Assembly: GCF_946415235.1 (NCBI RefSeq)
Contig: NZ_CAMKRR010000004.1
Coordinates: 48,781-112,780, forward strand
Length of the DNA stretch: 64,000 nucleotides
Reading direction: 5' to 3'
Source: an uncultured Ruminococcus sp.
GTDB taxonomy: Bacteria; Bacillota; Clostridia; Oscillospirales; Ruminococcaceae
In this document: positions 1-64,000 of the stretch, piece after piece
Layout: every line of letters begins with the position of its first letter
Numbering within the stretch: the first letter of the stretch is position 1
Notes under the pieces: generated by a model
Seen by the model: the letters and a program-made list of their open reading frames with translations, nothing else
Told to the model about the DNA's origin: nothing
Databases searched by the model: none
Position numbers and translations under genes: made by a program

Positions 1-76
1 TGTAGATGACTTCAAGTCCCCAGCCAAACATACTGCCGACAGCAAACAGAAATGTTAAAGTCAGAAATATATTCAA
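1..76 (-). CDS. Partial CDS, putative ABC transporter permease (CmpB-like, PF06541-type)
   Basis: Minus-strand translation LNIFLTLTFLFAVGSMFGWGLEVIY runs off the window edge; GWGLEVIY resembles the family motif. TTG start overlaps the upstream stop (ATTGA), with GGAGG 7 nt upstream. Confidence 0.5.
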   Translation of the reverse strand, partial: MNIFLTLTFLFAVGSMFGWGLEVIY

Positions 77-741
77 TGCTTATCCTCCTTTTTAATATAT
101 TTTGCATACCATATAACTGCTATGACCGAAATGAGAATGAATAATACTACAGATACAAAGAAAGCAGGAGATGCGGGCTTTGATATGTTATCACACATGA
201 TCGTGGAGATCACTATATTCGGCAGCATTCCCAATATACTGCCAAGCATATATTTCTTAAAATCTGCCTTTACTGTGCCGAAATACATACTTACCGCCTC
301 TAATGGCAGAAATAAAAGCGTTCTCAGGAAGAAACTGAAAAATACGATATTACTGCTCTGCCGCTGAATAAGCAGCGATAATTTCTTGTTTTTTTCCACT
401 ATCCTTTTTACAGCTTCGGTACTGTAAATACGTCCCATGAGATAGCCTATGGCAAAGCTTATTGCCGAACCGATAAGATTAATGAAAAAAGCGGGAATGA
501 GTGAAAACTGCATCCCGACAGTTAGCTGCAGGACCTTATACGGGAAAATGACCGACACTGTTTTGAATAAATAGAGCATGAGCATTGCCAGAGCAGAAAG
601 AAGCTCATTTTTCGGAGAATATTCAGTTATTACCGATGCGGACATATACCGTCGGTTGCAGATCAGGAAAATAAATAATATGATCCATATCACAGCCGAA
701 AGCAGTTTTGCATATTTTATTATCTTATCTTTTCTGTTCAT
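73..741 (-). CDS. VTT/TVP38-TMEM64-like multi-pass membrane protein
   Basis: 222 aa ORF with several TM segments; FFLRTLLFLPLEAVSMYFGTVKADFKKYMLGSILGMLPN is typical of the SNARE-associated/VTT family. Confidence 0.6.
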   Translation of the reverse strand: MNRKDKIIKYAKLLSAVIWIILFIFLICNRRYMSASVITEYSPKNELLSALAMLMLYLFKTVSVIFPYKVLQLTVGMQFSLIPAFFINLIGSAISFAIGYLMGRIYSTEAVKRIVEKNKKLSLLIQRQSSNIVFFSFFLRTLLFLPLEAVSMYFGTVKADFKKYMLGSILGMLPNIVISTIMCDNISKPASPAFFVSVVLFILISVIAVIWYAKYIKKEDKH

Positions 742-976
742 AATGGTGAAAGGCTATATTTTTCTTTTTTAACTGTGCGGAAAGAACAAGCAGCGTACCG
801 AAAACAGTCTCATTCGACGAATCTGTTTTCATATAAAGCTTTTCTTCTCTTTTTCCCTTGTGCTTATGAATGTGTAAAGCCGCGATCTCCCATAACATAT
901 CTCCCCATAAGAAAACACTTATTATTATAATTGAAATAGTGATAAATATACCCATTTTCCTTAGTCTACTTATCAT
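725..976 (-). CDS. Small membrane protein of unknown function
   Basis: 83 aa ORF with an N-terminal TM segment, overlapping the VTT gene start. Confidence 0.4.
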   Translation of the reverse strand: MISRLRKMGIFITISIIIISVFLWGDMLWEIAALHIHKHKGKREEKLYMKTDSSNETVFGTLLVLSAQLKKKNIAFHHYEQKR

Positions 977-1037
977 CGTTTCATCCGAAAGCTGTTTTAA
1001 AGATATTCATAATATATCCCCGAATATTACTTCAGGC

Positions 1038-1067
1038 TCTTGACATATACCTCATGTGTATATTATA
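1038..1067 (+). promoter_or_regulatory. Candidate sigma-A promoter for the TetR gene
   Basis: TTGACA - about 18 nt - TATAAT. Confidence 0.5.
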
Positions 1068-1188
1068 ATACAAGTGGGCAAAAAAGTGAACGGACATTTT
1101 TGACGCAATATATGGAATTTGCCACACTTTGTTCCAAATCCGAGTATTATACCTCGGATTAATAATATTTTGTAGAGAAGTGAGCTTG

Positions 1189-1764
1189 ATGAACGAGGAA
1201 AGAAAAATCGACAGAAGAATACTTAAGACCAAAAAAGCTATTCGCAACTCCTTTGCCGAATTGCTCTCAGAAAAAGAGCTTAATTCCATAACGGTAAGTG
1301 ATGTCGCCAATAAAGCTGATATAAACAGAAAAACCTTCTATAACTACTACAGCGGAGTATATCAGGTCATTGATGAGATCGAGAATGAACTGATATGCCT
1401 GTTTGACTGTGAGTTAAACGATATCGACTTTCAGGAGGCAATGAAAAATCCGCAGCTTATCTTTGAAAAGCTTACGGATATAATAAACAGCGATATCGAG
1501 TTTTACGGTTATCTTATGAAATCAAAGGGCAGTATCAGTCTTGTCAGTAAAATTTCAGAACTTCTTAAGAGCAAAGTAAAGAATGTGTTTTCTAAGCAGA
1601 TAAGCATTTCCGAACCAAAGCTGGATCTGATAGTCAATTATTCCATAAACGGTATGTTAAGTGCATATCAGAAGTGGTTCAATTCGGACAGAAAATATCC
1701 TTTGGATAAATTCTCAAACGATGTAGGTACGATAACATTCAAAGGAATAAACGGATTGGTTTGA
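1189..1764 (+). CDS. TetR/AcrR family transcriptional regulator
   Basis: MNEERKIDRRILKTKKAIRNSFAELLSEKELNSITVSDVANKADINRKTFYNYYSG is a TetR HTH. The ATG at 1189 is preferred over the longer ORF start. Confidence 0.85.
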   Translation: MNEERKIDRRILKTKKAIRNSFAELLSEKELNSITVSDVANKADINRKTFYNYYSGVYQVIDEIENELICLFDCELNDIDFQEAMKNPQLIFEKLTDIINSDIEFYGYLMKSKGSISLVSKISELLKSKVKNVFSKQISISEPKLDLIVNYSINGMLSAYQKWFNSDRKYPLDKFSNDVGTITFKGINGLV

Positions 1765-1858
1765 TCAGCTGAGATCGGTTTTCCATACCGGTCTTGCAGC
1801 TTCATCTTTTTGCAGTAAATGATATTATAAAAAATACGGCTCTGATTATGATATAAAT

Positions 1859-1895
1859 AAAGGCTGCGTATGCTATCCTACGCAGCCTTTTGCTT
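1859..1895. terminator. Bidirectional intrinsic terminator between convergent genes
   Basis: aaaggctgcgta-tgctatcc-tacgcagccttttg. Confidence 0.75.
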
Positions 1896-1898
1896 TAA

Positions 1899-2192
1899 CT
1901 ATATTTTTTTCATGGCCGATACTGCCCCTATTTTTAATACTGTATCAATTACAGCCTGTTCCCCTTCAGTAAGTTCGTCAGCCAATACATCTACCATGGC
2001 AGATGAACGCGGAGCTGACAGATCGGGACTTGTATCTATCCAGAACCTGTATTTTATCACACCTCCGCCGACAAGCTTCATAATCATTATACTTGTTCTA
2101 TATATGTCGGGATCGTATTTCTCGCGCAGCTTCTCAATTATTACGTCGGGAAGCAAAGCCATAGGTGCATATACTCCTAAACCTCTTACCAC
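1899..2192 (-). CDS. Hypothetical protein, 97 aa
   Basis: GTG start with AAGGAGT upstream and a terminator downstream; family not recognised. Confidence 0.5.
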   Translation of the reverse strand: MVRGLGVYAPMALLPDVIIEKLREKYDPDIYRTSIMIMKLVGGGVIKYRFWIDTSPDLSAPRSSAMVDVLADELTEGEQAVIDTVLKIGAVSAMKKI

Positions 2193-2518
2193 AGAAGATC
2201 AACTCCTTTCAAAAAAGTTTTCGTCAAACGGCTGTTGTAAAGATCAGAACAGTTTTTTCTCTGTCAGTTTCCCCGTAACGAGAAAGCAATGTCCGTTCCT
2301 TATAATTATTATAACATATTTCAAATTATTTTGGTATATTTTTCCAAAAAAATAATCAACAAAATTTTTACCGGTATTTAGTCAGATATATACAAAGACA
2401 GAACTTTCATATAATTATTTCAGGCATCCGATACCATTCTTATAACACACTCTCCTGTAAATCATGACGAATGTCGCAATTGAATTGCCATAAAGATGAT
2501 CAACCGTATTATCCTAAC

Positions 2519-2543
2519 AAGGGTCGGCATAAAGCCGACCCTT
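2519..2543. repeat. Perfect intergenic palindrome
   Basis: AAGGGTCGGC-ATAAA-GCCGACCCTT, 10 bp arms. Confidence 0.7.
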
Positions 2544-2623
2544 ACGGTGTGTTATAAAATGGAAACATAAAAACTAACGCCCCACTTAAAGTGAGGCGCA
2601 AACTTGGCTGCGGGGCTCCCCGC

Positions 2624-2698
2624 TGGTACGCCTGACTGGAGTCGAACCAGCGCACACGGCGTCGGAGGCCGATGCTCTATCCACTGAGCTACAGGCGC
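2624..2698 (-). tRNA. tRNA-Arg(CCG)
   Basis: Minus strand folds as a cloverleaf: GCGCCTG acceptor, loop CTCCGAC (anticodon CCG), TTCGACT T-loop, encoded CCA. Confidence 0.93.
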
Positions 2699-2791
2699 AT
2701 TTTTCTCAGTACCATATAATTATATCAAAAACTCTTGAAATTTGCAAGCATTTATGATATAATTATAAAAAATAAATTAGGAGGGAACGTT

Positions 2792-3343
2792 TTGGGGGAC
2801 TATATTTATTTAATAGTTGCACAAACAGGCACAAGACCTGCGCGGTTCTTCAAGTTCTGTACTAAAAAACCGTTCAATCACGTTTCTCTTTCAGGCGATA
2901 TGGAGCTTTCGGAGATGTACAGCTTCTGCCGTACATACAGACCATTTCCGCTTCCTGCGACCTTTAATCAGGAAATAGTTGGCCAGGGCACTCTCGGTCA
3001 GTATCATAACATACCATGCGAGATCTACCAGATAAGCGTTACTCCCGAGCAAAAAGAAGCCTATAACAAGCTTATTTCCCATTTCGCACAGCACCGCAAG
3101 GTCTATTCCTATAACCTCCTCGGACTTCTTGCAGTGTACTTCAATATCGAATGGAAACGCGAAAGAAGCTTCGTCTGTTCACAGTTCGTCGCATATATCA
3201 TGGATAAAATAGGCATTCCTCTCGAAAAAGCCTTTTCGCTCTACACTCCTGATGATTTCAGAAATTTCCGGGGAGCCGATCTCATTTATGCAGGCGAGCT
3301 CAACACGTTCTATTATACAAGGAGATCCAAGCTATATACATAA
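2792..3343 (+). CDS. YiiX/NlpC-P60-like permuted papain-fold protein
   Basis: TTG start behind AGGAGGG; FNHVSL (His) and ERSFVCSQFVAYIM (Cys) motifs. Confidence 0.55.
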   Translation: MGDYIYLIVAQTGTRPARFFKFCTKKPFNHVSLSGDMELSEMYSFCRTYRPFPLPATFNQEIVGQGTLGQYHNIPCEIYQISVTPEQKEAYNKLISHFAQHRKVYSYNLLGLLAVYFNIEWKRERSFVCSQFVAYIMDKIGIPLEKAFSLYTPDDFRNFRGADLIYAGELNTFYYTRRSKLYT

Positions 3344-3631
3344 TGATATGATATACGCCGCAGCTCTCACCTCGTCGGGCGCAAGGGTATACGCGCCGCA
3401 GTAGATCTTACTGTCGGGAGCTATCAGTGATATATCGAGTTTTCCGCTGTGTCCGAGAAGCTTTAAGGATACTTCTTCGTCTCTTAGCAGAAGTCCTGCG
3501 GGAACCATATTATTATTGCTTATCATATTGTATGAATTTGCATATGAATTCATAAACATCCATGAGCCGCCGCTCAGAAGCAGATAAAGAAAAGCTGCTT
3601 TCAGGGCGGTTTTTTTCTTTTTTTTACGCAT
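3332..3631 (-). CDS. Small membrane protein downstream of spoIIP
   Basis: 99 aa ORF, Lys-rich N-terminus then TM segment, 2 bp after spoIIP. Confidence 0.5.
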   Translation of the reverse strand: MRKKKKKTALKAAFLYLLLSGGSWMFMNSYANSYNMISNNNMVPAGLLLRDEEVSLKLLGHSGKLDISLIAPDSKIYCGAYTLAPDEVRAAAYIISLCI

Positions 3632-3632
3632 T

Positions 3633-4799
3633 TTATCTTCCTTTCATCGAATTGAGCAGCTCTCCGAGGGAACGTCCGAAAAGCTGTCCAGCGAACTGTA
3701 CCTGACCGAGAGTATTGCAGTGCGAGCCTACCTCGATAAGCAGACTGCCGTTGGTAAGGTCCTGATTATAGTGCCTGTAATCGAAGAGTATGGGGCGCGT
3801 AAGCCCCTCATGATCGGATTCGAGCTTGCTTTGCAGAGTGCAGGCAAAGTGAAAATTCTGCATATAATTCGGCATACCGAGAGTTCCGTCGTCACAGCCC
3901 GAGATAATCATGATCTGAGCCGCTTCCCTGCCGTCCACTTCAACAAAGGGCTGATAAGCGCAGCCATCCCCCGAGATCGCATCTCTGTGGATATCAAGAG
4001 CCACCTTTATGCTCGGATATTTCTCAAGTATAGGCATTATAGTCTCACGGCTCCTGCCGTACGAACCGTTATAGGAAGGGTAATCGTGTATCTCCGCGGC
4101 ATGGATAACGCCTATGCCGAGCGCTTCAAGCTCTGCCTGTATGGCATTTCCCACCATTACCACATTCTTCGTATCGTCAGTTGTCCTGTAATTGAAGCTT
4201 GGATCGTAGCTTTCGCGTACAAAGGGCTCAAAGCTTTCGGTAGTATGGGTATGATAGATGAGCACAAGGGGCTCGTCTGTATTTTCTACCGTAAAATTTG
4301 GATAATATCCGCTTTCACGGTAAAGCTCATCATTCGGGATATCCGTCCTGTTATTGACCTGTCCTCCGCCGTCAAGGTCAAAAAATGAAGTACCGCTGTA
4401 TCTTCCATAGGTAGTCCGTATTATCTCACCGCCGTCGCTCCACGCTTCGGGATAGGGCTTTGCACCTGCATTGCCGCTTCTCATGTCGAGAGGATCAGTA
4501 AGCCTCACATAATCCCTGTTCCTGTCGTCCTCATCGGTATACCCGTACCCCTCGGATACGATATCCGCTCCCTCAAGCATTTTATCCTCAAGCTTTATGC
4601 GCTTTATCACCTCTGCGTCGGCATTTATATGATCCGCCGCCGCCTTTTCGGTCATCCCTGTGGTATAAACTTCTGCTCCGTCAAGAGAGCCTATTACTCC
4701 CGCAGCTCCCTTTGCACCGAAAGCCGCTGCGGCAGGAACAAGAACAGCTGCGACACATCTTGCGAAGCCCTTTGTTTTTCTGCGTTTATGGCGCGTCAT
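3633..4799 (-). CDS. spoIIP: Stage II sporulation protein P
   Basis: LVLIYHTHTTESF, KVALDIHRDAI and LLIEVGSHCNTLGQVQFAGQLFGRSLGELL are SpoIIP motifs. Confidence 0.88.
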   Translation of the reverse strand: MTRHKRRKTKGFARCVAAVLVPAAAAFGAKGAAGVIGSLDGAEVYTTGMTEKAAADHINADAEVIKRIKLEDKMLEGADIVSEGYGYTDEDDRNRDYVRLTDPLDMRSGNAGAKPYPEAWSDGGEIIRTTYGRYSGTSFFDLDGGGQVNNRTDIPNDELYRESGYYPNFTVENTDEPLVLIYHTHTTESFEPFVRESYDPSFNYRTTDDTKNVVMVGNAIQAELEALGIGVIHAAEIHDYPSYNGSYGRSRETIMPILEKYPSIKVALDIHRDAISGDGCAYQPFVEVDGREAAQIMIISGCDDGTLGMPNYMQNFHFACTLQSKLESDHEGLTRPILFDYRHYNQDLTNGSLLIEVGSHCNTLGQVQFAGQLFGRSLGELLNSMKGR

Positions 4800-4912
4800 A
4801 TACTCACCTCTTTCACTATCTTAAGTATATTCGCCCGTTGCGCTGTCTATGTCCGCAAATTCATGTCATTTCCCGACATAAAGCGGCATATCATTGAAAA
4901 GAGGTGATAACG

Positions 4913-5800
4913 ATGTACAAGTGCCTTTCATTCAGCAGGCTCATTTACAGACTTATTTTCGCATTGCTTACCATTGCCGCTTGTGCGCTTTTTTTCATTG
5001 CAGGAACGGCAGTTTTCTCTGTTTCGGCATACAAAAGCACTGAAAAGCCTGTACCACTCCCCGTAATAATGTATCACAGCGTATGCGGAAAAGCTCCCTC
5101 AGCTTACACGGTAACTCCGCAGCAGCTCGACAGCGATCTTGCATGGCTGAAAAACAATGGTTATACATCAGTCAGCGCCCGACAGCTCACGGACTATACC
5201 CGCGGTAATGGTGAGCTTCCCGAAAAGCCGGTCCTTATAACCTTTGATGACGGTTTTTACAATAACCTTTCACTTGCTCTCCCCTTGCTTGAAAAGTACG
5301 ATATGTGCGCCGTTGTATCTATTGTTGGCAGATATACCGATGATTATGCAGCCGCCGATCCCCACGCTGACAGCTATTCCTACCTTACATGGAGCGATAT
5401 CGCCCGGCTTGCAGCTTCGGGACGGATAGAGATCGGCAGCCACACCTATGATATGCATTCCAACAGCAATGGCAGGCAAGGCTGTGCAAAACTGCCTGAG
5501 GAGAGCAGCGACGAGTACGCAGCAGCACTCGGTACGGATATAGGGCTGCTAAAAACCGAGCTTTTACAAAACTGCGGGATAATTCCCGAGGTCTTTGCCT
5601 ATCCTTTCGGAGCGATCAGCAGAGAAAGCCTGCCAATACTGCGTGAAAGCGGTATCCTTATAACTCTCACCTGCCGTGAGGGCATAAATCATATCACCCG
5701 CGATCCCGACTGCCTCTATGGTATCTTCCGATATAACAGGAGCGGTCTGCTCACTACCGAGGAGTATATGGCAATGCTTACAAATGAAACAGGGGCGTGA
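4913..5800 (+). CDS. Polysaccharide deacetylase family protein
   Basis: PVIMYHSV, PVLITFDDGFYNN and EIGSHTYDMHS motifs; N-terminal signal/TM segment. ATG at 4913 (MYKCLSF) follows GAGGTGATAACG. Confidence 0.88.
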   Translation: MYKCLSFSRLIYRLIFALLTIAACALFFIAGTAVFSVSAYKSTEKPVPLPVIMYHSVCGKAPSAYTVTPQQLDSDLAWLKNNGYTSVSARQLTDYTRGNGELPEKPVLITFDDGFYNNLSLALPLLEKYDMCAVVSIVGRYTDDYAAADPHADSYSYLTWSDIARLAASGRIEIGSHTYDMHSNSNGRQGCAKLPEESSDEYAAALGTDIGLLKTELLQNCGIIPEVFAYPFGAISRESLPILRESGILITLTCREGINHITRDPDCLYGIFRYNRSGLLTTEEYMAMLTNETGA

Positions 5801-5822
5801 TAATATTATCACGCCCCTTCTG
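5791..5822. terminator. Intrinsic terminator overlapping the deacetylase stop codon
   Basis: ggggcgtgataatattatcacgccccttct; the TGA stop lies in the 5' stem. Confidence 0.75.
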
Positions 5823-5841
5823 CATCAAAGGTGCTCAGGCA

Positions 5842-6465
5842 TCAAAATACCGGTACATATTGCAGTGAAAGCTTATCCTTTTCGTCGTCCTTTGACGATC
5901 CTGACGAACTTTCGCTTACCGAACCGAAGCTTGCGCTTCTGCTGTAGCTTTCGATCAGCTTGCCAAAGAATTCATCAAACGAATCACAGCCGTTTCTCTG
6001 CCAGTACTTATCATACTTAGGATCGCGGTACTTATCAAATCTTTCGGGGATAGTTCCGTCCTCCTCATAGTCCGCAACGATCTGTTCTGAATTCAATACA
6101 AAATACGTATAGTCAGGACCGATTTTATACATGATGAATCCATAGTATGCAAAGAGCAATCCGGCTATAGCGGAAAGGATTATGGCAGTTATGGCAAAGC
6201 CCTTGCCCTTCCTTTTGCCCACAAGTGATACTATGGCAAAAATAAGACAGAGCGGGACAGAGATTATACTCAGCATAGTACAGCACGGTATGATATTTAT
6301 CAATGCTATTACAAATGCAGCTATTGCAAGTCCGCTGCCCTTCTGCTCGGGAGGCATATTATAGTTCTCATTGTACATACCTCTGAACTCACCGTCAGGG
6401 AAATATCCGCGTCCGTTATTGTTATTGCCGTAATTGTTTCCGTTGTTATTGTACATATCTTCCAT
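5842..6465 (-). CDS. DUF4190-like membrane protein with Asn/Gly-rich N-terminus
   Basis: NNNGNNYGNNNNGRGYF then SGLAIAAFVIALINIIPCC...KRKGKGFAITAIILSAIAG. Confidence 0.65.
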   Translation of the reverse strand: MEDMYNNNGNNYGNNNNGRGYFPDGEFRGMYNENYNMPPEQKGSGLAIAAFVIALINIIPCCTMLSIISVPLCLIFAIVSLVGKRKGKGFAITAIILSAIAGLLFAYYGFIMYKIGPDYTYFVLNSEQIVADYEEDGTIPERFDKYRDPKYDKYWQRNGCDSFDEFFGKLIESYSRSASFGSVSESSSGSSKDDEKDKLSLQYVPVF

Positions 6466-6480
6466 TTTGATCCTCCTCGA

Positions 6481-7428
6481 TCATAAACTTGTTTCCCAGT
6501 TCCAGTTGCGTACCTCAAGCTCCTCGAGATTGTACGGCGTTTTCTGATAAACGCAGTAGTTGAGCCAGTTTGAAAACATCAGATTTGCAGTGCAGCGCCA
6601 TGAAAACACAGGCATATTTTCGGGATTGTCACCAGGGAAATAGTTATATGGTATCTGTATATCTATACCCTTTTCAACATCACGCCTGTACTCGTTGGCT
6701 ATGGTATCCCTGTCATACTCGGAATGTCCAGTTATAAAGTATTGTCTGCCGTTTTTATTGGCAACTATATGGACACCTGCTATATCAGAGGAGGTAAGAA
6801 CTTCAAGCTGCGGTATGCGCTCGATATCTGTTCTGCGGACCTCCGTATTCCTTGAATGCGGAACATAGAATATATCGTCAAATCCCCTTAAGAGCTGACA
6901 ATTGCTTACCTCAGCCCTGTGAGGGAATATACCGAACATTTTGTGGTCAAGGGTATACTTAGGTATACCGTAATGGTAGTAAAGACCTGCCTGTGCTGCC
7001 CAGCATATATATATAGTGGAAAAAACATGAGTTTTCGACCACTCCATAATGCTGCATATCTCTTTCCAGTAGTCTACCTTTTCGTAGTCAAGGAGCTCCA
7101 CGGGAGCTCCCGTGATTATCATTCCGTCGTATCTGTCCTCGCATATCTCGTCAAAGGTCTTGTAAAAAGACTCAAGATGATGATGTGAGGTATTTTTCGA
7201 TGTATGCGAAGCCATTTGCAGCAGATCAACGTCCACCTGAAGCGGAGTATTACTGAGAAGCCTCAGCAGCTGACACTCCGTTTCTATCTTTTTGGGCATG
7301 ATATTGAGTATCACTACCCTCAGAGGACGGATATCCTGATGCTCTGCCCTTTCCTTCGACATAACGAAGATATTTTCATTTCCGAGAGTTTTGAAAGCAG
7401 GAAGCTCTGAAGAAATCCTGATTGGCAA
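6481..7428 (-). CDS. metA: Homoserine O-acyltransferase MetA family
   Basis: [70 protein letters not shown] start. Confidence 0.93.
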
Positions 7429-7449
7429 TCCTGATCTGTCCTTTCATAT

Positions 7450-7830
7450 TTATTCTTTCTTGTTCTTGCAGCTCTGACAGCCGTTCATGAAGCTGTCAAG
7501 GTCGCTGCACTGTCTGCTGTCGTCCTTCAGGAAGCGCAGCTTTTTGAGCGCATCAAACTTAGCACTGTCATCAAGCTCGAAAAGCATATGCTTTATGCCC
7601 TTGAGTACGCTTTTCAGCATCACCGAGCGGACAAGGCCGTCACACAGCATGAGGTCTCCCCCGTCGTCATAGTCGTAAATGACAGTTTTCTCGGTACCGT
7701 AGGAATATGCTATAAATCCGATAACACCGCCCCTGTCAAGAGCCTCTGTGATATGGAGCTCAGCACTGCCTGCGGCTTCTTTAAGCTTCTCATAGCCGAC
7801 AGTATCGAACCTTTCCTGTATCTCAAGCAT
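7450..7830 (-). CDS. Hypothetical protein, possibly GNAT-like
   Basis: 126 aa ORF tightly packed between the pseudouridine synthase gene and metA. Confidence 0.5.
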   Translation of the reverse strand: MLEIQERFDTVGYEKLKEAAGSAELHITEALDRGGVIGFIAYSYGTEKTVIYDYDDGGDLMLCDGLVRSVMLKSVLKGIKHMLFELDDSAKFDALKKLRFLKDDSRQCSDLDSFMNGCQSCKNKKE

Positions 7831-7831
7831 A

Positions 7832-8563
7832 TTATTTCTCCTTGCCTATGGCATTACGCAGTGCACGGAGCTCCTCTGCGGTAAGCTCACGGTAGGTACC
7901 GGGCTTCAGCATACCGAGCTTGAGAGGTCCTATGCTTATACGGCGAAGTCTTGCGACCTCAAGTCCCACAGCCTCGCACATCTTACGGATCTGGCGGTTC
8001 CTGCCCTCTTTGATCGTCATAAGGAGCACAACTCTGCCCTCCTCCTTGTCCTTTACAACAACTGAAGCAGGAAGAGTCTTTTTACCGTCGATCTCCACGC
8101 CCTCAGCCAGTCTTACAAGCTGATCGTCATTGATATCAGGGCGCACCGTTACACGGTAGGTCTTTGATATATGGCGGCTCGGGTGCATTATGCTGTTTGC
8201 GAATTCGCCGTCGTTGGTAAAGAGAAGCAGTCCCTCCGAATTGCGGTCAAGACGTCCCACAGGGTAAACACGCTCCTCAACGTCTGTGAGAAGATCCATG
8301 ACGCAGCGCCTGTCAAGCTCGTCCGAGACCGTTGTGACATAGCCTCTCGGCTTATTCATCATGAGGTACAGGAAGCTCTTCTTTCTCGGCATGGTGATAC
8401 GCTCGCCGTCGATAGTGATAAGGTCCTTGAAGCCGCACTTGTCACCCAGCTTTACGGGATGTCCGTTGAGCTTTACCCTGCCCTGTGTTATGAGCTCCTC
8501 AGCTTTTCTGCGGGAGCATACGCCGCTGTCGGCGATCATTTTCTGAATTCTTATTTTTTCCAA
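7832..8563 (-). CDS. RsuA/RluB family pseudouridine synthase
   Basis: S4 domain RIQKMIADSGVCSRRKAEELI; PVGRLDRNSEGLLLFTNDG catalytic motif. Confidence 0.93.
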   Translation of the reverse strand: MEKIRIQKMIADSGVCSRRKAEELITQGRVKLNGHPVKLGDKCGFKDLITIDGERITMPRKKSFLYLMMNKPRGYVTTVSDELDRRCVMDLLTDVEERVYPVGRLDRNSEGLLLFTNDGEFANSIMHPSRHISKTYRVTVRPDINDDQLVRLAEGVEIDGKKTLPASVVVKDKEEGRVVLLMTIKEGRNRQIRKMCEAVGLEVARLRRISIGPLKLGMLKPGTYRELTAEELRALRNAIGKEK

Positions 8564-8576
8564 TTTTATCCAGTCC

Positions 8577-9737
8577 TTAAGGGGAGAATATTCTCCCGAA
8601 AAATTCTTTTATCCTTGTGAACAAACCTTTTTCAGCCTTTTTCGTCTTTACGGTCACTGCCTGTACGTCCTCGGCGGCATAAAGCGGAACCGTGTCCACC
8701 TCTCGTCCGAAATAGCTTATCCTCAGCCTTGCGGCTTCCTCTCCCGCTTTTACGGGAGCATACAGAAAAGGCGGTCTGAGCACAGTATATGTAAAATCAT
8801 CGGCATTTCCTGCCACTGTTGACACAATATACGTACTGTTTTCGGGTACGAGCCGCAGCTTTTCCGAGGTACCGCCCGCTACATCAGCCGTGATATCCTT
8901 TGGCAGCGTGAGCTCAAGCTGCCTTACCGCATCAAAGCCGTACTCATACAGCGCGATATGATCGTTCCAGTCGTTCCGGTCGTTGAGAGTAACGCATATC
9001 AGGTTTTTGCCGTCACGCTGACAGGCAGACACGAGACAGCGCCCCGCCTCATCGGTAAAGCCTGTCTTTACGCCGTAAACTCCGTCATACATTGAAAGCA
9101 GCTTATTTGTATTGTAAAGCCACCTTTCATAGGGCGGAGCGCCGAAGCTTACCTTTATGCTTTCCTTTGAGCATATCTCACGGAAAAGCTCGTTTTTCAG
9201 AGCCTCACGGGCAAGCAGAGCCATATCTGCCGCCGACGAACCGTGTCCCTCTCCTTCAAGTCCCGAGGGAGTAACGAAAAATGTCTTTGAAAGACCCATT
9301 TTTCTTGCACGTTCATTCATAAGCTCCGCAAAGGCTTCGATACTTCCCGATATCCTTACAGCTGCCGCATTTGCCGCGTCATTGCCCGAGGGCAGCAGCA
9401 TTCCGCAGCACAGCGCGTATTTTGTGACTATATCCCCCTCGCGCAGTCCCATTGACGAGCCTTCTGCCTTTATCGCCTCACTGTCCACAACGAACTCGTC
9501 ATAGAGCCCGCCGCTTTCAAGGCAAAGCAGGGTCGTCATTATCTTGGTAGTACTTGCCATGGGGAGCTTCTCCGCGGCATTGAGCCCGTAGATAACCTCG
9601 CCCGTATCGGCAGATATGAGAACAGCCGCTTTGGCATATATCTCAGGGGCTTCCGCGCCGAAGGACACAGTACCGCACAGACAAAAGGCTGTGAGGAGTA
9701 CTGCCGCAAATACAGATACAAGTCTTTTCACAGGCAC
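8577..9737 (-). CDS. dacF: D-alanyl-D-alanine carboxypeptidase (DacF/PBP5-like)
   Basis: Signal peptide; MASTTKIMTTLL (SxxK), SGNDAAN (SxN), VKTGFTDEAG (KTG). Confidence 0.88.
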   Translation of the reverse strand: MPVKRLVSVFAAVLLTAFCLCGTVSFGAEAPEIYAKAAVLISADTGEVIYGLNAAEKLPMASTTKIMTTLLCLESGGLYDEFVVDSEAIKAEGSSMGLREGDIVTKYALCCGMLLPSGNDAANAAAVRISGSIEAFAELMNERARKMGLSKTFFVTPSGLEGEGHGSSAADMALLAREALKNELFREICSKESIKVSFGAPPYERWLYNTNKLLSMYDGVYGVKTGFTDEAGRCLVSACQRDGKNLICVTLNDRNDWNDHIALYEYGFDAVRQLELTLPKDITADVAGGTSEKLRLVPENSTYIVSTVAGNADDFTYTVLRPPFLYAPVKAGEEAARLRISYFGREVDTVPLYAAEDVQAVTVKTKKAEKGLFTRIKEFFGRIFSP

Positions 9738-9790
9738 ACCTCCGCATAAATGCTATGCTAAAGGATATGCCTCATATCAGGTTTTTATGC

Positions 9791-10225
9791 TCAGTTTATT
9801 GAAACGGAGCCGTCTGTGATATCAGAGGTCTTTGCGTCCGTATTTCCGCCCTTTTTCTTGTTGATAAAGCCGCTTACCTTGTCGATGATGGCAGGCATTT
9901 TCTCAATGGCGTTGCTGATAGGATCGTTGGAGCCTTCCATATTTACCATTTTTGCAGAGCCGTCGGGAGCTATTACAAGGAAGCCCTCGGGCTTTATGGA
10001 AACTCCTGCGCCAGCTCCGCCGCCGAAGAGCTCCTTATCGTACTTTGAAGGAAGATCGGAACCACCCGATGCAAAGCCGTAGCTTACCTTTGAAACAGGG
10101 ATTATGGTAGTTCCGTCGGGAAGCTTTATGGGCTCACCGATTATGGAGTTGACATCTGCCATTTCCTTGATCTTTTCAATGGAAATACCCAGGAGATCGC
10201 TTACAGGTGTATTGTTTGCACTCAT
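9791..10225 (-). CDS. ytfJ: GerW family sporulation protein (YtfJ)
   Basis: GEPIKLPDGTTIIPVSKVSYGFASGGSD...GGGAGAGVSIKPEGFLVI. Confidence 0.88.
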   Translation of the reverse strand: MSANNTPVSDLLGISIEKIKEMADVNSIIGEPIKLPDGTTIIPVSKVSYGFASGGSDLPSKYDKELFGGGAGAGVSIKPEGFLVIAPDGSAKMVNMEGSNDPISNAIEKMPAIIDKVSGFINKKKGGNTDAKTSDITDGSVSIN

Positions 10226-10236
10226 AATTATATACC

Positions 10237-11178
10237 TCACTTCTGCCTTGCGGCGGATTTTTTCATTTTGCGTTTCATTCTGAATTTTCTCAGCTTTTCA
10301 GGCAGAAATGTCCTGAAAAGATATGTTATCAGGAACCATGCTCCTGCAATAACCACCGTTCCGAGGCGGAAATACAGCTTGCCCGCTGCATCCCAGCGCC
10401 CCTTTGATACTCCGAACTGCGGACGTACATCTATGGTTTTCAGCCTTACCGTAAAAAGCTCACTGAAAAAAGCGATGCCGTTGTATACAAGCGCGGAATA
10501 CTTTCCGTATTTCAGCGCACAGTCATATGCGTCCTCATCTGCAATAACGAAGTCAATATAAAGGTCCTTGAGCCTGAAGCCCCTGAATATTTTCAGCATG
10601 GGACGCTGAGCGCTCTCCCATATGCCCACAAGGAACTCTATTTTGTCGCTCAGAGACTTCTTTTCATCATCTTCACTGCCTTCGCTTTTTTCATCTGCGA
10701 AGATATCGTCGTCAGAATCGTCCTTTTTCTTCTTTTTATCCTTTTTTCCGCCTTTATCTTCATCAGAGCTGTCAGATAAAGGCTCGTAAGCAGCACTTTC
10801 ATCCGTTTCGGAAGAAGTTTCCGCTGCAATATCCGCTGACTGCATATCAGTCTCGGGATCGTTCACGGGAATGCTGTCAAGCTCCTGCTCCCATTCATAC
10901 TTTTCCCGTTCCTTTTTCTTTTTTGACTTCTTTTCCCTGACGGGCTTCGGCTTTTTGAGCTTCCTTGGCTTATCCTTTTTGGCGGCTTTTCGTTTTTTCC
11001 ACCAATTATAAAGTCCTCCGCCCTCCGAGTCCATGATATCAAGCAGCCACAGCTTTACCCTATAACTGAATTTCCCGTCGATATAGCTGAACTCTCCCCC
11101 CACAGGGATCATCAGCACGAGAAGAATTATGCCCAAAACGGCAAGAAGTATATACAGCAGAATTTTCAGTACTATCAT
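10237..11178 (-). CDS. DUF2953 domain-containing protein
   Basis: TM, Lys/Asp/Glu-rich linker, conserved C-terminal domain; Met at 11178 avoids overlap with scpB. Confidence 0.65.
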   Translation of the reverse strand: MIVLKILLYILLAVLGIILLVLMIPVGGEFSYIDGKFSYRVKLWLLDIMDSEGGGLYNWWKKRKAAKKDKPRKLKKPKPVREKKSKKKKEREKYEWEQELDSIPVNDPETDMQSADIAAETSSETDESAAYEPLSDSSDEDKGGKKDKKKKKDDSDDDIFADEKSEGSEDDEKKSLSDKIEFLVGIWESAQRPMLKIFRGFRLKDLYIDFVIADEDAYDCALKYGKYSALVYNGIAFFSELFTVRLKTIDVRPQFGVSKGRWDAAGKLYFRLGTVVIAGAWFLITYLFRTFLPEKLRKFRMKRKMKKSAARQK

Positions 11179-11206
11179 TCCTGCCGCTCCTTTCTGTTGA
11201 TCGTCT

Positions 11207-11782
11207 TTACTGCTGAGACTCGGCAAGCTCCCTGTCCACGAATTCCTCCTCTGTTTCGAGGACAAGATCCCCCTGTCCCGGAAGAGGCGGCAGCTCCGCA
11301 GTGGAGCTGAGACCGAAGCTTCTCAGGAACACGGAGGTGGTCCTGTAGACTATGGGCTTTCCCGGAACATCAAGACGTCCCGCTTCCTCAACGAGCCCCT
11401 TTTCAACAAGGTTGTTTATTACCGACGAGCTGTCGATACCTCTTACATTTTCCACAAAGCCCTTTGATACGGGCTGATTGTAGGCGATTATGGTAAGAGC
11501 CTCCATAGCAGCATTTGAAAGAGGAGTTGTCCTTTTTGTCTCGAGAGCAGCTCTTATCTGCTCCGCATATTCCTCACGGGTACACATCTGATAGCTGCTG
11601 TCCAGCTTTTTGATGCAGATACCGCTCCCGCAGTCCTCATAGCGCTCGTTGAGCAGCCTTATCATGGAAGGCAGCGTTCCCGCATCAACTCCGCTCGCCT
11701 CCGAAAGGCGGTATATCTCTATAGGCTCACCGCTTGCAAAGAGTATAGCCTCTATTGCTCCGAGCCTGCCTTTGATCTCCAA
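11207..11782 (-). CDS. scpB: Segregation and condensation protein B
   Basis: AIEAILFASGEPI...LSNAAMEALTIIAYNQPVSKGFVENVRGIDSSSVINNLVEKGLVEEAGR. Confidence 0.93.
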   Translation of the reverse strand: MEIKGRLGAIEAILFASGEPIEIYRLSEASGVDAGTLPSMIRLLNERYEDCGSGICIKKLDSSYQMCTREEYAEQIRAALETKRTTPLSNAAMEALTIIAYNQPVSKGFVENVRGIDSSSVINNLVEKGLVEEAGRLDVPGKPIVYRTTSVFLRSFGLSSTAELPPLPGQGDLVLETEEEFVDRELAESQQ

Positions 11783-12507
11783 GATTTCTTCACTCCGTTC
11801 TTTCTTCCCTTGAAGAAGATCATCATGTTATCATCGCTTATGGTTATCCTGCCCGACCTTGTGAGTTCAAGCACCGCAAGGAATGTAGCGACTCTCGCCG
11901 AGCGGTCGGTAACTCCTTCATAGAGCTTATCCATATACACCTCGCCTGTTGTGTACAGCTCACGGAGCACATGGACTACCTTTGACATTACCGAAACGAT
12001 ACGCCGCTTCACAACAGAGTTGATCTTGTTCTCAACGTGGAGCTTTGCGTGCTCGGATTTAATATTTTTCAGTGATATGGCGCTGTAAGCGATCGCCAGT
12101 CTTTCAGGCTCATGCACAAGTGTATAGGTCATGTCAGCCTTAATCTTCATTGGTTCGCGGACGAAAATGCTTCCGCCCACATATGCGTCCGCAAGCTGCT
12201 TTGCGGCGATCTTGCAGAGAGAGTACTCAATGAGAGCTCCCTCCAGCTCGCGCTTCATCTGTTCAGCCTCCTCGGGCTGAGGCAGCAGTGACGCTGTTTT
12301 GATATATATGAGCCTTGCAGCCATTTCAAGGAATTCGCCTGCAAGCTCCAGATTCTGCTCGTGAGCCTGGTCTATATAGAGCAGATACTGCTCCAGCAGC
12401 TTTGATATCTCGATATCGCAGATATTGAGCTTATGCTTTGCGATAAGGCTCAGCAGAAGATCGAGAGGTCCCTCAAAGACCTCAAGCTTGAATGATATGC
12501 TTTCCAT
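11752..12507 (-). CDS. scpA: Segregation and condensation protein A
   Basis: FKLEVFEGPLDLLLSLIAKHKLNICDIEISKLLEQYLLYI; overlaps scpB. Confidence 0.93.
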   Translation of the reverse strand: MESISFKLEVFEGPLDLLLSLIAKHKLNICDIEISKLLEQYLLYIDQAHEQNLELAGEFLEMAARLIYIKTASLLPQPEEAEQMKRELEGALIEYSLCKIAAKQLADAYVGGSIFVREPMKIKADMTYTLVHEPERLAIAYSAISLKNIKSEHAKLHVENKINSVVKRRIVSVMSKVVHVLRELYTTGEVYMDKLYEGVTDRSARVATFLAVLELTRSGRITISDDNMMIFFKGRKNGVKKSWRSKAGSEQ

Positions 12508-12540
12508 ATTTCACCCGAAGAACAGGGCTGATACAAGGCT

Positions 12541-13257
12541 CTAAGCCATGTATATGAGCTCTGTAAGTATTTTTAATGTGCTCTCCGCCACGTCGGGGAC
12601 GAAGAATATAAGATTATCCAGCAGCAGTCTCCACAGATAAGCCAGAAATCCCAGTATGGAGAATTCTCCTCCCGTAAGGGAGTCCATGAAGAATACAGCT
12701 AAAAGTATATATCTCGACCACATGGTGATCTTCTGATAGTTTGTGAAATACCAGCGTCTGAACTTAGGCGGTGAGAACTGGTAGAATATATTGAAGCCGT
12801 CCAGAGGCGGTATCGGCAGAAGGGCTATGATACCAAAAAACAGGCTTGCTCTTGCCGCCCTTACAAGCACGAAATACAAGGAAGCAAGTACGAAGGACGA
12901 CGGGGCGAAACCGAGCAGCAGTCCGCCTATATTCCGCAGGACGACATACATAAGCAGGTACGTCACAGGTGAAGCCAAAGATATAAGCGTAACATCGCGC
13001 TTCATTTTCTTCAGCCTCGATACGTCAATATTTATCTCCTTGCTCCAGCCGAAGCCGAAAGCGAATATAAGTATGATGCCGAAAAGGTCTGTATGCTTTC
13101 TGAAGTCAAGCGTGAGCCTGCCTTCCCTTTCGCCTGTGCTGTCGCCAAGCTTTTTGGCTGCAAGCACTCTTATATAGCAGGCAAGAGGCATAACAGCCGT
13201 AAGAATGATGCCTCTGCTGAGAAGCGTGAGAAAAACTCTGTAGATCTTGAATTCCAT
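12541..13257 (-). CDS. M50/S2P-family homologue lacking HExxH (predicted pseudoprotease)
   Basis: Aligns by eye with the adjacent M50 protein (FGFGWSKEINIDVSRLK; LLPIPPLDGFNIFYQFSPPKFRRW), but ACYIRV replaces HESAHG. Confidence 0.75.
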   Translation of the reverse strand: MEFKIYRVFLTLLSRGIILTAVMPLACYIRVLAAKKLGDSTGEREGRLTLDFRKHTDLFGIILIFAFGFGWSKEINIDVSRLKKMKRDVTLISLASPVTYLLMYVVLRNIGGLLLGFAPSSFVLASLYFVLVRAARASLFFGIIALLPIPPLDGFNIFYQFSPPKFRRWYFTNYQKITMWSRYILLAVFFMDSLTGGEFSILGFLAYLWRLLLDNLIFFVPDVAESTLKILTELIYMA

Positions 13258-13274
13258 TATACTATCCCCGCGCC

Positions 13275-13988
13275 TTATCCTTTATAGCCAAAAGTATCGG
13301 GTATCCACATAACAGCCTTCATCATTACCTCGTAAAGATAGTATGACGCTCTGGAAAGCGGAGAATACTCGGAGGGTATCACATTCATGAGAATGAGCAG
13401 AGCAAAGAATACCATGTTGATCTCTCTCTGGTGCTGATATACCCAGCGGTCGAACTTCTCGGGCGTGAACGCGCGGAGGATGTTGAAGCCGTCAAGAGGC
13501 GGCACAGGTATAAGGTTGAAAAGAGCAAGTCCGATATTTACTATGACAAGGAACTGCAGAAGCAGCATTACACAGGACATAGTATTGAACTGATTTGCGA
13601 AAAGTCTGAGATAAGCTTCCTGTCCGCTTTTGAAGCACAGCATTATTGCCAGTGCAAGTGCAGCCGCAAAGGAGGCAAGAAGATTTGAAACAGGTCCTGC
13701 CAGAGCTGTCAGAGCATAGCCCGCACGGTAATTTCTGAACCTCATTGGATTGACTTCAACAGGCTTTGCCCAGCCGAAGCCGCCTATAATCATGAGCATT
13801 GATCCCAGCGGATCAAGGTGCACAAAAGGATTGAGGGATATCCTTCCCTGCCTCTGCGCGGTATCATCGCCGAGCCATTTGGCCATAAGTCCGTGAGCCG
13901 ATTCATGTATAGGCAAAACGAGCAGCAGCGTCGCTATCCTCGAAAAATACTTTAATACTGTCTGAATATCCAGATTGCCGCCTAACAT
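13275..13988 (-). CDS. Site-2 protease family (M50) metalloprotease
   Basis: LPIHESAHGLMAKWLGDDTA (HExxH) and NLIPVPPLDGFNI (LDG). Confidence 0.9.
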   Translation of the reverse strand: MLGGNLDIQTVLKYFSRIATLLLVLPIHESAHGLMAKWLGDDTAQRQGRISLNPFVHLDPLGSMLMIIGGFGWAKPVEVNPMRFRNYRAGYALTALAGPVSNLLASFAAALALAIMLCFKSGQEAYLRLFANQFNTMSCVMLLLQFLVIVNIGLALFNLIPVPPLDGFNILRAFTPEKFDRWVYQHQREINMVFFALLILMNVIPSEYSPLSRASYYLYEVMMKAVMWIPDTFGYKG

Positions 13989-14210
13989 CTTTATTTCCTT
14001 TCTTTGATGGAGTATCATCACTTTTTAATACATATAGATATACAATATATATTATACTATAAATCGCTATATATTTCAAGTAAAAAAGTATTTTTATGCC
14101 TCAAAAAAAATTTTTTTAGTTTTTTTTCAAAAAACACTTGCTTTTTTTCTGAATATGTGTTAGAATAATCATGTTGTATTTTTACAGGTTAGTTAAGGAG
14201 GTGCAACCTA

Positions 14211-14396
14211 ATGGCAAAATGTGATATCTGCGGAAAGGGCGTAACCTTTGGTATCAAGGTTTCTCACTCACACAGACGTTCCAACAGAACATGGAAGCCT
14301 AACGTAAAGCGTGTTAAGGCTATCGTCAAGGGTACTCCTTGTCATATCTACGCTTGCTCAAGATGCCTGCGTTCAGGCAAGGTTGAAAGAGCTTGA
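14211..14396 (+). CDS. rpmB: 50S ribosomal protein L28
   Basis: MAKCDICGKGVTFGIKVSHSHRRSNRTWKPNVKRVK; AAGGAGGTG upstream. Confidence 0.96.
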   Translation: MAKCDICGKGVTFGIKVSHSHRRSNRTWKPNVKRVKAIVKGTPCHIYACSRCLRSGKVERA

Positions 14397-14414
14397 TCGT
14401 TCAGCATGGATAAT

Positions 14415-14447
14415 AAAGAGCGTTCCGAAGGGGCGCTCTTTTTTATT
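14415..14447 (+). terminator. Intrinsic terminator after rpmB
   Basis: aagagcg-ttccgaagg-ggcgctcttttttatt. Confidence 0.8.
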
Positions 14448-14509
14448 ATTCTTGACTAAAATGCGATTATATGATATAATCATAAAAAATATGAAAGGAG
14501 CTGAAAAAA

Positions 14510-15082
14510 ATGTCAGATCATGATGCTTGCCTTAATATACACTATTCCGCCCCCGACGAGATATGGGATAAGATAGATGAAGTCTACAGGTCAATGGAAT
14601 ACTACTGCAAAGGTGAGGACTGCCTTACATGGCAGGGACAGGATATCGAGCTTTACTCCTCCGTAGAACCGGGCGGGATACAGATATCGGGAGAAATGCC
14701 CGACGAGATTTGGGACAAATGGTATCCCGAGCTGAAAGCAAAGCTTACAGAAGCTCTCGGCTATGAGATCGGCGAGCCTCAGGACGGTTTTGAATTCAAG
14801 CATTGGAAGCCGTATATCAAAAAAGCCTCGGACATCAAGGAAATAAACAAGGACAAGATAGTTTTCCGCGATCTTTCCGAATTCACATGGTCCCTCTTTG
14901 AAAACAGAGAAAGGGATATCACCGCAAAGCCGCCGTTTTTCCGCTTCAGCTCCCCTCTTATCGAGCTGAGGATAATATTTGAGTGCACAGGTCTCTTTGC
15001 GGGAAAGAAACAGCGTCAGGAATTCCGTGAATTCATGTGTAGGCTTGATGACCTCGGCATAAATACTCTCGATCTGACCTGA
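14510..15082 (+). CDS. Hypothetical protein, 190 aa
   Basis: ATG behind AAAGGAGCTG; upstream of the amino-acid ABC genes; family not recognised. Confidence 0.6.
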   Translation: MSDHDACLNIHYSAPDEIWDKIDEVYRSMEYYCKGEDCLTWQGQDIELYSSVEPGGIQISGEMPDEIWDKWYPELKAKLTEALGYEIGEPQDGFEFKHWKPYIKKASDIKEINKDKIVFRDLSEFTWSLFENRERDITAKPPFFRFSSPLIELRIIFECTGLFAGKKQRQEFREFMCRLDDLGINTLDLT

Positions 15083-15121
15083 AAGCTCCAATGAACTTAA
15101 TAACCAAAGGACGGTGATCCT

Positions 15122-15826
15122 GTGACCAAGGAACAATTGGGCGCTCTTTTCAGTCTGATGCTGCAATATGTCGTTCCCACAATGAAGATATTCTGCTTTA
15201 CGCTTCTGTGGTCGATACCGCTGGGAATGATAGTCGCACTGCTGAAAATGTGCGGATTCAAGCCGATTTCATGGCTCACAAATATATATATACTCATAAT
15301 GCGCGGAACTCCCCTGCTTTTGCAGCTCATAGTCGCGCAGCATTCTGTTCCCTATCTTCTGAAATGGGACAAATGCCCCTCATTCATACACAGTCTCCTC
15401 GACGGTGTGGACATAAGAAGCTCGGGCTATACGTTTACTATGCTCCTCATTGCTTTTGTACTGAATTATGCTGCATATTTCGCAGAAATATTCAGAGGCG
15501 GCATAGAAGCCATACCCAAGGGACAATATGAGGCGGCAAGCGCACTGGGATTCAGCCGTTTGCAGACCTTCTTCCGCATAATACTTCCGCAGGTCATAAA
15601 ACGTGTAGTTCCCGCAAGCTCAAACGAGATAATAACTCTTGTCAAGGATACGTCTCTTGCTTCGGCTATCCCCTACATGGAGATAATGTACATAGCCAAG
15701 AAGCAGGTGCCGACATACGCTTCTCTAACTCCGCTGTTCATGGCAGGCGCTTTCTATTTCATATTTGCGACCGTACTCACGCTTGTTTTCGGATATATCG
15801 AGAAAAAGCTGAACTACTACAAGTAA
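15122..15826 (+). CDS. Polar amino-acid ABC transporter permease
   Basis: FRGGIEAIPKGQYEAASALGFSRLQTFFRIILPQVIKRVVPASSNEIITLVKDTSLAS. Confidence 0.93.
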   Translation: MTKEQLGALFSLMLQYVVPTMKIFCFTLLWSIPLGMIVALLKMCGFKPISWLTNIYILIMRGTPLLLQLIVAQHSVPYLLKWDKCPSFIHSLLDGVDIRSSGYTFTMLLIAFVLNYAAYFAEIFRGGIEAIPKGQYEAASALGFSRLQTFFRIILPQVIKRVVPASSNEIITLVKDTSLASAIPYMEIMYIAKKQVPTYASLTPLFMAGAFYFIFATVLTLVFGYIEKKLNYYK

Positions 15827-15838
15827 GGGGGCTTCTCC

Positions 15839-16600
15839 GTGTCAATGCTCGATGTTAAAAATCTTTCAAAAAGCTTCGGTGATCTCAAAGTCCTCAAGGA
15901 TACCACCTTCAATGTTGAAAAGGGCGAGGTCGTAGCCGTAATAGGTCCGTCGGGAAGCGGTAAATCCACTCTCCTGCGCTGTATAAACCAGCTCGAGCGA
16001 GCCGACGGAGGCGTTATCAATGTCTGCGGAACGGATATGCTCATAAAAGATCAGAAAGGCAGGACTGTCTACGCCGATGCAAAAACTCTGCGTAATATAA
16101 GGCTGAAAACAGGTCTGGTCTTTCAGAATTTCAACCTGTTCCCGCATATGACAGTGCTGAGGAACATCACGGAAGCTCCCGTATGCGTACTTAAAGAAGA
16201 AAGATCAAAAGCGCAGGAAAAGGCAATGCAGCTTCTGAAAAAAATGGGGCTCGAAAGCAAGGACAAGTCCTATCCATGCGAGCTCTCCGGCGGTCAGCAG
16301 CAGCGTGTATCCATTGCACGAGCCCTTGCTCTTAATCCCGAAATACTTTTCTTTGACGAGCCCACATCCGCTCTCGATCCCGAACTCACGGGAGAGATAC
16401 TTAAAGTCATAAAGGAACTCGCAAAGGACGGCATGACAATGGTTATAGTAACTCACGAGATGGCTTTTGCACGTGACGTCGCAGATAAGGTCATATTCAT
16501 GGAAAACGGCTCGATCGTCGAAATGGGAGCACCCGAACAGCTCTTCGGCGATAATGCTTCCGACCGCGTAAAGCAGTTTCTTACACGGTTCAACAGCTGA
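15839..16600 (+). CDS. Polar amino-acid ABC transporter ATP-binding protein
   Basis: Walker A GPSGSGKST, signature LSGGQQQR, Walker B ILFFDEPTSALDPE. Confidence 0.95.
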   Translation: MSMLDVKNLSKSFGDLKVLKDTTFNVEKGEVVAVIGPSGSGKSTLLRCINQLERADGGVINVCGTDMLIKDQKGRTVYADAKTLRNIRLKTGLVFQNFNLFPHMTVLRNITEAPVCVLKEERSKAQEKAMQLLKKMGLESKDKSYPCELSGGQQQRVSIARALALNPEILFFDEPTSALDPELTGEILKVIKELAKDGMTMVIVTHEMAFARDVADKVIFMENGSIVEMGAPEQLFGDNASDRVKQFLTRFNS

Positions 16601-16763
16601 ATACCGCATTGCATATATTTTTTATTTGCAGATAACAAATTTTATGCATTTTTATTGTACAACCTGCTAAAACAAGGGAATAATTTAAGCAGTTAATTTC
16701 GTCATTCATACAAAGTTACAAAAAAAGCTGTTATTTTTGGTGATATTGTGATATAATATTCTT

Positions 16764-16862
16764 GTGTATTAGAGAATAACTGTTGCAGACATACCGAGTG
16801 CCTGCAGCGGTAAGCAGGCTGTTTGGCTTGCTTCGTTTGTTTACAGGGGGTAAACATAATTA
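16764..16862 (+). promoter_or_regulatory. Structured 5' leader of the MATE gene
   Basis: gcctgc-agcggtaa-gcaggc hairpin, then TGTTTAC-AGGGG-GTAAACA holding the candidate SD; extended -10 TGATATAAT just upstream. Confidence 0.4.
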
Positions 16863-18203
16863 ATGGACAGAAAACCAATACGTAATGATTTTTTCAGGTA
16901 CATATTGGCAAATGTCACCAGCTCTGTAGGCGTATCTATCTATATACTGATAGATACGTTCTTTATTTCTAAGGGAATGGGGTCGGAAGGTCTTGCAGCA
17001 CTGAACCTCGCCCTGCCTGTGTTCAATTTTATGAACGGCTTCGGGCTTATGCTCGGAATGGGCGGAGGCAGCAAGTTCTCAATGATGTATTGCAGGACCG
17101 AGAGAGAAGAGACTGACAGAATTTTCTCAAACGCGTTCATGACAACGCTGCTCATTGCAGCCGTGTTTGAGATATCGGGGATATTTTTCTCGCGGCAGAT
17201 AACACATCTCCTCGGCGCCGACGCTGCCGTTTTTGAGATGTCACACAGCTATCTGCACAGGATACTGCTGTTTTCACCTGCTTTCCTTTTCAATAACCTG
17301 CTTGCCTGCTTTATGCGTAATGACTGCGCTCCTAAGCTTGCAATGCTGGGGATACTGAGCGGCAGCCTTGTCAATGTGGTGCTTGACTACATCTTTATTT
17401 TCAGAATGGATATGGGAATGGACGGCGCAGCACTTGCTACGTGTATCGCTCCGTTCGTAAGTATGGGGATAATGAGCATACATATCCTTACAGGCTGGAA
17501 CGCTTTCAGTCTGCGGATATCATGTCCCTCACCAAAGCTCATACGCGAGATAGTCTCACTGGGACTTCACTCCTTCTTTACGGAGATATCAGGCGGAGTT
17601 GTGATACTTGTATTCAACTTCGTAATATACCGTCTGCTCGGCAATACAGGCATTGCCGCATACGGCGTTATCGCAAATATAGGCATAGTCTTCACGGCTA
17701 TATACGTAGGTATCTCAAGCGGTGTACAGCCGCTGATGTGCAGATACCACGGCAGAAAAAACGATGCCGCCATACGCTATCTTTTAAAGCTTTCCGTAGT
17801 GACCGCACTGATATTCTCGGCAGCAGCCTACGCTCTGCTTTTCATACAGGCATCACCCGTAGTAAGACTGTTCAACAGCAGCAGCGACAAGACACTGCAG
17901 TCCATAGCAGAACATGGTCTGAGGCTGTATTTCCTGTTCATGCCGTTCATGGGCATAAACACCATACTGTCTGTGTACTTCTCATCCAACGAAAAGCCTC
18001 ACACAGCGCAGATGATATCGCTCCTGAGAGGTACTCTCCTCGTCATACCGCTTGCATTCCTTTCATACTGCCTCGGCAGCATAAACTGCATATGGCTGAC
18101 AATACCGATATCGGAGCTCATTACCGCCGCAGCAGGCGGTGCGATATTTGCTTTCGACCTGAGAAGGATCCTTTCGGAAGACTTAAAACTTGCATACAGA
18201 TAA
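16863..18203 (+). CDS. MATE family efflux transporter
   Basis: 446 aa, about 12 TM; IDTFFISKGMGSEGLAALNLALPVFNFMNGFGLMLGMGGGSKFS. Confidence 0.92.
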   Translation: MDRKPIRNDFFRYILANVTSSVGVSIYILIDTFFISKGMGSEGLAALNLALPVFNFMNGFGLMLGMGGGSKFSMMYCRTEREETDRIFSNAFMTTLLIAAVFEISGIFFSRQITHLLGADAAVFEMSHSYLHRILLFSPAFLFNNLLACFMRNDCAPKLAMLGILSGSLVNVVLDYIFIFRMDMGMDGAALATCIAPFVSMGIMSIHILTGWNAFSLRISCPSPKLIREIVSLGLHSFFTEISGGVVILVFNFVIYRLLGNTGIAAYGVIANIGIVFTAIYVGISSGVQPLMCRYHGRKNDAAIRYLLKLSVVTALIFSAAAYALLFIQASPVVRLFNSSSDKTLQSIAEHGLRLYFLFMPFMGINTILSVYFSSNEKPHTAQMISLLRGTLLVIPLAFLSYCLGSINCIWLTIPISELITAAAGGAIFAFDLRRILSEDLKLAYR

Positions 18204-18245
18204 AAAAGCCGTTTGGTAATTCATATACCAGACGGCTTTTCATTT
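18203..18245. terminator. Bidirectional terminator between convergent genes
   Basis: aaaaaagccgt-ttggtaattcatataccag-acggctttt. Confidence 0.75.
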
Positions 18246-18640
18246 TAAAGTATTTTTTCGGGTTCGCCTACAGGCGGTATTATAAGCGCAGTTGCGTCCT
18301 CGAGGTGGAACAGCTTCATATTAAGGCCTGTTTTCTCGTTGTATATCTCCTTGAGGAGAGGACTGGTCGCATACATTGCCTCCGTATACCTCGGATCGTC
18401 GTCAAATACGATCTTTCCCGTATAGCGGAGCCAAACTCCGTCGGGCTTGCAGGCGACTATCTCGCAGAGAGGGTTCGCAAGCATCTGTCTGTAAACAGCC
18501 TTGAAGTCGCCTACTGCAAATATCACCTTTCCGTCCATCTCGATGTGAGAACCGAAGGGTCTTACCTTAGGCTGTGCTCCGTCGTTTGTGGCAATGAAAA
18601 ACATACCTGCTTCCGTAAGGAAATCGTTTAGTTTGCTCAT
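18245..18640 (-). CDS. Pyridoxamine 5'-phosphate oxidase family protein
   Basis: FFIATNDGAQPKVRPFGSHIEMDGKVIFAVGDFKAVYRQMLANPLCEIVAC. Confidence 0.8.
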   Translation of the reverse strand: MSKLNDFLTEAGMFFIATNDGAQPKVRPFGSHIEMDGKVIFAVGDFKAVYRQMLANPLCEIVACKPDGVWLRYTGKIVFDDDPRYTEAMYATSPLLKEIYNEKTGLNMKLFHLEDATALIIPPVGEPEKIL

Positions 18641-18682
18641 GATAAATATACCTCCTTATATTATCGCCTTGCGGCGTTTGTA

Positions 18683-19612
18683 TCAGTCCTCAAAAAGCGG
18701 CGTCGAGAAATATCTCTCCGCAGTGTCGGGGAGTATCGTTACCACGGTCTTGCCCTCGCCCAGCTTTTCGGCAAGCTTAAGTGCCGCAGCAACATTCGTT
18801 CCGCTTGATATACCGCACATTATGCCTTCCTTTGAAGCAAGGTCCTTGGCGGTCTGTATAGCTTCCTCATCGGTAACTATATATATATCGTCGTATATGT
18901 TCTGATTGAGTATATCGGGGATTATTCCGTCACCAATGCCCATCTGCAGGTGAGTTCCTATATCTCCGCCTGCCAGTATGGCAGCGTTTTCGGGTTCTAC
19001 CGCCCATATCACCATATCCGGATACTGTGCCTTGAGAGCCTCGCCGATGCCTGTGATAGTACCGCCTGTTCCTATTCCCGAACAGAAGCCGTCTATCTTT
19101 ACTGCGGTCTGCTCCAGTATCTCCAAAGCCGTGTGGAATTTGTGAGCGCCTATATTGTTCACGTTTGCAAACTGCTGCGGAACGAATACATTTTCGTCCT
19201 CCTCTGCCATTTTCAGAGCTGTGTCAAGGCACTCCTGTATGCACTTGCCGATATCTCCGTCGTCGTGTATAAGCATTACCTCTGCGCCGTAGTGATTAAC
19301 AAGCTTGCGGCGCTCCTCGCTGACGGAATCGGGCATGATGATTATAGTTCTGTAGCCCTTGACAGCTCCCACAAGGGCAAGACCTATGCCCTGATTGCCG
19401 CTCGTAGGCTCTACGATTATCGTTCCCTCGTGTATCTTGCCTTCCATTTCCGCATGGCGTATCATGTTGTAGGCTGTGCGGGTCTTTATGGAACCGCCTA
19501 CGTTGAGTCCCTCGAACTTTACGAGGACGTCTGCGCTTCCCTTTTTGTTCATTCGGTTCAGCTTTATCATCGGAGTATGTCCGATAGCCTCCAGAACGTT
19601 GTTGTATATCAT
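18683..19612 (-). CDS. cysK: Cysteine synthase
   Basis: IGHTPMIKLNRM...GGSIKTRTAYNMI...VEPTSGNQGIGLALV; PLP loop GIGTGGTITGIGE. Confidence 0.93.
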   Translation of the reverse strand: MIYNNVLEAIGHTPMIKLNRMNKKGSADVLVKFEGLNVGGSIKTRTAYNMIRHAEMEGKIHEGTIIVEPTSGNQGIGLALVGAVKGYRTIIIMPDSVSEERRKLVNHYGAEVMLIHDDGDIGKCIQECLDTALKMAEEDENVFVPQQFANVNNIGAHKFHTALEILEQTAVKIDGFCSGIGTGGTITGIGEALKAQYPDMVIWAVEPENAAILAGGDIGTHLQMGIGDGIIPDILNQNIYDDIYIVTDEEAIQTAKDLASKEGIMCGISSGTNVAAALKLAEKLGEGKTVVTILPDTAERYFSTPLFED

Positions 19613-19690
19613 TGGTCAATAACTCCTTTATGAGTTGAAAATTATAAACAGCTATTTTACGGTTCTTCCGCTTTGTCAGTCATCGTTCAT

Positions 19691-19966
19691 TTAATAATGA
19701 ACGACCTTGTTTTCGTCCCATTTCTCTGTCTTTTCAATATCCCATAATTCTTCGTAGTTCTTGAAATTGTCGGGGAGCAGAAAAACGGAAGTCTTTTCGT
19801 ACTTCGCATTGTCCAGAAGTACACGCCACCTGACTATCTTATACGTCAGAGCCGTATACATACGTGTGCCGCCGTCCTTGTATGTTCCTGTAGGTACAGG
19901 TACGAACAGAACAAGAAGAATACAGACTAATATCACTGAAATGATGGTTTTAGTCTTCTTTTTCAC
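19691..19966 (-). CDS. Small membrane-anchored hypothetical protein
   Basis: 91 aa ORF with N-terminal TM, immediately downstream of the MetRS-like gene. Confidence 0.5.
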   Translation of the reverse strand: MKKKTKTIISVILVCILLVLFVPVPTGTYKDGGTRMYTALTYKIVRWRVLLDNAKYEKTSVFLLPDNFKNYEELWDIEKTEKWDENKVVHY

Positions 19967-19987
19967 AGCCTCTCCTCCTTAAACAGC

Positions 19988-21997
19988 TCACTCCTCGGCA
20001 GAAGCGAACTGGCTCTCGTGACGGGTGAAGAAGTCCGTTCTCGGAGGCAGGAATTTCAGCTTGTGGTTCTCACCTGTGAAGTATGTAAGCGGCTCAAGGA
20101 TAGTATCCCATGACCATAGCCTCTCGTCAGCATCAAGGTACTCACGGAGCTTCTCAGTACCGAAGGGAGCCATCGGGTGCAGGAGCACACCTGCTATCCT
20201 TATCATGTAGAACAGATTGGCAAGAGCCTGCTTTAAAGCCTCCTTGTCGGGATACTCGCCGTTAAGCGCCTTTGCCATATACTTGCTTCCGTTGCGGATA
20301 TAGCTGTCAAGTACATAGGTACACTGATGGAATGCAAACTTTGACATATGCCTCTCATACTCAAGGACTGCCTTCTTAGCGTCCTCAAGGAATTTCTCCT
20401 CGGGAGCGTTGTCCGGCATAACGCCGTCAAGCTCCTTCTGAGCTGTATAGAAAGCCGTTCTTATCATGCGGTTGTATACGTTTGAGAGAAGCAGTCCGTC
20501 CTTTACTACAGGATCGGCATCCTCGGGCTTTGCGTCGGGATTATAGGGCTTGGGCATAAAGCTTACGGAGCGCTGTCCCAGACCGAGACCCAGCCAGTGC
20601 ATACGGAGCTGCTCGGGAGTATAGTGATTGAGCAGATCATCAGCCATAGGCGGCTTTACCGCACCCGAGCTTGAAGCCTTCTTATCAAGGAAAAGGATAT
20701 GGTGATTAGCCACGATAACAGGAAGCTGCAGCTCTCCGTCCGCAGGGGAAGCGGTCTTTTCATTGCTCTCCTGCTGTGCCATCCACATTGCAGGCTCGGC
20801 AATGCCATAGAAGTAGATATTGTCCTGTCCGATAAACTGATATACAGTAGCGTCCTTGCTGCACCAGTAGTCCTTCCATTCTTCCTTGTCATGACCTATG
20901 CTTTCAAGGTAAGTCTCCGTAAACGATATAGGAGCCCACAGTGACTCAGGCCATACCCATACTGTAAGACCGTCCACGCCCTCCATAACAGGTGCAGGGA
21001 CTCCCCATTCGATATTGCCCGTAAGACGGAAAGGAACAAGTGTCTTTCCTGTTCTGTAGCGTATGCCGTTCTGAGTGAGTATGCGGCAGGCTTCATCGCA
21101 GTCCGAAAGCTTGCTGAACTCGATAGTAAAGGAGGGCTTTTTAGGCTCTTCTATGTAGTTATGCTCAGGCATGGAGGCTTTCAGCTCCATGTACTTTTCC
21201 TCGAACTCACGCTTTATGTAGATAACCGGGTTCTTGAGGAACTCGTCAATAGTTTTCCATACAACGGGACGGATATCCTTGCGCTTTTTCAGCTCTTCCA
21301 CCCAGTCCTTCATGAGCTGCTCATAGTCGCGGAGCTTGAAATACCAGTTGGTAACAGGCTTCATTGTGGGAGTCTCGCCTGTGAGGGTACTTATGGGGTT
21401 TATAAGGTTCTCGGGCATATACTGATGTCCCATGTCGCACTCGTCTGCGTAGCCTTTTTCGGAGGTACAGCCGTCTACGGGACATTTTCCTATTACCTGT
21501 CTGCCGTTTATGAATACTCCCGCTTTCTCGTCAAAGAACTGCATCGTAGTCCTCTGTTCGAGCTGTCCCTTCTTATGGAGAGAGCTGATGAAGCGGTCTG
21601 TGACAGAAGCGTGTATCTCCTTGGAGCGGCCGAGACCCGAAGCTGCAAAGAGATTTGGAGCTATACCGTAAGCTGCAAGAGTTTCCTTCTGCTTATTGTG
21701 ATTTTTCTGTACGAAATCCTCAAGAGAGCCTTCAAATTCGCCGTTCTTGACCTTTACTCTCCAGCCCTCTGCGATAGGAGAGCCGTAGCAGTCCGTGCCG
21801 CTGACGAAGATAACATTTTCCTTGCCGATGCGGTCTCTCAGGAAACGTGCATAGGTATCCGCAAATACCAGCATACCGCCCACATGGCCGAAATGGAGCT
21901 CCTTGTTGCCGTATGGCATACCGCCTGTAACCACAGCCCTTTTCGGGAACACCGGACGTGGTATCTCAAAATTTTTCTTTTCTTTATTGTCTGACAT
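19988..21997 (-). CDS. metG: Methionyl-tRNA synthetase-like class I tRNA ligase
   Basis: TGGMPYGNKELHFGHVGGMLVFADTYARFLR (HIGH-like HFGH); NIEWGVPAP; KKASSSG at the KMSKS position. Confidence 0.85.
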   Translation of the reverse strand: MSDNKEKKNFEIPRPVFPKRAVVTGGMPYGNKELHFGHVGGMLVFADTYARFLRDRIGKENVIFVSGTDCYGSPIAEGWRVKVKNGEFEGSLEDFVQKNHNKQKETLAAYGIAPNLFAASGLGRSKEIHASVTDRFISSLHKKGQLEQRTTMQFFDEKAGVFINGRQVIGKCPVDGCTSEKGYADECDMGHQYMPENLINPISTLTGETPTMKPVTNWYFKLRDYEQLMKDWVEELKKRKDIRPVVWKTIDEFLKNPVIYIKREFEEKYMELKASMPEHNYIEEPKKPSFTIEFSKLSDCDEACRILTQNGIRYRTGKTLVPFRLTGNIEWGVPAPVMEGVDGLTVWVWPESLWAPISFTETYLESIGHDKEEWKDYWCSKDATVYQFIGQDNIYFYGIAEPAMWMAQQESNEKTASPADGELQLPVIVANHHILFLDKKASSSGAVKPPMADDLLNHYTPEQLRMHWLGLGLGQRSVSFMPKPYNPDAKPEDADPVVKDGLLLSNVYNRMIRTAFYTAQKELDGVMPDNAPEEKFLEDAKKAVLEYERHMSKFAFHQCTYVLDSYIRNGSKYMAKALNGEYPDKEALKQALANLFYMIRIAGVLLHPMAPFGTEKLREYLDADERLWSWDTILEPLTYFTGENHKLKFLPPRTDFFTRHESQFASAEE

Positions 21998-22014
21998 CTT
22001 TATTACCTCTTTTT

Positions 22015-22136
22015 ATAATTCATAATCTAAGAATTCATAACTCATAATTGTGGTGTCCGCTATTGCGGACTGATTTGAATATTTTCAGACGATCATTAAT
22101 TATGCATTATGCATTATGAATTATGCATTAAGCAAA
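22015..22136. repeat. Short AT-rich intergenic repeats (ATTATGCATTATGAATTATG type)
   Basis: Repeated attatgcattatgcattatgaattatgcatta and related attcataa units between two synthetase genes. Confidence 0.6.
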
Positions 22137-23762
22137 GGCTTCCAGCCTTCTGCGTGTTATCTCCTCGCCGAGAACATGGCTCACTTCCCATATATCGGGA
22201 GCGTTTGCGTGTCCTGTGAGGGCTATGCGAAGCATATTCGTGATATGGACTATGCTTCCCCTGAACTGCTCGGGGTTCTTCTTGTAGTCCTTGGGCTTTA
22301 CTGCAAAGCCCATTTCCTCTGTGATAGCCTTTACCTTGTCGAACCATACCGCACTGTCGTCGCTGTGGTCGTATGATGCAAGATATCTTCCGAAGAAGTC
22401 CTTCACTGTTGCCTCATCGCACTCCTCGGGCATATCGTCCGTAACTCTGAAGGTCTCGTCATAGTAGAAGCTCATGAAGTCGCAGGCCTGCTTCCATGTT
22501 TCGATGTCACGTCTCGGCTTTGCACCGCCTCTGCCGACATTGAGAGCTGCAAGCGTCCGCTCGGGGTACTTATTTATGAGTGCGGCGAAATCACTGTTGT
22601 ACTCGCTGCACCATTCAAGCCAGCCGTCGCGTACCTGCTCGGCAGTCATGCGGCATATTACATTCTTGGATATATCCCTCATCTTGTCCAGGTCTACAAG
22701 GGCACCGGAAACCGACATCTTCTCCAGTGTATAGGGGAACTCGTGATAGTCTGCCTCGGGATTGGCTATGCGCCATTCCTCATAATTGGAATTGAGCAGA
22801 GTAAGCAGGAACTCCCATACAGCGTCCTTGCTGATACCCTCCTGCTGATAGTATGCCAGCGCAAGCTCGGGGTCCTTTCTCTTTGAGAGCTTTCTCTTGC
22901 TCTCGCCGTCCATTTTCATGAGAGTTGCCGTGTGGCAGTATACAGGCTGCTTCCAGCCGAGTGTATTGAAGAGCTCTACGTGCATGGGCAGTGAGGATAT
23001 CCACTCCTCGCCTCGTATAACGTGAGTTGAGCGCATGAAGTGGTCGTCGATGACGTGTGCGAAGTGATAAGTCGGGATACCGTCGCTCTTAAGGAGTACG
23101 AAATCCATATTATTCCTCGGCATTTCAAGCTTTCCGCGGATAGCGTCCTCAACGGCGATAATCTCGCCTGTCTCCTGACCTCTGAAACGGAGCACCCACT
23201 CCCTGCCTGCTTCTATATTTGACTTTATCTCGTCAAGGCTGAGGTCGCGGCACTTTGCGTACTTACCGTAAACTCCGGGATTTTCCTTATTTGCGGTCTG
23301 CTGCTCGCGGACAGCTTCTATCTCCTCGGCTGTCATGAAGCAGGGGTAAGCAAGTCCCCTTTCCGTAAGGAGCTTTGCAAATACATGATATATCTCCTTA
23401 CGCTGTCTCTGACGGTAAGGACCGTAGCTTCCGTTGTCGCCCTCTGCGGTAGCTCCCTCGTCAAAGTGAACGCCGAAATAGTCCATAGCGTTGATGACTG
23501 TCTCAACAGCGCCCTCCACCTCACGCTTATTGTCGGTATCCTCTATTCTCAGGTAAAATACGCCCTGTGACTGGTGAGCTATACGCTCTCCGATGATAGC
23601 GTTGTAGAGGTTTCCGAGATGAACGAAGCCCGTGGGACTTGGTCCTATACGTGTGACATTGGCTCCTGCGGGGAGCTGTCTTTCGGGGAAACGCGCCTCA
23701 ATATCCTCGGGAGTTTCCTTTACATCGGGGAAAAGGTAATCTGCAAGTGCTTTATAGTCCAT
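22128..23762 (-). CDS. gltX: Glutamyl-tRNA synthetase
   Basis: VTRIGPSPTGFVHLGNLYNAI; YLRIEDTDNKREVEGAVE; KRKLSKRKDPELAL. Confidence 0.93.
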   Translation of the reverse strand: MDYKALADYLFPDVKETPEDIEARFPERQLPAGANVTRIGPSPTGFVHLGNLYNAIIGERIAHQSQGVFYLRIEDTDNKREVEGAVETVINAMDYFGVHFDEGATAEGDNGSYGPYRQRQRKEIYHVFAKLLTERGLAYPCFMTAEEIEAVREQQTANKENPGVYGKYAKCRDLSLDEIKSNIEAGREWVLRFRGQETGEIIAVEDAIRGKLEMPRNNMDFVLLKSDGIPTYHFAHVIDDHFMRSTHVIRGEEWISSLPMHVELFNTLGWKQPVYCHTATLMKMDGESKRKLSKRKDPELALAYYQQEGISKDAVWEFLLTLLNSNYEEWRIANPEADYHEFPYTLEKMSVSGALVDLDKMRDISKNVICRMTAEQVRDGWLEWCSEYNSDFAALINKYPERTLAALNVGRGGAKPRRDIETWKQACDFMSFYYDETFRVTDDMPEECDEATVKDFFGRYLASYDHSDDSAVWFDKVKAITEEMGFAVKPKDYKKNPEQFRGSIVHITNMLRIALTGHANAPDIWEVSHVLGEEITRRRLEAFA

Positions 23763-23925
23763 ATTATCAATCCTTTATATGTTCTCCGTCCGTCTGCTGA
23801 CAGACACATTTAATTTATTATATCACATTATTATTATAAAGTCAAATATAAGACTGCACAGAACGGCGGCCATGCATTTAACATCTTTCCCTCAGGCATC
23901 GGCCTGTAAAAAGGCATAAGAAAAG

Positions 23926-23952
23926 CTCCCCTCATTATGAGGGGAGTTGTTA
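23926..23952 (-). terminator. Intrinsic terminator after the Cys-rich peptide gene
   Basis: ctcccctcattatgaggggag; U-containing tail (gcttttctt) on the minus strand. Confidence 0.65.
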
Positions 23953-23978
23953 AAAAATGCGATTATTCTTCTAAAAAA

Positions 23979-24212
23979 TCATAAGCATTTGCATACTGGA
24001 GAACCGCAGTTATTGCAGTTACCAATCTTATACCAACAACCACACTGATAAATATAAGTTACATTATGCCAACCACAATTGTGACTGCAATACTGAGGAG
24101 GCACACCTGCATCTGCTTTAAGTGAATTGTCTGTCTTGGTAATAGCTGTACCGGCACCGAGAAGAGTGAAAGCCATTGCGACTGCTGAAATCTTTTTGAT
24201 TACGTTTTTCAT
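23979..24212 (-). CDS. Secreted cysteine-rich mini-protein
   Basis: Signal-like MKNVIKKISAVAMAFTLLGAGTAITKT, then VPPQYCSHNCGWHNVTYIYQCGCWYKIGNCNNCGSPVCKCL (8 Cys). AAAGGA spacing favours the second Met. Confidence 0.75.
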   Translation of the reverse strand: MKNVIKKISAVAMAFTLLGAGTAITKTDNSLKADAGVPPQYCSHNCGWHNVTYIYQCGCWYKIGNCNNCGSPVCKCL

Positions 24213-24263
24213 TTGTTTCATATCCTTTATTAAATATTTAAAGTCGGCCGTCTTTATGTGTTT

Positions 24264-24292
24264 ATTATATAACTAAATATGCATATTGTCAA
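24264..24292 (-). promoter_or_regulatory. Consensus sigma-A promoter of the Cys-rich peptide gene
   Basis: Minus strand TTGACA-ATATGCATATTTAGTTA(17)-TATAAT, perfect hexamers. Confidence 0.8.
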
Positions 24293-24444
24293 CACAATAA
24301 ATGTAAATTCAACAAACTTTTACCCATAAGTGGATTTTTTGACCATTTATGTATAATATTTTTCATTTTGTGTTTGATTTCTTTTACTATCTTACAAATA
24401 CAATTTAATTACATCATTTTTGACTGTGAGCTTCACGCCCAAAT

Positions 24445-24966
24445 TCACGCTTTATCCTCAAGGAAACGCACAAGCATATTCCATGTGGTGCAGTCCACTG
24501 TACCGCTGTCATCTATCCCGCAGCAGCTCTGAAAGGCTCTCACAGCTCTTACCGAGGCTTCATCAAACTCGCCGCTGACAGCTACCTTCGGCATATTATC
24601 GTACCACGCCGCAGCTTTCATAAGCATAGCCTGCAATATATATACCAGCTCTCCGCTGTCGCCCTGACACACCCTGAAGCTCCTTGAGGGGAAAACATGA
24701 TAAGCCGCAGGAGCTCCGTCAAGATAATCACGGTATATGGCAGCTATCCTGTCCCATGTAGCGGTATCGGTCTCGCCTGTGTCGGGAAGCCCGTATGCGC
24801 GTTGAAAGGCTTTCACCGCCTGTACCGTGGAACTGTCATACACTCCGTCGGGAAGCACCTGCGGTATCCGCCTGTCAAAAAGGGATATACCGTAAAGATA
24901 GGTCTGAAGCTCCCTGATATGTTCTTTTTTCTGCTGATCTGTATATGGCACAAAAAACAACTCCAT
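24445..24966 (-). CDS. Peptidoglycan-binding protein, two PG_binding_1 repeats
   Basis: QVLPDGVYDSSTVQAVKAFQRAYGLPDTGETDTATWDRI and VAVSGEFDEASVRAVRAFQSCCGIDDSGTVDCTTWNML. Confidence 0.8.
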   Translation of the reverse strand: MELFFVPYTDQQKKEHIRELQTYLYGISLFDRRIPQVLPDGVYDSSTVQAVKAFQRAYGLPDTGETDTATWDRIAAIYRDYLDGAPAAYHVFPSRSFRVCQGDSGELVYILQAMLMKAAAWYDNMPKVAVSGEFDEASVRAVRAFQSCCGIDDSGTVDCTTWNMLVRFLEDKA

Positions 24967-25040
24967 TCTGTTTAATGCGTAATTCGTAATGCGTAATTCG
25001 TAATGCGTAATTTTGTCAATTAAGAATTACGGAAACATGA
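24967..25040. repeat. Tandem short repeats TAATGCGTAATTCG
   Basis: taatgcgtaattcgtaatgcgtaattcgtaatgcgtaatttt. Confidence 0.7.
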
Positions 25041-25067
25041 AATTTTATTTCCAATAGACGGCGTTCC

Positions 25068-26459
25068 TTACTTAATGGTATAGCCGGGGTTCTGATATGG
25101 ACGCTTATCGAAGCCGTAGCGCAGGTCGGAGTATACACCCGCTATCCTGTCCCATGTTACAGCTCCCACGATACCCGTAGGGTCAATGCCGAACTGCCGC
25201 TGGAATGCCGTAACGGACTGCTTCGTAAGAGGCCCGAAATAGCCTGTATCGCTTACCACAGGGATATCTGGATAGCTTCTGTTGATATAGGTAAGATACT
25301 GCTGGATTATCTTCACACACTCCCCGTTCGCCCCCTCCCTGAGGACTGTGCCGGGATAGAGAGCAACGTAGGTATACTGCGGCGGAACGCTATCCACTAT
25401 GCCCTGATAGGCACGGTAAAGGTCATTTCTTGTGGCTCTGTCGGCAACTCCCGTCTGAGGAAGTCCGAATACGCGCTGAAAAGATTTCAGCGAGCGCTCG
25501 GTCTGTTCTCCGAAATATCCCGTTATCTCAACGGGTATGACCGCTTCGTAGTAAGCACCTATGACCGCAAGATAGTATTGCAGCATACTTACCTCTATTG
25601 ACTGCATACCGATACTGAGATCCTCTGTGAACCTCGGCGCTATATCCTCAAAGCGGACTCCCTCGGAATCAAGCTCCGCAAGATGCTTTACGCTTGTGTA
25701 GATGTAGCTTATCCTGTACCATGTAGCCGCGTCCACAGCTCCCGTCTGTTCAAGTCCGAAAACCTGCTGGAACTTCCTTACTGCGTTCTCCGTAGGAGTA
25801 TCGAATATGCCGTCTGCGGCGGGTATTTTTGGTATTGCGGGGAAATTACCCGATATGCGGTTCAGCCATACCTGTATGAACTTAACATCGTTGCCGAAGG
25901 AACCGTTCCTGAGCTCCGCACCGGGATATGAAGGCATGGCTGTCCGCACGGGAGCATCCTGCACTATCTCTATATCATCCCCGTAGTAATATTTCAGTAT
26001 CTCCAGCGAATTGTAGCCTCTCTCCGCAAGAGCCTGCGTGCCCCACTGTGAAAGGCCGTTACAGGTGGAAGTCGTACCGTTGCAGAAGGCGGTGAAAAGC
26101 GGCTCAACACTTCCCTTCCGCCTTACGTAATCGTTGAAAAGCTCATCAACGAGATAGCTTATGTTCTCGAAATACTCACGGCCGTTAATGAATTTCTGGT
26201 CAAACTGTGTCGTTGCAGTGATATCAAAGTCGTACCCCCGTGAACGGTACCATTCCGTATATATCCTGTTCAGCGCAAATGAAACTATGGCATAGATATT
26301 TGCACGCAGAGCGCTCACGTTCCATGTGGGATATATCTCGCTGGAAGCCACATTCTTGACATAAGAAGCAAAATCCACTTCAACATTCGGAGCATTTGAA
26401 TCAGGAAAGCCAAGATGTACCGTAATAGTCTCGGGAATAAAAGGCGTACCTGTAAGCAT
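25068..26459 (-). CDS. SpoIID/LytB-like domain plus three PG_binding_1 repeats
   Basis: SpoIID-like NGLSQWGTQALAERGYNSLEILKYYYGDDIEI; repeats GIFDTPTENAVRKFQQVFGL, GYFGEQTERSLKSFQRVFGL, GYFGPLTKQSVTAFQRQFGI. Confidence 0.75.
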   Translation of the reverse strand: MLTGTPFIPETITVHLGFPDSNAPNVEVDFASYVKNVASSEIYPTWNVSALRANIYAIVSFALNRIYTEWYRSRGYDFDITATTQFDQKFINGREYFENISYLVDELFNDYVRRKGSVEPLFTAFCNGTTSTCNGLSQWGTQALAERGYNSLEILKYYYGDDIEIVQDAPVRTAMPSYPGAELRNGSFGNDVKFIQVWLNRISGNFPAIPKIPAADGIFDTPTENAVRKFQQVFGLEQTGAVDAATWYRISYIYTSVKHLAELDSEGVRFEDIAPRFTEDLSIGMQSIEVSMLQYYLAVIGAYYEAVIPVEITGYFGEQTERSLKSFQRVFGLPQTGVADRATRNDLYRAYQGIVDSVPPQYTYVALYPGTVLREGANGECVKIIQQYLTYINRSYPDIPVVSDTGYFGPLTKQSVTAFQRQFGIDPTGIVGAVTWDRIAGVYSDLRYGFDKRPYQNPGYTIK

Positions 26460-26462
26460 GGC

Positions 26463-27155
26463 TCACTCCTTTCCGCCGCCGAAGCCAGGCTCTGTATTAT
26501 AGTAGGTCACAGTTTCATCATCGCTGCTCATCATAAGCGGAACAGGTATGAGGTTGAAGTTCTGAACCGAGGTTATCCCCGAAAATACAGGCACATCAAC
26601 GCTCCTCGCGCGGAAGAATCCCTCCGCGTAAACGCTCACGTCGAAGAGATTGTACGGCCTCTCCTCGGGATCGGGAGCCTGCGAATGCTCAAGATCGGGT
26701 ACAGGCAGCGAAAACTTCGGCGATACGCCGCTTTCATCGGTAGCTCCCGAAGCAAGCACAAGTCTCTTCCCGTCAACTACAGCCGTTACCTTTACAAAAG
26801 CGCCCTCCACTGCGGAGGAGTCGTCTCCCGTCCTAACATTTACAAGTATATATCCCATTTCATTCCCGAGGAGCTCCTCCGAGCTGTACTCGGGGGGCTC
26901 GTCATCCTTATTGCTATCCTTGCCAAGATCAGTATCCAGCTCCGAAAGATCGGGCTCGGGATAGCGGCTGTTGTAGTCCTCATCATCGCCGTTTCCGTCT
27001 TTCTCCGCAAACTCGGCATAGGCAGTATCATCAGGAAGCTCCTCTGTATTTTCATCTTGCACCTTTGGGAGCTCCTCGTCATGTGAAGAGCTTCTGCTGT
27101 AGAGCTTCATGAGCTCCTGCTTATATTTTTCAGCATCAAAATTACCGTTTTTCAT
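26463..27155 (-). CDS. Hypothetical protein with acidic N-terminus and carboxypeptidase-regulatory-like beta domain
   Basis: GYILVNVRTGDDSSAVEGAFVKVTAVVDGKRLVLASGATDESGVSPKFSLP...NLFDVSVYAEGFFRARSVDVPVFSGITSVQNFNLIP. Confidence 0.55.
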   Translation of the reverse strand: MKNGNFDAEKYKQELMKLYSRSSSHDEELPKVQDENTEELPDDTAYAEFAEKDGNGDDEDYNSRYPEPDLSELDTDLGKDSNKDDEPPEYSSEELLGNEMGYILVNVRTGDDSSAVEGAFVKVTAVVDGKRLVLASGATDESGVSPKFSLPVPDLEHSQAPDPEERPYNLFDVSVYAEGFFRARSVDVPVFSGITSVQNFNLIPVPLMMSSDDETVTYYNTEPGFGGGKE

Positions 27156-27289
27156 ACTATCTCCTCCCTGTACATCATATTCCCGATATATGCCGAATAT
27201 TACACCTTTATATTTGACTTTCGGTTGTTTTTATAGTATAATTTGTTTTTGAAAGTGAAAACAAATTATTTTTTCATGAAAGGAAAAAC

Positions 27290-28405
27290 ATGAATCACAA
27301 AGCTATATATATGCTGATAAGAGAACTCAGCAGCGAAAACGCAAGAAAAAGTCTTATGACCGATGCAGAATTTTCCATGCTCACGGAAGAAGAACAAGCC
27401 GATGAGATAAACCGAGCTGTCAACGCAGCCCACATCGACCGTTCACTGATACACATGGCTTATTCAACACCGCCGCCGAACGCAGAAAATACAAATTCTT
27501 CAAAGAATATCATGATAATAACAGCCGTGTCAATGATGATCGGCTTTGCCATGTTTATCTTTGGTCTTTTCAAAAATCAGTCCGACTCCGAACTCGGCGG
27601 ACTAATAATTGCCATAGGTCTTATCCTCGCCGCAGGAGTACCTGCCGTATGCTATGCCGTCGATAAAATACGCACCGAACTTGCACAGAAGCACACGGGA
27701 AGCAGCATATCTTTTTCGGAATATGACGCAGATTCCAACTATTCCGACGGAACTCCGCCCAAAAAAGTATTATGGACAGGCGGCATCGGTACTGCTCTTG
27801 TGGCGGCTTCACTGGTATCCCTGAGCATATTCCGCGGAGATAAGCTGAGCACGGCGTTCGGAGCACTGTTCTTCGCAGGCTCGGTCCTGCTGTCCGTAAG
27901 CCTCAGACTTAACAAACAGCGGGACTATGATATGATCATGTATTTTCCTGCCCTGCTCGGACTTATGCTGCTGTTTATAAGAGCAGCAGCAGCCGTATCT
28001 CCCGAGGCTGTGCCCGAGCTTGTAACAAAATGCTTTTTTGCATACTTCTGTCTCCTTGCTCTGTCCCCTTTGATATTCAACATTATCAAACTCATAAGAT
28101 GCAGGAAAAAAGTCATTGCGGAATGTATAGATGTTGAGGTTTACAAGAGACGCCACTATTCTCATTTGACATCCTACCGCGCTTACTGGGCATACACTGT
28201 CAACAGCAGAGCCTATCTGCACAGGGATCTTATTTCACATAGTCAGAAGCCGATCCACGAGCACACCGAACTGCGGGTAAATCCAAAGGATCCTCACGAT
28301 ATCCACAAAGTGCTCTTTCCCGGCGGCGGTGCGCTTATATTACTATTCTGCGCCATGGTCGGCATCATCACCTTTATGGCAGCTCAAGGCACTCCCATTT
28401 CGTAA
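27290..28405 (+). CDS. Hypothetical multi-pass membrane protein
   Basis: 371 aa ORF behind AAAGG, several TM segments. Confidence 0.6.
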   Translation: MNHKAIYMLIRELSSENARKSLMTDAEFSMLTEEEQADEINRAVNAAHIDRSLIHMAYSTPPPNAENTNSSKNIMIITAVSMMIGFAMFIFGLFKNQSDSELGGLIIAIGLILAAGVPAVCYAVDKIRTELAQKHTGSSISFSEYDADSNYSDGTPPKKVLWTGGIGTALVAASLVSLSIFRGDKLSTAFGALFFAGSVLLSVSLRLNKQRDYDMIMYFPALLGLMLLFIRAAAAVSPEAVPELVTKCFFAYFCLLALSPLIFNIIKLIRCRKKVIAECIDVEVYKRRHYSHLTSYRAYWAYTVNSRAYLHRDLISHSQKPIHEHTELRVNPKDPHDIHKVLFPGGGALILLFCAMVGIITFMAAQGTPIS

Positions 28406-28481
28406 GCACTATTGCACTTGACAATATACCATTATTGGTTTATAATTATAATATATCAACTTTTTTAAAGGAGATTTCAAT

Positions 28482-28994
28482 ATGCAGTTAAGACCTTTAA
28501 TAGCGCTTTGTATTGCCATAATAGCCGCAGTGCTCATAATCTTTGCGGGGAAATCCTGCGCTGAGGACATTGCGAAAAGCAATAGAAAAACACCGCATCT
28601 TATAACCGATCCGACCTTGCCATTCAATACCGCGGACCTTACTCCTCCCAACTATAAGCCTACAAAAGAGGGCGAAACGACCGAAGCGGAGGAAACTACA
28701 GACTTTTTCTCAACGATACCTACCGATGAGTACGGAATGTTCATCGAGACTACCGCACCTACCGAAGCAGGTCAGATGTATATGATAGTGACAAACGCAG
28801 ACGGACAGATCGTTGAAATGATACCCGTCACCACCTCGGAGGAAGAAGATGCCCCCGCTACAACTCTTGATTTCCTTGACGAGTACGAAGCCGAACAGGC
28901 TTCAAGGGAGGCTGCCGAACAGGCAAGGCGTGAAGCTGAAACAACAACATACGATCCGAATCAGAAGATCGAGATACCATTTATAGAATATTAA
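28482..28994 (+). CDS. Membrane-anchored Thr/Glu-rich hypothetical protein
   Basis: N-terminal TM then low-complexity ETTEAEETTDFF...REAAEQARREAETTTYD; AAAGGAG upstream. Confidence 0.55.
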   Translation: MQLRPLIALCIAIIAAVLIIFAGKSCAEDIAKSNRKTPHLITDPTLPFNTADLTPPNYKPTKEGETTEAEETTDFFSTIPTDEYGMFIETTAPTEAGQMYMIVTNADGQIVEMIPVTTSEEEDAPATTLDFLDEYEAEQASREAAEQARREAETTTYDPNQKIEIPFIEY

Positions 28995-29011
28995 TATAAG
29001 GAGAAATCATC

Positions 29012-29482
29012 ATGGTTATTATCGAAATGGAAAACGGAAAGAAGATCAAGATAGAGCTTTATCCAGATATCGCTCCTATCTCATGCGAGAACTTTGAAAA
29101 GCTTGTAAAACAGGGCTTTTACGACGGTCTCACATTCCACAGAGTTATACCGGGATTTATGATACAGGGCGGCTGCCCCAACGGTACGGGCACAGGCGGT
29201 CCCGGCTGGCATATCAAGGGCGAATTTGCTGCAAACGGCGTAAAGAACGACCTCAAGCACACAAGAGGAGTTCTCTCGATGGCTCGTTCGATGATGCCTG
29301 ATTCCGCAGGCTCTCAGTTCTTCATCATGCATGAGGACGCTCCTCACCTTGACGGCAACTATGCCGCATTCGGCAAAGTAGTCGAGGGTATGGAAGTTGT
29401 TGACGAGATAGCAGAGTGCGCTACAGACTATCAGGACAAGCCCACAACTCCGCAGATAATGAAGAAAGTCACCATTGAGTGA
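29012..29482 (+). CDS. Cyclophilin-type peptidyl-prolyl isomerase
   Basis: FHRVIPGFMIQGGCPNGTGTGGPGW; GVLSMARSMMPDSAGSQFFIM. Confidence 0.95.
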   Translation: MVIIEMENGKKIKIELYPDIAPISCENFEKLVKQGFYDGLTFHRVIPGFMIQGGCPNGTGTGGPGWHIKGEFAANGVKNDLKHTRGVLSMARSMMPDSAGSQFFIMHEDAPHLDGNYAAFGKVVEGMEVVDEIAECATDYQDKPTTPQIMKKVTIE

Positions 29483-29509
29483 TAGGTCATCAGTACACAG
29501 CAATTAGTT

Positions 29510-29540
29510 TGCGGGCTGCCATAGGCAGCCCGCATTTTTG
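29510..29540 (+). terminator. Intrinsic terminator after the cyclophilin gene
   Basis: tgcgggctgcc-ata-ggcagcccgcattttt. Confidence 0.8.
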
Positions 29541-29550
29541 AATATTACAG

Positions 29551-29577
29551 CAAAAGGGGCGGATATAATCCGCCCCC
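29551..29577 (-). terminator. Intrinsic terminator after the dockerin esterase gene
   Basis: Minus strand ggggcggattatatccgccccttttg. Confidence 0.7.
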
Positions 29578-29590
29578 TGCACATTGATGC

Positions 29591-32500
29591 TTACTTAAGA
29601 TATGAAGCAAGTCCGCTTATATTCTGCTTTCTGATCTCTCCGGCAACAAGTCCCGCAACGATATTTGCGCCCTTCTCGCAGAAGTGAGTTCCGTCGGTAG
29701 AATCAGCAACAGCTCCCATAAGATGATAGCTCTTTGCGGTGTCATAGCCTACGGAATTGTAGTGGTTCACCATAAGAGTATTAAGGTCTATACAAGGTAT
29801 GCTATACTTTCTTGCAAGATTGTAGCAAGCCTCGTTGTAATTGGTATAGCTGTTCACAAATCTGCCGTTTGAGTAAGCCTTCATGCCTATTGTCGTTGTT
29901 ACAAGTATGGGAGTCGCCCCCTTGTCCTTTGCAGACTTTATGAACTGCGTCATATACCATTCATAGGAACCCGATGAAGGATTATCTGCATTTCCGCAGG
30001 TCGGTGCATATCTGTCAGCGTTTGAAGCTCCTGCGTCGTTGATAGCGAACTGTATCATTACGAAGTCGCCCTCTTTAAGGCTGTCAGCAATGGTCTGCCA
30101 TCTGCCCTCGTCGTAGAATTTCTTGGAGCTTCTTCCTGCTATGGAGTGATTTGCAACAGTGATATCACTGTTGAAGTAATCCTGCATATAGTAGCCCCAG
30201 CCCTGCTGAGGAGCATATGAAGCACGGTAGCTCTGTACCGTTGAATCTCCTGCGATATAGAGTGTATGCTGACCGCTGCCTGTATTCTGCTGCTCCTGCG
30301 AGGGATCATATATCTCCGCATATGGCTCGTCCGTCAGGATAAGCTCTATATAGTCAAGGTTCGGAGCTCCCTCGGACATTGCAGACTGCATGACTATTGT
30401 ATTGCTTCCTGCCTTGAGCGGAAGAACTATGCCGAACTCATTCCAGTCCGTCCACGAACCCGTACCCGGGAAGGACTGCATCCAGCAGAGATCGAAGTTG
30501 TTGTTCACGAAAAGCTTCATCTTTCGGTCGCTTGTTGAACCGTTTGCGAAGCGGATATGCGTCATGTAATTTCCGTCAGATGGAACATTTACGCTGAATG
30601 TGATATTGCTGTCAGTGTTGTTGCCGAGGTTCACATAGCCCCTGTCGCAGGTATATCCTGAATTTGTAGTCTCAATAATACCGTCGTTCCATGTCTGGTC
30701 TGCCGCGTAATACTTCACGGGAACAGGAGCCGTAGAAGTTGTTGTTGTGGTGGTCGGCTGAGTTGTTTCGGAAGTTGCAGGAACTACCGTTATCGGGCTC
30801 GGAAGCTCGTTAAGTCCAAGGAGATAGGTCTGTATGAACTGAGCGTCCTTTACTGTCATACCATCGCCGTCACCCGTAACGTCGGCATTGCCGATGCCCA
30901 CAGATGTTATAGCGCGGCTGTCAGAGCCGTTTATGCCGTATTTGTTCGGGTTTGCCAGAGCCTGCATGATAAGAACAGAGTCCGAAAGGTCAACTCCGCC
31001 GTCGCAGTTCGAGTCACCGGGAACAAAGGTAATATCAAAGGGAAGAGTTGTTGTTGAAGTCGTTGTAACGGTTGTAGTGGTTGTCGTTGTTGTGGTGGTA
31101 GTCGCCGAAACTGTTATAACTGCATCATCGGCCTCGATCATTTCCCACTTCTGGCAGGCGTGACCGTTTACTTCCCACTGCTGTACATTGGCTCCGATGT
31201 ATTCAGCTGCGCTTCCGACCTCTACCGCAGAGGCATCTCTTGAAGCTCTTGTGAGTATGGTAACAGTGCCGTCGCCGTTGTCCATGAATTTGAAGAACTG
31301 ATCGCTGTAGCCGTTCTTTTCCGCAACTACGATATTCGCACCGTTATCGCGGCTTCCGTTGTCAACATAGAGGCAAAGCTCCGAACCCGCAGGCCTGATG
31401 TAGTAATAGTCACCTGTTGCCTGTACGCACTTCCATGTGATATTGTCCGGAAAGCCTTCACCCTTGTTAATCTGTTCAACATTCATGGTGTCTCCAAGAG
31501 TGTACGTCATATACAAACCGCTGTTGACGTTCCTGAACATATAGCAGACATCTTCCTTTGGATGGAAGGGCTCCTTTGCGCCCGAGGATATCTCCTCAAG
31601 CATTATCTCCGCTATCTTCTGAGCGCCCATTTTGCTCTGGTGCAGGTCATCGGCAGTACCGTCGTTCTTTATGGCATAATAGGAAGCCATTCCGTCATAG
31701 CCGACAGAAAGACCGAAATTCTGCCACCTGTTGAAAAGGTCTACAACCTGTACGCCCTGCTCGCTGCCTATCTTGTCAAGAGAGCCGCCGTACCAGCGTC
31801 CCGACAGCTTTGGATTGCGCTGCAAGTCACCGCGTCTGCCCTGCTGCTTGACGAGAACTACCGTCATGCCCTTGGCCTTTGCCTTCTTTACCATATCGGT
31901 AACTGTATTGTAATACTCCGTTTCGTTGGAGTAATTTGAATCATTGATGCCAATGGAGATTATGTAGTAATCTCCCGATTTGCCGTAGGTCTCAATGGGA
32001 GCGAACTGTCCCGCGTCCACGAAGCCCTTGGCGTACTGTCCGCTCGTAGCCATATTGCGGACATCATAATTGCCGTTTGGAAGCTTTCCGCTGAAAAACT
32101 GTCCCCAGCCATGCTGCGAGGTATCTGCACAGTTATAATAATTCGCAACTGTCGAATCGCCGCATATCCATACCGTAGGCGGCATAGCTCCCGAGTCGTT
32201 GAGCTGAGTTATCTCCACAGCCGCAATAGACTGTTCACGGTTGCTCATACCCTCAACAGCCTGTAAATTGAGCTGTCCGTCGGTAACGGGTATCTTCACG
32301 GTCTCGACTGCGCCTCTGCCTGTGAGGTTCATCATCTGGACCATGCCCTCCAGCTTTATGGTAGTACGTGGAGCATTTCCGATAGTGACCTTTACCTCGT
32401 AAAGTCCCTTCGGCAGGTCAACATTGAATGTATTTCCCGAACCGTAATCCTTGAACTGCACAGCGTCCGCAACTGCTCCGCTGCCTCCTGCGGAAACATT

Positions 32501-32734
32501 TGCAACATTCCATGTCTGTGCGAAGCCATAGCCTCTTCCGCGGTCATAGCCGTCCGAAGCCGATACTCCCGTGAAGCCGTTTGCCGCGCCGCTTCCGCCG
32601 AAATCGAACTTCCAGTCAGCCGAAGCCGCCTTAGCACTTGCTGGTCTTGTGAGGTCGGCAGCGCCAAGTCCCGCAAAGGCGGAGAGAGAAAGCGCCAGCG
32701 ACGTAAGACCGCTCAGCATTTTTCTGAATTTCAT
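29591..32734 (-). CDS. Dockerin-bearing protein with two SGNH/GDSL (rhamnogalacturonan acetylesterase-like) domains, ricin-B-like and CBM35-like modules
   Basis: SGNH-1: ICGDSTVANYY, GINDSN, DDLHQ. SGNH-2: IAGDSTVQSYR, AINDAG, DGTHF. Dockerin: PGDSNCDGGVDLSDSVLIMQAL...DVTGDGDGMTVKDAQFIQTYLLG. Signal peptide and Thr linkers. Confidence 0.88.
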   Translation of the reverse strand: MKFRKMLSGLTSLALSLSAFAGLGAADLTRPASAKAASADWKFDFGGSGAANGFTGVSASDGYDRGRGYGFAQTWNVANVSAGGSGAVADAVQFKDYGSGNTFNVDLPKGLYEVKVTIGNAPRTTIKLEGMVQMMNLTGRGAVETVKIPVTDGQLNLQAVEGMSNREQSIAAVEITQLNDSGAMPPTVWICGDSTVANYYNCADTSQHGWGQFFSGKLPNGNYDVRNMATSGQYAKGFVDAGQFAPIETYGKSGDYYIISIGINDSNYSNETEYYNTVTDMVKKAKAKGMTVVLVKQQGRRGDLQRNPKLSGRWYGGSLDKIGSEQGVQVVDLFNRWQNFGLSVGYDGMASYYAIKNDGTADDLHQSKMGAQKIAEIMLEEISSGAKEPFHPKEDVCYMFRNVNSGLYMTYTLGDTMNVEQINKGEGFPDNITWKCVQATGDYYYIRPAGSELCLYVDNGSRDNGANIVVAEKNGYSDQFFKFMDNGDGTVTILTRASRDASAVEVGSAAEYIGANVQQWEVNGHACQKWEMIEADDAVITVSATTTTTTTTTTTVTTTSTTTLPFDITFVPGDSNCDGGVDLSDSVLIMQALANPNKYGINGSDSRAITSVGIGNADVTGDGDGMTVKDAQFIQTYLLGLNELPSPITVVPATSETTQPTTTTTTSTAPVPVKYYAADQTWNDGIIETTNSGYTCDRGYVNLGNNTDSNITFSVNVPSDGNYMTHIRFANGSTSDRKMKLFVNNNFDLCWMQSFPGTGSWTDWNEFGIVLPLKAGSNTIVMQSAMSEGAPNLDYIELILTDEPYAEIYDPSQEQQNTGSGQHTLYIAGDSTVQSYRASYAPQQGWGYYMQDYFNSDITVANHSIAGRSSKKFYDEGRWQTIADSLKEGDFVMIQFAINDAGASNADRYAPTCGNADNPSSGSYEWYMTQFIKSAKDKGATPILVTTTIGMKAYSNGRFVNSYTNYNEACYNLARKYSIPCIDLNTLMVNHYNSVGYDTAKSYHLMGAVADSTDGTHFCEKGANIVAGLVAGEIRKQNISGLASYLK

Positions 32735-32890
32735 GTAAACTCCTCCAATTCCGTACAAAGTACGCATAATTATCTACAATAATTATAGCATTGTTAATAA
32801 GTCAAGTCAATATTTAGCGTATGCACTTTTGAATTATTTTTACGTATTTTTGTATCATTTTAACAAGAAGATTACTTAAAAATTGACCGC

Positions 32891-32910
32891 CTGTCAGGTG
32901 ACAGTTTTTT
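32891..32910 (+). terminator. Small plus-strand terminator-like hairpin in a divergent intergenic region
   Basis: CTGTC-AGGT-GACAG-TTTTTT. Confidence 0.5.
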
Positions 32911-32940
32911 ATAGTGCATAACAGAACAGTGAAAAAGTTT

Positions 32941-32956
32941 AGTACCAATAAGTACT
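32941..32956. promoter_or_regulatory. Candidate operator copy 1
   Basis: AGTACCAATAAGTACT (AGTAC/GTACT inverted repeat). Confidence 0.5.
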
Positions 32957-32995
32957 CATTCAAACATTCTCTCCTATAAATGTGGTAAAGTCATT

Positions 32996-33011
32996 AGTAC
33001 CAATAGGTTCT
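32996..33011. promoter_or_regulatory. Candidate operator copy 2
   Basis: AGTACCAATAGGTTCT (AGTACC/GGTtCT near-palindrome), 55 bp from copy 1. Confidence 0.5.
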
Positions 33012-33042
33012 AAAAAGCTTACCATTAATAGGAGACAGTATT

Positions 33043-33270
33043 ATGCATTTTCAAAGACTTAAAGATCTCCGTGAAGATATGGACTTGACTCAGGCAAAAA
33101 TCGCCGAGCTCCTGCATACAAGTCAGACGGTATATTCGCGCTACGAACGCGGATTTCAAACCATTCCCGTTGAACATCTCCTGATACTTGCCGATTTTTA
33201 CGGAGTTTCCGTTGATTATATCCTCGGCAGGACTAATGTAAAGGAAGTCAGCAGGAATATAAAGAAATAA
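33043..33270 (+). CDS. XRE-family helix-turn-helix regulator
   Basis: LKDLREDMDLTQAKIAELLHTSQTVYSRYERGFQTIPVEHLLILADFYGVSVDYILGRT. Confidence 0.9.
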   Translation: MHFQRLKDLREDMDLTQAKIAELLHTSQTVYSRYERGFQTIPVEHLLILADFYGVSVDYILGRTNVKEVSRNIKK

Positions 33271-33292
33271 CATTTTATAATGGGGGGATAAT

Positions 33293-33976
33293 ATGAACGG
33301 CAAGAATACTCACGCAGGCCACAGAGAACGCATAAGGAAGCGTTTTCTCGATTCGGGGCAGGACGGACTTTTCGAACACGAGCTGCTTGAACTGCTGCTG
33401 TTCTACGCTCGTCCCGTTGTAAATACCAACGGCATAGCCCATGCACTGACAGATGAATTCGGAAGTCTCGGCAGGGTCATGGCCGCGGACAAGGAGGCTC
33501 TTACTGCCGTAAAAGGCGTAGGCGCAGGCGGAGCAACTTTTCTTAAGCTCATGTACGATCTCGGCACGAACTATCTCAGGAGCTCCCACAACACCGAAAC
33601 TCTTACCACCCGTGAACAGCTCTGCGCCTGCTTTGAAGAGCAGTTCCGCGATACAGCTGCAAAGGTCTGTTCGATACTCTGTCTGAGTTCTCAGGGCGAG
33701 CTGCTCAGAACTGTCAATATCCCTATGTCCGACCTTATAAACCGCAGCATCTCGCCAAAGGAGACAGCCGCACTGATACTGAGGAGCAATTCAGCCGCGG
33801 TATGTATCGGCATAAATCACGGCGACGGATTACCTATCCCCGATAACAGCGACTACGCCGTAACTCACAGCTTCGGAGAGATACTATCCGCTGTCGGAGT
33901 TTCCTTCAGGGACTGTATCATCTTCGGCAGCGGCACCAGCTTTTCCATGCGTGCAAAGGGCACGTTTGCGTTCTGA
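33293..33976 (+). CDS. RadC-family protein A: HhH retained, JAMM motif degenerate
   Basis: HAGHRERIRKRFLDSGQDGLFEHELLELLLFYARP; HhH KGVGAGGA; INHGDGLPIPDNSD at the JAMM position. Confidence 0.8.
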   Translation: MNGKNTHAGHRERIRKRFLDSGQDGLFEHELLELLLFYARPVVNTNGIAHALTDEFGSLGRVMAADKEALTAVKGVGAGGATFLKLMYDLGTNYLRSSHNTETLTTREQLCACFEEQFRDTAAKVCSILCLSSQGELLRTVNIPMSDLINRSISPKETAALILRSNSAAVCIGINHGDGLPIPDNSDYAVTHSFGEILSAVGVSFRDCIIFGSGTSFSMRAKGTFAF

Positions 33977-33979
33977 GCC

Positions 33980-34687
33980 ATGGCAGAAGATACGAAACTC
34001 CGCCGCGAACAGCTGCTGAAAAAATATGAGGAAAAGGGCTTTGACGGACTTACAGAGCATGAGCGGCTCGAACTGCTTTTTACATACAGCCGCTGCACTG
34101 GACCTGCGGCGCTGGCTGCGGAGCTTCTCGGCGAATACGGCAGCATCAACGCCCTTGCAAATGCCGATCCCGCGCTGCTTATGAAGGACGGAAGGATAAA
34201 CGAGAGTACGGCAGTTCTGCTGAGACTTATCCCCTGCGTCAGCCGCTCGCTGTACATGGAGCGCTTTGCGGTAAAGACCATAAAGGACGCAGAGTCCGCA
34301 AAAAAGTACTTTTCCAGTCATTTTATCGGAGCTGTGGGCGAAAAGCTCATAATAACAGCTGTAAGCAGGAAAATGCGGGTCATCAGCTCAAAGGTGCTCG
34401 CCTACGGAACAAACACAAAAGCCGCAGCTTCATACAAGGATATAGCTGATTTTGTAGTAAAAACGGACTGCACGATATTTTTCACGGCTCATAATCATCC
34501 AAACGGTTCTTCCATGCCCTCTGACAGCGATATACTCTTTACAAAAAACGTTATCGCGTCCATGACCATGCTCGGAGCAGTCCTTGCAGACCATATCATC
34601 GTCGGAGCTTCCGACACGACCTCCTTCCGTGAGCTCGGGATACTCCGCGAAATGTCTGATAAAAACGCAGAAGGCTATCACGTATAG
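33980..34687 (+). CDS. radC: RadC-family protein B: JAMM intact, HhH degenerate
   Basis: FFTAHNHPNGSSMPSDSDILFTKNVIASMTMLGAVLADHIIVG; DGRINESTAVLL at the HhH position. Confidence 0.85.
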   Translation: MAEDTKLRREQLLKKYEEKGFDGLTEHERLELLFTYSRCTGPAALAAELLGEYGSINALANADPALLMKDGRINESTAVLLRLIPCVSRSLYMERFAVKTIKDAESAKKYFSSHFIGAVGEKLIITAVSRKMRVISSKVLAYGTNTKAAASYKDIADFVVKTDCTIFFTAHNHPNGSSMPSDSDILFTKNVIASMTMLGAVLADHIIVGASDTTSFRELGILREMSDKNAEGYHV

Positions 34688-34696
34688 CCATAAAAG

Positions 34697-34735
34697 CACA
34701 AAAGCCATAAGGATGCTCCTTATGGCTTTTTGTTA
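34697..34735. terminator. Intrinsic terminator after the radC pair
   Basis: aaaagccataaggatgctccttatggcttttt. Confidence 0.75.
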
Positions 34736-35158
34736 TTATTCTTTTTCCACGCTTTTCGTTCTTGTAAGGCTGTACTCGGTATGTGTGACATTTGACTTTT
34801 CGGGCTCGTCCTTATCGGGCAGCTCGGAATGTATCGTCATATGTATATCACTGAAGCCGTCGATCACCTGCTGGAGCCTGAAAACCGTTTCACGCAGTAT
34901 CTCCAGCTTATTTGACACAAATATGCGTCCTGCGGGAGAATGAGGGTTCGTCTCGAACATGATATACATCAGACTTATAAACTGCTCGGTGGTTTTCGGC
35001 GCATCAAGGACACCGTTTATCATTTTGAACTTCATAGTCACCGAACCGTCCTCGGCAATGAACTCAGCCATTTCCGAATTTGACGCATATCTGCCGAATA
35101 TCTCGATAAATACAGCATTTGTGAACTTAAAAACGAGATAATTCCTGAATTCTTCCAT
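34736..35158 (-). CDS. Hypothetical protein downstream of metK
   Basis: MEEFRNYLVFKFTNAVFIEIFGRYASNSEMAEF...; Met at 35158 avoids overlap with metK. Confidence 0.55.
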   Translation of the reverse strand: MEEFRNYLVFKFTNAVFIEIFGRYASNSEMAEFIAEDGSVTMKFKMINGVLDAPKTTEQFISLMYIMFETNPHSPAGRIFVSNKLEILRETVFRLQQVIDGFSDIHMTIHSELPDKDEPEKSNVTHTEYSLTRTKSVEKE

Positions 35159-35162
35159 ACTT

Positions 35163-36347
35163 TTATGAAAGAGCTGCTCTGAGAGCGTCTGCTCTGTCGG
35201 TCTTTTCCCATGCGACGCCCAGATCCTCACGTCCCATATGACCGTAAGCAGCAAGCTGTCTGTATTGCGGCTTTCTGAGGTCGAGCATTTCGATGATGGC
35301 CGTCGGGCGAAGGTCAAACACCTTTGCAACAGCCTCTGAGAGCTTCTCCTCGTCTACCTTGCCTGTGCCGAAGGTATCAACAAGTATGGAAATAGGCTTT
35401 GCTACGCCGATAGCGTATGAGAGCTGCACCTCGCACTTGTCCGCAAGACCGGCCGCAACAACGTTCTTTGCGATATAACGTGCGGCATAAGCAGCGCTTC
35501 TGTCGACCTTTGTCGGGTCCTTGCCGCTGAATGCTCCGCCGCCGTGGCGTGAATATCCGCCGTAGGTATCAACGATTATCTTACGTCCCGTAAGACCACT
35601 GTCACCCTGAGGGCCGCCAACAACGAAACGTCCTGTCGGGTTGATGAAGAGCTTTGTATTGCTGTCCATGAGCTCCTTCGGTATAACAGCCTTGATAACG
35701 AACTCCTCGATATCCTTGCGTACCTGATCCAGCGAAACATCAGCAGAATGCTGTGAAGAAACAACGACAGCGTCAACTCTTACGGGCTTGCCGTTGTCGT
35801 ACTCAACAGTGACCTGAGACTTTCCGTCGGGACGGAGGTAACGGAGAGTACCGTCCTTGCGTACCTCTGTGAGCTTCATGGAAAGCTTGTGAGCAAGCGA
35901 GATCGGAAGGGGCATGAGCTCGGGAGTCTCATTGCAGGCAAAACCGAACATTATTCCCTGATCTCCCGCACCGTTTGAAAGTCCGTCTGACTCGCTGTTT
36001 TCTTCTCTGTATTCAAAAGCCTCGTTAACACCCATAGCGATATCGGGCGACTGCTCGTCGATAGATGTGAGCACTGCACAGGTATGACCGTCAAAGCCGT
36101 ACTTGGCTCTGTCGTAGCCGATATCAATAACTACCTGACGGGCTATCTTCGGTATGTCTATTTCAGCTGAGGTGGTTATCTCGCCCATACAGAGCACCAT
36201 GCCCGTGGTAACACAGGTCTCGCAGGCAACTCTTCCGAGCTTGTCCTGCTCAAGGATAGCGTCAAGAACAGCGTCAGAGATCTGATCGCAGATCTTGTCG
36301 GGATGTCCCTCAGTAACCGATTCGGATGTAAAAAAGCATTTACTCAT
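35163..36347 (-). CDS. metK: S-adenosylmethionine synthetase
   Basis: [63 protein letters not shown]. Confidence 0.96.
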
Positions 36348-36377
36348 TTTAATATGACCTCCTGATAAATAAAAAAA

Positions 36378-36515
36378 CCTCTCAAACTGAGAGGTCATGG
36401 TTACACAACGCCCTCATCTTTCGGATAAAACCGCAGGAATTAGCACCTTCGACGCATTTCGGTCGGGTTGCTGCGGCTTCATCGGTCCTGTTACCTCCGC
36501 CGCTCTTGATAAGGT
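36378..36515 (-). promoter_or_regulatory. SAM-I (S-box) riboswitch with terminator
   Basis: Minus strand CTTATCAAGAGCGGCGGAGGTAACAGGACCGATGAAGCCGCAGCAACC...AAGGTGCTAATTCC...GAAAGATGAG, then CCTCTCAGTTTGAGAGGTTTTTTT. Confidence 0.95.
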
Positions 36516-36524
36516 TATGTGTGT

Positions 36525-36553
36525 ATTATACACCATTGTCGGAAATTTGTCAA
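36525..36553 (-). promoter_or_regulatory. Consensus sigma-A promoter of the riboswitch-metK unit
   Basis: Minus strand TTGACA-AATTTCCGACAATGGTG(17)-TATAAT. Confidence 0.85.
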
Positions 36554-36587
36554 TAGTATATTTCCCATATGCAACACTTTTTTTGAC

Positions 36588-36720
36588 ACAAAACAAATGA
36601 GCCTCCTTTTCAGGAAGCTCATCTGCCATGATATAGGGATTATTGGGGATTTAATAATTTAATGTTGGGGTAAACATTAAACTACCATGAAAATCAGCCT
36701 CGGGATATTCTCCCTCAGCA
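36588..36720 (-). ncRNA. Candidate sRNA with two CCCC-containing hairpin loops
   Basis: Minus strand: extended -10 TGATATAAT upstream; hairpins TTTAATGTT-TACCCC-AACATTAAA and ATTATT-AAATCCCC-AATAAT; terminator-like ATGAGCTTCC-TGAAAA-GGAGGCTCAT-TTGTTTTG; separate metK promoter follows. Confidence 0.55.
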
Positions 36721-36731
36721 TTTATATTATA

Positions 36732-36756
36732 TCACACATTTATGTATTTTGTGTGA
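36732..36756. promoter_or_regulatory. Perfect inverted repeat at the candidate sRNA promoter
   Basis: TCACACA-tttatgtattt-TGTGTGA abutting ATTATA (minus TATAAT). Confidence 0.5.
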
Positions 36757-36943
36757 AAAAGCCGAACGAGCAGTAGAGAAAATATTCAACATATTCGAAG
36801 TCCGATTGTCTATATTTTACAAGTGATATTATTATAATCCACCGGTTTTAAACTTGTAGTATTTTTTTGTAATCGGATTAACGCCAGTTATTTACATTTT
36901 CCGACTTTACAGTACCCTATTTCAGGTTCACAGGAACGCCGAA

Positions 36944-38422
36944 TTATTGCTGCTTTTTCACATCACTGATCTTGAACCAGAAGGTAGAGCCCTTGCCGAT
37001 AGTGCTCCTTACTCCGTAGTCGTAGTTATGCAGTTTGAGCACAGCCTTTACGATGGAAAGGCCGAGACCTGTACCTACTACCTCGCGCTTGTGATTTTCC
37101 GAGCGGTAATACTTGTCAAAGATAAGCTTTATCTTATCCTTGTCAATACCGTCGCCCGTATCCTCGACTTCCACAAGAACTCCGTCGTCTGTATTGATCT
37201 GACGCACGAATACCTGCTTATCGTCACCTGTGTAGTTTATTGCGTTATTGATAAGGTTGTATATTACCTGTTCTATCTTGACGGTATCGCAGTATACTGT
37301 CCTCTCCTCGTCGGGAGTAAAATGTATGGTATAGCCGTTCTTCTCGGAAAGTCCCTTGAAGCGTTCGATTATCTCGCTCAGCTTGCCGCGTATGCCGAAT
37401 TCGGACGGAGTAAGCTTCTGCCTTCCGCTCTCAAGCTTGGACAGGTCGAGCATATCGTTTACGAGCAGTGCAAGACGATCGGTCTCACTGATGATTATTT
37501 CAAGATGCTCGTTCCTCTTAACGGGATTATCCCCCGAAAGATCGCGTATCATTTCCGCATAGGCTTTCAGCATGGTCAGCGGGGTCCTCAGGTCGTGGGA
37601 AACATTTGCTATGAGGTCTCTCTGCATCATATCCACCTTTGAAAGCTCTTTTTCCGCATAGGTCAGCGTGTCCGCCAGCTTTTTCGCCTCGAGATAGCCT
37701 CGTCCGTCAAATTTCGTCGTAAAGTCGCCCTTCGCAAGTCTTTCGGCAGACTTTGTTATCCTGTCGATAGGCGCAGAGATGCGGTTTGAAAGGTAAAGCG
37801 ATATAATGAAAGCAAAAGCGATAAGTATCACTGTTATCGTCATGAGCTGACGCTTTATGACATCTACCGTCGCACCCACGGGAACAAGTCCGAGGTTGAT
37901 GAGCAGATAGCCGTCGGGATAAGCTCCGTCTCCCAGTGTACAGCCGTAGATCAGTATATTCTGAAATCTGTAGCTTATCACATGGCCCTCCGCACTGTCT
38001 ATACTGTCAGCAAGGATGCGTCTTTTGTCGTTGGGATTATGGATAAGGCAGTCATTAAAAATATGTTTTTTTGCCACTTCCCTGCTGTACTTGTCAACCA
38101 CAAGCACGCACAGATCCTCTTTCACAGCCGTCTCTTCCACTATATCCGCAAGCTTTTTACTCTGCTCGTCATCAAGGACTATTTCCATTGCGTTGCTGTA
38201 TTTTTCAGACCTGTCGATCTCGTTGTATACGTCTGCTATAGCTATCATGCTTTTTGCGGCAGAACGCACTCTCATGTCCTCATAAAATCTTTCGAGGAAG
38301 AATATAAGGAATATCCACAGCAGGGCGAATACCACCACAGTAAACATTATAAAGTACAGCCATATCTTGACTTTAAGGGATATCTTGCTGTTGGCATGTC
38401 TGAAATGTTTAATCGGCTTCAA
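36944..38422 (-). CDS. Sensor histidine kinase (HAMP, HisKA, HATPase_c)
   Basis: DLIANVSHDLRTPLTMLKAYAEMIRDLSG; NLINNAINYT; GTGLGLSIVKAVLKLHNYDYGVRSTIGKGSTFWF. Confidence 0.95.
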   Translation of the reverse strand: MKPIKHFRHANSKISLKVKIWLYFIMFTVVVFALLWIFLIFFLERFYEDMRVRSAAKSMIAIADVYNEIDRSEKYSNAMEIVLDDEQSKKLADIVEETAVKEDLCVLVVDKYSREVAKKHIFNDCLIHNPNDKRRILADSIDSAEGHVISYRFQNILIYGCTLGDGAYPDGYLLINLGLVPVGATVDVIKRQLMTITVILIAFAFIISLYLSNRISAPIDRITKSAERLAKGDFTTKFDGRGYLEAKKLADTLTYAEKELSKVDMMQRDLIANVSHDLRTPLTMLKAYAEMIRDLSGDNPVKRNEHLEIIISETDRLALLVNDMLDLSKLESGRQKLTPSEFGIRGKLSEIIERFKGLSEKNGYTIHFTPDEERTVYCDTVKIEQVIYNLINNAINYTGDDKQVFVRQINTDDGVLVEVEDTGDGIDKDKIKLIFDKYYRSENHKREVVGTGLGLSIVKAVLKLHNYDYGVRSTIGKGSTFWFKISDVKKQQ

Positions 38423-39086
38423 ATTTATATCCCATTCCTCTCAGCGTAACGATGAATTTTCGATACTCTCCGAGACTGTTTCTCAGCATTTTAATATGTG
38501 TATCCACCGTTCTGTCATCACCGAAAAAGTCGTAGCCCCATACTTCTTCAAGGAGCTTGTCCCTTGAAAGAGCGATATTCTTGTTTTTAACGAGATAAAA
38601 CAGCAGATCGTACTCCTTTGGGGTCATTGAAGCCTTTACGCCGTTGACATAGACCTCTCGTCCCGCTATATCAACTTCAAGGCCCTCAAATGCGAATTTG
38701 TCGGGAGCGACTGTCTCTTCCTGACGGGTATTTCTTTTCATTACGACCTTGACTCTTGCCATAAGCTCCTTTGGTGAAAAGGGCTTTACAACGTAATCGT
38801 CGATGCCGATCTCAAAGCCGAAGAGCTTGTCATACTCCTCGCCCCTTGCAGAAAGCATGATGACGGGGATATTCTTAGTCTTATGTATCTCCTTGCAGGC
38901 CGAATATCCGTCGAGTCTTGGCATCATTACGTCCATTATGATTAGGTCGTAATCGTTATCGTGGCAGAGGTTCACCGCTTCCATGCCGTTTTCGGCTTCA
39001 GTTACCTCATAGCCCTCGAATTCGGCATATTCACGCACTACCTTTCTGATATTCATTTCGTCGTCAACAACAAGAATATGTGCCAT
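38409..39086 (-). CDS. OmpR/PhoB-family response regulator
   Basis: HILVVDDEMNIRKVVREYAEFEGYEV; LIIMDVMMPRLDG; winged-helix C-terminus. Confidence 0.95.
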   Translation of the reverse strand: MAHILVVDDEMNIRKVVREYAEFEGYEVTEAENGMEAVNLCHDNDYDLIIMDVMMPRLDGYSACKEIHKTKNIPVIMLSARGEEYDKLFGFEIGIDDYVVKPFSPKELMARVKVVMKRNTRQEETVAPDKFAFEGLEVDIAGREVYVNGVKASMTPKEYDLLFYLVKNKNIALSRDKLLEEVWGYDFFGDDRTVDTHIKMLRNSLGEYRKFIVTLRGMGYKFEAD

Positions 39087-39332
39087 ATATTACCTCCATA
39101 GTGTTGTATTTTAAGTATCCGATGTCAAAAACATACAAATACACAGCTTCTGCTGTTCTCCGTTTATATTATAACATTATATTTGACAAAAGTGTATATT
39201 ACGTGAAATTTTCTTGTAAATTTCCGTCAATTTTATCAAATTTGTTAGAGGAGTTAAATTTATAATTGACTTTTTCGGTCATTATTGCTATAATGTATAT
39301 GGGTAATCATGTTTGAAGGGAGGCAGTGCCTG

Positions 39333-41615
39333 ATGAACAACGGATCTGATAATACCAAAAACGGAAAGAAAAATAAAGTAAAAAGAGTATCAAGCAGCTT
39401 TAACCCACTTGCAGCAGCCGTAATAATCGTAGTCGCAAGCGCACTTGTGATAGGCTACTGCATTTTAAACCCCGAGTATGCCAAATCAACTCTTATCATA
39501 TATATTTGCACAATGGTCTGTGCAACTCTGATCCTTGCCATATCGGGCTGGATTTATAAAAACAGAAAGACCTCGCTGGACGTCAGCGATGTAATAAAGA
39601 TAACAGAGAACCTCAACACCGAAATGATAATCTGGTCGGATGATTTCTCTTTCGTTTATATAAACAGGAAGCTCCGCGAGCTTCTCGGCATAAGTGCCGA
39701 CTATTCGGACAAAAAGGAAGGCGTATGGGCTGCCTTCGGCATAAATACCCCAGATTCAACCGCACTGGAAAGGATAGTGGGAAGCAACTCCTACGAATCC
39801 ACTTTCCGCAATCCCAGCGGCTCTCTAATCTCCATAGCATGGAGCACATCAAAGGTAAAGAAATACAAGAAACGCGATGTTTATCTCAGCACAGGCTTCA
39901 ACCTCACAGAGCTCAAGAAAATGAGGCTGAACCTTGCAAATGCCAACGACTTCTTCCACTCTTCAATGGAGCTTGCCGAGATAGGCCTTATAATGAGCAC
40001 CGACAGAAGAGTTTTCCGTGCATCTCCCGAGCTTTCACATATGCTGGGACTTAAAAACAGCTCGATAAACGTAAACGAGCTGCGCTCCATAATCCACCCC
40101 AACGACAGGCTCCAGTTTGACGGAGCTATCCGCAGCAAGGACATAACAGCCTCCAAAAATCTCGAAATGAGGCTCAAGAGCGCCGACGGCTCTTACCGCT
40201 GGTACTCCTTCCGCCTTAAGTCCATAATAGGTACGGGAAATACCGCTCCCCTCTTCGGCGGAGCCGTTATCGACGTTACCCAGAAGCACGAAAAGGACAT
40301 CCTTATCGAGCGCCTCGCCTACATGGACGATGTTACGGAGATCGCAAACCGCAACAAGCTGGTTGTTACAGGTCAGGAAATATACGACTCATGTAAGATA
40401 CTGGACTATTCGTTCTGGATAATAGTCCTCGATATCGACCGCTTCCACATCATCAACGACACCTGCGGCTATACCAACGGCAACTTCGTGCTCAAGAACT
40501 TTGCCCATATCCTGTATAAATATGTAACTCCCGGCGGTCTCGCAGCAAGAATAAGCGGCGATAACTTCGCACTTCTCCTCAGAGACTACGGCGACGAGGA
40601 AATGCCAACAAGAACAGTAAAGGCTATACAGGAGGACTTCACAAGGCTTGCCGTTGACGATTTTGCTTCAATAAGCCTTACCTGCTCGGCAGGCTACTCA
40701 AAAATGCCCGAGGACGGCGGTTCGTTCCTTGAAGTCATGGAGCACGCCGAATTCGCACTTAAATCCAACGCAGGCATTCAGGGCAGCATTTGCGGCTATG
40801 AGCCGAGTATGCACGATTCCATCATAGGAAACACCGAGCTTGAAAAGGCTCTTGCACTTGCTATAGACAATAACGAATTACAGCTCTACTATCAGCCGAA
40901 GATCGACCTTTCATCAGGAAAGATCATGGGCGTTGAAGCTCTTATCCGCTGGATAAAGCCCGACGGAACGGTAATTACTCCCGATTCATTCGTGCCTATT
41001 GCCGAGAGCTCGCACCTCATCGGCAGAATAAGCGAATTCGTACTCAACGAGGGCTGCCGTCAGAACAAGCTGTGGCAGAAAATGGGCTATTCGCCTATAG
41101 TTATGTCCATAAACTTCGCCTCCTCGGATTTCTATCAGACAGACCTTAAAGAAAAGGTATTTGAAGCTCTTGCGCGTTCGGCTCTCGATCCCCAGTGGCT
41201 CGAGGTAGAGCTCACCGAAAGCCTCGCCCTCAGCGATATCGACTTCGCAGTGGATCAGATGAACAAGATACGCGATCTCGGTGTAAAGCTTGCAATGGAC
41301 GACTTTGGAAAGGGCTATTCGTCACTGAGCTACCTGCAGGTCCTTCCTATCACACTTCTTAAACTGGACCGCTCCTTCATAACCGATATCGAGCACGACA
41401 ATATCGCCTACGAGATAGTTTCGGCAGTAATACGCATCGCCAAATCAAAGAAGATAGAAACTATTGCAGAGGGTATCGAGAACAATGTTCAGGAATCCAT
41501 ACTGCGCATGGCAGGATGTGATTACGGTCAGGGCTACCTCTACGGTCAGCCTATGCCACCCGAGAAGATACTCGATTTCTTCGAGCAGAACGAAAAGCGC
41601 GATATGAAGCGATAA
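39333..41615 (+). CDS. PAS-GGDEF(degenerate)-EAL membrane protein, predicted c-di-GMP phosphodiesterase
   Basis: Two TM; GGDEF position reads SGDNF; EAL residues present: GVEALIRW, VELTES, MDDFGKGYSS, LKLDRSFI, IAEGIEN, QGYLYGQP. Confidence 0.88.
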   Translation: MNNGSDNTKNGKKNKVKRVSSSFNPLAAAVIIVVASALVIGYCILNPEYAKSTLIIYICTMVCATLILAISGWIYKNRKTSLDVSDVIKITENLNTEMIIWSDDFSFVYINRKLRELLGISADYSDKKEGVWAAFGINTPDSTALERIVGSNSYESTFRNPSGSLISIAWSTSKVKKYKKRDVYLSTGFNLTELKKMRLNLANANDFFHSSMELAEIGLIMSTDRRVFRASPELSHMLGLKNSSINVNELRSIIHPNDRLQFDGAIRSKDITASKNLEMRLKSADGSYRWYSFRLKSIIGTGNTAPLFGGAVIDVTQKHEKDILIERLAYMDDVTEIANRNKLVVTGQEIYDSCKILDYSFWIIVLDIDRFHIINDTCGYTNGNFVLKNFAHILYKYVTPGGLAARISGDNFALLLRDYGDEEMPTRTVKAIQEDFTRLAVDDFASISLTCSAGYSKMPEDGGSFLEVMEHAEFALKSNAGIQGSICGYEPSMHDSIIGNTELEKALALAIDNNELQLYYQPKIDLSSGKIMGVEALIRWIKPDGTVITPDSFVPIAESSHLIGRISEFVLNEGCRQNKLWQKMGYSPIVMSINFASSDFYQTDLKEKVFEALARSALDPQWLEVELTESLALSDIDFAVDQMNKIRDLGVKLAMDDFGKGYSSLSYLQVLPITLLKLDRSFITDIEHDNIAYEIVSAVIRIAKSKKIETIAEGIENNVQESILRMAGCDYGQGYLYGQPMPPEKILDFFEQNEKRDMKR

Positions 41616-41646
41616 AACATAACTCTATCACAGGGAGGTCAAGATC

Positions 41647-42729
41647 ATGAAAAGAAGAATAGGTATCCTTACGAGCGGCGGCGACTGTCCTGGTCTCAAC
41701 GCGACCATAAGAGGAGTCGCAAAAGCCTGCTATGAGCGCTTCGGCGAGGAAAATGTGGATATAGTCGGCATTTCCAACGGATATTACGGACTTATCAATA
41801 ATCTGTGCAAGGATATGTCACCCTCCTCATTTTCGGGCATACTCACTCAGGGCGGAACTATTTTCGGCACAAAGCGCCAGCCCTTCAAGATGATGCAGGT
41901 CATCGGCGAGGACAATATCGACAAGGTAAAGAACATGAAGGAGACCTACAAGAAGCAGAAGCTGGACTGTCTCCTCACCCTTGGCGGAAACGGCACCCAC
42001 AAGACCTCTAAGCTCCTTGCAGACGAGGGACTCAACATTATCGGACTTCCTAAGACCATTGACAATGATATATACGGCACAGACGTTACTTTCGGCTTCC
42101 ATACGGCAGTTGACATAGCAACGGACGTGCTTGACAGGCTCCACACAACAGCTGCGAGCCATTCCCGTGTGCTTCTCTGTGAGATAATGGGAAACAAGGC
42201 AGGCTGGCTCACACTCAACGCAGGCATCGCAGGCGGAGCCGATGTTATTATAATCCCCGAGATACCCTATGATATCGACAAGATATGCGACGCTGTAATG
42301 GCACGAAGCGCTAACGGAAAGACCTTTTCCATAGTTGCTGTTGCAGAGGGAGCTTACGACATCAACGAAGCTCAGATGAAGAAAAAGGAACGCGCAAAAA
42401 AGCGTGCGGAAGCAGGTATCCTTACCGCCACGAGCCGCATTGCAGCTCAGATACAGTCAAATACGGGACTTGAAGCCCGCGTATGCGTCCCTGGACATAT
42501 GCTCAGAGGCGGTGCGCCGAGCGCTTATGACCGCGTACTTTCCACACAGTTCGGAGTCCATGCGGCTTACCTCATAGCAAAGGAGCGCTACGGAAGAACG
42601 GTTGCAAAGATAGGCAACAAGATAACCTCCAACAAGCTTGAGGATATTGCAGGCAAGACAAAGTTTGTGGATGTTGAGAATCATCTCGTCATAGCTGCCC
42701 GCGATATCGGAGTTTCCTTCGGAGACTGA
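41647..42729 (+). CDS. pfkA: 6-phosphofructokinase
   Basis: IGILTSGGDCPGLNATIRG; LTLGGNGTHKTSKLL; LPKTIDNDIYGTDVTFGFHTA. Confidence 0.9.
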   Translation: MKRRIGILTSGGDCPGLNATIRGVAKACYERFGEENVDIVGISNGYYGLINNLCKDMSPSSFSGILTQGGTIFGTKRQPFKMMQVIGEDNIDKVKNMKETYKKQKLDCLLTLGGNGTHKTSKLLADEGLNIIGLPKTIDNDIYGTDVTFGFHTAVDIATDVLDRLHTTAASHSRVLLCEIMGNKAGWLTLNAGIAGGADVIIIPEIPYDIDKICDAVMARSANGKTFSIVAVAEGAYDINEAQMKKKERAKKRAEAGILTATSRIAAQIQSNTGLEARVCVPGHMLRGGAPSAYDRVLSTQFGVHAAYLIAKERYGRTVAKIGNKITSNKLEDIAGKTKFVDVENHLVIAARDIGVSFGD

Positions 42730-42748
42730 AAATGCAGTATTATTGCCC

Positions 42749-42783
42749 CGAAACAGCTGAAAAAGCTGTTTCGGGCTTTTTAC
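42749..42783 (+). terminator. Intrinsic terminator after pfkA
   Basis: cccgaaacagctgaaaaagctgtttcgggcttttta. Confidence 0.85.
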
Positions 42784-43012
42784 TTACAGTCCGCAGCAAA
42801 CTGCCTCGTGCCATATTGCTTCCCGTATCATATACAATAGTTAATATATATATAATAAATTGATATGATAAGGATATGTCCCTGTAATCCGACGATCCGC
42901 TCTTGCAAGCAATTGTTAAAACATTAAAATATCCTGTTTTTTATAAAAAACTATTCCCAAATCCTATTAAGTGTGATATAATAATTATATATATGTTCAG
43001 GAGGTATTACAA

Positions 43013-44728
43013 ATGAAAGAAATGGAACTTTACAGCCTTTGGTGTGAAAACGCCAAGGAAGATCCCGATCTTAAAGCTGAACTTGAGGGGATAAAGGACG
43101 ATAAAGACGGGATAAGCGATAGATTTTACCGCGATCTTGAATTCGGTACCGGCGGACTCAGAGGAGTCATAGGCGCAGGAAGCAACCGCATGAACATCTA
43201 CACAGTAAGACGTGCTACACAGGGCTTTGCAGACTATCTCAACCAGGAGTACAAAAACCCCAGCGTTGCTATCTCTTACGACAGCCGTATAAAGAGCGAT
43301 GTTTTCTCAAAGGCTGCTGCCGAGGTGCTTGCCGCAAACGGCATAAAGGTGCATATATACAAGGAGCTTATGCCTACTCCCTGCCTTTCATGGGCTGTAA
43401 GAGCACTTAAGTGCCAGGGCGGTATCATGGTAACTGCCAGCCATAACCCTGCCAAGTACAACGGCTATAAGGTATACGGTGAGGACGGCTGCCAGATCAC
43501 TCTAAGAGGAGCCGAGATAATACTCGAAAAGATCAATTCACTTGATATGTTTAAAGACGTAAAGAAGTCAGACTTCGATGCGGAGCTGAAAAAGGGCACT
43601 ATCTCCTACATCAGCGACGATATAAAGGAAGCTTTCTATGAGCGTGTGCTTGCCGAGGGCATAAACACCGATCTCTGCGCTTCAAGCGGGCTCAAGGTGG
43701 TCTACACTCCGCTCAACGGCACAGGCAACAAGCCTGTACGCGAGATACTCAAGCGTATCGGTATTACAGACGTTACAGTTGTCAAGGAACAGGAAGAGCC
43801 CGACGGCAACTTCACTACCTGCCCGTATCCGAACCCCGAGATACGCGAGGCTTTACAGGTAGGTCTCAGCTACTGTGAAAAGGTAAAGCCCGATCTTCTC
43901 CTTGCTACAGACCCCGACTGCGACCGTGTGGGTATAGCAGTCCCCGACGGAAAGGGCGGCTATGCTCTGTTCTCGGGAAACGAAGTGGGAGCTATGCTTC
44001 TTGAATATATCTGCGAACAGCGCATAAGAAAGGGCACAATGCCAAAGGATCCTATAGCAGTAAAGACTATAGTTACCACAGACATCGTAAACCTCATCGG
44101 CAAGGAGTACGGCGTCAAGATAATCGACGTTCTCACAGGCTTCAAGTTCATCGGCGAGCAGATAGGCTTCCTTGAAGCAAAAGGTGAAGAAAACCGCTAT
44201 ATATTCGGATTTGAGGAGAGCTACGGCTATCTTTCGGGCGGCTATGTAAGAGACAAGGACGCAGTTGACGCTTCCATGCTTATCTGCGAAATGGCTGCAT
44301 ACTACCGCACAAAGGGCATATCTCTCATTCAGGCACGTGAAAATATGTACAAGAAGTACGGAATGTTCCTTCAGACACTCTACAGCTTCGAGTTTGACGG
44401 TGAGAGCGGCATGAAGCACATGGAAGAGATCATGGCTGAGCTCCGCAAAAATCCTCCCGCAGTCATCGGCGGCCTCAAGGTCGAGCGCTTCGAGGACTAC
44501 AAGGCAAGCACTTCAAAGGACATCGCTACAGGAAAGGTAAGCGAGCTTACACTTCCCAAGTCAAATGTTCTGGCGTTCTATCTGGAGAACAACTGCAAGG
44601 CTATAGTTCGTCCGTCGGGTACAGAGCCTAAGATAAAGACGTATCTCACCGCGAAGGCTCCCACACGCGGGGAAGCAGAGGCTATCGAGAAAAAGATATA
44701 CGCAGACTTCACTCAGAGCATGAAATAA
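43013..44728 (+). CDS. Phospho-sugar mutase (phosphoglucomutase/phosphomannomutase)
   Basis: LEFGTGGLRGVIGAGSNRMN; GGIMVTASHNPAKYNGYKVY; ATDPDCDRVGIA; VRPSGTEPKIKTY. Confidence 0.95.
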   Translation: MKEMELYSLWCENAKEDPDLKAELEGIKDDKDGISDRFYRDLEFGTGGLRGVIGAGSNRMNIYTVRRATQGFADYLNQEYKNPSVAISYDSRIKSDVFSKAAAEVLAANGIKVHIYKELMPTPCLSWAVRALKCQGGIMVTASHNPAKYNGYKVYGEDGCQITLRGAEIILEKINSLDMFKDVKKSDFDAELKKGTISYISDDIKEAFYERVLAEGINTDLCASSGLKVVYTPLNGTGNKPVREILKRIGITDVTVVKEQEEPDGNFTTCPYPNPEIREALQVGLSYCEKVKPDLLLATDPDCDRVGIAVPDGKGGYALFSGNEVGAMLLEYICEQRIRKGTMPKDPIAVKTIVTTDIVNLIGKEYGVKIIDVLTGFKFIGEQIGFLEAKGEENRYIFGFEESYGYLSGGYVRDKDAVDASMLICEMAAYYRTKGISLIQARENMYKKYGMFLQTLYSFEFDGESGMKHMEEIMAELRKNPPAVIGGLKVERFEDYKASTSKDIATGKVSELTLPKSNVLAFYLENNCKAIVRPSGTEPKIKTYLTAKAPTRGEAEAIEKKIYADFTQSMK

Positions 44729-44832
44729 AAAATCAGCGGGCGGACTTCTGTTCGCCCCCTTTCCTTGTGGAATAAAGGCAGACCTTTCCACTGATCATAT
44801 GACAAAAATCGACAAGGAGTGCAAGCTAAAAA

Positions 44833-46533
44833 ATGGCTACCCCAAAAACAAAAGCAACTGAAAAAAAATTTATATTCAAGGATCACGGCAGCAAGACCGC
44901 ATTTCTGATCGGAGCCATACTCGGCGCTGTAACATTCATCGTGATATTCGGCGCTTCCATGATATCCCCTTCCAACACAAACTGGCTGTTCGCCTACACC
45001 AGTGACGCCACACAGCATCACCTCGGCTGGGTATTCTTCAGGAACAGCCCGTGGACCTTCCCCATCGGCCTCACCGAAGGGCTTACCTGCGACGGCGCAG
45101 TTTCATGTATGTACTCGGATTCTATCCCTCTTTTCGGATTGATATTCAAGATACTCTCCCCCCTTCTCCCCGAGACCTTCCAGTATATCGGTCTGTGGGC
45201 AGTTATATGCTTCGCCCTCAACGGAGGCTTCGGAGCCGCTCTGCTCTACAGGATCAAACCCGATCTTGTATTCACATCTATCGGATCGCTGTTCTATTCA
45301 GCCTTTCCGCCGACCATACACCGCATCGCCCACCACAACTCTCTCGGCGCAATATGGCTTTTCATCATTGCAATGATACTCTGTCTCGACCATAAAAAGG
45401 AGTACAAGCACAAGTTCACGCCCATGATTCTCTGGAGCGTTGACTGTATGCTCGCAGTTCTCATACATACCTATTTCGTTCCAATGGTGTTCATGGTCAT
45501 GATGGAATACGTGATACTCGTCGTATACAGGGACAAGAACTTCAAAAAGGCAGTCGCCGTATTCTGTTCTTCTGTCGCTTCGACTCTGCTGACCTTGTTC
45601 TTTATAGGAGCCTTCTACGGAAACGGCGGCTATATCGACGGCGGCTTCGGCGGATACTCTTCAAACCTCAACACATTCTTCAACAGCTTCGGACTTTCAA
45701 AGTTTCTCCGCCCGCTCAACAGCTTTGACGGACAGGGTGAGGGCTTCGGATATCTCGGTCTCGGCATGATAGTATGTGTTATCATCGCATTTATCATCCT
45801 TCTCGGTATTATCGAAAAAAAGGACGGCAGCTTCATAAAGACTGCCCGCGGACTGCTTAAAAAGTACAAAGTCGAGTTCTGGGCATTTGCCGTAGTATTC
45901 GCAGTAAGCTTCTGCTGGGCTGTCAGCAACAGGATAACCCTAAACGGAAGGGTCCTCCTTGAGATACCCATGCCCCGTCTTGTAAGAGGATGCTTCAGTG
46001 TATTCCGCTGTTCGGGACGTTTCATATGGGTCCCGGGCGTCCTTGTCATGACATCAGCTATGGCACTCGTCTCAAAGCTCACAAGAAAGACCGCAGTAAT
46101 TGCAGTTGCCCTGTGCTTCCTCATTCAGGGGCTGGATATCCGTGACTGGTGCAGGTCGCTCCATAACCAGTACGGCCATAAGCCTGCTTATGAATATGCT
46201 CTTAAAGACGAGAAGTGGGAGGAACTTACAAAGGATACAAAAGAAGTGATCTTTCTGCCAATGAAGGACGCTTACGGTCTGTATATGCAGATGTATTTCG
46301 ATTTTGCACAGATGGCGGCTAAAAAGCACATGGGTCTGAGCAGCTTCTACCTTGCACGTATGGACCTTGCCTCTGTCAGGGACTACGCACAGGAGCAGTA
46401 CGATCAGCTCAAGGCAGGAAACGGAAGGAAAGATGTCCTCTACGTATTCTTTGACAAAGAGGACGCTGTTGAGGAAACTGAAAATACAAAGGTCTATGAG
46501 ATCGACGGCTATACTGTCGCTAAAGTTAAATAA
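44833..46533 (+). CDS. Multi-pass membrane protein, DUF6311/GT-C-like
   Basis: 566 aa with many TM segments and a soluble C-terminus. Confidence 0.55.
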   Translation: MATPKTKATEKKFIFKDHGSKTAFLIGAILGAVTFIVIFGASMISPSNTNWLFAYTSDATQHHLGWVFFRNSPWTFPIGLTEGLTCDGAVSCMYSDSIPLFGLIFKILSPLLPETFQYIGLWAVICFALNGGFGAALLYRIKPDLVFTSIGSLFYSAFPPTIHRIAHHNSLGAIWLFIIAMILCLDHKKEYKHKFTPMILWSVDCMLAVLIHTYFVPMVFMVMMEYVILVVYRDKNFKKAVAVFCSSVASTLLTLFFIGAFYGNGGYIDGGFGGYSSNLNTFFNSFGLSKFLRPLNSFDGQGEGFGYLGLGMIVCVIIAFIILLGIIEKKDGSFIKTARGLLKKYKVEFWAFAVVFAVSFCWAVSNRITLNGRVLLEIPMPRLVRGCFSVFRCSGRFIWVPGVLVMTSAMALVSKLTRKTAVIAVALCFLIQGLDIRDWCRSLHNQYGHKPAYEYALKDEKWEELTKDTKEVIFLPMKDAYGLYMQMYFDFAQMAAKKHMGLSSFYLARMDLASVRDYAQEQYDQLKAGNGRKDVLYVFFDKEDAVEETENTKVYEIDGYTVAKVK

Positions 46534-46671
46534 AAATAATATTTGTATTTGCTATTGACAAAACTGTTATAAAGTGATAAAATTAATTACTGTAATGTAT
46601 ATTCGGCACTACTGTCTAAAGGAACTGATGGGCTGCTCGATTTGCAAAATAAATCGAAAGAGGTGACAATC

Positions 46672-46875
46672 GTGAAAGAGGGAATCCATCCTGAGTTCAA
46701 GAAGACCACAATTACCTGCCACTGCGGTAACGTGATCGAGACTATGTCTACAAAGGAAAACATCAAGGTTGAAATCTGCTCCAAGTGCCATCCGTTCTAT
46801 ACTGGTAAGCAGAAGCTTGTTGATACAGGCGGACGTGTTGACAGATTCAAGAAGCGTTTCAATATGGACAAGTAA
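46672..46875 (+). CDS. rpmE: 50S ribosomal protein L31, Cys-containing form
   Basis: [66 protein letters not shown] start behind AAAGAGGTG. Confidence 0.95.
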
Positions 46876-46879
46876 GTCA

Positions 46880-46909
46880 CAAGCCCCGTCATTGACGGGG
46901 CTTTTCGTC
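46880..46909 (+). terminator. Intrinsic terminator after rpmE
   Basis: agccccgtcattgacggggctttt. Confidence 0.8.
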
Positions 46910-46926
46910 AATAAGGTTAATTTATT

Positions 46927-47568
46927 ATGAACTATTTCACTATTTCCGCAAACGCAAAGGCTTCATTCATAGAAAAGCGCTCGGAGTTCATAGGCTATAT
47001 CGCTCCCGTAAAGACCAATGACGAGGCGGTAGCCTTTATAAATTCGGTAAAAGCCGAGCACCGCAAGGCAAAGCACAATGTATATGCATATATACTCCGC
47101 GAGGACAATATTTCCAGATATTCCGACGACGGCGAGCCTCAGGGAACTGCGGGAGTACCCGTTCTTGACGTGCTGCAAAAGCGCGGCCTCACGGATGTCT
47201 GTGTGGTAGTAACGCGGTATTTCGGCGGCATACTTTTAGGAGGCGGCGGACTTGTCCGCGCATATTCCCATGCGGCTTCCCTTGCCTGTGACGAAGCCCA
47301 TATAATGAATATGTGCCTTTGTCACCGACTGAAAATAACCGCAGATTACGGCCTTTACGGAAAGATATCATATCTTCTGCCGAATTTCGACACTATCACG
47401 GTCAATTCCGACTTCGGAAGCGATGTGACTCTTGAGATACTGGTACTCTCCGAAAAACTGGAGGCTCTGAAAAACGAGCTTACCGAAGCCACAAACGGTT
47501 CTGTCGGTATCACTGACTGCGGAGAGCTTTTTGAGGATTTTTCCTCCGTAAAAAAAATTTCGGGATAA
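46927..47568 (+). CDS. YigZ/IMPACT family protein
   Basis: SEFIGYIAPVKTNDEAVAFINSVKAEHRKAKHNVYAYIL...SDDGEPQGTAGVPVLDVLQKRGLTDVCVVVTRYFGGILLGGGGLVRAYS. Confidence 0.93.
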   Translation: MNYFTISANAKASFIEKRSEFIGYIAPVKTNDEAVAFINSVKAEHRKAKHNVYAYILREDNISRYSDDGEPQGTAGVPVLDVLQKRGLTDVCVVVTRYFGGILLGGGGLVRAYSHAASLACDEAHIMNMCLCHRLKITADYGLYGKISYLLPNFDTITVNSDFGSDVTLEILVLSEKLEALKNELTEATNGSVGITDCGELFEDFSSVKKISG

Positions 47569-47660
47569 AAAAAGGGTTTTTTGTCTCAGGATAGTATAAG
47601 TATATAGACACATTTTCAGGAGCATATCCTGAGCATTTTCCATGTTAGGGGGAGTATCGT

Positions 47661-48656
47661 ATGACAGTACGCGAACAGATAGAGATAAGCGAAGCAGGTA
47701 TTCTTAACAAATTCGCCTGCGCCAGCGTTGATACGCAGAAAACAGAGCGCCAGCGCTATGAGGACAAGTGCCCTTACAGGACAGAGTTCCAGCGCGACCG
47801 CGACCGCATACTCCACTGCAACTCATTCCGCAGACTGAAGCGTAAGACGCAGGTGTTCCTTTCCCCTGTGGGCGACCACTACAGGACAAGGCTAACCCAT
47901 ACCCTTGAGGTCTCGCAGATAGCAAGGACCATCGCAAGAGGTATGCGTCTGAATGAGGATCTTACCGAAGCTATAGCCCTTGGTCACGATCTCGGTCACT
48001 CCCCTTTCGGACACTGCGGCGAAAGGACTCTTGACGAGATATGCCCTCACGGCTTCAAGCACTACGAGCAGAGTCTGCGAGTCGTTGATGTCCTTGAGAA
48101 AAAAGGTCAGGGGCTCAACCTTACATACGCTGTCCGTAACGGCATACTCTGCCATACAAATATGATAGCAGACACCAGAGAAGGCAATATCGTCCGACTG
48201 GCAGATACTATCGCGTACATAAACCACGATATCGAGGACTCTATCCGCGCAGGCATACTCGATCCCAACGAGCTTCCCCGCGACTGCGTGGTAACACTCG
48301 GAAATACAAAGACAAAGAGGATAACTACTCTCATAGCCTCAGTTATAGAACACGGAGCAGTCGATATAGACTTTGCCCCCGAGATACGAAAAGCCCACGA
48401 TGACCTTAAAGCGTTCATGTTTGAAAAGGTCTACACAAATCCTACCGCAAAGCAGGAGGAGGGCAAGGCTGAAAGGCTCATACGCAAGCTTTATGCATAT
48501 TTCATCGAGAACAGCAAAAAGCTCCCCGATGAATATCGCAGTATAATGAAGGATTCAGACGCAGACAGAGCTGTCTGCGATTACATCTCGGGAATGAGCG
48601 ACGAATACGCAGTCGGTCTTTATACCGAGCTTTTCGTGCCGAAATTCTGGAAGTGA
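47661..48656 (+). CDS. dgt: Deoxyguanosinetriphosphate triphosphohydrolase-like protein
   Basis: HD motif TRLTHTLEVSQIARTIARGMRLNEDLTEAIALGHDLGHSPFGHCGE. Confidence 0.93.
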   Translation: MTVREQIEISEAGILNKFACASVDTQKTERQRYEDKCPYRTEFQRDRDRILHCNSFRRLKRKTQVFLSPVGDHYRTRLTHTLEVSQIARTIARGMRLNEDLTEAIALGHDLGHSPFGHCGERTLDEICPHGFKHYEQSLRVVDVLEKKGQGLNLTYAVRNGILCHTNMIADTREGNIVRLADTIAYINHDIEDSIRAGILDPNELPRDCVVTLGNTKTKRITTLIASVIEHGAVDIDFAPEIRKAHDDLKAFMFEKVYTNPTAKQEEGKAERLIRKLYAYFIENSKKLPDEYRSIMKDSDADRAVCDYISGMSDEYAVGLYTELFVPKFWK

Positions 48657-48665
48657 GGAGATAAA

Positions 48666-50402
48666 ATGCCTCAGAATGACGAATTTCTCTATAATCTTCG
48701 CAATGCCAACCCTATAGAGACAGTCATGGGCGGCTATGTGAACCTCATACGGCGAGGGCGAAATTATGTATGCTCCTGTCCTTTCCACTCGGAAAAGACG
48801 CCATCCTGCACCATTTTTACCGATACTCAGAGCTTTTACTGCTTTGGCTGCGGTGCAGGCGGAGATGTGATAACCTTTGTCATGAAGGCTGAAAACCTTG
48901 ATTTTTCAGAAGCTGTAAAGCTTCTTGCACAGCGCTCGGGTATGGAAGTTCCCGAGTACGGCAATAAGGACAGCGGATACGCAAAGCGCAAAACGCGCAT
49001 ATACGAAATGAACCGCATCGCCGCAAATCACTTCTATACAAACCTTTTCAAAGGTCCCGACAAAACAGGACTTCAATACTTTGCAAACAGAAAGCTGACA
49101 CCGCAGACTATAAAAAAGTACGGCCTCGGGTATGCTCCCGATTCATGGAGCGATCTGACAGACCTGCTGCGCTCAAAGGGCTATACCGACGAGGAGATAG
49201 CCGATGCATGGCTGGGAGGTCAGAAAAACGGACGCACCTTTGATATGTTCAGAAAAAGGGTGATGTTCCCGATAATAGATCTGCGCGGCAATATAATCGG
49301 CTTCGGCGGACGAGTTCTTGACGACTCACAGCCGAAATACCTCAACACAGGAAAAACTCCCGTATTTGACAAGGGCTCCAACCTGTTCTCAATGAACTTC
49401 GCAAAGAATTCAAATGCCAAAAGGCTGATACTCTGCGAGGGATATATGGACGTTATCGCCGTAAATCAGGCGGGCTTCGAGAATGTGGTCGCCACCCTCG
49501 GAACTGCCATAACTCCCGATCAGGCAAGGCTCATAAGCCATTATGCCGAGGAAGTTGTAGTTGCCTATGACAGCGACGGCGCAGGACAAAAGGCTACACA
49601 GAAAGCTATCAATCACTTTGCGGACGTGGGACTCCGCACAAAGATACTTCATATGGAAGGCGCGAAGGACCCCGATGAGTATATCAAAAAGTTCGGACGC
49701 GACCGCTTCCGTATGCTTATAGACGACTCAAACGATGCAAATGATTTCATGCTGGACAAGTGCGAGGACGGTCTTGACCTGTCCACGGAGATAGGCCGTG
49801 TAGAGCTGCTGAAACGCACCTCAAAGGTACTTGCGGGAATAGAATCGCCGCTGGAGCGTGAGGTCTACATATCCCGCACGTCAAAGAAGTGCGATATCCC
49901 CGTGCAGGTACTTAAAACACATATCGACAGTATGCTCGAAAAGAACAGCCGAAGCGCTAAAAAGAACGAATGGCGCACCATAAAGGCCAAAACTGCCTAC
50001 ATACGCGACGATATCAACCCCGATGCAGTTTCCAACAAAAAGGAAGCCCGCGCCGAGGAGACCATAATCAGCTATCTGCTCAAACGTCCCCAGGAATATG
50101 AAGAAATAGAAAGGATAGCTCCTCCCGAATGCTTTGTGACCGCTTTCAATAAAAAAGTCTACAAGGCACTTCTGGAAAGAACGAAAAATTCCGAGAAATT
50201 TTCGATTTCCCTGCTCTCCGATGAATTTTCCACGGAAGAAACGGGAAGAATAAGCGGAATAGCCGCAAAAAAACGCGAAGTCGCCGTTACTCTCGACGTA
50301 GTGGCAGACTGCGCGGAGGTACTGAAAAAAAGTACGCCAAGATCGGACGGAGAACTCAGCGATGATGAGCTTCTGGAGCTCTTCCGTTCCAAAAACAAAT
50401 AG
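48666..50402 (+). CDS. dnaG: DNA primase
   Basis: Zn motif [34 protein letters not shown]; Toprim [13 protein letters not shown]. Confidence 0.96.
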
Positions 50403-50415
50403 GAGGATAAATAAA

Positions 50416-51495
50416 ATGGAAAAGAAAAATACCATCGAAGCCCTGATGGAACAGGGAAAGGCCAACGGCAGGCTCACCACAAAGGAGATCACCGACGCGC
50501 TGGAGGAGCTTGATTTCAACGTTGATCAGATCGACACCTTCTATGAAAACTGCGAAAACCTCAATATCGAGATCGTTGAGGATATGAACCTCGACGCAGA
50601 CCTGAAAATAGGCCTTGACTCAAACCTTACCGACGACCTTGAAATGGCTCTTTCAACAGAGGGCATCGCTATCGACGACCCTGTAAAGATATACCTCAAG
50701 GAGATAGGACGAGTTCCTCTTCTTACCACAGAGGAAGAGATAGAGCTTGCACAGAGAATGGCAAAGGGCGATCCGTATGCTAAAAAGAGACTTTCCGAAG
50801 CCAATCTCCGTCTTGTTGTTTCGATCGCAAAAAAATACGTAGGAAGAGGTATGCAGTTCCTTGACCTTATCCAGGAAGGCAACCTCGGTCTCATAAAGGC
50901 TGTTGAAAAGTTCGATTATACCAAGGGCTTCAAGTTCTCCACATACGCAACATGGTGGATAAGACAGGCTATAACCCGTGCTATCGCAGATCAGGCAAGA
51001 ACTATCCGTATACCTGTCCATATGGTGGAGACAATCACAAAGGTCAAGAAGGTATCGAGCCAGCTTCTCCACGAGAACGGTCATGACCCGAGCCCCGAGG
51101 AGATCGCAGAAAAACTCAATATGCCCGTTGACAAGGTACGTGAGATAATGCGTGTGGCTCAGGATCCTGTATCCCTTGAAACTCCTATCGGTGAAGAGGA
51201 GGACAGCCACCTCGGTGACTTTATCCCCGATGATGATGCTCCCGCACCTGCCGAAGCAGCTTCACATACTCTTCTTAAGGAGCAGCTCAACGAAGTACTT
51301 TCAACCCTTACAGACCGTGAAGCAAAGGTCCTGAAGCTCCGTTTCGGCCTTGAGGACGGAAAGTCACGCACTCTCGAAGAGGTCGGTCAGCGCTTCGACG
51401 TTACACGTGAGCGTATCCGCCAGATAGAGGCAAAAGCACTCAGAAAGCTCCGCCACCCCAGCAGAAGCAAAAAGGTCAAGGACTTCCTTGACTGA
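50416..51495 (+). CDS. rpoD: RNA polymerase primary sigma factor
   Basis: [92 protein letters not shown]. Confidence 0.97.
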
Positions 51496-51516
51496 TACCT
51501 ACATAAGTATTTCCCG

Positions 51517-51546
51517 AAGCCGCCGTTTTTGGCGGCTTTTTTATTG
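51517..51546 (+). terminator. Intrinsic terminator after rpoD
   Basis: aagccgccgtttttggcggcttttttatt. Confidence 0.8.
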
Positions 51547-51572
51547 ACATTCACGCCCTTATGTAGTATAAT
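51544..51572 (+). promoter_or_regulatory. Consensus sigma-A promoter of the EAL/solenoid gene
   Basis: TTGACA-TTCACGCCCTTATGTAG(17)-TATAAT, overlapping the rpoD terminator tail. Confidence 0.85.
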
Positions 51573-51596
51573 AAAATTGTATAAATGCACGTTATT

Positions 51597-51665
51597 ACGG
51601 TCTCCTGCTGACCGTTAAACGCAGGTACGAAACGGAGCCGCTTTCCTCTGTTCAGAGCAGCTCCC
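51597..51665 (+). promoter_or_regulatory. Structured 5' leader with potential H-type pseudoknot
   Basis: ACGGTC(51597-51602)/GACCGT(51610-51615); loop CCTGC(51604-51608)/GCAGG(51621-51625); then GGAGC...CTCTG-TT-CAGAG...GCTCC. Confidence 0.45.
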
Positions 51666-51682
51666 TCGGTATAAGGAGAATT

Positions 51683-54421
51683 ATGGGTATATTTGATTTC
51701 AGCAAAACTCCTCCCGCGCTAAGTCATGACTGGCAAGTATTTCAGCAGTTTGTCGGCAATATAGGAGCGTTTACCTATATCGCAAAGGAAAAAACCGCTT
51801 ATCTTGATGCTGTCGCCTGCCACATTCTCGGCTGCCCGAGCGAAAAGATCAACGAATTTGAGTTTTTCGACCTTCTTGAAAAGATATCGAAAAACCCTGT
51901 AGAGGGACAGAAGCATATCTACAAATTCACGGACGGGAATACCTCACGCTTCGTGAAAATGAACGTATACGAGAGCAGCGACGTGTGGCTCGGATTTATA
52001 CAGGACTTTACACGCCAGATCTCGGATATCAGCGACCGTCAGGCGTATGTGGAGTATGATCCTGTCACCCGTCTGCCGTCCTTCCCTTCATTTTCACAGA
52101 AGATAAAAAAGATACTTCCCGACGTTCAGCAAGCCTGCCTTGCCACTATTTTCATCAACGGCATAGACAAGCTCGGCTCGTATCTTACTGTGGACAATAC
52201 CAACAGCTGTATCACATCCGTTGCGGAAGCTCTGAAAAGTTTTGAGAGCGACACTATCATAATCGGCTCAAAGTCAAATTATGAGATATGCGTATTCTTC
52301 TGCGACTGCGACAAGATGAGCATATACAATATCCTCAACAGCATGGGCGAGGCTGTGCAGAACTGCACTCTTACCGATGACTTCGGAGAGATAATAGATA
52401 TTTCCGACAAGAGCCGCATAAGCCTGTCCATAGGCTGCGCGTCCTATCCCGAGGAAGCCTCGGACTTCAATATGCTGGTGAACTACTCAGAATTCGCTCT
52501 CTTTGAAGCAAGAACGGACAAGCGCTCGGTGATAAACTGGTACTCCGAGGAGAACTACATACGCGAAAAGGACTCATACCGCAATGCTCAGACCTTCTCC
52601 CGCATAGTTCAGGAAAATCTCCTCACCTATCATCTCCAGCCTATAGTTGAGACACAGACTGGCGAGATAGTCGGTTACGAAGCCCTTATGCGTACTATAG
52701 GGGACATAAAAATGGCTCCTACACAGATACTGAAAATAGGCGCTGCTCAGAACGATCTTTACTCTATCGAGAAGCTCACTTTCTTCAACACCCTGAAGCT
52801 TCTCAGCGATAACCAGCAGATATTCGACAAGCGCAAGCTCTTTATCAACTGCCTGCCAAGCCATCTTCTCACCGATGAGGACTTCAACGAGCTCTACCTC
52901 ACATACGGAGAGCTCCTCGAAAAGACCGTAATCGAGATCGTGGAGGAATCGGCTGCTTCGGATCAGAATATAGAAACACTGAAAAAGCGCTGCGGATTTG
53001 CTCATGCAACTCTCGCTATCGACGACTACGGCGCAGGCTACTCAAATACATCGAACCTGCTGCACTATTCCCCCGATTTCATAAAGATAGACCGATCGCT
53101 CATCAGCGATATCCACAACGACCTCAAAAAGCAGCAGCTCGTTACGTCTATCATCGAGTTCTGCCACGAAAATCAGCTGCAATCCCTTGCTGAGGGAGTT
53201 GAGACCGTGCAGGAGCTCAAGACCGTAATAAGACTGGGAGTGGACCTCGTTCAGGGCTATTATACCTCAAAGCCCAAGCCACTTTTCCTGAACAGTATAT
53301 CATCCGATATCAAGGACGAGATAATCAAGACAAATCTTGAGACACGCCCCGACGGTGTAAAGAAGATATACGCAGCTCAGAACGATACAGAGCTTGATCT
53401 TCTCAAGCTCGCACTTGAAAAATACACCGATATCCATGTTTATCAGAGTAAACTCACTATCGTGGGCGATCCTGATAAACAGGTCAAAATGAATATTGCC
53501 ATCATGGATAACCACAGCTGTGAGCTGACGCTTAAAAATGTAAATATGATAAGCGGAAACAGCAAGCCTACTATCACAGTCGGCGAATATGCCCGTCTTG
53601 TGCTTAACGTTGTCAAGAACAACAAGCTCAGCTATTCGGGTATCTATGTGCCTATGGGCTCGCAGTTCGAGCTGGGCGGCAAGGGCAACCTCACTATAGA
53701 CTGCTACGCATCTGAGGGCATCGGTATCGGAAACGACTACGATCACGGCTACGGAGATATCACTATCGACTTCGGCGGCACTCTCGAGATCATATCCAAC
53801 AGCGTTGAAGCCCTTTGTATCGGCGGCGGTCAGAACGACGACGGCTCGGATATAAACCTCCGCTCGGGCAAGATAAAGATATATATGTACTCACATAACG
53901 GTCTTGCTATCGGCAGCTTCAACGGCGACGCAAATATCGACATCGGTGAGAACTGCTCGCTTGATATCACCATATCGGGTATCAAGGTAACAGGTATCGG
54001 AAGCTGCAAGGGCATTTCCACTATAAGCTCAGACGCTGATATAGTTATGTCCTGTACGGGCGCCCAGGCTGTGGGTATCGGCGTTCTTGAGGACGGCGAG
54101 GGCAGCATCTACATAAAACAGGGCAAGATAAGCATGAAGATGCGCTGCGCCAAGCACTCCTGCATAGGCGCTATGAAGGGCAATATCAATACCAAGATAA
54201 AGAATGCCTTCATCAGTATAGACTCCGAGGGCGACGAGGTAACAGGTATCGGCGACGCTCTTGGCACAGGAAACGTCACTATCATCGACTCGGAAGTATC
54301 CATGACCGTTAATGCGGGTAATCCCAAGGATATAGGTACAGCTACAGGCGATGTGCAGATACAGAACTCAAACGTCACTTCGCTTGTCAACAATAAGCGT
54401 ACTACCTACGCTAATAATTAA
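51683..54421 (+). CDS. PAS-like / degenerate GGDEF / EAL protein with C-terminal beta-solenoid-like GIG repeats
   Basis: EAL residues present (GYEALMRT, FINCLPSHLL, IEIVEE, AIDDYGAGYSN, FIKIDRSL, LAEGVET, QGYYTSKP). C-terminal ~330 aa has recurrent GIGIG, LCIGG, LAIGS, TGIGS, VGIGV, SCIGA, TGIGD. Confidence 0.85.
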   Translation: MGIFDFSKTPPALSHDWQVFQQFVGNIGAFTYIAKEKTAYLDAVACHILGCPSEKINEFEFFDLLEKISKNPVEGQKHIYKFTDGNTSRFVKMNVYESSDVWLGFIQDFTRQISDISDRQAYVEYDPVTRLPSFPSFSQKIKKILPDVQQACLATIFINGIDKLGSYLTVDNTNSCITSVAEALKSFESDTIIIGSKSNYEICVFFCDCDKMSIYNILNSMGEAVQNCTLTDDFGEIIDISDKSRISLSIGCASYPEEASDFNMLVNYSEFALFEARTDKRSVINWYSEENYIREKDSYRNAQTFSRIVQENLLTYHLQPIVETQTGEIVGYEALMRTIGDIKMAPTQILKIGAAQNDLYSIEKLTFFNTLKLLSDNQQIFDKRKLFINCLPSHLLTDEDFNELYLTYGELLEKTVIEIVEESAASDQNIETLKKRCGFAHATLAIDDYGAGYSNTSNLLHYSPDFIKIDRSLISDIHNDLKKQQLVTSIIEFCHENQLQSLAEGVETVQELKTVIRLGVDLVQGYYTSKPKPLFLNSISSDIKDEIIKTNLETRPDGVKKIYAAQNDTELDLLKLALEKYTDIHVYQSKLTIVGDPDKQVKMNIAIMDNHSCELTLKNVNMISGNSKPTITVGEYARLVLNVVKNNKLSYSGIYVPMGSQFELGGKGNLTIDCYASEGIGIGNDYDHGYGDITIDFGGTLEIISNSVEALCIGGGQNDDGSDINLRSGKIKIYMYSHNGLAIGSFNGDANIDIGENCSLDITISGIKVTGIGSCKGISTISSDADIVMSCTGAQAVGIGVLEDGEGSIYIKQGKISMKMRCAKHSCIGAMKGNINTKIKNAFISIDSEGDEVTGIGDALGTGNVTIIDSEVSMTVNAGNPKDIGTATGDVQIQNSNVTSLVNNKRTTYANN

Positions 54422-54473
54422 TATGTCATTTCAGGTCTGCCATAACGGCTGACCGAATATAAAATAAGTTAAT

Positions 54474-54503
54474 TCTCCCCGCCTCAAACGGCGGGGAAAC
54501 ATA
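54474..54503 (+). terminator. Hairpin downstream of the EAL/solenoid gene
   Basis: ctccccgcctcaaacggcggggaaa. Confidence 0.5.
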
Positions 54504-54524
54504 TGAGAAAGGTAAGAAATAAAT

Positions 54525-55619
54525 ATGAAGCTTGGCATGGTTGGTCTGCCCAATGTGGGCAAAAGCACTCTTTTCAACGCACTTACGAACGCAGGTGCCG
54601 AATCCGCAAACTACCCCTTCTGCACTATCGAGAAAAACGTGGGTATCGTCTCAGTTCCCGATGAAAGACTCGATAAGCTTGCAGAAATGTACGAACCCGA
54701 TAAGTTCACTCCCGCAACTCTCGAATTCGTGGACATCGCAGGTCTCGTAAAGGGAGCCTCCAAGGGCGAGGGCCTCGGAAACAAGTTCCTTGCGGATATC
54801 CGCGAGGTTGACGCTATCGTTCACGTTGTAAGATGCTTTGAGGACCCCAATATCATCCACGTTGACGGAAGCATCAATCCTCTCCGCGACATCGAAACTA
54901 TCAATCTTGAGCTTATATTCTCGGATATAGAAATGGTTGAAAGACGTATCGACCGCGCTAAAAAGGCTGCAAAGGGCGATAAGAAGTACCTTGCTGAGGC
55001 AGAGTTCCTTGAAAGATTAAAGGCTCACCTTGAAAACGGCAAGTCCGCAAGAGGTTTCGACTTCACTGACGAGGAGCGCGAGCTCATAAAGTCAACTCCC
55101 CTGCTCTCTGCAAAGCCTGTTATCTATGCGGCTAACCTCAGCGAGGAGGACTTCACCAATAATATCGACACAAACGAGAACTACAAGGCTGTATGCAAGC
55201 TTGCAGAGGAAGAGCACTCCGCTGTACTTCCTATCTGCGCTCAGATAGAAGCCGAGATATCGGATATGGGCGAGGAGGACAAGGCTATGTTCCTCAGTGA
55301 GCTGGGTCTTGAGGTTTCAGGTCTCAACCGTATCATCAAGGAGGGCTATTCTCTCCTGGGACTTATCTCCTACCTCACCGCAGGCAAGCAGGAGGTACGC
55401 GCGTGGACTATCACTAAGGGCACCAAGGCTCCTCAGGCGGCAGGCAAGATACACACCGACTTCGAGAAGGGCTTTATCCGCGCGGAGGTCATCTCCTACG
55501 ACGACCTTATGGCTTGCGGAAGCATGGCTGCCGCCAAGGAAAAGGGACTTGTCCGCCTTGAGGGTAAGGAATACGTTATGCAGGACGGAGATATAGTTCT
55601 GTTCCGTTTCAATGTGTGA
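54525..55619 (+). CDS. ychF: Redox-regulated GTPase/ATPase YchF
   Basis: MKLGMVGLPNVGKSTLFNALTNAGAESANYPFCTIEKNVG; TGS-like C-terminus. Confidence 0.97.
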   Translation: MKLGMVGLPNVGKSTLFNALTNAGAESANYPFCTIEKNVGIVSVPDERLDKLAEMYEPDKFTPATLEFVDIAGLVKGASKGEGLGNKFLADIREVDAIVHVVRCFEDPNIIHVDGSINPLRDIETINLELIFSDIEMVERRIDRAKKAAKGDKKYLAEAEFLERLKAHLENGKSARGFDFTDEERELIKSTPLLSAKPVIYAANLSEEDFTNNIDTNENYKAVCKLAEEEHSAVLPICAQIEAEISDMGEEDKAMFLSELGLEVSGLNRIIKEGYSLLGLISYLTAGKQEVRAWTITKGTKAPQAAGKIHTDFEKGFIRAEVISYDDLMACGSMAAAKEKGLVRLEGKEYVMQDGDIVLFRFNV

Positions 55620-55624
55620 TCTGA

Positions 55625-56203
55625 ATGAAAGTACTGCTTTTCCTTGCAAAGGGCTTTGAAACAATGGAGGCAAGCGCGTTTATCGACGTTATGGGCTGGG
55701 CAGGAGATAGCTTTCATAATGATGTCAAAGTTATCACCTGCGGTTTCAACAAAACTGTTGTAAGCACATTTGGTGTTCCCGTAACGGTAGATATCCTTCT
55801 GAAAGATGTCAATGTGAAGGATTATGATGCCCTTGCTATTCCCGGAGGTTTTGAGGAATACGGCTTCTATGAGGAAGCTTTTTCCGATAAAGTATCCGAT
55901 ATAATAAGACAGTTCAATGCTCAGAACAAAATGATAGCTTCTGTTTGTGTTGGTGCGCTCGTACTCGCTCACAGCGGTATATTAGCAGGCAGACGCGCTA
56001 CGACTTACCACCTTAACGGCGGTAAAAGACAGAAACAGCTTGCGGAATATGGCGTTGAAGTTGTCAACGAGCCTGTTGTAAAAACCGATAATATCTTAAC
56101 ATCCTATTGTCCGCAGACTGCTCCCGAAGTAGCGTTTATCCTCCTCGGTGAGCTTATCGGAAAGGATAAAATGCTCGTTGTCAAAAAAGCAATGGGATTT
56201 TAA
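55625..56203 (+). CDS. DJ-1/PfpI family protein
   Basis: VLLFLAKGFETMEASAFIDVM; IPGGFEEYGFYEE; IASVCVGALVLAHSGILAGRRATTY. Confidence 0.92.
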   Translation: MKVLLFLAKGFETMEASAFIDVMGWAGDSFHNDVKVITCGFNKTVVSTFGVPVTVDILLKDVNVKDYDALAIPGGFEEYGFYEEAFSDKVSDIIRQFNAQNKMIASVCVGALVLAHSGILAGRRATTYHLNGGKRQKQLAEYGVEVVNEPVVKTDNILTSYCPQTAPEVAFILLGELIGKDKMLVVKKAMGF

Positions 56204-56266
56204 CCACATATTACATCATCATAAACAGAATTATGGAAAAACCTTACGAAATTATTTTAATGCGTG

Positions 56267-56389
56267 TATGACGGAAATTTTGACGGCTTTGACGGTGTGA
56301 CCATATCTGATTTTGATAATGATGACAAAATTACAAGGCTGTTCGAATTTCAATCCAGGCCTGAGCATTATTTCCCATACGGTGAATAA
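56267..56389 (+). pseudogene. C-terminal remnant of an NTF2-like/SnoaL-like protein
   Basis: Frame reads YDGNFDGFDGVTISDFDNDDKITRLFEFQSRPEHYFPYGE*; in-frame TAA shortly upstream, no start or N-terminal half. Confidence 0.55.
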
Positions 56390-56492
56390 CGGGACATAGA
56401 AGACACCGCTCCCTACATCAGGTAACTTGCGGACTGCAAAAGACAGCCCCTGCATATTTCTTTGTTCTTAGTTCTATAAACCAAGGACTTAC

Positions 56493-56514
56493 GGAACGCC
56501 GAGGGCGGCGTTCC
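56493..56514. repeat. Perfect palindrome upstream of glnA
   Basis: GGAACGCCG-AGGG-CGGCGTTCC. Confidence 0.7.
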
Positions 56515-56540
56515 CTACACTAATAAATGGAGGTCTTTCA

Positions 56541-57836
56541 ATGAGCTTTTCTCCTAAAGAGATACTAAAATTCGTTGAAGAGAACGACGTAAAATTTATA
56601 AGACTTACTTTCTGCGATATGTTCGGCAATCTCAAAAACGTGGCTATAATGCCCAATGAGCTGCCGCGTGCATTTGAATACGGCATCCCCTTCGATGCTT
56701 CATGTATCGCAGAGGGCTGCTCCGATCTTCTCCTTGTACCCGATATATCAACGCTTTCGGTACTTCCGTGGAGACCAAAGTCGGGAAGAGTTGTCCGCTT
56801 CTTCTGCTCACTCAAGAACACCGACGGAAGCGACTATTACGGCGATATGCGTACAGAGCTGACAAACCATATCAATCAGCTGAGGCTCGACGGATACTCC
56901 TGCGAAATGGGCACAAAATGTGAGTTTTATCTCTTTGAGCTTGACGAGCGCGGCGAACCTACCAAGATCCCCCACGATCACGGCGGTTACCTTGATGTAG
57001 CTCCTCTTGACAAGTGCGAGAATGCAAGACGTGAGATATGCCTCTCCCTTGAGGAAATGGGCATGAGCCCAAAAAGCTCCTGTCACAAGCACGGTCCTGC
57101 ACAGAACGAGATCGAGTTCCGCGAAAGTGAGCCGATCACGGCGGCAGATAACATGGTACATTACAAGACCGTTGTTAAGTCCATTGCAGCTCAGAACGGT
57201 CTCTTCGCTTCATTCATGCCGAAGCCGCTCCCCAATGAGCACGGAAGCGCTCTGAGTATCTCCATTAGCCTCAAAAAGGGCGGAGACAATATCTTCGGCA
57301 ATGATATAAACACCATGCCCCATGAGGGTAAATGCTTCATATCGGGCGTTCTAAGCAGGATAAGAGAAATAACCGCTTTTCTCAACTGCACTACAAACTC
57401 ATATAAGCGCTTCGGTATCGGCTATGCGCCAAAATACGTTAACTGGTCTGCTGATAACTGCGCCCAGCTCATAAGAGTTCCAAAGCCTGTGGGAATCACT
57501 CCCCGTATGGAGATACGTTCCGCCGACGCCTGCTGTAACCCCTATATCACCTTCAAGCTCATACTTGCAGCAGGTATAGGCGGCATACAGAGAAACGATT
57601 CCTCCCTCTTTGAGAGCGCTATGCACAGTAATACCGCTGACTCGGTATTCCAGCCGCTTCCGTCTACTCTCGAAGAAGCAGCCGCTGCCGCAAAGGCAAG
57701 CGATTTCGTAAAACAGACCCTTTCTCCCGAAATTCTCAGCAGTATTTTCGCTCAGCTCGACAAACAGATATACGACTATGAACTCGCAAAGGACAAGGAC
57801 AAATTTGAGGAAGAGTCATATTTCAAGTTTGTGTGA
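56541..57836 (+). CDS. glnA: Type I glutamine synthetase
   Basis: VKFIRLTFCDMFGNLKNVAI; SSCHKHGPAQNEIEFRE; FGIGYAPKYVNWSADN; MEIRSADACCNPY. Confidence 0.95.
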   Translation: MSFSPKEILKFVEENDVKFIRLTFCDMFGNLKNVAIMPNELPRAFEYGIPFDASCIAEGCSDLLLVPDISTLSVLPWRPKSGRVVRFFCSLKNTDGSDYYGDMRTELTNHINQLRLDGYSCEMGTKCEFYLFELDERGEPTKIPHDHGGYLDVAPLDKCENARREICLSLEEMGMSPKSSCHKHGPAQNEIEFRESEPITAADNMVHYKTVVKSIAAQNGLFASFMPKPLPNEHGSALSISISLKKGGDNIFGNDINTMPHEGKCFISGVLSRIREITAFLNCTTNSYKRFGIGYAPKYVNWSADNCAQLIRVPKPVGITPRMEIRSADACCNPYITFKLILAAGIGGIQRNDSSLFESAMHSNTADSVFQPLPSTLEEAAAAAKASDFVKQTLSPEILSSIFAQLDKQIYDYELAKDKDKFEEESYFKFV

Positions 57837-57844
57837 GGTCATAA

Positions 57845-58414
57845 ATGGAAAGAGCACTTATTGTTTCATCTAATAATGATGTGGCAGAGCTTGCAGAGAT
57901 GCTGCTCCGAATAGAAGGCTGCAGCAGGATCGCATCATCGGCAAGCGGCAGTGAAGCCAGACGTCTTGTGAAAAACGACACAGAGCCCGAGCTGGTAATA
58001 ATAAATACTCCCCTGCCCGATGAATTCGGTCAGGAGCTTGCGGAGATGATCGCAGATACCACTTCGGCTGGTATCATACTTATTTGCGGCAGCGACGTTG
58101 CAGACGATATTGCCGACAGAGTTTCGGACAGCGGAGTCAATGTCATAACAAAGCCCGTTTCAAGGGAGCTCCTCCAGCGGACTATCCGTCTTATTCTCGC
58201 CGCAAGAGTGCGTATGTCAGGCGTAAAAAAAGAAAACGCCGATATCCTCAGCCGTATTGAGGAAATGCGTACTATAAACCGCGCAAAGACCACTCTTATG
58301 AAGTATCTGAAGTTCACCGAACCTCAGGCTCATAAATATATCGAAAAACAGGCAATGAACAACCGCCAGACCCGTCTCGAAACGGCTCTGAAAATTCTTG
58401 CTCAGTATGAATGA
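57845..58414 (+). CDS. ANTAR-domain RNA-binding regulator with atypical receiver
   Basis: Receiver-like N-terminus ALIVSSNNDVAELAEMLL...LVIINTPLPDEFG; ANTAR INRAKTTLMKYLKFTEPQAHKYIEKQAMNNRQTRLETALKIL. Confidence 0.85.
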   Translation: MERALIVSSNNDVAELAEMLLRIEGCSRIASSASGSEARRLVKNDTEPELVIINTPLPDEFGQELAEMIADTTSAGIILICGSDVADDIADRVSDSGVNVITKPVSRELLQRTIRLILAARVRMSGVKKENADILSRIEEMRTINRAKTTLMKYLKFTEPQAHKYIEKQAMNNRQTRLETALKILAQYE

Positions 58415-58424
58415 ACATCATAAC

Positions 58425-58466
58425 ACAGTCCCCTCGGCTTAATGCCGAGGGGGCTGCTGTTTTTAT
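58425..58466 (+). terminator. Intrinsic terminator after the ANTAR gene
   Basis: cccctcggcttaatgccgaggggg ctgctgttttta. Confidence 0.75.
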
Positions 58467-58498
58467 TCAAATAAACTGATCCGTTACATAAAAAATAA

Positions 58499-58545
58499 AA
58501 AACTGCGGAAGTTTTTACGTTCCGCAGTATATAAGCTTTTTTTAC
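58499..58545. terminator. Hairpin/terminator after the CD1247-like gene
   Basis: aactgcggaa-gtttttac-gttccgcagt flanked by A/T runs. Confidence 0.6.
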
Positions 58546-58550
58546 GATTA

Positions 58551-59024
58551 TTACTTCTTCTCGGGAGCTTCGTCCTTGTCCTCGAAGTCCTCGATAGTAA
58601 GATCGTCATAATCAAACTCAAGGAGCTCATTGCAGTTAGGACAGTTCATTGAGCCCTCTTCGATCATACCTTCGTCAAGAAGAATAGTGTCTCCGCAGGT
58701 GGGACATGTGATCTCGTAAAGCTCATCGTCATCATCGTCGAAATCAAAATCGTCGTCCCATTCGTCATCATCACAAGTGTCGCAGTCTCCGTCGCACTCG
58801 TCACATTCGTAGAAATCATCTTCTACCTGACCGAGATCCTCATCAAGGATATCGCAGAGTTCTGTGAGCTCATCTACCTGTGACTGAAGATCGTCAACGT
58901 AAAGTACAAGCTCGGACATTACTTCCGACATCTGTACAAGTACCTTTCCTTCCTTTGTGGAAGTGTCGATCTCAAGACCGTCGATAAGTCCCTTTAAATA
59001 TGACATTTTCTCGGTAAGCTTCAT
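58551..59024 (-). CDS. CD1247 N-terminal domain-like acidic zinc-ribbon protein
   Basis: MKLTEKMSYLKGLIDGLEIDTSTKEGKVLVQMSEVM; YEITCPTCGDTILLDEGMIEEGSMNCPNCNELLEF. Confidence 0.8.
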   Translation of the reverse strand: MKLTEKMSYLKGLIDGLEIDTSTKEGKVLVQMSEVMSELVLYVDDLQSQVDELTELCDILDEDLGQVEDDFYECDECDGDCDTCDDDEWDDDFDFDDDDDELYEITCPTCGDTILLDEGMIEEGSMNCPNCNELLEFDYDDLTIEDFEDKDEAPEKK

Positions 59025-59063
59025 AACAAGCTCCTCCTCTCAGATTATAGTAAAGGCATGAGC

Positions 59064-59621
59064 TTATGCTCTTGACATATACTCGCCTGTTCTTGTGTCT
59101 ACCTGAATGATCTCGCCTTCGTCGATGAAGAGCGGAACCTTGATCTCAGCGCCTGTCTCGAGTGTTGCAGGCTTTGTAGCGTTTGTAGCTGTATCGCCCT
59201 TGAAGCCGGGGTCTGTCTGTGTGACCTTGAGCTCTACGAAGTTAGGCGGCTCAACGCCGAATACGTTGCCCTTATATGAAAGGATCTTACAGATCATCTC
59301 TTCCTTGACGAACTTGAAGCTGTCGCCGAGGATAGAAGCACTGATCGGAACCTGCTCGTATGACTCGAGATCCATGAAGTAGTAAAGATCGCCGTCATTG
59401 TAGCTGTACTGCATATCCTTTCTCTCAACGAAAGCTGTAGGGAACTTAGCTGTAGGGTTGAAAGATGTTTCAACAACCGAACCTGTGATAACGTTCTTGT
59501 ATTTAGTTCTTACAAAAGCGGCACCCTTACCCGGCTTAACATGCTGGAACTCGATAACCTGAACAACCTGTCCGTCAAGCTCAAAGGTAACGCCGTTTCT
59601 GAAATCTCCTGCTGAAATCAT
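59064..59621 (-). CDS. efp: Elongation factor P
   Basis: [47 protein letters not shown]. Confidence 0.97.
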
Positions 59622-59707
59622 TATAAATACCTCCGTATTTTTTCAAAATAATATGATACTAAATTATACCATATTTTCATATTTTTTGCAATACCTAAAA
59701 TGAATTA

Positions 59708-60772
59708 TTATAAAGTAATCAGACTTTTTGCGCTTTTTGTCAAGTTTTTGCAGCCGTTTTCGGTCAAAATGACAAAATCTTCTATTCTAACGCCGAATTT
59801 TCCCGCAATATATATTCCGGGCTCTACGGTAACTACCGCTCCCTCATTGAGGGGGAGCTTGTAATTCGGCGAGGCGTTCGGCTTTTCGTGTATCTCCATG
59901 CCTACGCCGTGTCCGAGAGAATGTCCGAAGCAGCTTCCGTAGCCTGCACGGTCTATTATATCACGTGCTGTCTTGTCAAGGTCGCTGCCTATGATGCCTG
60001 CCTTTGCGGCTTCAAGAGCAGCATTCTGAGCGCTCAGCACGATATCGTATACCTTTCGCATCTCCTCGTCGGGCTCGCCTACGCAAATTGTACGTGTCAT
60101 ATCGCTGTGGTAGCCGTTATACACCGCACCGTAGTCCATGAGTACGAACTCGCCTCTCTGAACCTTCTTTTCCGAGGGTACACCGTGAGGCATGGAAGTA
60201 TTGGCTCCCGAAAGGACTATAGTATCAAAGGACAGATCCTCAGCACCGTATTCAAACATGAGGCGGTTGAGCTCGAGAGCTATCTCACGCTCGGTAACGC
60301 CCTCCTTAATGAACTTCAGTATATCATCAAAGGCAGCCTCAGCAATAGACTGAGCCTTCCTGATACATTCAAGCTCTTCCTCGTCCTTGACAGCTCTAAG
60401 CGCGGAAATAGCAGTGCTCAGTGAATCGTCATGTATGAAGCGTATCTCGCTGAAAAAGTGCTCGTAAGCATTGAGTTCCTTGACTGTCATGGTCTCGGAT
60501 TCTATTGCCACTGACTGTGCACCGTGCTTTTTGAGCAGCTCCATGAGCTGAGGATAGAGCTTTTTCGCCTCGATCACCTCTGCATCGGTAACTGTAGCCC
60601 TTGCCTTTTCGATATAGCGGAAGTCTATGAGCAGATATGCCTTGTCGGGGAATGCTATAACTACTCCTGCGGAGGATTTCATTCCCGTAAAATATCTGCG
60701 GTTTATATCAGATGTGATGAGAACGCAGTCTGCGCCGTCAAATATATCGAACAGCTTTTCAAATCTTGTCAT
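59708..60772 (-). CDS. pepQ: M24 Xaa-Pro peptidase
   Basis: LMDYGAVYNGYHSDMTRTICVG; FGHSLGHGVGMEIHEKPN; VTVEPGIYIAGKFGVRIED. Confidence 0.93.
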   Translation of the reverse strand: MTRFEKLFDIFDGADCVLITSDINRRYFTGMKSSAGVVIAFPDKAYLLIDFRYIEKARATVTDAEVIEAKKLYPQLMELLKKHGAQSVAIESETMTVKELNAYEHFFSEIRFIHDDSLSTAISALRAVKDEEELECIRKAQSIAEAAFDDILKFIKEGVTEREIALELNRLMFEYGAEDLSFDTIVLSGANTSMPHGVPSEKKVQRGEFVLMDYGAVYNGYHSDMTRTICVGEPDEEMRKVYDIVLSAQNAALEAAKAGIIGSDLDKTARDIIDRAGYGSCFGHSLGHGVGMEIHEKPNASPNYKLPLNEGAVVTVEPGIYIAGKFGVRIEDFVILTENGCKNLTKSAKSLITL

Positions 60773-60782
60773 TCCGCACCTC

Positions 60783-61214
60783 TCAGAGCTCCGCAAGAGC
60801 CTGAACTGCAAGATAATAGCTTCCGAAGCCGAAGCCGCTTATACTGCCCTTGCAGACAGGTGCAATAACGGAATTAGAGCGGAATTCGTCCCTTGCGAAA
60901 ACATTGCTGATATGTACTTCTATGACAGGTATCTTTATTGCTGCTATAGCGTCGCGTATAGCATAGCTGTAGTGGGTGTACGCTCCTGCATTGATTATCA
61001 CGCCGTCAAATGTTGTCCTTGCAGCGTGGAGCTTGTCTATGATAGCTCCCTCATGATTGGACTGGAATATCTCACATTCAAGTCCCTGTTCCTTTGCACG
61101 GTCGATAATATTGCTGTTGAGAGTGTCAATGCCTGTATTTCCGTATATTCCCGGCTCACGCTCACCGAGCAGATTAAGGTTCGGACCATGTATAACAAGT
61201 ATTTTCTTTATCAT
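60783..61214 (-). CDS. aroQ: Type II 3-dehydroquinate dehydratase
   Basis: ILVIHGPNLNLLGEREPGIYG; IFQSNHEGAIIDKLH; INAGAYTHYSYAIRDAI; EVHISNVFARDEFR. Confidence 0.95.
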   Translation of the reverse strand: MIKKILVIHGPNLNLLGEREPGIYGNTGIDTLNSNIIDRAKEQGLECEIFQSNHEGAIIDKLHAARTTFDGVIINAGAYTHYSYAIRDAIAAIKIPVIEVHISNVFARDEFRSNSVIAPVCKGSISGFGFGSYYLAVQALAEL

Positions 61215-61216
61215 AT

Positions 61217-61756
61217 TTACTCCTTTTCATCGTCAACAAATTTGTCGGGCAAAAACGGCTTCTCAAGTACTCTCTTGAAGCGTATGAAGCGTTTGCTCTT
61301 CGGCTCAGGCTGCATGGGCTGTACAAACAGCATTTTAATATGCGAATGATTTGCTCCCCATACATCCGTAAACATCTGATCTCCCACAGCTGCGGTCTCC
61401 GATGCCTTAAGCCCCATTTTCTTCATAGCTGCGGCATATCCTCTTTTTAGGGGTTTTCCGCCGTCACAGACGTAATCAAGGCCGAGAGGAGCTGCAAATC
61501 TTTTTACGCGCTCGTCGTGGTTATTTGAGAGTATTATCAGCTTTATCCCGCTTTTTTTCATATTCCCGAGCCATTCGGGTATACCCTCGGCAGGAACGGG
61601 ATCATCATGAAAAGCGAGAGTATTGTCGACATCGAGGATAAGTCCCTTTATGCCGTGCTTTTTCAGGAAAGACGGTGTTATGCCGACAGTTCTCCTGAAT
61701 GCGAAATCCACGTCGGTTTTTGTAATTTTATGCTTTAATCCCAAGCTATTTGTCAA
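61217..61756 (-). CDS. YqeG family HAD-IIIA phosphatase
   Basis: GIKGLILDVDNTLAFHDD; LIILSNNHDERV; AVGDQMFTDVWGANH. Confidence 0.92.
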   Translation of the reverse strand: MTNSLGLKHKITKTDVDFAFRRTVGITPSFLKKHGIKGLILDVDNTLAFHDDPVPAEGIPEWLGNMKKSGIKLIILSNNHDERVKRFAAPLGLDYVCDGGKPLKRGYAAAMKKMGLKASETAAVGDQMFTDVWGANHSHIKMLFVQPMQPEPKSKRFIRFKRVLEKPFLPDKFVDDEKE

Positions 61757-61770
61757 CTCCGTTCAACAAA

Positions 61771-61799
61771 TGAAAAAGCGAGCCGCAGCCCGCTTTTAT
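61771..61799 (-). terminator. Intrinsic terminator after rpsU
   Basis: Minus strand ataaaagcgggctgcggctcgctttttc. Confidence 0.55.
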
Positions 61800-61822
61800 C
61801 AACATTAATCAATTCCGCAAGA

Positions 61823-61996
61823 TCAATACTTACGCTTACGAGCTGCCTCAGACTTCTTCTTACGCTTTACCGAAGGCTTCTCGTAGTGCTCTCTCTTACG
61901 AACCTCAGCAATTACGCCATCCTTTGCACATGATCTCTTAAATCTCTTAAGAGCTGTGTCCAAAGACTCGTTTTTGCCAACACGAACTTCTGCCAC
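61823..61996 (-). CDS. rpsU: 30S ribosomal protein S21
   Basis: Not in the ORF track (57 aa, GTG start): [64 protein letters not shown] upstream. Confidence 0.95.
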
Positions 61997-62189
61997 TAAA
62001 TTTCCCTCCCTTGTTCAGAGGTTGCACAGAGCATTTGCTCCATGGCATCTATACTAATCACCCATACGGGCGTCAGTCAGCGCATACCCCAATACATAGC
62101 AGATACACATATAATCATATATAATATACTATAAGTTTACCACATTTTCCGCTCGTTGTCAAGCGTTTTTTTATTAATTAATAATTTCG

Positions 62190-64000
62190 TTACTTTGCAA
62201 CAATATTAACAAGCTTATTTGGTACATATATCTGCTTGACTATGGTCTTTCCGTCAATGGCTTCCTTGACCTTTTCGTCGTTAAGAGCCATTTCCATTAC
62301 AGAATCCTTGTCTGCGTCAACTGCAATATTCAGCTTAGCCTTTACCTTGCCGTTTATCTGTACGACGATCTCGATAGTGTCCTCCTTGCAGAGCTCTTCA
62401 TCGTATACAGGCCAGCTCTCATATGCAATAGTGTCATTATGTCCCATGATGCTCCATATTTCCTCTCCCATATGAGGAGTGATGCATGAAAGCATCTTTA
62501 TAAGTCCCTCGGCATATTCCCTCGGGCATGAATCGTTCTTGTATACCGCATTCACAAATATCATCATCTGACTGATAGCAGTATTGAATGCAAGCTTCTC
62601 AAAGTCGTCGGTGACCTTTTTTACTGTCTGGTGATATACCTTTGTAAGTGCGCCGTCGTTTGTATCGGTGAGCTTATCGGACTCTGTGAAGAAATTCCAT
62701 ACTCTCTGGATAAATCTCTTTGCACCCTCGACGCCGTTTTTGCTCCACGGCTTGCTTACCTCGAGAGGTCCCATGAACATCTCGTAAAGGCGGAGAGTAT
62801 CTGCACCGTAATCCCTTACGATATCGGACGGATTTACGACGAACTCAGGGAAACGCTTACCCATTTTGATACCGTTCTCGCCAAGTATCATACCCTGATG
62901 AACCAGCTTCTTGAAGGGCTCCTTTGTGGGAGCTAAGCCCTTGTCGTAGAGGTATCTGTTCCATATACGGGAATAGATAAGGTGTCCTACAGCGTGCTCT
63001 GGACCGCCTATATAAAGGTCAACAGGCATCCAGTGCTTAAGGAGCTCCTGATCTGCGAATTCCTTGTCGTTGTGCGGGTCGATATATCTGAAGTAATACC
63101 AGCTTGAGCCAGCACTTCCGGGCATTGTCGAGGTCTCACGTGTACCCTTTATGCCGTTATGATCGTACTTTTTCCACTCCTCTGCATTTTCAAGTGGAGC
63201 TTTTCCGTTCTTGCCCTTGTAATCGTCAAGCTCGGGGAGAATGAGCGGGAGCTCTTCATCGTCGAGGGCATGGATAGTTCCGTCCTCGCAGTGTACTACA
63301 GGAACAGGCTCGCCCCAGTAACGCTGACGTGCGAAGATCCACTCACGGAAGTGATAATTTACCGTGCGCTTTGCCCTTCCCATTTTTTCAAGCTTCTGAG
63401 TGATAGCTTCCTTTGCTTCCTCAACGGTAAGACCTGTGAATTCCTCAGAGTTAATGAGCTTATAGCCCTTTCCGAGGTACTCTGTCTTTTCCATAGCGGC
63501 TTCGGAAACGTCTATATGGCCGTCCTTGCCGTCGATTACCTGAATCATGTCGATATTATGAGCTATGGCGTACTCAAAGTCTCGCTGGTCGTGGCTCGGA
63601 ACTGCCATAACAGCGCCTGTACCGTAGCTTGCAAGTACGAAATCGCCGATGAACATACGGACTTCCTTGCCGTTTACGGGATTTATACAGGTAACGCCCT
63701 TGAGCTCACAGCCTGACTTGGTCTTGTTAAGCTCTGTACGGTCCATGTCGTTCTTCTTCTTTGTCTCGTCAATGTATGCCTGTACCTCTTCACTGTTCTG
63801 TACACGGTCGAGAAGGCTCTCTGTGATAGATCCGTCGGGAGCGAGCACCATGAAAGTGATACCGTAGATAGTTTCGATACAGGTAGTAAAGATAGAGAAC
63901 TTTCCTCCGCCGACAATATCGAATTCTACTTCAACACCCGTTGACTTGCCTATCCAGTTGCGCTGTATAGCCTTTGTGGACTCGGGCCAGTCTATCTCGT
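62190..64000 (-). CDS. leuS: Leucyl-tRNA synthetase (5' end outside the window)
   Basis: Frame continues past the listed Met as EIDWPESTKAIQRNWIGKSTGVEVEFDIVGGGKFSIFTTCIETIYGITFMVLAPDG; HALDDEELPLILPELDDY. Confidence 0.95.
   Translation of the reverse strand, partial: EIDWPESTKAIQRNWIGKSTGVEVEFDIVGGGKFSIFTTCIETIYGITFMVLAPDGSITESLLDRVQNSEEVQAYIDETKKKNDMDRTELNKTKSGCELKGVTCINPVNGKEVRMFIGDFVLASYGTGAVMAVPSHDQRDFEYAIAHNIDMIQVIDGKDGHIDVSEAAMEKTEYLGKGYKLINSEEFTGLTVEEAKEAITQKLEKMGRAKRTVNYHFREWIFARQRYWGEPVPVVHCEDGTIHALDDEELPLILPELDDYKGKNGKAPLENAEEWKKYDHNGIKGTRETSTMPGSAGSSWYYFRYIDPHNDKEFADQELLKHWMPVDLYIGGPEHAVGHLIYSRIWNRYLYDKGLAPTKEPFKKLVHQGMILGENGIKMGKRFPEFVVNPSDIVRDYGADTLRLYEMFMGPLEVSKPWSKNGVEGAKRFIQRVWNFFTESDKLTDTNDGALTKVYHQTVKKVTDDFEKLAFNTAISQMMIFVNAVYKNDSCPREYAEGLIKMLSCITPHMGEEIWSIMGHNDTIAYESWPVYDEELCKEDTIEIVVQINGKVKAKLNIAVDADKDSVMEMALNDEKVKEAIDGKTIVKQIYVPNKLVNIVAK

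Follow-up and report, generated by a model that had tools for sequence, protein, structure and literature searches.

Organization of the S2P locus

The window, that is, the whole 64,000-nucleotide stretch of Ruminococcus DNA that was analyzed, carries two intact open reading frames of the site-2 protease (S2P) family in tandem on its minus strand (Table 1). The order of genes on this strand is active-type S2P, 17 bp, a paralogue that we call the dead copy, 33 bp, scpA and scpB. An upstream GTG start would lengthen the active copy to position 14021. A pseudouridine synthase gene is also found downstream, on the same strand as the carboxypeptidase gene.

Table 1. Genes and motif codons at the S2P locus of the window.
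Feature	Position	Strand	Remarks
Dead S2P paralogue, 238 aa	12541..13257	-	ACYIR at HExxH; LDG (D153) and GFGW loop kept, as is the predicted S2P fold
Codons of ACYIRV (residues 26-31)	13165..13182	-	Opposite HESAHG; R30 at second zinc histidine (sequence and alignment)
Codon of D153	12799..12801	-	LDG aspartate, retained third metal ligand (reading frame of dead copy)
Active-type S2P, 237 aa	13275..13988	-	HESAH, GPVSN, PVPPLDGFN
scpA	11752..12507	-	Directly 3' of dead copy, gap 33 bp
scpB	11207..11782	-	Overlaps end of scpA
Protein without Pfam match	10237..11265	-	
YtfJ-family sporulation protein	9791..10240	-	PF09579
D-Ala-D-Ala carboxypeptidase	8577..9737	-	PF00768
rpmB (ribosomal protein L28)	14211..14396	+	Divergent; upstream edge of locus in most genomes

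The two proteins are 29% identical over 232 positions (BLASTP, E 3e-29), and the alignment covers the whole of the dead copy. ACYIRV lies exactly opposite HESAHG, with no gaps across the motif. The ungapped alignment, the intact reading frames and the gene order thus agree with the earlier note, which had described a protein with HESAH and LDG next to one with ACYIRV in place of HESAHG, both upstream of scpA and scpB. The active copy matched Pfam Peptidase_M50 (PF02163) with 47.7 bits, and the dead copy with 26.4 bits (E 5e-6), just below the family cut-off of 27.2 bits; a dead copy from another genome, in which it is the only S2P of the locus (L244), reached 43.1 bits. By sequence homology, the dead copy therefore belongs to the site-2 protease (Peptidase M50) family. 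It retains the LDG aspartate of an active site-2 protease and lacks the HExxH of the first core helix. Family homology, loss of the catalytic residues and evidence of selection (see below) together describe an S2P pseudoprotease.

Distribution in Ruminococcus

We sampled 100 genomes of the genus and found an S2P match in 92 of them, which were sorted by what they carry at a conserved site between rpmB and scpA. In 47 genomes this site holds a single active S2P. An active and a dead copy stood in tandem in 19 genomes (20 loci, since one metagenome-assembled genome (MAG) with 7% contamination has two). In the other 26, a dead S2P with a TNSAKG-like sequence where HExxHG is expected stood alone in front of scpA. 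The dead gene is thus not a chance occurrence, as 46 homologous dead genes are found in 45 Ruminococcus genomes, including that of the window. In tandems the dead copy was always second, and 4-34 bp separated it from the active copy in most loci. The median gap from S2P to scpA was 0-7 bp across the three locus classes and 1 bp in dead-only species, and co-translation with scpA is therefore likely in the latter.

In 21 of the 26 dead-only loci, the dead gene has rpmB as its visible neighbour on the side away from scpA, and these loci therefore lack the active copy. A search of all 26 genomes with the active protein found no second copy of this S2P type; besides the locus copy, it returned little more than weak matches to a protein of about 360 aa of the RseP/RasP kind. 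Thirteen of the 26 genomes are at least 90% complete. No credible remnants of a lost S2P copy were found in single-copy loci. Sporulation capacity was rejected as an explanation of dead versus active copies, as SpoIVA was present in 98 of the 100 genomes whatever their class.

Carriers of the dead lineage are chiefly R. flavefaciens and rumen Ruminococcus MAGs. Tandems occur in strains 007c, ND2009, YAD2003, SAb67 and ATCC 19208, and dead-only loci in R. flavefaciens XPD3002 and in MC2020, whose record bears the title Anaerotruncus. The dead lineage was seen only in Ruminococcus-type loci: among the scpA-linked loci inspected outside the genus, all carried HExxH and none a dead S2P. A MAG titled Alistipes has a Ruminococcus-type dead S2P locus and is likely a mislabelled record (L248). 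Two further loci were unusual. One genome of the active class (L149, genome G284) has a second S2P of the same type, with HEYAHG, that does not adjoin scpA. In another (L154, genome G004, C3:944000-960000), roughly three copies of the S2P-scpA-scpB segment, 99.97-100% identical, lie within 16 kb, owing to either a recent tandem duplication or an assembly artefact.

Motif state of the dead copies

HExxH was lost at the aligned position in all 46 dead copies. Both zinc histidines were gone, and the second was replaced by lysine or arginine in every case. The LDG aspartate was kept in 44 of the 46, the window's copy included; the tandem dead copies L068 and L069 have LGG instead, with the lysine at the second histidine position still present. 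The catalytic glutamate and a conserved second histidine were absent. An extra histidine was found at GPxxH in 20 of the 26 dead singles, replaced by leucine in five dead singles and by tyrosine in all tandem dead copies. The earlier note had recognized that alternative metal ligands could restore the site and overturn its reading; we looked for them in the alignment and found no conserved set. An HEMKH string in L071 lies off the aligned motif position and is not conserved in other dead copies, and we therefore did not regard it as a rebuilt site.

The dead copies have conserved residues of their own, such as DFRxHxD and WSKE in the tandem type. In tandem-type dead copies the substrate loop is altered, with KEINID for KPVEV, so they and the active enzyme may have different clients. 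The GFGWSKP loop is retained in dead singles. The dead copy of one tandem genome (L096), with VNCVKG, is intermediate between the single and tandem types.

Predicted structure

AlphaFold2 models, run with alignments from related loci, reached pLDDT values of 92.9 (dead protein of the window) and 93.6 (R. flavefaciens XPD3002, dead single). When both models were compared with known structures by VIA-align, the best nine matches were all S2P structures (RseP, RASP, mjS2P and SpoIVFB). Z scores of the S2P matches were 7.6-11.7 for the window model, with RseP at the top (11.7), and the first unrelated matches scored 6.2 and 8.2 for the two models. Sequence homology is the main evidence of kinship, because helical proteins in general can yield Z scores this high. 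VIA-align was clearer than Foldseek, which returned only a weak match to mjS2P (E 0.058). The dead copy is thus predicted to keep the S2P membrane fold.

Lineage history and selection

In trees built without the motif columns, dead and active copies within the genus separated with 100% SH-aLRT support, and the hypothesis that the dead copies in tandems arose from the active genes next to them was rejected (AU p 0.003). Dead copies also formed one clade in a tree with distant outgroups (SH-aLRT 99); rooting of the dead lineage with these outgroups gave an AU p of 0.52, and the firm split is the one within the genus. The closest relatives of the dead lineage are the scpA-linked S2Ps of Ruminococcus. 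A single origin is supported by the lysine or arginine shared by all 46 copies, a derived state in columns that were excluded from the tree. The dead copies would accordingly constitute one old lineage in Ruminococcus; a single origin further presupposes that the loss cannot be undone.

Pairwise dN/dS values (NG86, only pairs with dS<1) were 0.06-0.26 for tandem dead copies, 0.09-0.19 for dead singles and 0.05-0.24 for active copies. Dead copies are under purifying selection, with dN/dS of 0.05-0.26, similar to active copies. These results support the earlier note in that an S2P paralogue, catalytically dead by sequence, is kept under selection in Ruminococcus. Forty-six homologues and dN/dS of 0.05-0.26 at dS<1 also rule out a decaying unique pseudogene, the other outcome that could have overturned it.

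Dead-only and active-only species were interleaved in the ScpA+ScpB tree and in the tree of RpoB, a separate marker. The clearest neighbours are a dead-only genome (G205) and an active-only genome (G233), with RpoB branches of 0.0025 and 0.002. Either gene exchange by recombination or differential loss after an ancestor that had the tandem can explain this pattern. A single clade of the active copies of tandem species was rejected (AU p 3e-5), whereas the dead copies of tandems form one lineage, and thus the active partner was swapped while the dead copy stayed. In close strain pairs, dS was about 1.3 for the active copy versus 0.3-0.4 for the dead copy and 0.2 for scpA. The close R. flavefaciens strains of loci L074-L077 (dS about 1.3 for the active copy, 0.2-0.4 for the dead copy and scpA) are a case in which exchange seems to have affected only the active gene. 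Identity between dead and active copies was no higher within genomes (0.256) than between them (0.251).

Discussion

The most probable interpretation, to which we assign a probability of about 0.6, is that the protein at 12541-13257 is a pseudoprotease of S2P (M50) fold, selected for a non-proteolytic job that would most likely consist in binding membrane clients uncut. In 26 sampled species the dead gene stands alone instead of a working enzyme, which makes a role apart from proteolysis the probable reason for its retention. Loss of both zinc histidines and of the catalytic glutamate would remove the metal and the general base while the predicted fold stays, and the dead copies presumably lack proteolytic activity. 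In SpoIVFB, pro-sigmaK is bound through beta-augmentation at the re-entrant loop, and the dead E44Q mutant also forms the complex (PMC11486902). Binding of a client without cleavage is thus the most economical reading, since loop and fold are kept and SpoIVFB E44Q still binds its substrate. A transmembrane or membrane-associated client may still be captured along the re-entrant loop (GFGW[AS]K) and the core, and then be held or sequestered rather than cut. Judging from the aligned positions, the lysine or arginine that takes the place of the second zinc histidine is a probable partner of the LDG aspartate, and the pair would brace the helices as zinc does in the enzyme. Such a Lys/Arg-Asp pair in place of zinc is not obligatory, as L068 and L069 have glycine for the aspartate. 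In tandem species the dead and the active copy may be competitors for a shared client, and in the 26 dead-only species the dead copy would work without any active copy of the same type. Linkage to scpAB as a pointer to the client is suggestive only.

The earlier note had suggested a regulatory or substrate-binding partner, analogous to iRhoms. In this reading the dead copy would control the adjoining active S2P as a heterodimer or decoy, in the manner of iRhoms or BofA. The 19 tandem genomes, with their fixed gene order and short spacing, are consistent with such a partnership, and membrane proteins that occupy the cleft of SpoIVFB do block that enzyme (PMC9042235). However, the 26 genomes with a dead copy only and the exchange of active partners speak against it as a general rule: the active copies of tandems are not one clade while the dead copies are, the dS of close strain pairs sets the active copy apart from its two neighbours, and dead and active copies of one genome are no more alike than those of different genomes. 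We consider this reading unlikely overall, although a partner role may still apply in tandem species. It is also rather doubtful that the dead copy anchors ScpA/ScpB (SMC) at the membrane or serves them as a scaffold, instead of binding the former protease client, with proteolysis dispensable even in the active form. Tight linkage to scpA and the interleaving of dead-only and active-only species would fit an anchor, but the linkage may reflect shared translation only, and dead singles keep a substrate-loop sequence that an anchor would not need.

Residual enzyme activity, through a rebuilt metal site or other chemistry, is very improbable. The widely kept LDG aspartate and the extra histidine of most dead singles could hint at a new site, but both zinc histidines are gone in every dead copy, no conserved second histidine or catalytic glutamate is left, and the extra histidine gives way to leucine in five dead singles and to tyrosine in all tandem dead copies. 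Decay of a duplicate on its way to loss has next to no probability: the branch to the tandem dead clade is long (2.6 changes per site), but reading frames persist at 46 loci, dN/dS is well below 1 and the dead copies have invariant residues of their own. Returning to client binding by a pseudoprotease, the position of S2P before scpA may have been selected without need for proteolysis, and even the active form might serve mainly as a client-holder or ScpAB scaffold. We offer this extension, which stems from the mutual substitution of dead and active lineages across close species, as speculation.

Several known systems resemble the dead lineage in part. EGY3 of plant chloroplasts is likewise a conserved S2P-family membrane protein called inactive, with active relatives alongside, and was described as the sole pseudoenzyme of the S2P family, restricted to plants (PMC9355673). 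The Ruminococcus lineage differs in being bacterial, adjoining scpAB and being able to replace the active homologue alone. Membership in the EGY3 family is unlikely, as we found the dead lineage only in Ruminococcus-type loci and it is closest to the scpA-linked S2Ps of the genus. With those active S2Ps (Peptidase_M50, PF02163) it has locus, fold, re-entrant loop and LDG in common, but they carry HExxH and GPxSN where the dead lineage has lysine or arginine for the second histidine and histidine, tyrosine or leucine for that asparagine. SpoIVFB E44Q is comparable in that it is dead yet keeps hold of its substrate (PMC11486902), but it is engineered and changed in one residue, whereas the Ruminococcus copies are a natural lineage. 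The iRhoms are dead intramembrane protease paralogues kept by selection (PMC3149277); they are comparable only in the way they work, being eukaryotic, of an unrelated fold and family, and acting on clients of active rhomboids. BofA and SpoIVFA are also membrane proteins that control an S2P, but they plug its cleft and are not S2P homologues (PMC9042235).

A 2023 review of bacterial S2Ps ascribes HExxH and LDG to all S2Ps (PMC10202637), and we found no report of a bacterial S2P pseudoprotease in the open-access papers searched. As far as those papers show, a dead S2P lineage in bacteria that takes the place of the active gene appears to be new. With a natural, selected, putatively dead bacterial S2P that replaces the active gene, substrate binding could be studied apart from cleavage. 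A natural experiment is offered by species pairs such as the dead-only MC2020 and the active-only G233, which is close to it. Outside the genus, Clostridium thermobutyricum and a relative (L283:3935-4582 and L286:3935-4588) have an S2P with HSYAK for HExxH and LDG kept; its gene follows one of the LCP type and has no scpA nearby. Judging from the different locus and genus, this dead S2P is probably independent of the Ruminococcus lineage, and the histidine-to-lysine change at the second histidine is common to the two cases.

Follow-up and report, generated by a model that had tools for sequence, protein, structure and literature searches.

A conserved structured RNA beside a sensor kinase gene in Ruminococcus, a candidate output of the adjacent two-component system

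Among the described Firmicute RNAs, three stand closest in design to the one presented here. In RoxS/RsaE, which is driven by ResDE or SrrAB, several regions rich in C can pair with Shine-Dalgarno sequences (PMC4409812). The csRNAs of Streptococcus are outputs of CiaRH, with OmpR-type direct repeats 11 bp apart and regions that pair with ribosome-binding sites (PMC8186281), and LhrC is a multicopy Listeria RNA that is induced through LisRK and acts on mRNAs (PMC4132741).

The DNA analysed here, hereafter the window, is a stretch of 64,000 nucleotides from an uncultured Ruminococcus sp. (assembly GCF_946415235.1, contig NZ_CAMKRR010000004.1, positions 48,781 to 112,780). Between a histidine kinase gene and the metK riboswitch it carries a unit that an earlier note had proposed to be a trans-acting small RNA (sRNA) of the RsaE/RoxS type, with twin hairpins presenting CCCC loops. 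Inspection of the sequence found the strings on which that proposal was built to be where they had been placed, namely the -10 element, the C-loop hairpin, the second CCCC and the terminator-like stem with its U-rich tail; all features are collected in Table 1. That this is a conserved structured RNA is, from comparison of sequences, close to certain, while its structure, its boundaries, its linkage to the kinase gene and the promoter box that it shares are well supported on the same basis. It is probably a trans-acting regulatory RNA that serves as a main output of the adjacent two-component system and would pair with G-rich ribosome-binding sites, probably silencing the mRNAs of other genes. 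The earlier note had missed the 27-nt invariant core, the constancy of the kinase linkage and the repeats shared with the promoter of the regulator gene.

Table 1. Positions in the window of the sRNA, its predicted elements and the neighbouring features.
Feature	Position	Strand	Remark
Predicted sRNA, about 130 nt	36588..36720	minus	start inferred from the -10 element
-10 element TATAAT, preceded by TGTGA	36726..36731	minus	9 nt past the second repeat
Direct repeats TTTCACA-CAAA-ATACATA, predicted response-regulator box at the -35 position	36741..36758	minus	
Hairpin 1, GGGA...UCCC	36702..36714	minus	sequence variable between species, pairing largely retained
Hairpin 2 with UACCCC loop	36655..36684	minus	covariation and stem survey
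Second CCCC	36645..36648	minus	inside the invariant core
Invariant core AUCCCCAAUAAUCCCUAUAUCAUGGCA, 27 nt, mostly unpaired	36624..36650	minus	identical in 30/30 same-genus loci
Terminator-like hairpin, then U-rich tail	36592..36627	minus	covariation, helix 3
Sensor histidine kinase gene, immediately 5' of the sRNA	36944..38422	minus	Pfam HAMP, HisKA, HATPase_c
OmpR/PhoB-type response-regulator gene	38409..39086	minus	Pfam Response_reg and Trans_reg_C
Second occurrence of the repeat box with -10, ahead of the response-regulator gene; autoregulation predicted	39176..39208	minus	
metK promoter TTGACA-17-TATAAT	36525..36553	minus	12/12 consensus matches, after the sRNA terminator
metK SAM riboswitch, separate neighbouring unit	36411..36515	minus	Rfam RF00162, 90 bits

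The likeness to RoxS/RsaE lies in the possession of several C-rich regions, here the UACCCC loop and the UCCCC of the core, and in the link to a two-component system; both C-rich elements, which would be available for pairing, are conserved, and the resemblance in design to the RsaE/RoxS type is upheld. The RNA differs in having no match to the Rfam model of that family, and the putative ResD site of RoxS/RsaE is a conserved 8-nt element near -65, whereas here tandem repeats lie over the -35 region. RoxS/RsaE is controlled by ResD/SrrA; the adjacent regulator here is of the OmpR/PhoB type, its best NCBIfam models being PhoB, RpaB and YycF, every one of them below cut-off. The RoxS/RsaE gene is not known to lie beside its regulator gene, and we know of no 27-nt invariant core in that family. 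With the csRNAs the Ruminococcus RNA shares direct repeats of 11-bp period around the -35 position of its promoter, where binding is here predicted, regions that could pair with ribosome-binding sites, and the predicted character of a strong sRNA output of one two-component system, present in more than one copy in some genomes. The csRNA box, however, is TTTAAG-N5-TTTAAG against TTTCACA-N4-TTACACA here, which does not fit the CiaR motif, and the Ruminococcus sRNA is unrelated in sequence, usually single-copy and adjoins a kinase gene. LhrC is likewise an sRNA tied to a two-component system, and it exposes pyrimidine-rich single strands; the Ruminococcus RNA differs from it in the absence of an Rfam match, in having one copy in most genomes and in the sequence of its core. 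A search of Rfam for RsaE or any other family, named earlier as a check, came back empty: no family matched the sRNA at the gathering score, either in the window or, SAM riboswitch aside, in the loci of 20 relatives, and a permissive scan returned chance matches only. By the tests made, this is a new sRNA family and a member of none of the three; that it works like them we think quite probable.

The predicted RNA folds with an energy of -49.1 kcal/mol, against -28.4 kcal/mol for dinucleotide shuffles (z -6.0). Covariation among related Ruminococcus, another check that had been named, bears the structure out: in an alignment of 28 sequences, from which the two loci without the UACCCC hairpin (L026 and L028) were left out, 97.1% of cells at paired positions are paired, and both sides have changed with pairing kept in 17 of 31 pairs, against 6.0 expected, with 0 of 500 shuffles as good. 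Hairpin 1 has 93.5% of cells paired and both-side changes in 3 of 4 pairs, the UACCCC hairpin 97.5% and 7 of 12, and the terminator 97.8% and 7 of 15. Among the copies listed from a wider scan together with the earlier loci, the stem beneath the CCCC loop reaches at least 7 bp in 111 of the 127 copies with enough sequence, on 63 different 5' arms, and the loop is mostly UACCCC; flank-shuffled controls gave such a stem in only 6 of 120. One of the proposed twin hairpins is thereby upheld and the other is not. The AUUAUU...AAUAAU hairpin has 0 compensatory changes among the relatives' loci compared, its AAUAAU 3' side being invariant and its AUUAUU 5' side varying in several relatives so as to break pairs, nor does this hairpin form in the minimum-energy fold; hence we read the second CCCC as part of a largely unpaired invariant segment and not as a hairpin loop.

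A DNA search of 60 related genomes located the sRNA in 31 of 36 genomes of the same genus, the R. flavefaciens group (one of the 31, G009, gave weak partial matches only), and in 0 of 24 from other families. The flanks of the unit have diverged while AUCCCCAAUAAUCCCUAUAUCAUGGCA stays identical in every one of the 30 loci read. A covariance model built from the genus loci matched in 33 of 297 genomes, representing 15 of 126 genera of the family, although the two weakest model loci read (L079 and L080) look spurious; the 27-mer core, with at most 3 mismatches, was confined to the window's own genome in a search of 291 genomes of the class. In other genera the copies retain CCCCAAUAAUCC(C)UAUAUCAU, or something close to it, together with the terminator, and show an ACCCC hairpin with a different stem. 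Public genomes, when scanned, gave at least 119 stretches, from Ruminococcus flavefaciens, other Ruminococcus, Oscillospiraceae and further Clostridia, and the unique copies from the scan and the earlier loci combined number at least 129. Because the scan copies were selected by the core pattern, conservation of the core was judged without them, on the 60-genome search, the 30 genus loci and the other-genus loci. There is usually one copy per genome, and one genus has a diverged second copy in tandem. At L062, L063 and L064 the tandem second copy has its own box-like promoter and an altered core (AUCCCUAUAAUCCCUAUAUCAU or shorter). Two variants, L026 (G004) and L028 (G008), have lost the UACCCC hairpin yet retain core and terminator, which suggests that the core is the essential part.

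Against our preferred reading stand the variants that lack the UACCCC hairpin, the majority of regulator-bearing genomes in which the model finds no match, and the failure of a recurrent long antisense target to emerge. The core itself also counts against it, for 27 invariant nucleotides are more than a usual seed, and it is this excess that makes a protein-binding role the main rival. The UACCCC loops and the core might recruit or sequester an RNA-binding protein, with a KH domain for example, as CsrB/RsmZ do with GGA loops. CsrB/RsmZ sponge RNAs repeat a constant loop on variable stems, and the Ruminococcus RNA is like them in carrying a constant loop on freely changing stems; distant relatives have an extra hairpin with ACCCC and a further CCCC within the loop of the terminator, and their RNAs hold up to about four C-rich elements each; and every base of the core is conserved, A and U positions included. 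The loop is, however, UACCCC and not GGA, most copies in the genus of the window have one hairpin loop and the core, which is few for a sponge, and RoxS/RsaE, csRNA and LhrC, the Firmicute RNAs that share this design, act through pairing. We consider a protein-binding role unlikely, and rate just as low its more specific form, in which core and UACCCC loops are the docking site of a dedicated C-rich-RNA-binding protein that is titrated or recruited by the sensor-driven RNA.

That the RNA is an output of the adjacent two-component system, as we prefer, is suggested by its promoter. The repeats follow the consensus TTTCACA-N4-TTACACA, with an 11-bp period upstream of the -10 element, and in some relatives four of them stand in phase; repeats at the -35 position are the usual binding place of OmpR/PhoB-type activators. 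Among the matches listed, the box scores 10-14 of 14 in 123 of 124 copies, compared with 8-11 in shuffles, and the spacer between box and -10 element is 9 nt in 67 of 124. The pattern TTTCACANNNNTTACACAN9TATAAT, with at most 3 mismatches, has only two matches in the window's genome, the promoters of the sRNA and of the adjacent regulator gene (the reversed control pattern has one), and most relatives, other genera included, also carry the box ahead of the regulator gene. Since its promoter shares the predicted binding sites of the regulator gene itself, the sRNA looks like the RNA output of the sensor, and control by the adjacent regulator is likely. The box resembles Pho boxes; a phosphate-regulon reading is unsupported, as PstS-family searches gave no match in the window's genome and none above cut-off in eight genomes.

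The same histidine kinase gene lies directly 5' of the sRNA, on the same strand, in 30 of 30 genus loci; of the unique copies that could be tested among the matches listed in the wider scan, 97 of 121 have the kinase there too. Such constancy, together with the fact that the window shows no called terminator separating the two, would be expected if the RNA were derived by processing from the 3' UTR or terminator region of the regulator-kinase operon mRNA, possibly trans-regulatory, and not a separate gene. We judge this improbable in view of the conserved promoter box and -10 element that stand between kinase and RNA, and of the copies in other genera that have no kinase nearby and still carry the box.

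The gene downstream, by contrast, varies, and metK lies within about 1.6 kb at no more than roughly half of the 30 loci. Position just upstream of metK on the same strand could mark the RNA as part of the metK leader, extending the SAM riboswitch in the upstream direction. This is very improbable: RF00162 spans 36411-36515 only, the separate metK promoter that had been pointed out earlier does follow the sRNA terminator and precede the riboswitch (36553-36525, matching the consensus at 12 of 12 positions), and the RNA is unchanged in the loci that have no metK within that distance. Because the kinase linkage is constant while the next gene varies, we regard the sRNA as independent of the riboswitch, and the claim that it forms a discrete conserved unit of about 130 nt, with its own box and terminator, holds. 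A short protein-coding gene is scarcely credible, for although the AUGGCA of the core supplies the window with an ATG in frame (71-aa ORF, 36414-36629), this ORF runs through the riboswitch, other genera have AUAACC or AUAGCA in place of that ATG, and indels and compensatory stem changes dominate.

Orthologues of the regulator are present in 184 of 297 genomes, compared with the 33 that match the covariance model, so that most genomes with the regulator have no match. In four other genera without a believable model match, C-rich stretches lie 3' of the same kinase (L249 at position 630, L251 at 701, L253 at 621 and L262 at 1093); their sequences differ from the sRNA, they are box-driven or at least C-rich, and two show clear CCCC-loop hairpins. 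As box-driven C-rich RNAs follow the kinase in other genera, the linkage of sensor and RNA may be wider than the sRNA sequence family. The extracytoplasmic region of the kinase has a conserved C-L-[IL]-H motif (NDCLIH, in relatives GDCLIHG or GNNCLLHG), a possible sensing site, which is missing from one distant homologue. Divergent from the response-regulator gene, at 39309-41615 on the plus strand, is a gene for a 768-aa protein that by eye resembles a GGDEF/EAL cyclic-di-GMP enzyme.

On the preferred reading, the sensor kinase would activate the OmpR/PhoB-type regulator, which would bind the TTTCACA-N4-TTACACA repeats that replace a -35 box and so switch on both its own operon and the sRNA. 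An RNA of about 130 nt, ending at its own terminator, would then expose two C-rich stretches in single-stranded form, one in the UACCCC loop and one in the invariant UCCCCAAUAAUCCC segment, and these would pair with G-rich ribosome-binding sites of mRNAs, blocking translation or altering mRNA stability. Such pairing is expected by analogy with RoxS/RsaE, the csRNAs and LhrC; we infer transcription, regulator binding, the direction of regulation, base-pairing and targets alike.

Outside the sRNA, 12-nt complements of the core are about as frequent as the control count, with no recurrent partner and none in the window's genome, and a long antisense target was therefore rejected, the core complements being not clearly above control. 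Ribosome-binding sites of the form GGGGTAA...ATG gave 28 matches in the window's genome, against 15 for the control, and the recurrent genes among such matches are a GH48 cellulase gene and a gldG-like gene. The latter was discounted, its GGGGGTAA being the coding end and stop codon of the preceding gene (RRWNRG-stop). The ribosome-binding site of the GH48 gene, GAGAGGGG, is intergenic, is found in 29 of 29 readable genes (L405-L434) and differs from the GGAGG at the regulator gene. It is a weak target lead, because conservation is usual for any ribosome-binding site and the bases that follow GGGG vary, and the rank of its duplex is circular, since the site was selected for GGGGTAA. Divergent from the GH48 gene is an ABC-transporter operon (ATPase, permease and GldG-like protein), found in most genomes of the genus (e.g. 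G031:C11:928195-928227, L437 and L405-L434), and the response-regulator box before it scores at least 12 in 23 of 27 cases, against 1 of 27 when shuffled. With the GH48 site, this suggests that the two-component system may act on the cellulase locus. At 16862-18200 on the plus strand of the window, a predicted start region contains GGGGGUAAAC, which is almost perfectly complementary to the UUUACCCC loop (duplex -16.4 kcal/mol); its start codon is uncertain.

Our search of the open-access literature turned up neither a regulatory sRNA previously described from Ruminococcus flavefaciens nor a paper on this sRNA or its sequence. Were the docking-site reading true, it would mean a Csr-like logic whose code is C-rich; this logic would be widespread among the Oscillospiraceae of gut and rumen and would have a link to the cellulase locus. 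Ruminococcus flavefaciens is a main rumen fibre degrader, and the box at the divergent ABC-transporter operon, together with the conserved GAGAGGGG, gives a lead, short of proof, toward control of its GH48 cellulase locus. With a well-bounded RNA family for which a candidate regulator can be named, the promoter box is defined and, as a lower bound, more than 120 unique copies can be compared, riboregulation under the control of a sensor becomes directly testable in Clostridia of the gut and rumen.

Follow-up and report, generated by a model that had tools for sequence, protein, structure and literature searches.

Why should a predicted c-di-GMP phosphodiesterase that apparently stays in the cytosol end in a long repeat domain resembling modules of secreted surface proteins? 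The question is raised by a gene at 51683..54421 (+) of the window, i.e., the whole stretch of 64,000 nucleotides of DNA from an uncultured Ruminococcus sp. that was analysed. The gene is complete and encodes 912 amino acids in one frame with exact coordinates; its orthologues align collinearly from end to end. The genome, 96% complete and assembled into 176 contigs that total 3.4 Mb, contains 16 EAL and 28 GGDEF matches, and no PilZ domain was found in it. About 10 kb upstream of the gene, at approximately 40317-41552 of the window, lies a second c-di-GMP protein, with GGDEF and EAL in a 773-codon open frame.

A fusion of this kind could be an artefact, i.e., an assembly chimera or a frameshift that joined an EAL gene to a gene for a secreted protein, as the original prediction had itself allowed. 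The probability of such an error is negligible. A collinear orthologue was found in 22 of 23 genomes of the same genus (Ruminococcus flavefaciens group), some of the copies being cut by contig ends, and the C-terminal parts share 58-97% identity. A scan of named genomes yielded 80 loci, mostly from Ruminococcus flavefaciens and from Ruminococcus spp. of the rumen or gut, with a few records under other names; 74 of them, from isolates as well as MAGs, are full length with the same 912-aa architecture, and in six the contig ends within the gene. ychF (54525..55619, +; regarded here as a conserved neighbour outside the system) lies 3' of the gene in 18/18 same-genus loci whose contig reaches far enough, and it likewise follows the EAL-solenoid gene at L216 and L225, two loci from other genera. 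Upstream, the same-genus loci usually carry rpoD, dnaG and dgt-like genes. Full-length orthologues and synteny thus rule out a chimera, and the gene is single and intact. It is probably also transcribed separately from the rpoD unit, as suggested by a terminator-like hairpin that closes this unit (51516..51539, +; recognised by pattern matching only). Just behind the hairpin lies a promoter-like site (TTGACA-17-TATAAT; 51544..51572, +) that agrees with the consensus at 12/12 positions. A sigma-70-type promoter scoring at least 11/12 is present in 54 of 64 upstream regions across the genus; in 320 shuffles, the best score never exceeded 10/12.

The N-terminal region (aa 1-116; 51683..52030, +) had been called PAS-like. 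It is conserved in orthologues, and a search for PAS in this region gave no match to Pfam or to PDB profiles and a model of low pLDDT. The following domain (aa 117-290; 52031..52552, +) is a degenerate GGDEF, as had been proposed, with the signature replaced by SNYEI (aa 198-202). It is recognisable by profile only: the Pfam cut-off for GGDEF is not reached by the 912-aa protein, and when the first 296 residues were used as a profile, TpbB, a diguanylate cyclase, was matched over aa 117-281 (E 3.5e-4). Because the GG[DE]EF motif is absent, an active diguanylate cyclase can be rejected. The sole Pfam match in the protein is the EAL phosphodiesterase domain (PF00563; aa 305-531; 52595..53275, +), with an E value of 3.7e-47 and 161 bits against a cut-off of 31.3. 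The expectation that its usual catalytic residues are present is borne out at all ten positions checked, which comprise metal-binding and substrate-binding residues and the catalytic base (E333, N389, E418, E421, D447, D448, K468, E504, E507, and Q524), and the catalytic residues are conserved in 68-69 of 69 orthologues. The EAL part is closed by a helix (aa 541-553; 53303..53341, +), placed from AlphaFold2 models and from solenoid-free relatives, which end at the equivalent helix. Judged from these residues, the EAL domain is likely to be catalytically competent, and the protein would hydrolyse c-di-GMP. With its full EAL domain, catalytic residues and preceding degenerate GGDEF, it is similar to EAL c-di-GMP phosphodiesterases of the composite PAS/degenerate GGDEF-EAL type, but it adds a beta-solenoid of approx. 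355 aa behind the EAL domain. A hydropathy scan for transmembrane segments or a signal peptide found none (the maximum 19-residue hydropathy is 1.16, and 0.66 within the first 60 residues). The absence of any hydrophobic segment agrees with what had been noted from the sequence and speaks against an exported surface protein; the protein is most likely soluble and cytosolic.

The C-terminal domain (aa 556-909; 53348..54409, +) is assigned as a cytosolic beta-solenoid on the basis of AlphaFold2, repeat statistics and selection, and consists of a cap (aa 556-625) and GxG coils (aa 626-905). The degenerate repeats that first drew attention to it are real: aa 541-912 contain 10 copies of the motif [GAC][IVLM]G and aa 1-540 none, whereas shuffled versions of aa 541-912 have on average 2.3 and at most 9 (10,000 shuffles). 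The motif marks seven turns spaced by 25-31 aa, and the self-similarity of the C-terminal part peaks at 56 and 85 aa, i.e., at multiples of approx. 28. Modelled alone, the domain forms one continuous beta-solenoid over aa 556-909 (pLDDT 91.2, pTM 0.89), as had been suspected; the full-length run reproduces it, with a pTM (0.43) too low to place the domains relative to each other. The coil geometry is to be read as a prediction, because repeat proteins may be modelled over-confidently and Foldseek found no solved structure in the PDB at E<0.001, the nearest folds being the weak right-handed beta-helix neighbours polygalacturonases and phage tailspikes. The original prediction was correct in placing the repeats in a C-terminal module; its start, put at approx. 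aa 583, lies nearer to aa 556 (53348), just behind the EAL C-terminal helix; the closest solenoid-free relatives stop at this helix. No Pfam or NCBIfam model covers the solenoid behind EAL. It contains no Trp, 4.6% aromatic residues and 15% Gly, and has a net charge of -11. Of the columns that do not vary among orthologues and paralogues, most hold Gly or Ile/Leu, and no family-wide polar catalytic set was found among them; together with Foldseek hits below significance, this led us to reject an enzymatic (pectinase-like) solenoid. Polar residues conserved specifically among orthologues include D685, H688, Y690, D692, N706, N718 and others. Every domain, including the solenoid, is under purifying selection: the dN/dS values of the least saturated pair are 0.029 for the N-terminus, 0.018 for GGDEF, 0.025 for EAL, 0.015 for the cap and 0.039 for the coils. 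Constraint is strongest on the cap, which adjoins EAL (about 0.01-0.03 in near pairs).

A search for the combination of EAL with this repeat revealed not one case but a family. At least 45 EAL-solenoid proteins, counted as recovered members with a complete EAL region, come from many genera of the same taxonomic family; the catalytic residues are intact in 45/45. Their spread, together with the 22/23 same-genus genomes, excludes a one-off fusion. The solenoid profile matches 59 of 249 genomes and 22 of 107 genera at the family level, at least one of the matches in these genomes being of a secreted type. Outside the taxonomic family, one further carrier was seen among 399 genomes of the phylum; it belongs to another family of the same class and has two EAL-solenoid genes (L212 and L213 in G753), possibly as a result of horizontal transfer. 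The same profile detected two paralogues in the genome studied here: one of 1125 aa, which begins with a LacI-type periplasmic-binding-protein-like domain and whose gene is followed by a LacI-GGDEF gene, and one of 706 aa, with almost nothing ahead of EAL. Across the family the inputs vary, comprising LacI-type (sugar-binding-like), LacI-GGDEF, TM-GGDEF or degenerate GGDEF domains, or none or a short helical N-terminus, and the solenoid stands directly behind EAL in all members, whatever the input domain. The sequence behind EAL measures 362-387 aa in 37 of the 45, 402 in one and 421-438 in seven, which carry a C-terminal extension of approx. 50 aa behind the solenoid (L201, L208-L211, L231, and L233). 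The length of 362-387 aa is kept despite only 21-28% identity between paralogues, which is the behaviour that a fixed architectural part should show. In one locus (L039:457-5788), a LacI-type EAL-solenoid gene is followed after approx. 30 bp by a LacI-type GGDEF gene, an apparent opposing pair with related inputs. Broken-looking paralogues also occur (L044:5926-7959 in G015, and L070), in which solenoid frames lack an in-frame EAL and one has an internal TAG.

With regard to its origin, the solenoid is related, as profile comparisons indicate, to the secreted GIGGG beta-helix module (Pfam Beta_helix_3, PF18889). With the solenoid profile, hmmsearch detects secreted-type proteins of other genomes at E 1.6e-7 to 4.2e-6, and a reversed-sequence control of this search gave no match. 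Two of them (L165 and L234) have signal-peptide-like starts, and L234, which matches PF18889 strongly, also carries Cadherin-like and InlB-type repeats. In hhalign, the solenoid aligns with secreted modules with 97.5% probability over 145 columns that cover the cap and first coils, the target being a 48-segment alignment that includes overlapping copies and is not fully non-redundant. The likeness to secreted beta-helix repeats that had been pointed out is thereby confirmed. It extends to a unit of approx. 29 residues and the cap pattern ...LTLxNVxI...GxNxL...GIxVP...GxGxLTI...GIG. Nonetheless, the present solenoid differs from Beta_helix_3 in being cytosolic and fused to EAL, with degenerate repeats and a Gly content of 15% vs. 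about 31-33% in the secreted form; PF18889 itself has no match in the 912-aa protein at E<=1. It appears from the sequences that the solenoid descended from, or shares ancestry with, the GIGGG/Beta_helix_3 module of Firmicute surface proteins and was retained in the cytosol. The direction from secreted to cytosolic is suggested by the wider distribution of the secreted form. The more specific link to PF14262, whose members (Cthe_2159) reportedly bind cellulose and polygalacturonic acid (PMC6712302), did not hold, because there is no Pfam match and the Cthe_2159 structure 4peu was hit only at an insignificant E of 0.012; membership was therefore rejected. These proteins are also beta-helices with weak profile similarity, and in the same genome they are encoded by separate ORFs.

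In EAL trees, the solenoid-bearing proteins lie in one part, separated with 100/100 support from the remaining EALs of the same genome, and the solenoid label requires 4 changes on the tree vs. 9.4 in shuffles. Solenoid-free relatives nest among them, with partly weak support, so that one gain of the solenoid followed by several losses is the simplest, although not the sole, reading. The architecture groups seen in the EAL trees also emerge from the solenoid tree, and thus both domains appear to be co-inherited. The solenoid was lost from, or never present in, some close relatives: two LacI-GGDEF-EAL proteins (L340 and L341) stop right after the EAL C-terminal helix, where the solenoid would start; large membrane GGDEF-EAL proteins (L336-L339 and L342), whose EAL groups with solenoid EALs, end after EAL; and a membrane dCache-like group has none either. 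L340, L341 and the dCache-like relatives exclude a strictly obligatory solenoid.

What might the solenoid do? We give an even chance to a soluble c-di-GMP phosphodiesterase in which the solenoid, derived from a surface-protein module, serves as a platform for docking or self-assembly. The N-terminus and the inactive GGDEF would act as regulatory input and the EAL domain would clear c-di-GMP, whereas the rigid, nearly fixed-length and non-enzymatic solenoid would determine where, or with what partner, this takes place. Since the solenoid stands behind EAL under any input, it would be part of the EAL output and not of one signal. A docking or assembly role is suggested by this indifference to input, the near-fixed length, the lack of a family-wide polar site and the strong constraint on the cap facing EAL. 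The absence of the solenoid from L340, L341 and the membrane dCache-like group argues against such a role, as the module must be dispensable for that EAL type. A rival idea, which we consider unlikely, is that the solenoid acts purely by self-assembly, stacking or dimerising end to end to build clusters of phosphodiesterase or an active EAL dimer. Bactofilins are cytosolic beta-solenoids that polymerise, and both the nearly fixed length and the strongly conserved cap would suit a similar behaviour. The idea of a cytosolic beta-solenoid scaffold is common to both, but the present solenoid is about three times longer and fused to an enzyme, and a Pfam scan of the 912-aa protein gave no bactofilin match. 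Moreover, the C-terminal extension in 7/45 members would cap the open end, and EALs of the same clade exist without a solenoid.

The main rival, with a minor though real share of the probability, is that the solenoid is an intracellular sensor, which binds a carbohydrate such as a storage polysaccharide or an envelope precursor and thereby switches the phosphodiesterase on or off. Its secreted beta-helix kin may bind glycans, the nearest, albeit insignificant, Foldseek folds include polygalacturonases and phage tailspikes, sister proteins carry LacI-type sugar-binding-like inputs, and the host is a fibre-degrading rumen bacterium. In addition, D685, H688, Y690, D692, N706, N718 and others might together make up a site for a ligand, which would speak for a sensor. 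However, the fold itself is generic and shows no family-wide polar site, and a net charge of -11 provides a poor surface for acidic polymers unless they are bridged by metal. The near-constant length, the lack of Trp and the low content of aromatic residues lead us to favour docking or assembly over the binding of neutral glycans. A bolder proposal, which seems rather improbable, is that an adhesin-type beta-helix was moved into the cytosol and became a receptor of a new class, which recognises polymers or glycans inside the cell and gates c-di-GMP hydrolysis directly; if true, Ruminococcaceae would use an entire family of paralogous enzymes of this type to read the state of an internal polymer. 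Finally, the absence of the solenoid from some close relatives and the fast divergence of its surface residues between paralogues might point to a passive remnant, i.e., an acquired surface-protein module tolerated behind EAL without its own function. This is very hard to reconcile with a low dN/dS (0.039), near the EAL values, and with retention in 22/23 congeneric genomes and across many genera, and we regard it as highly improbable.

The open-access literature that was searched contained no paper on EAL joined to a solenoid or beta-helix and nothing relevant on c-di-GMP in Ruminococcus. The combination thus seems to be previously undescribed, an EAL-bound domain of such a kind being found in neither Pfam, NCBIfam nor that literature. 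Its conservation extends through the fibre-degrading Ruminococcus group and to many relatives, where the domain accompanies a large c-di-GMP network that is, as far as searched, unstudied. Solenoid-free sisters occur naturally and offer a clean comparison for the contribution of the module. Rumen bacteria belonging to Ruminococcus and related genera are predicted to carry intracellular c-di-GMP-degrading enzymes with a rod-like tail resembling secreted surface proteins, which suggests that a surface-protein fold has been recruited into intracellular signalling.
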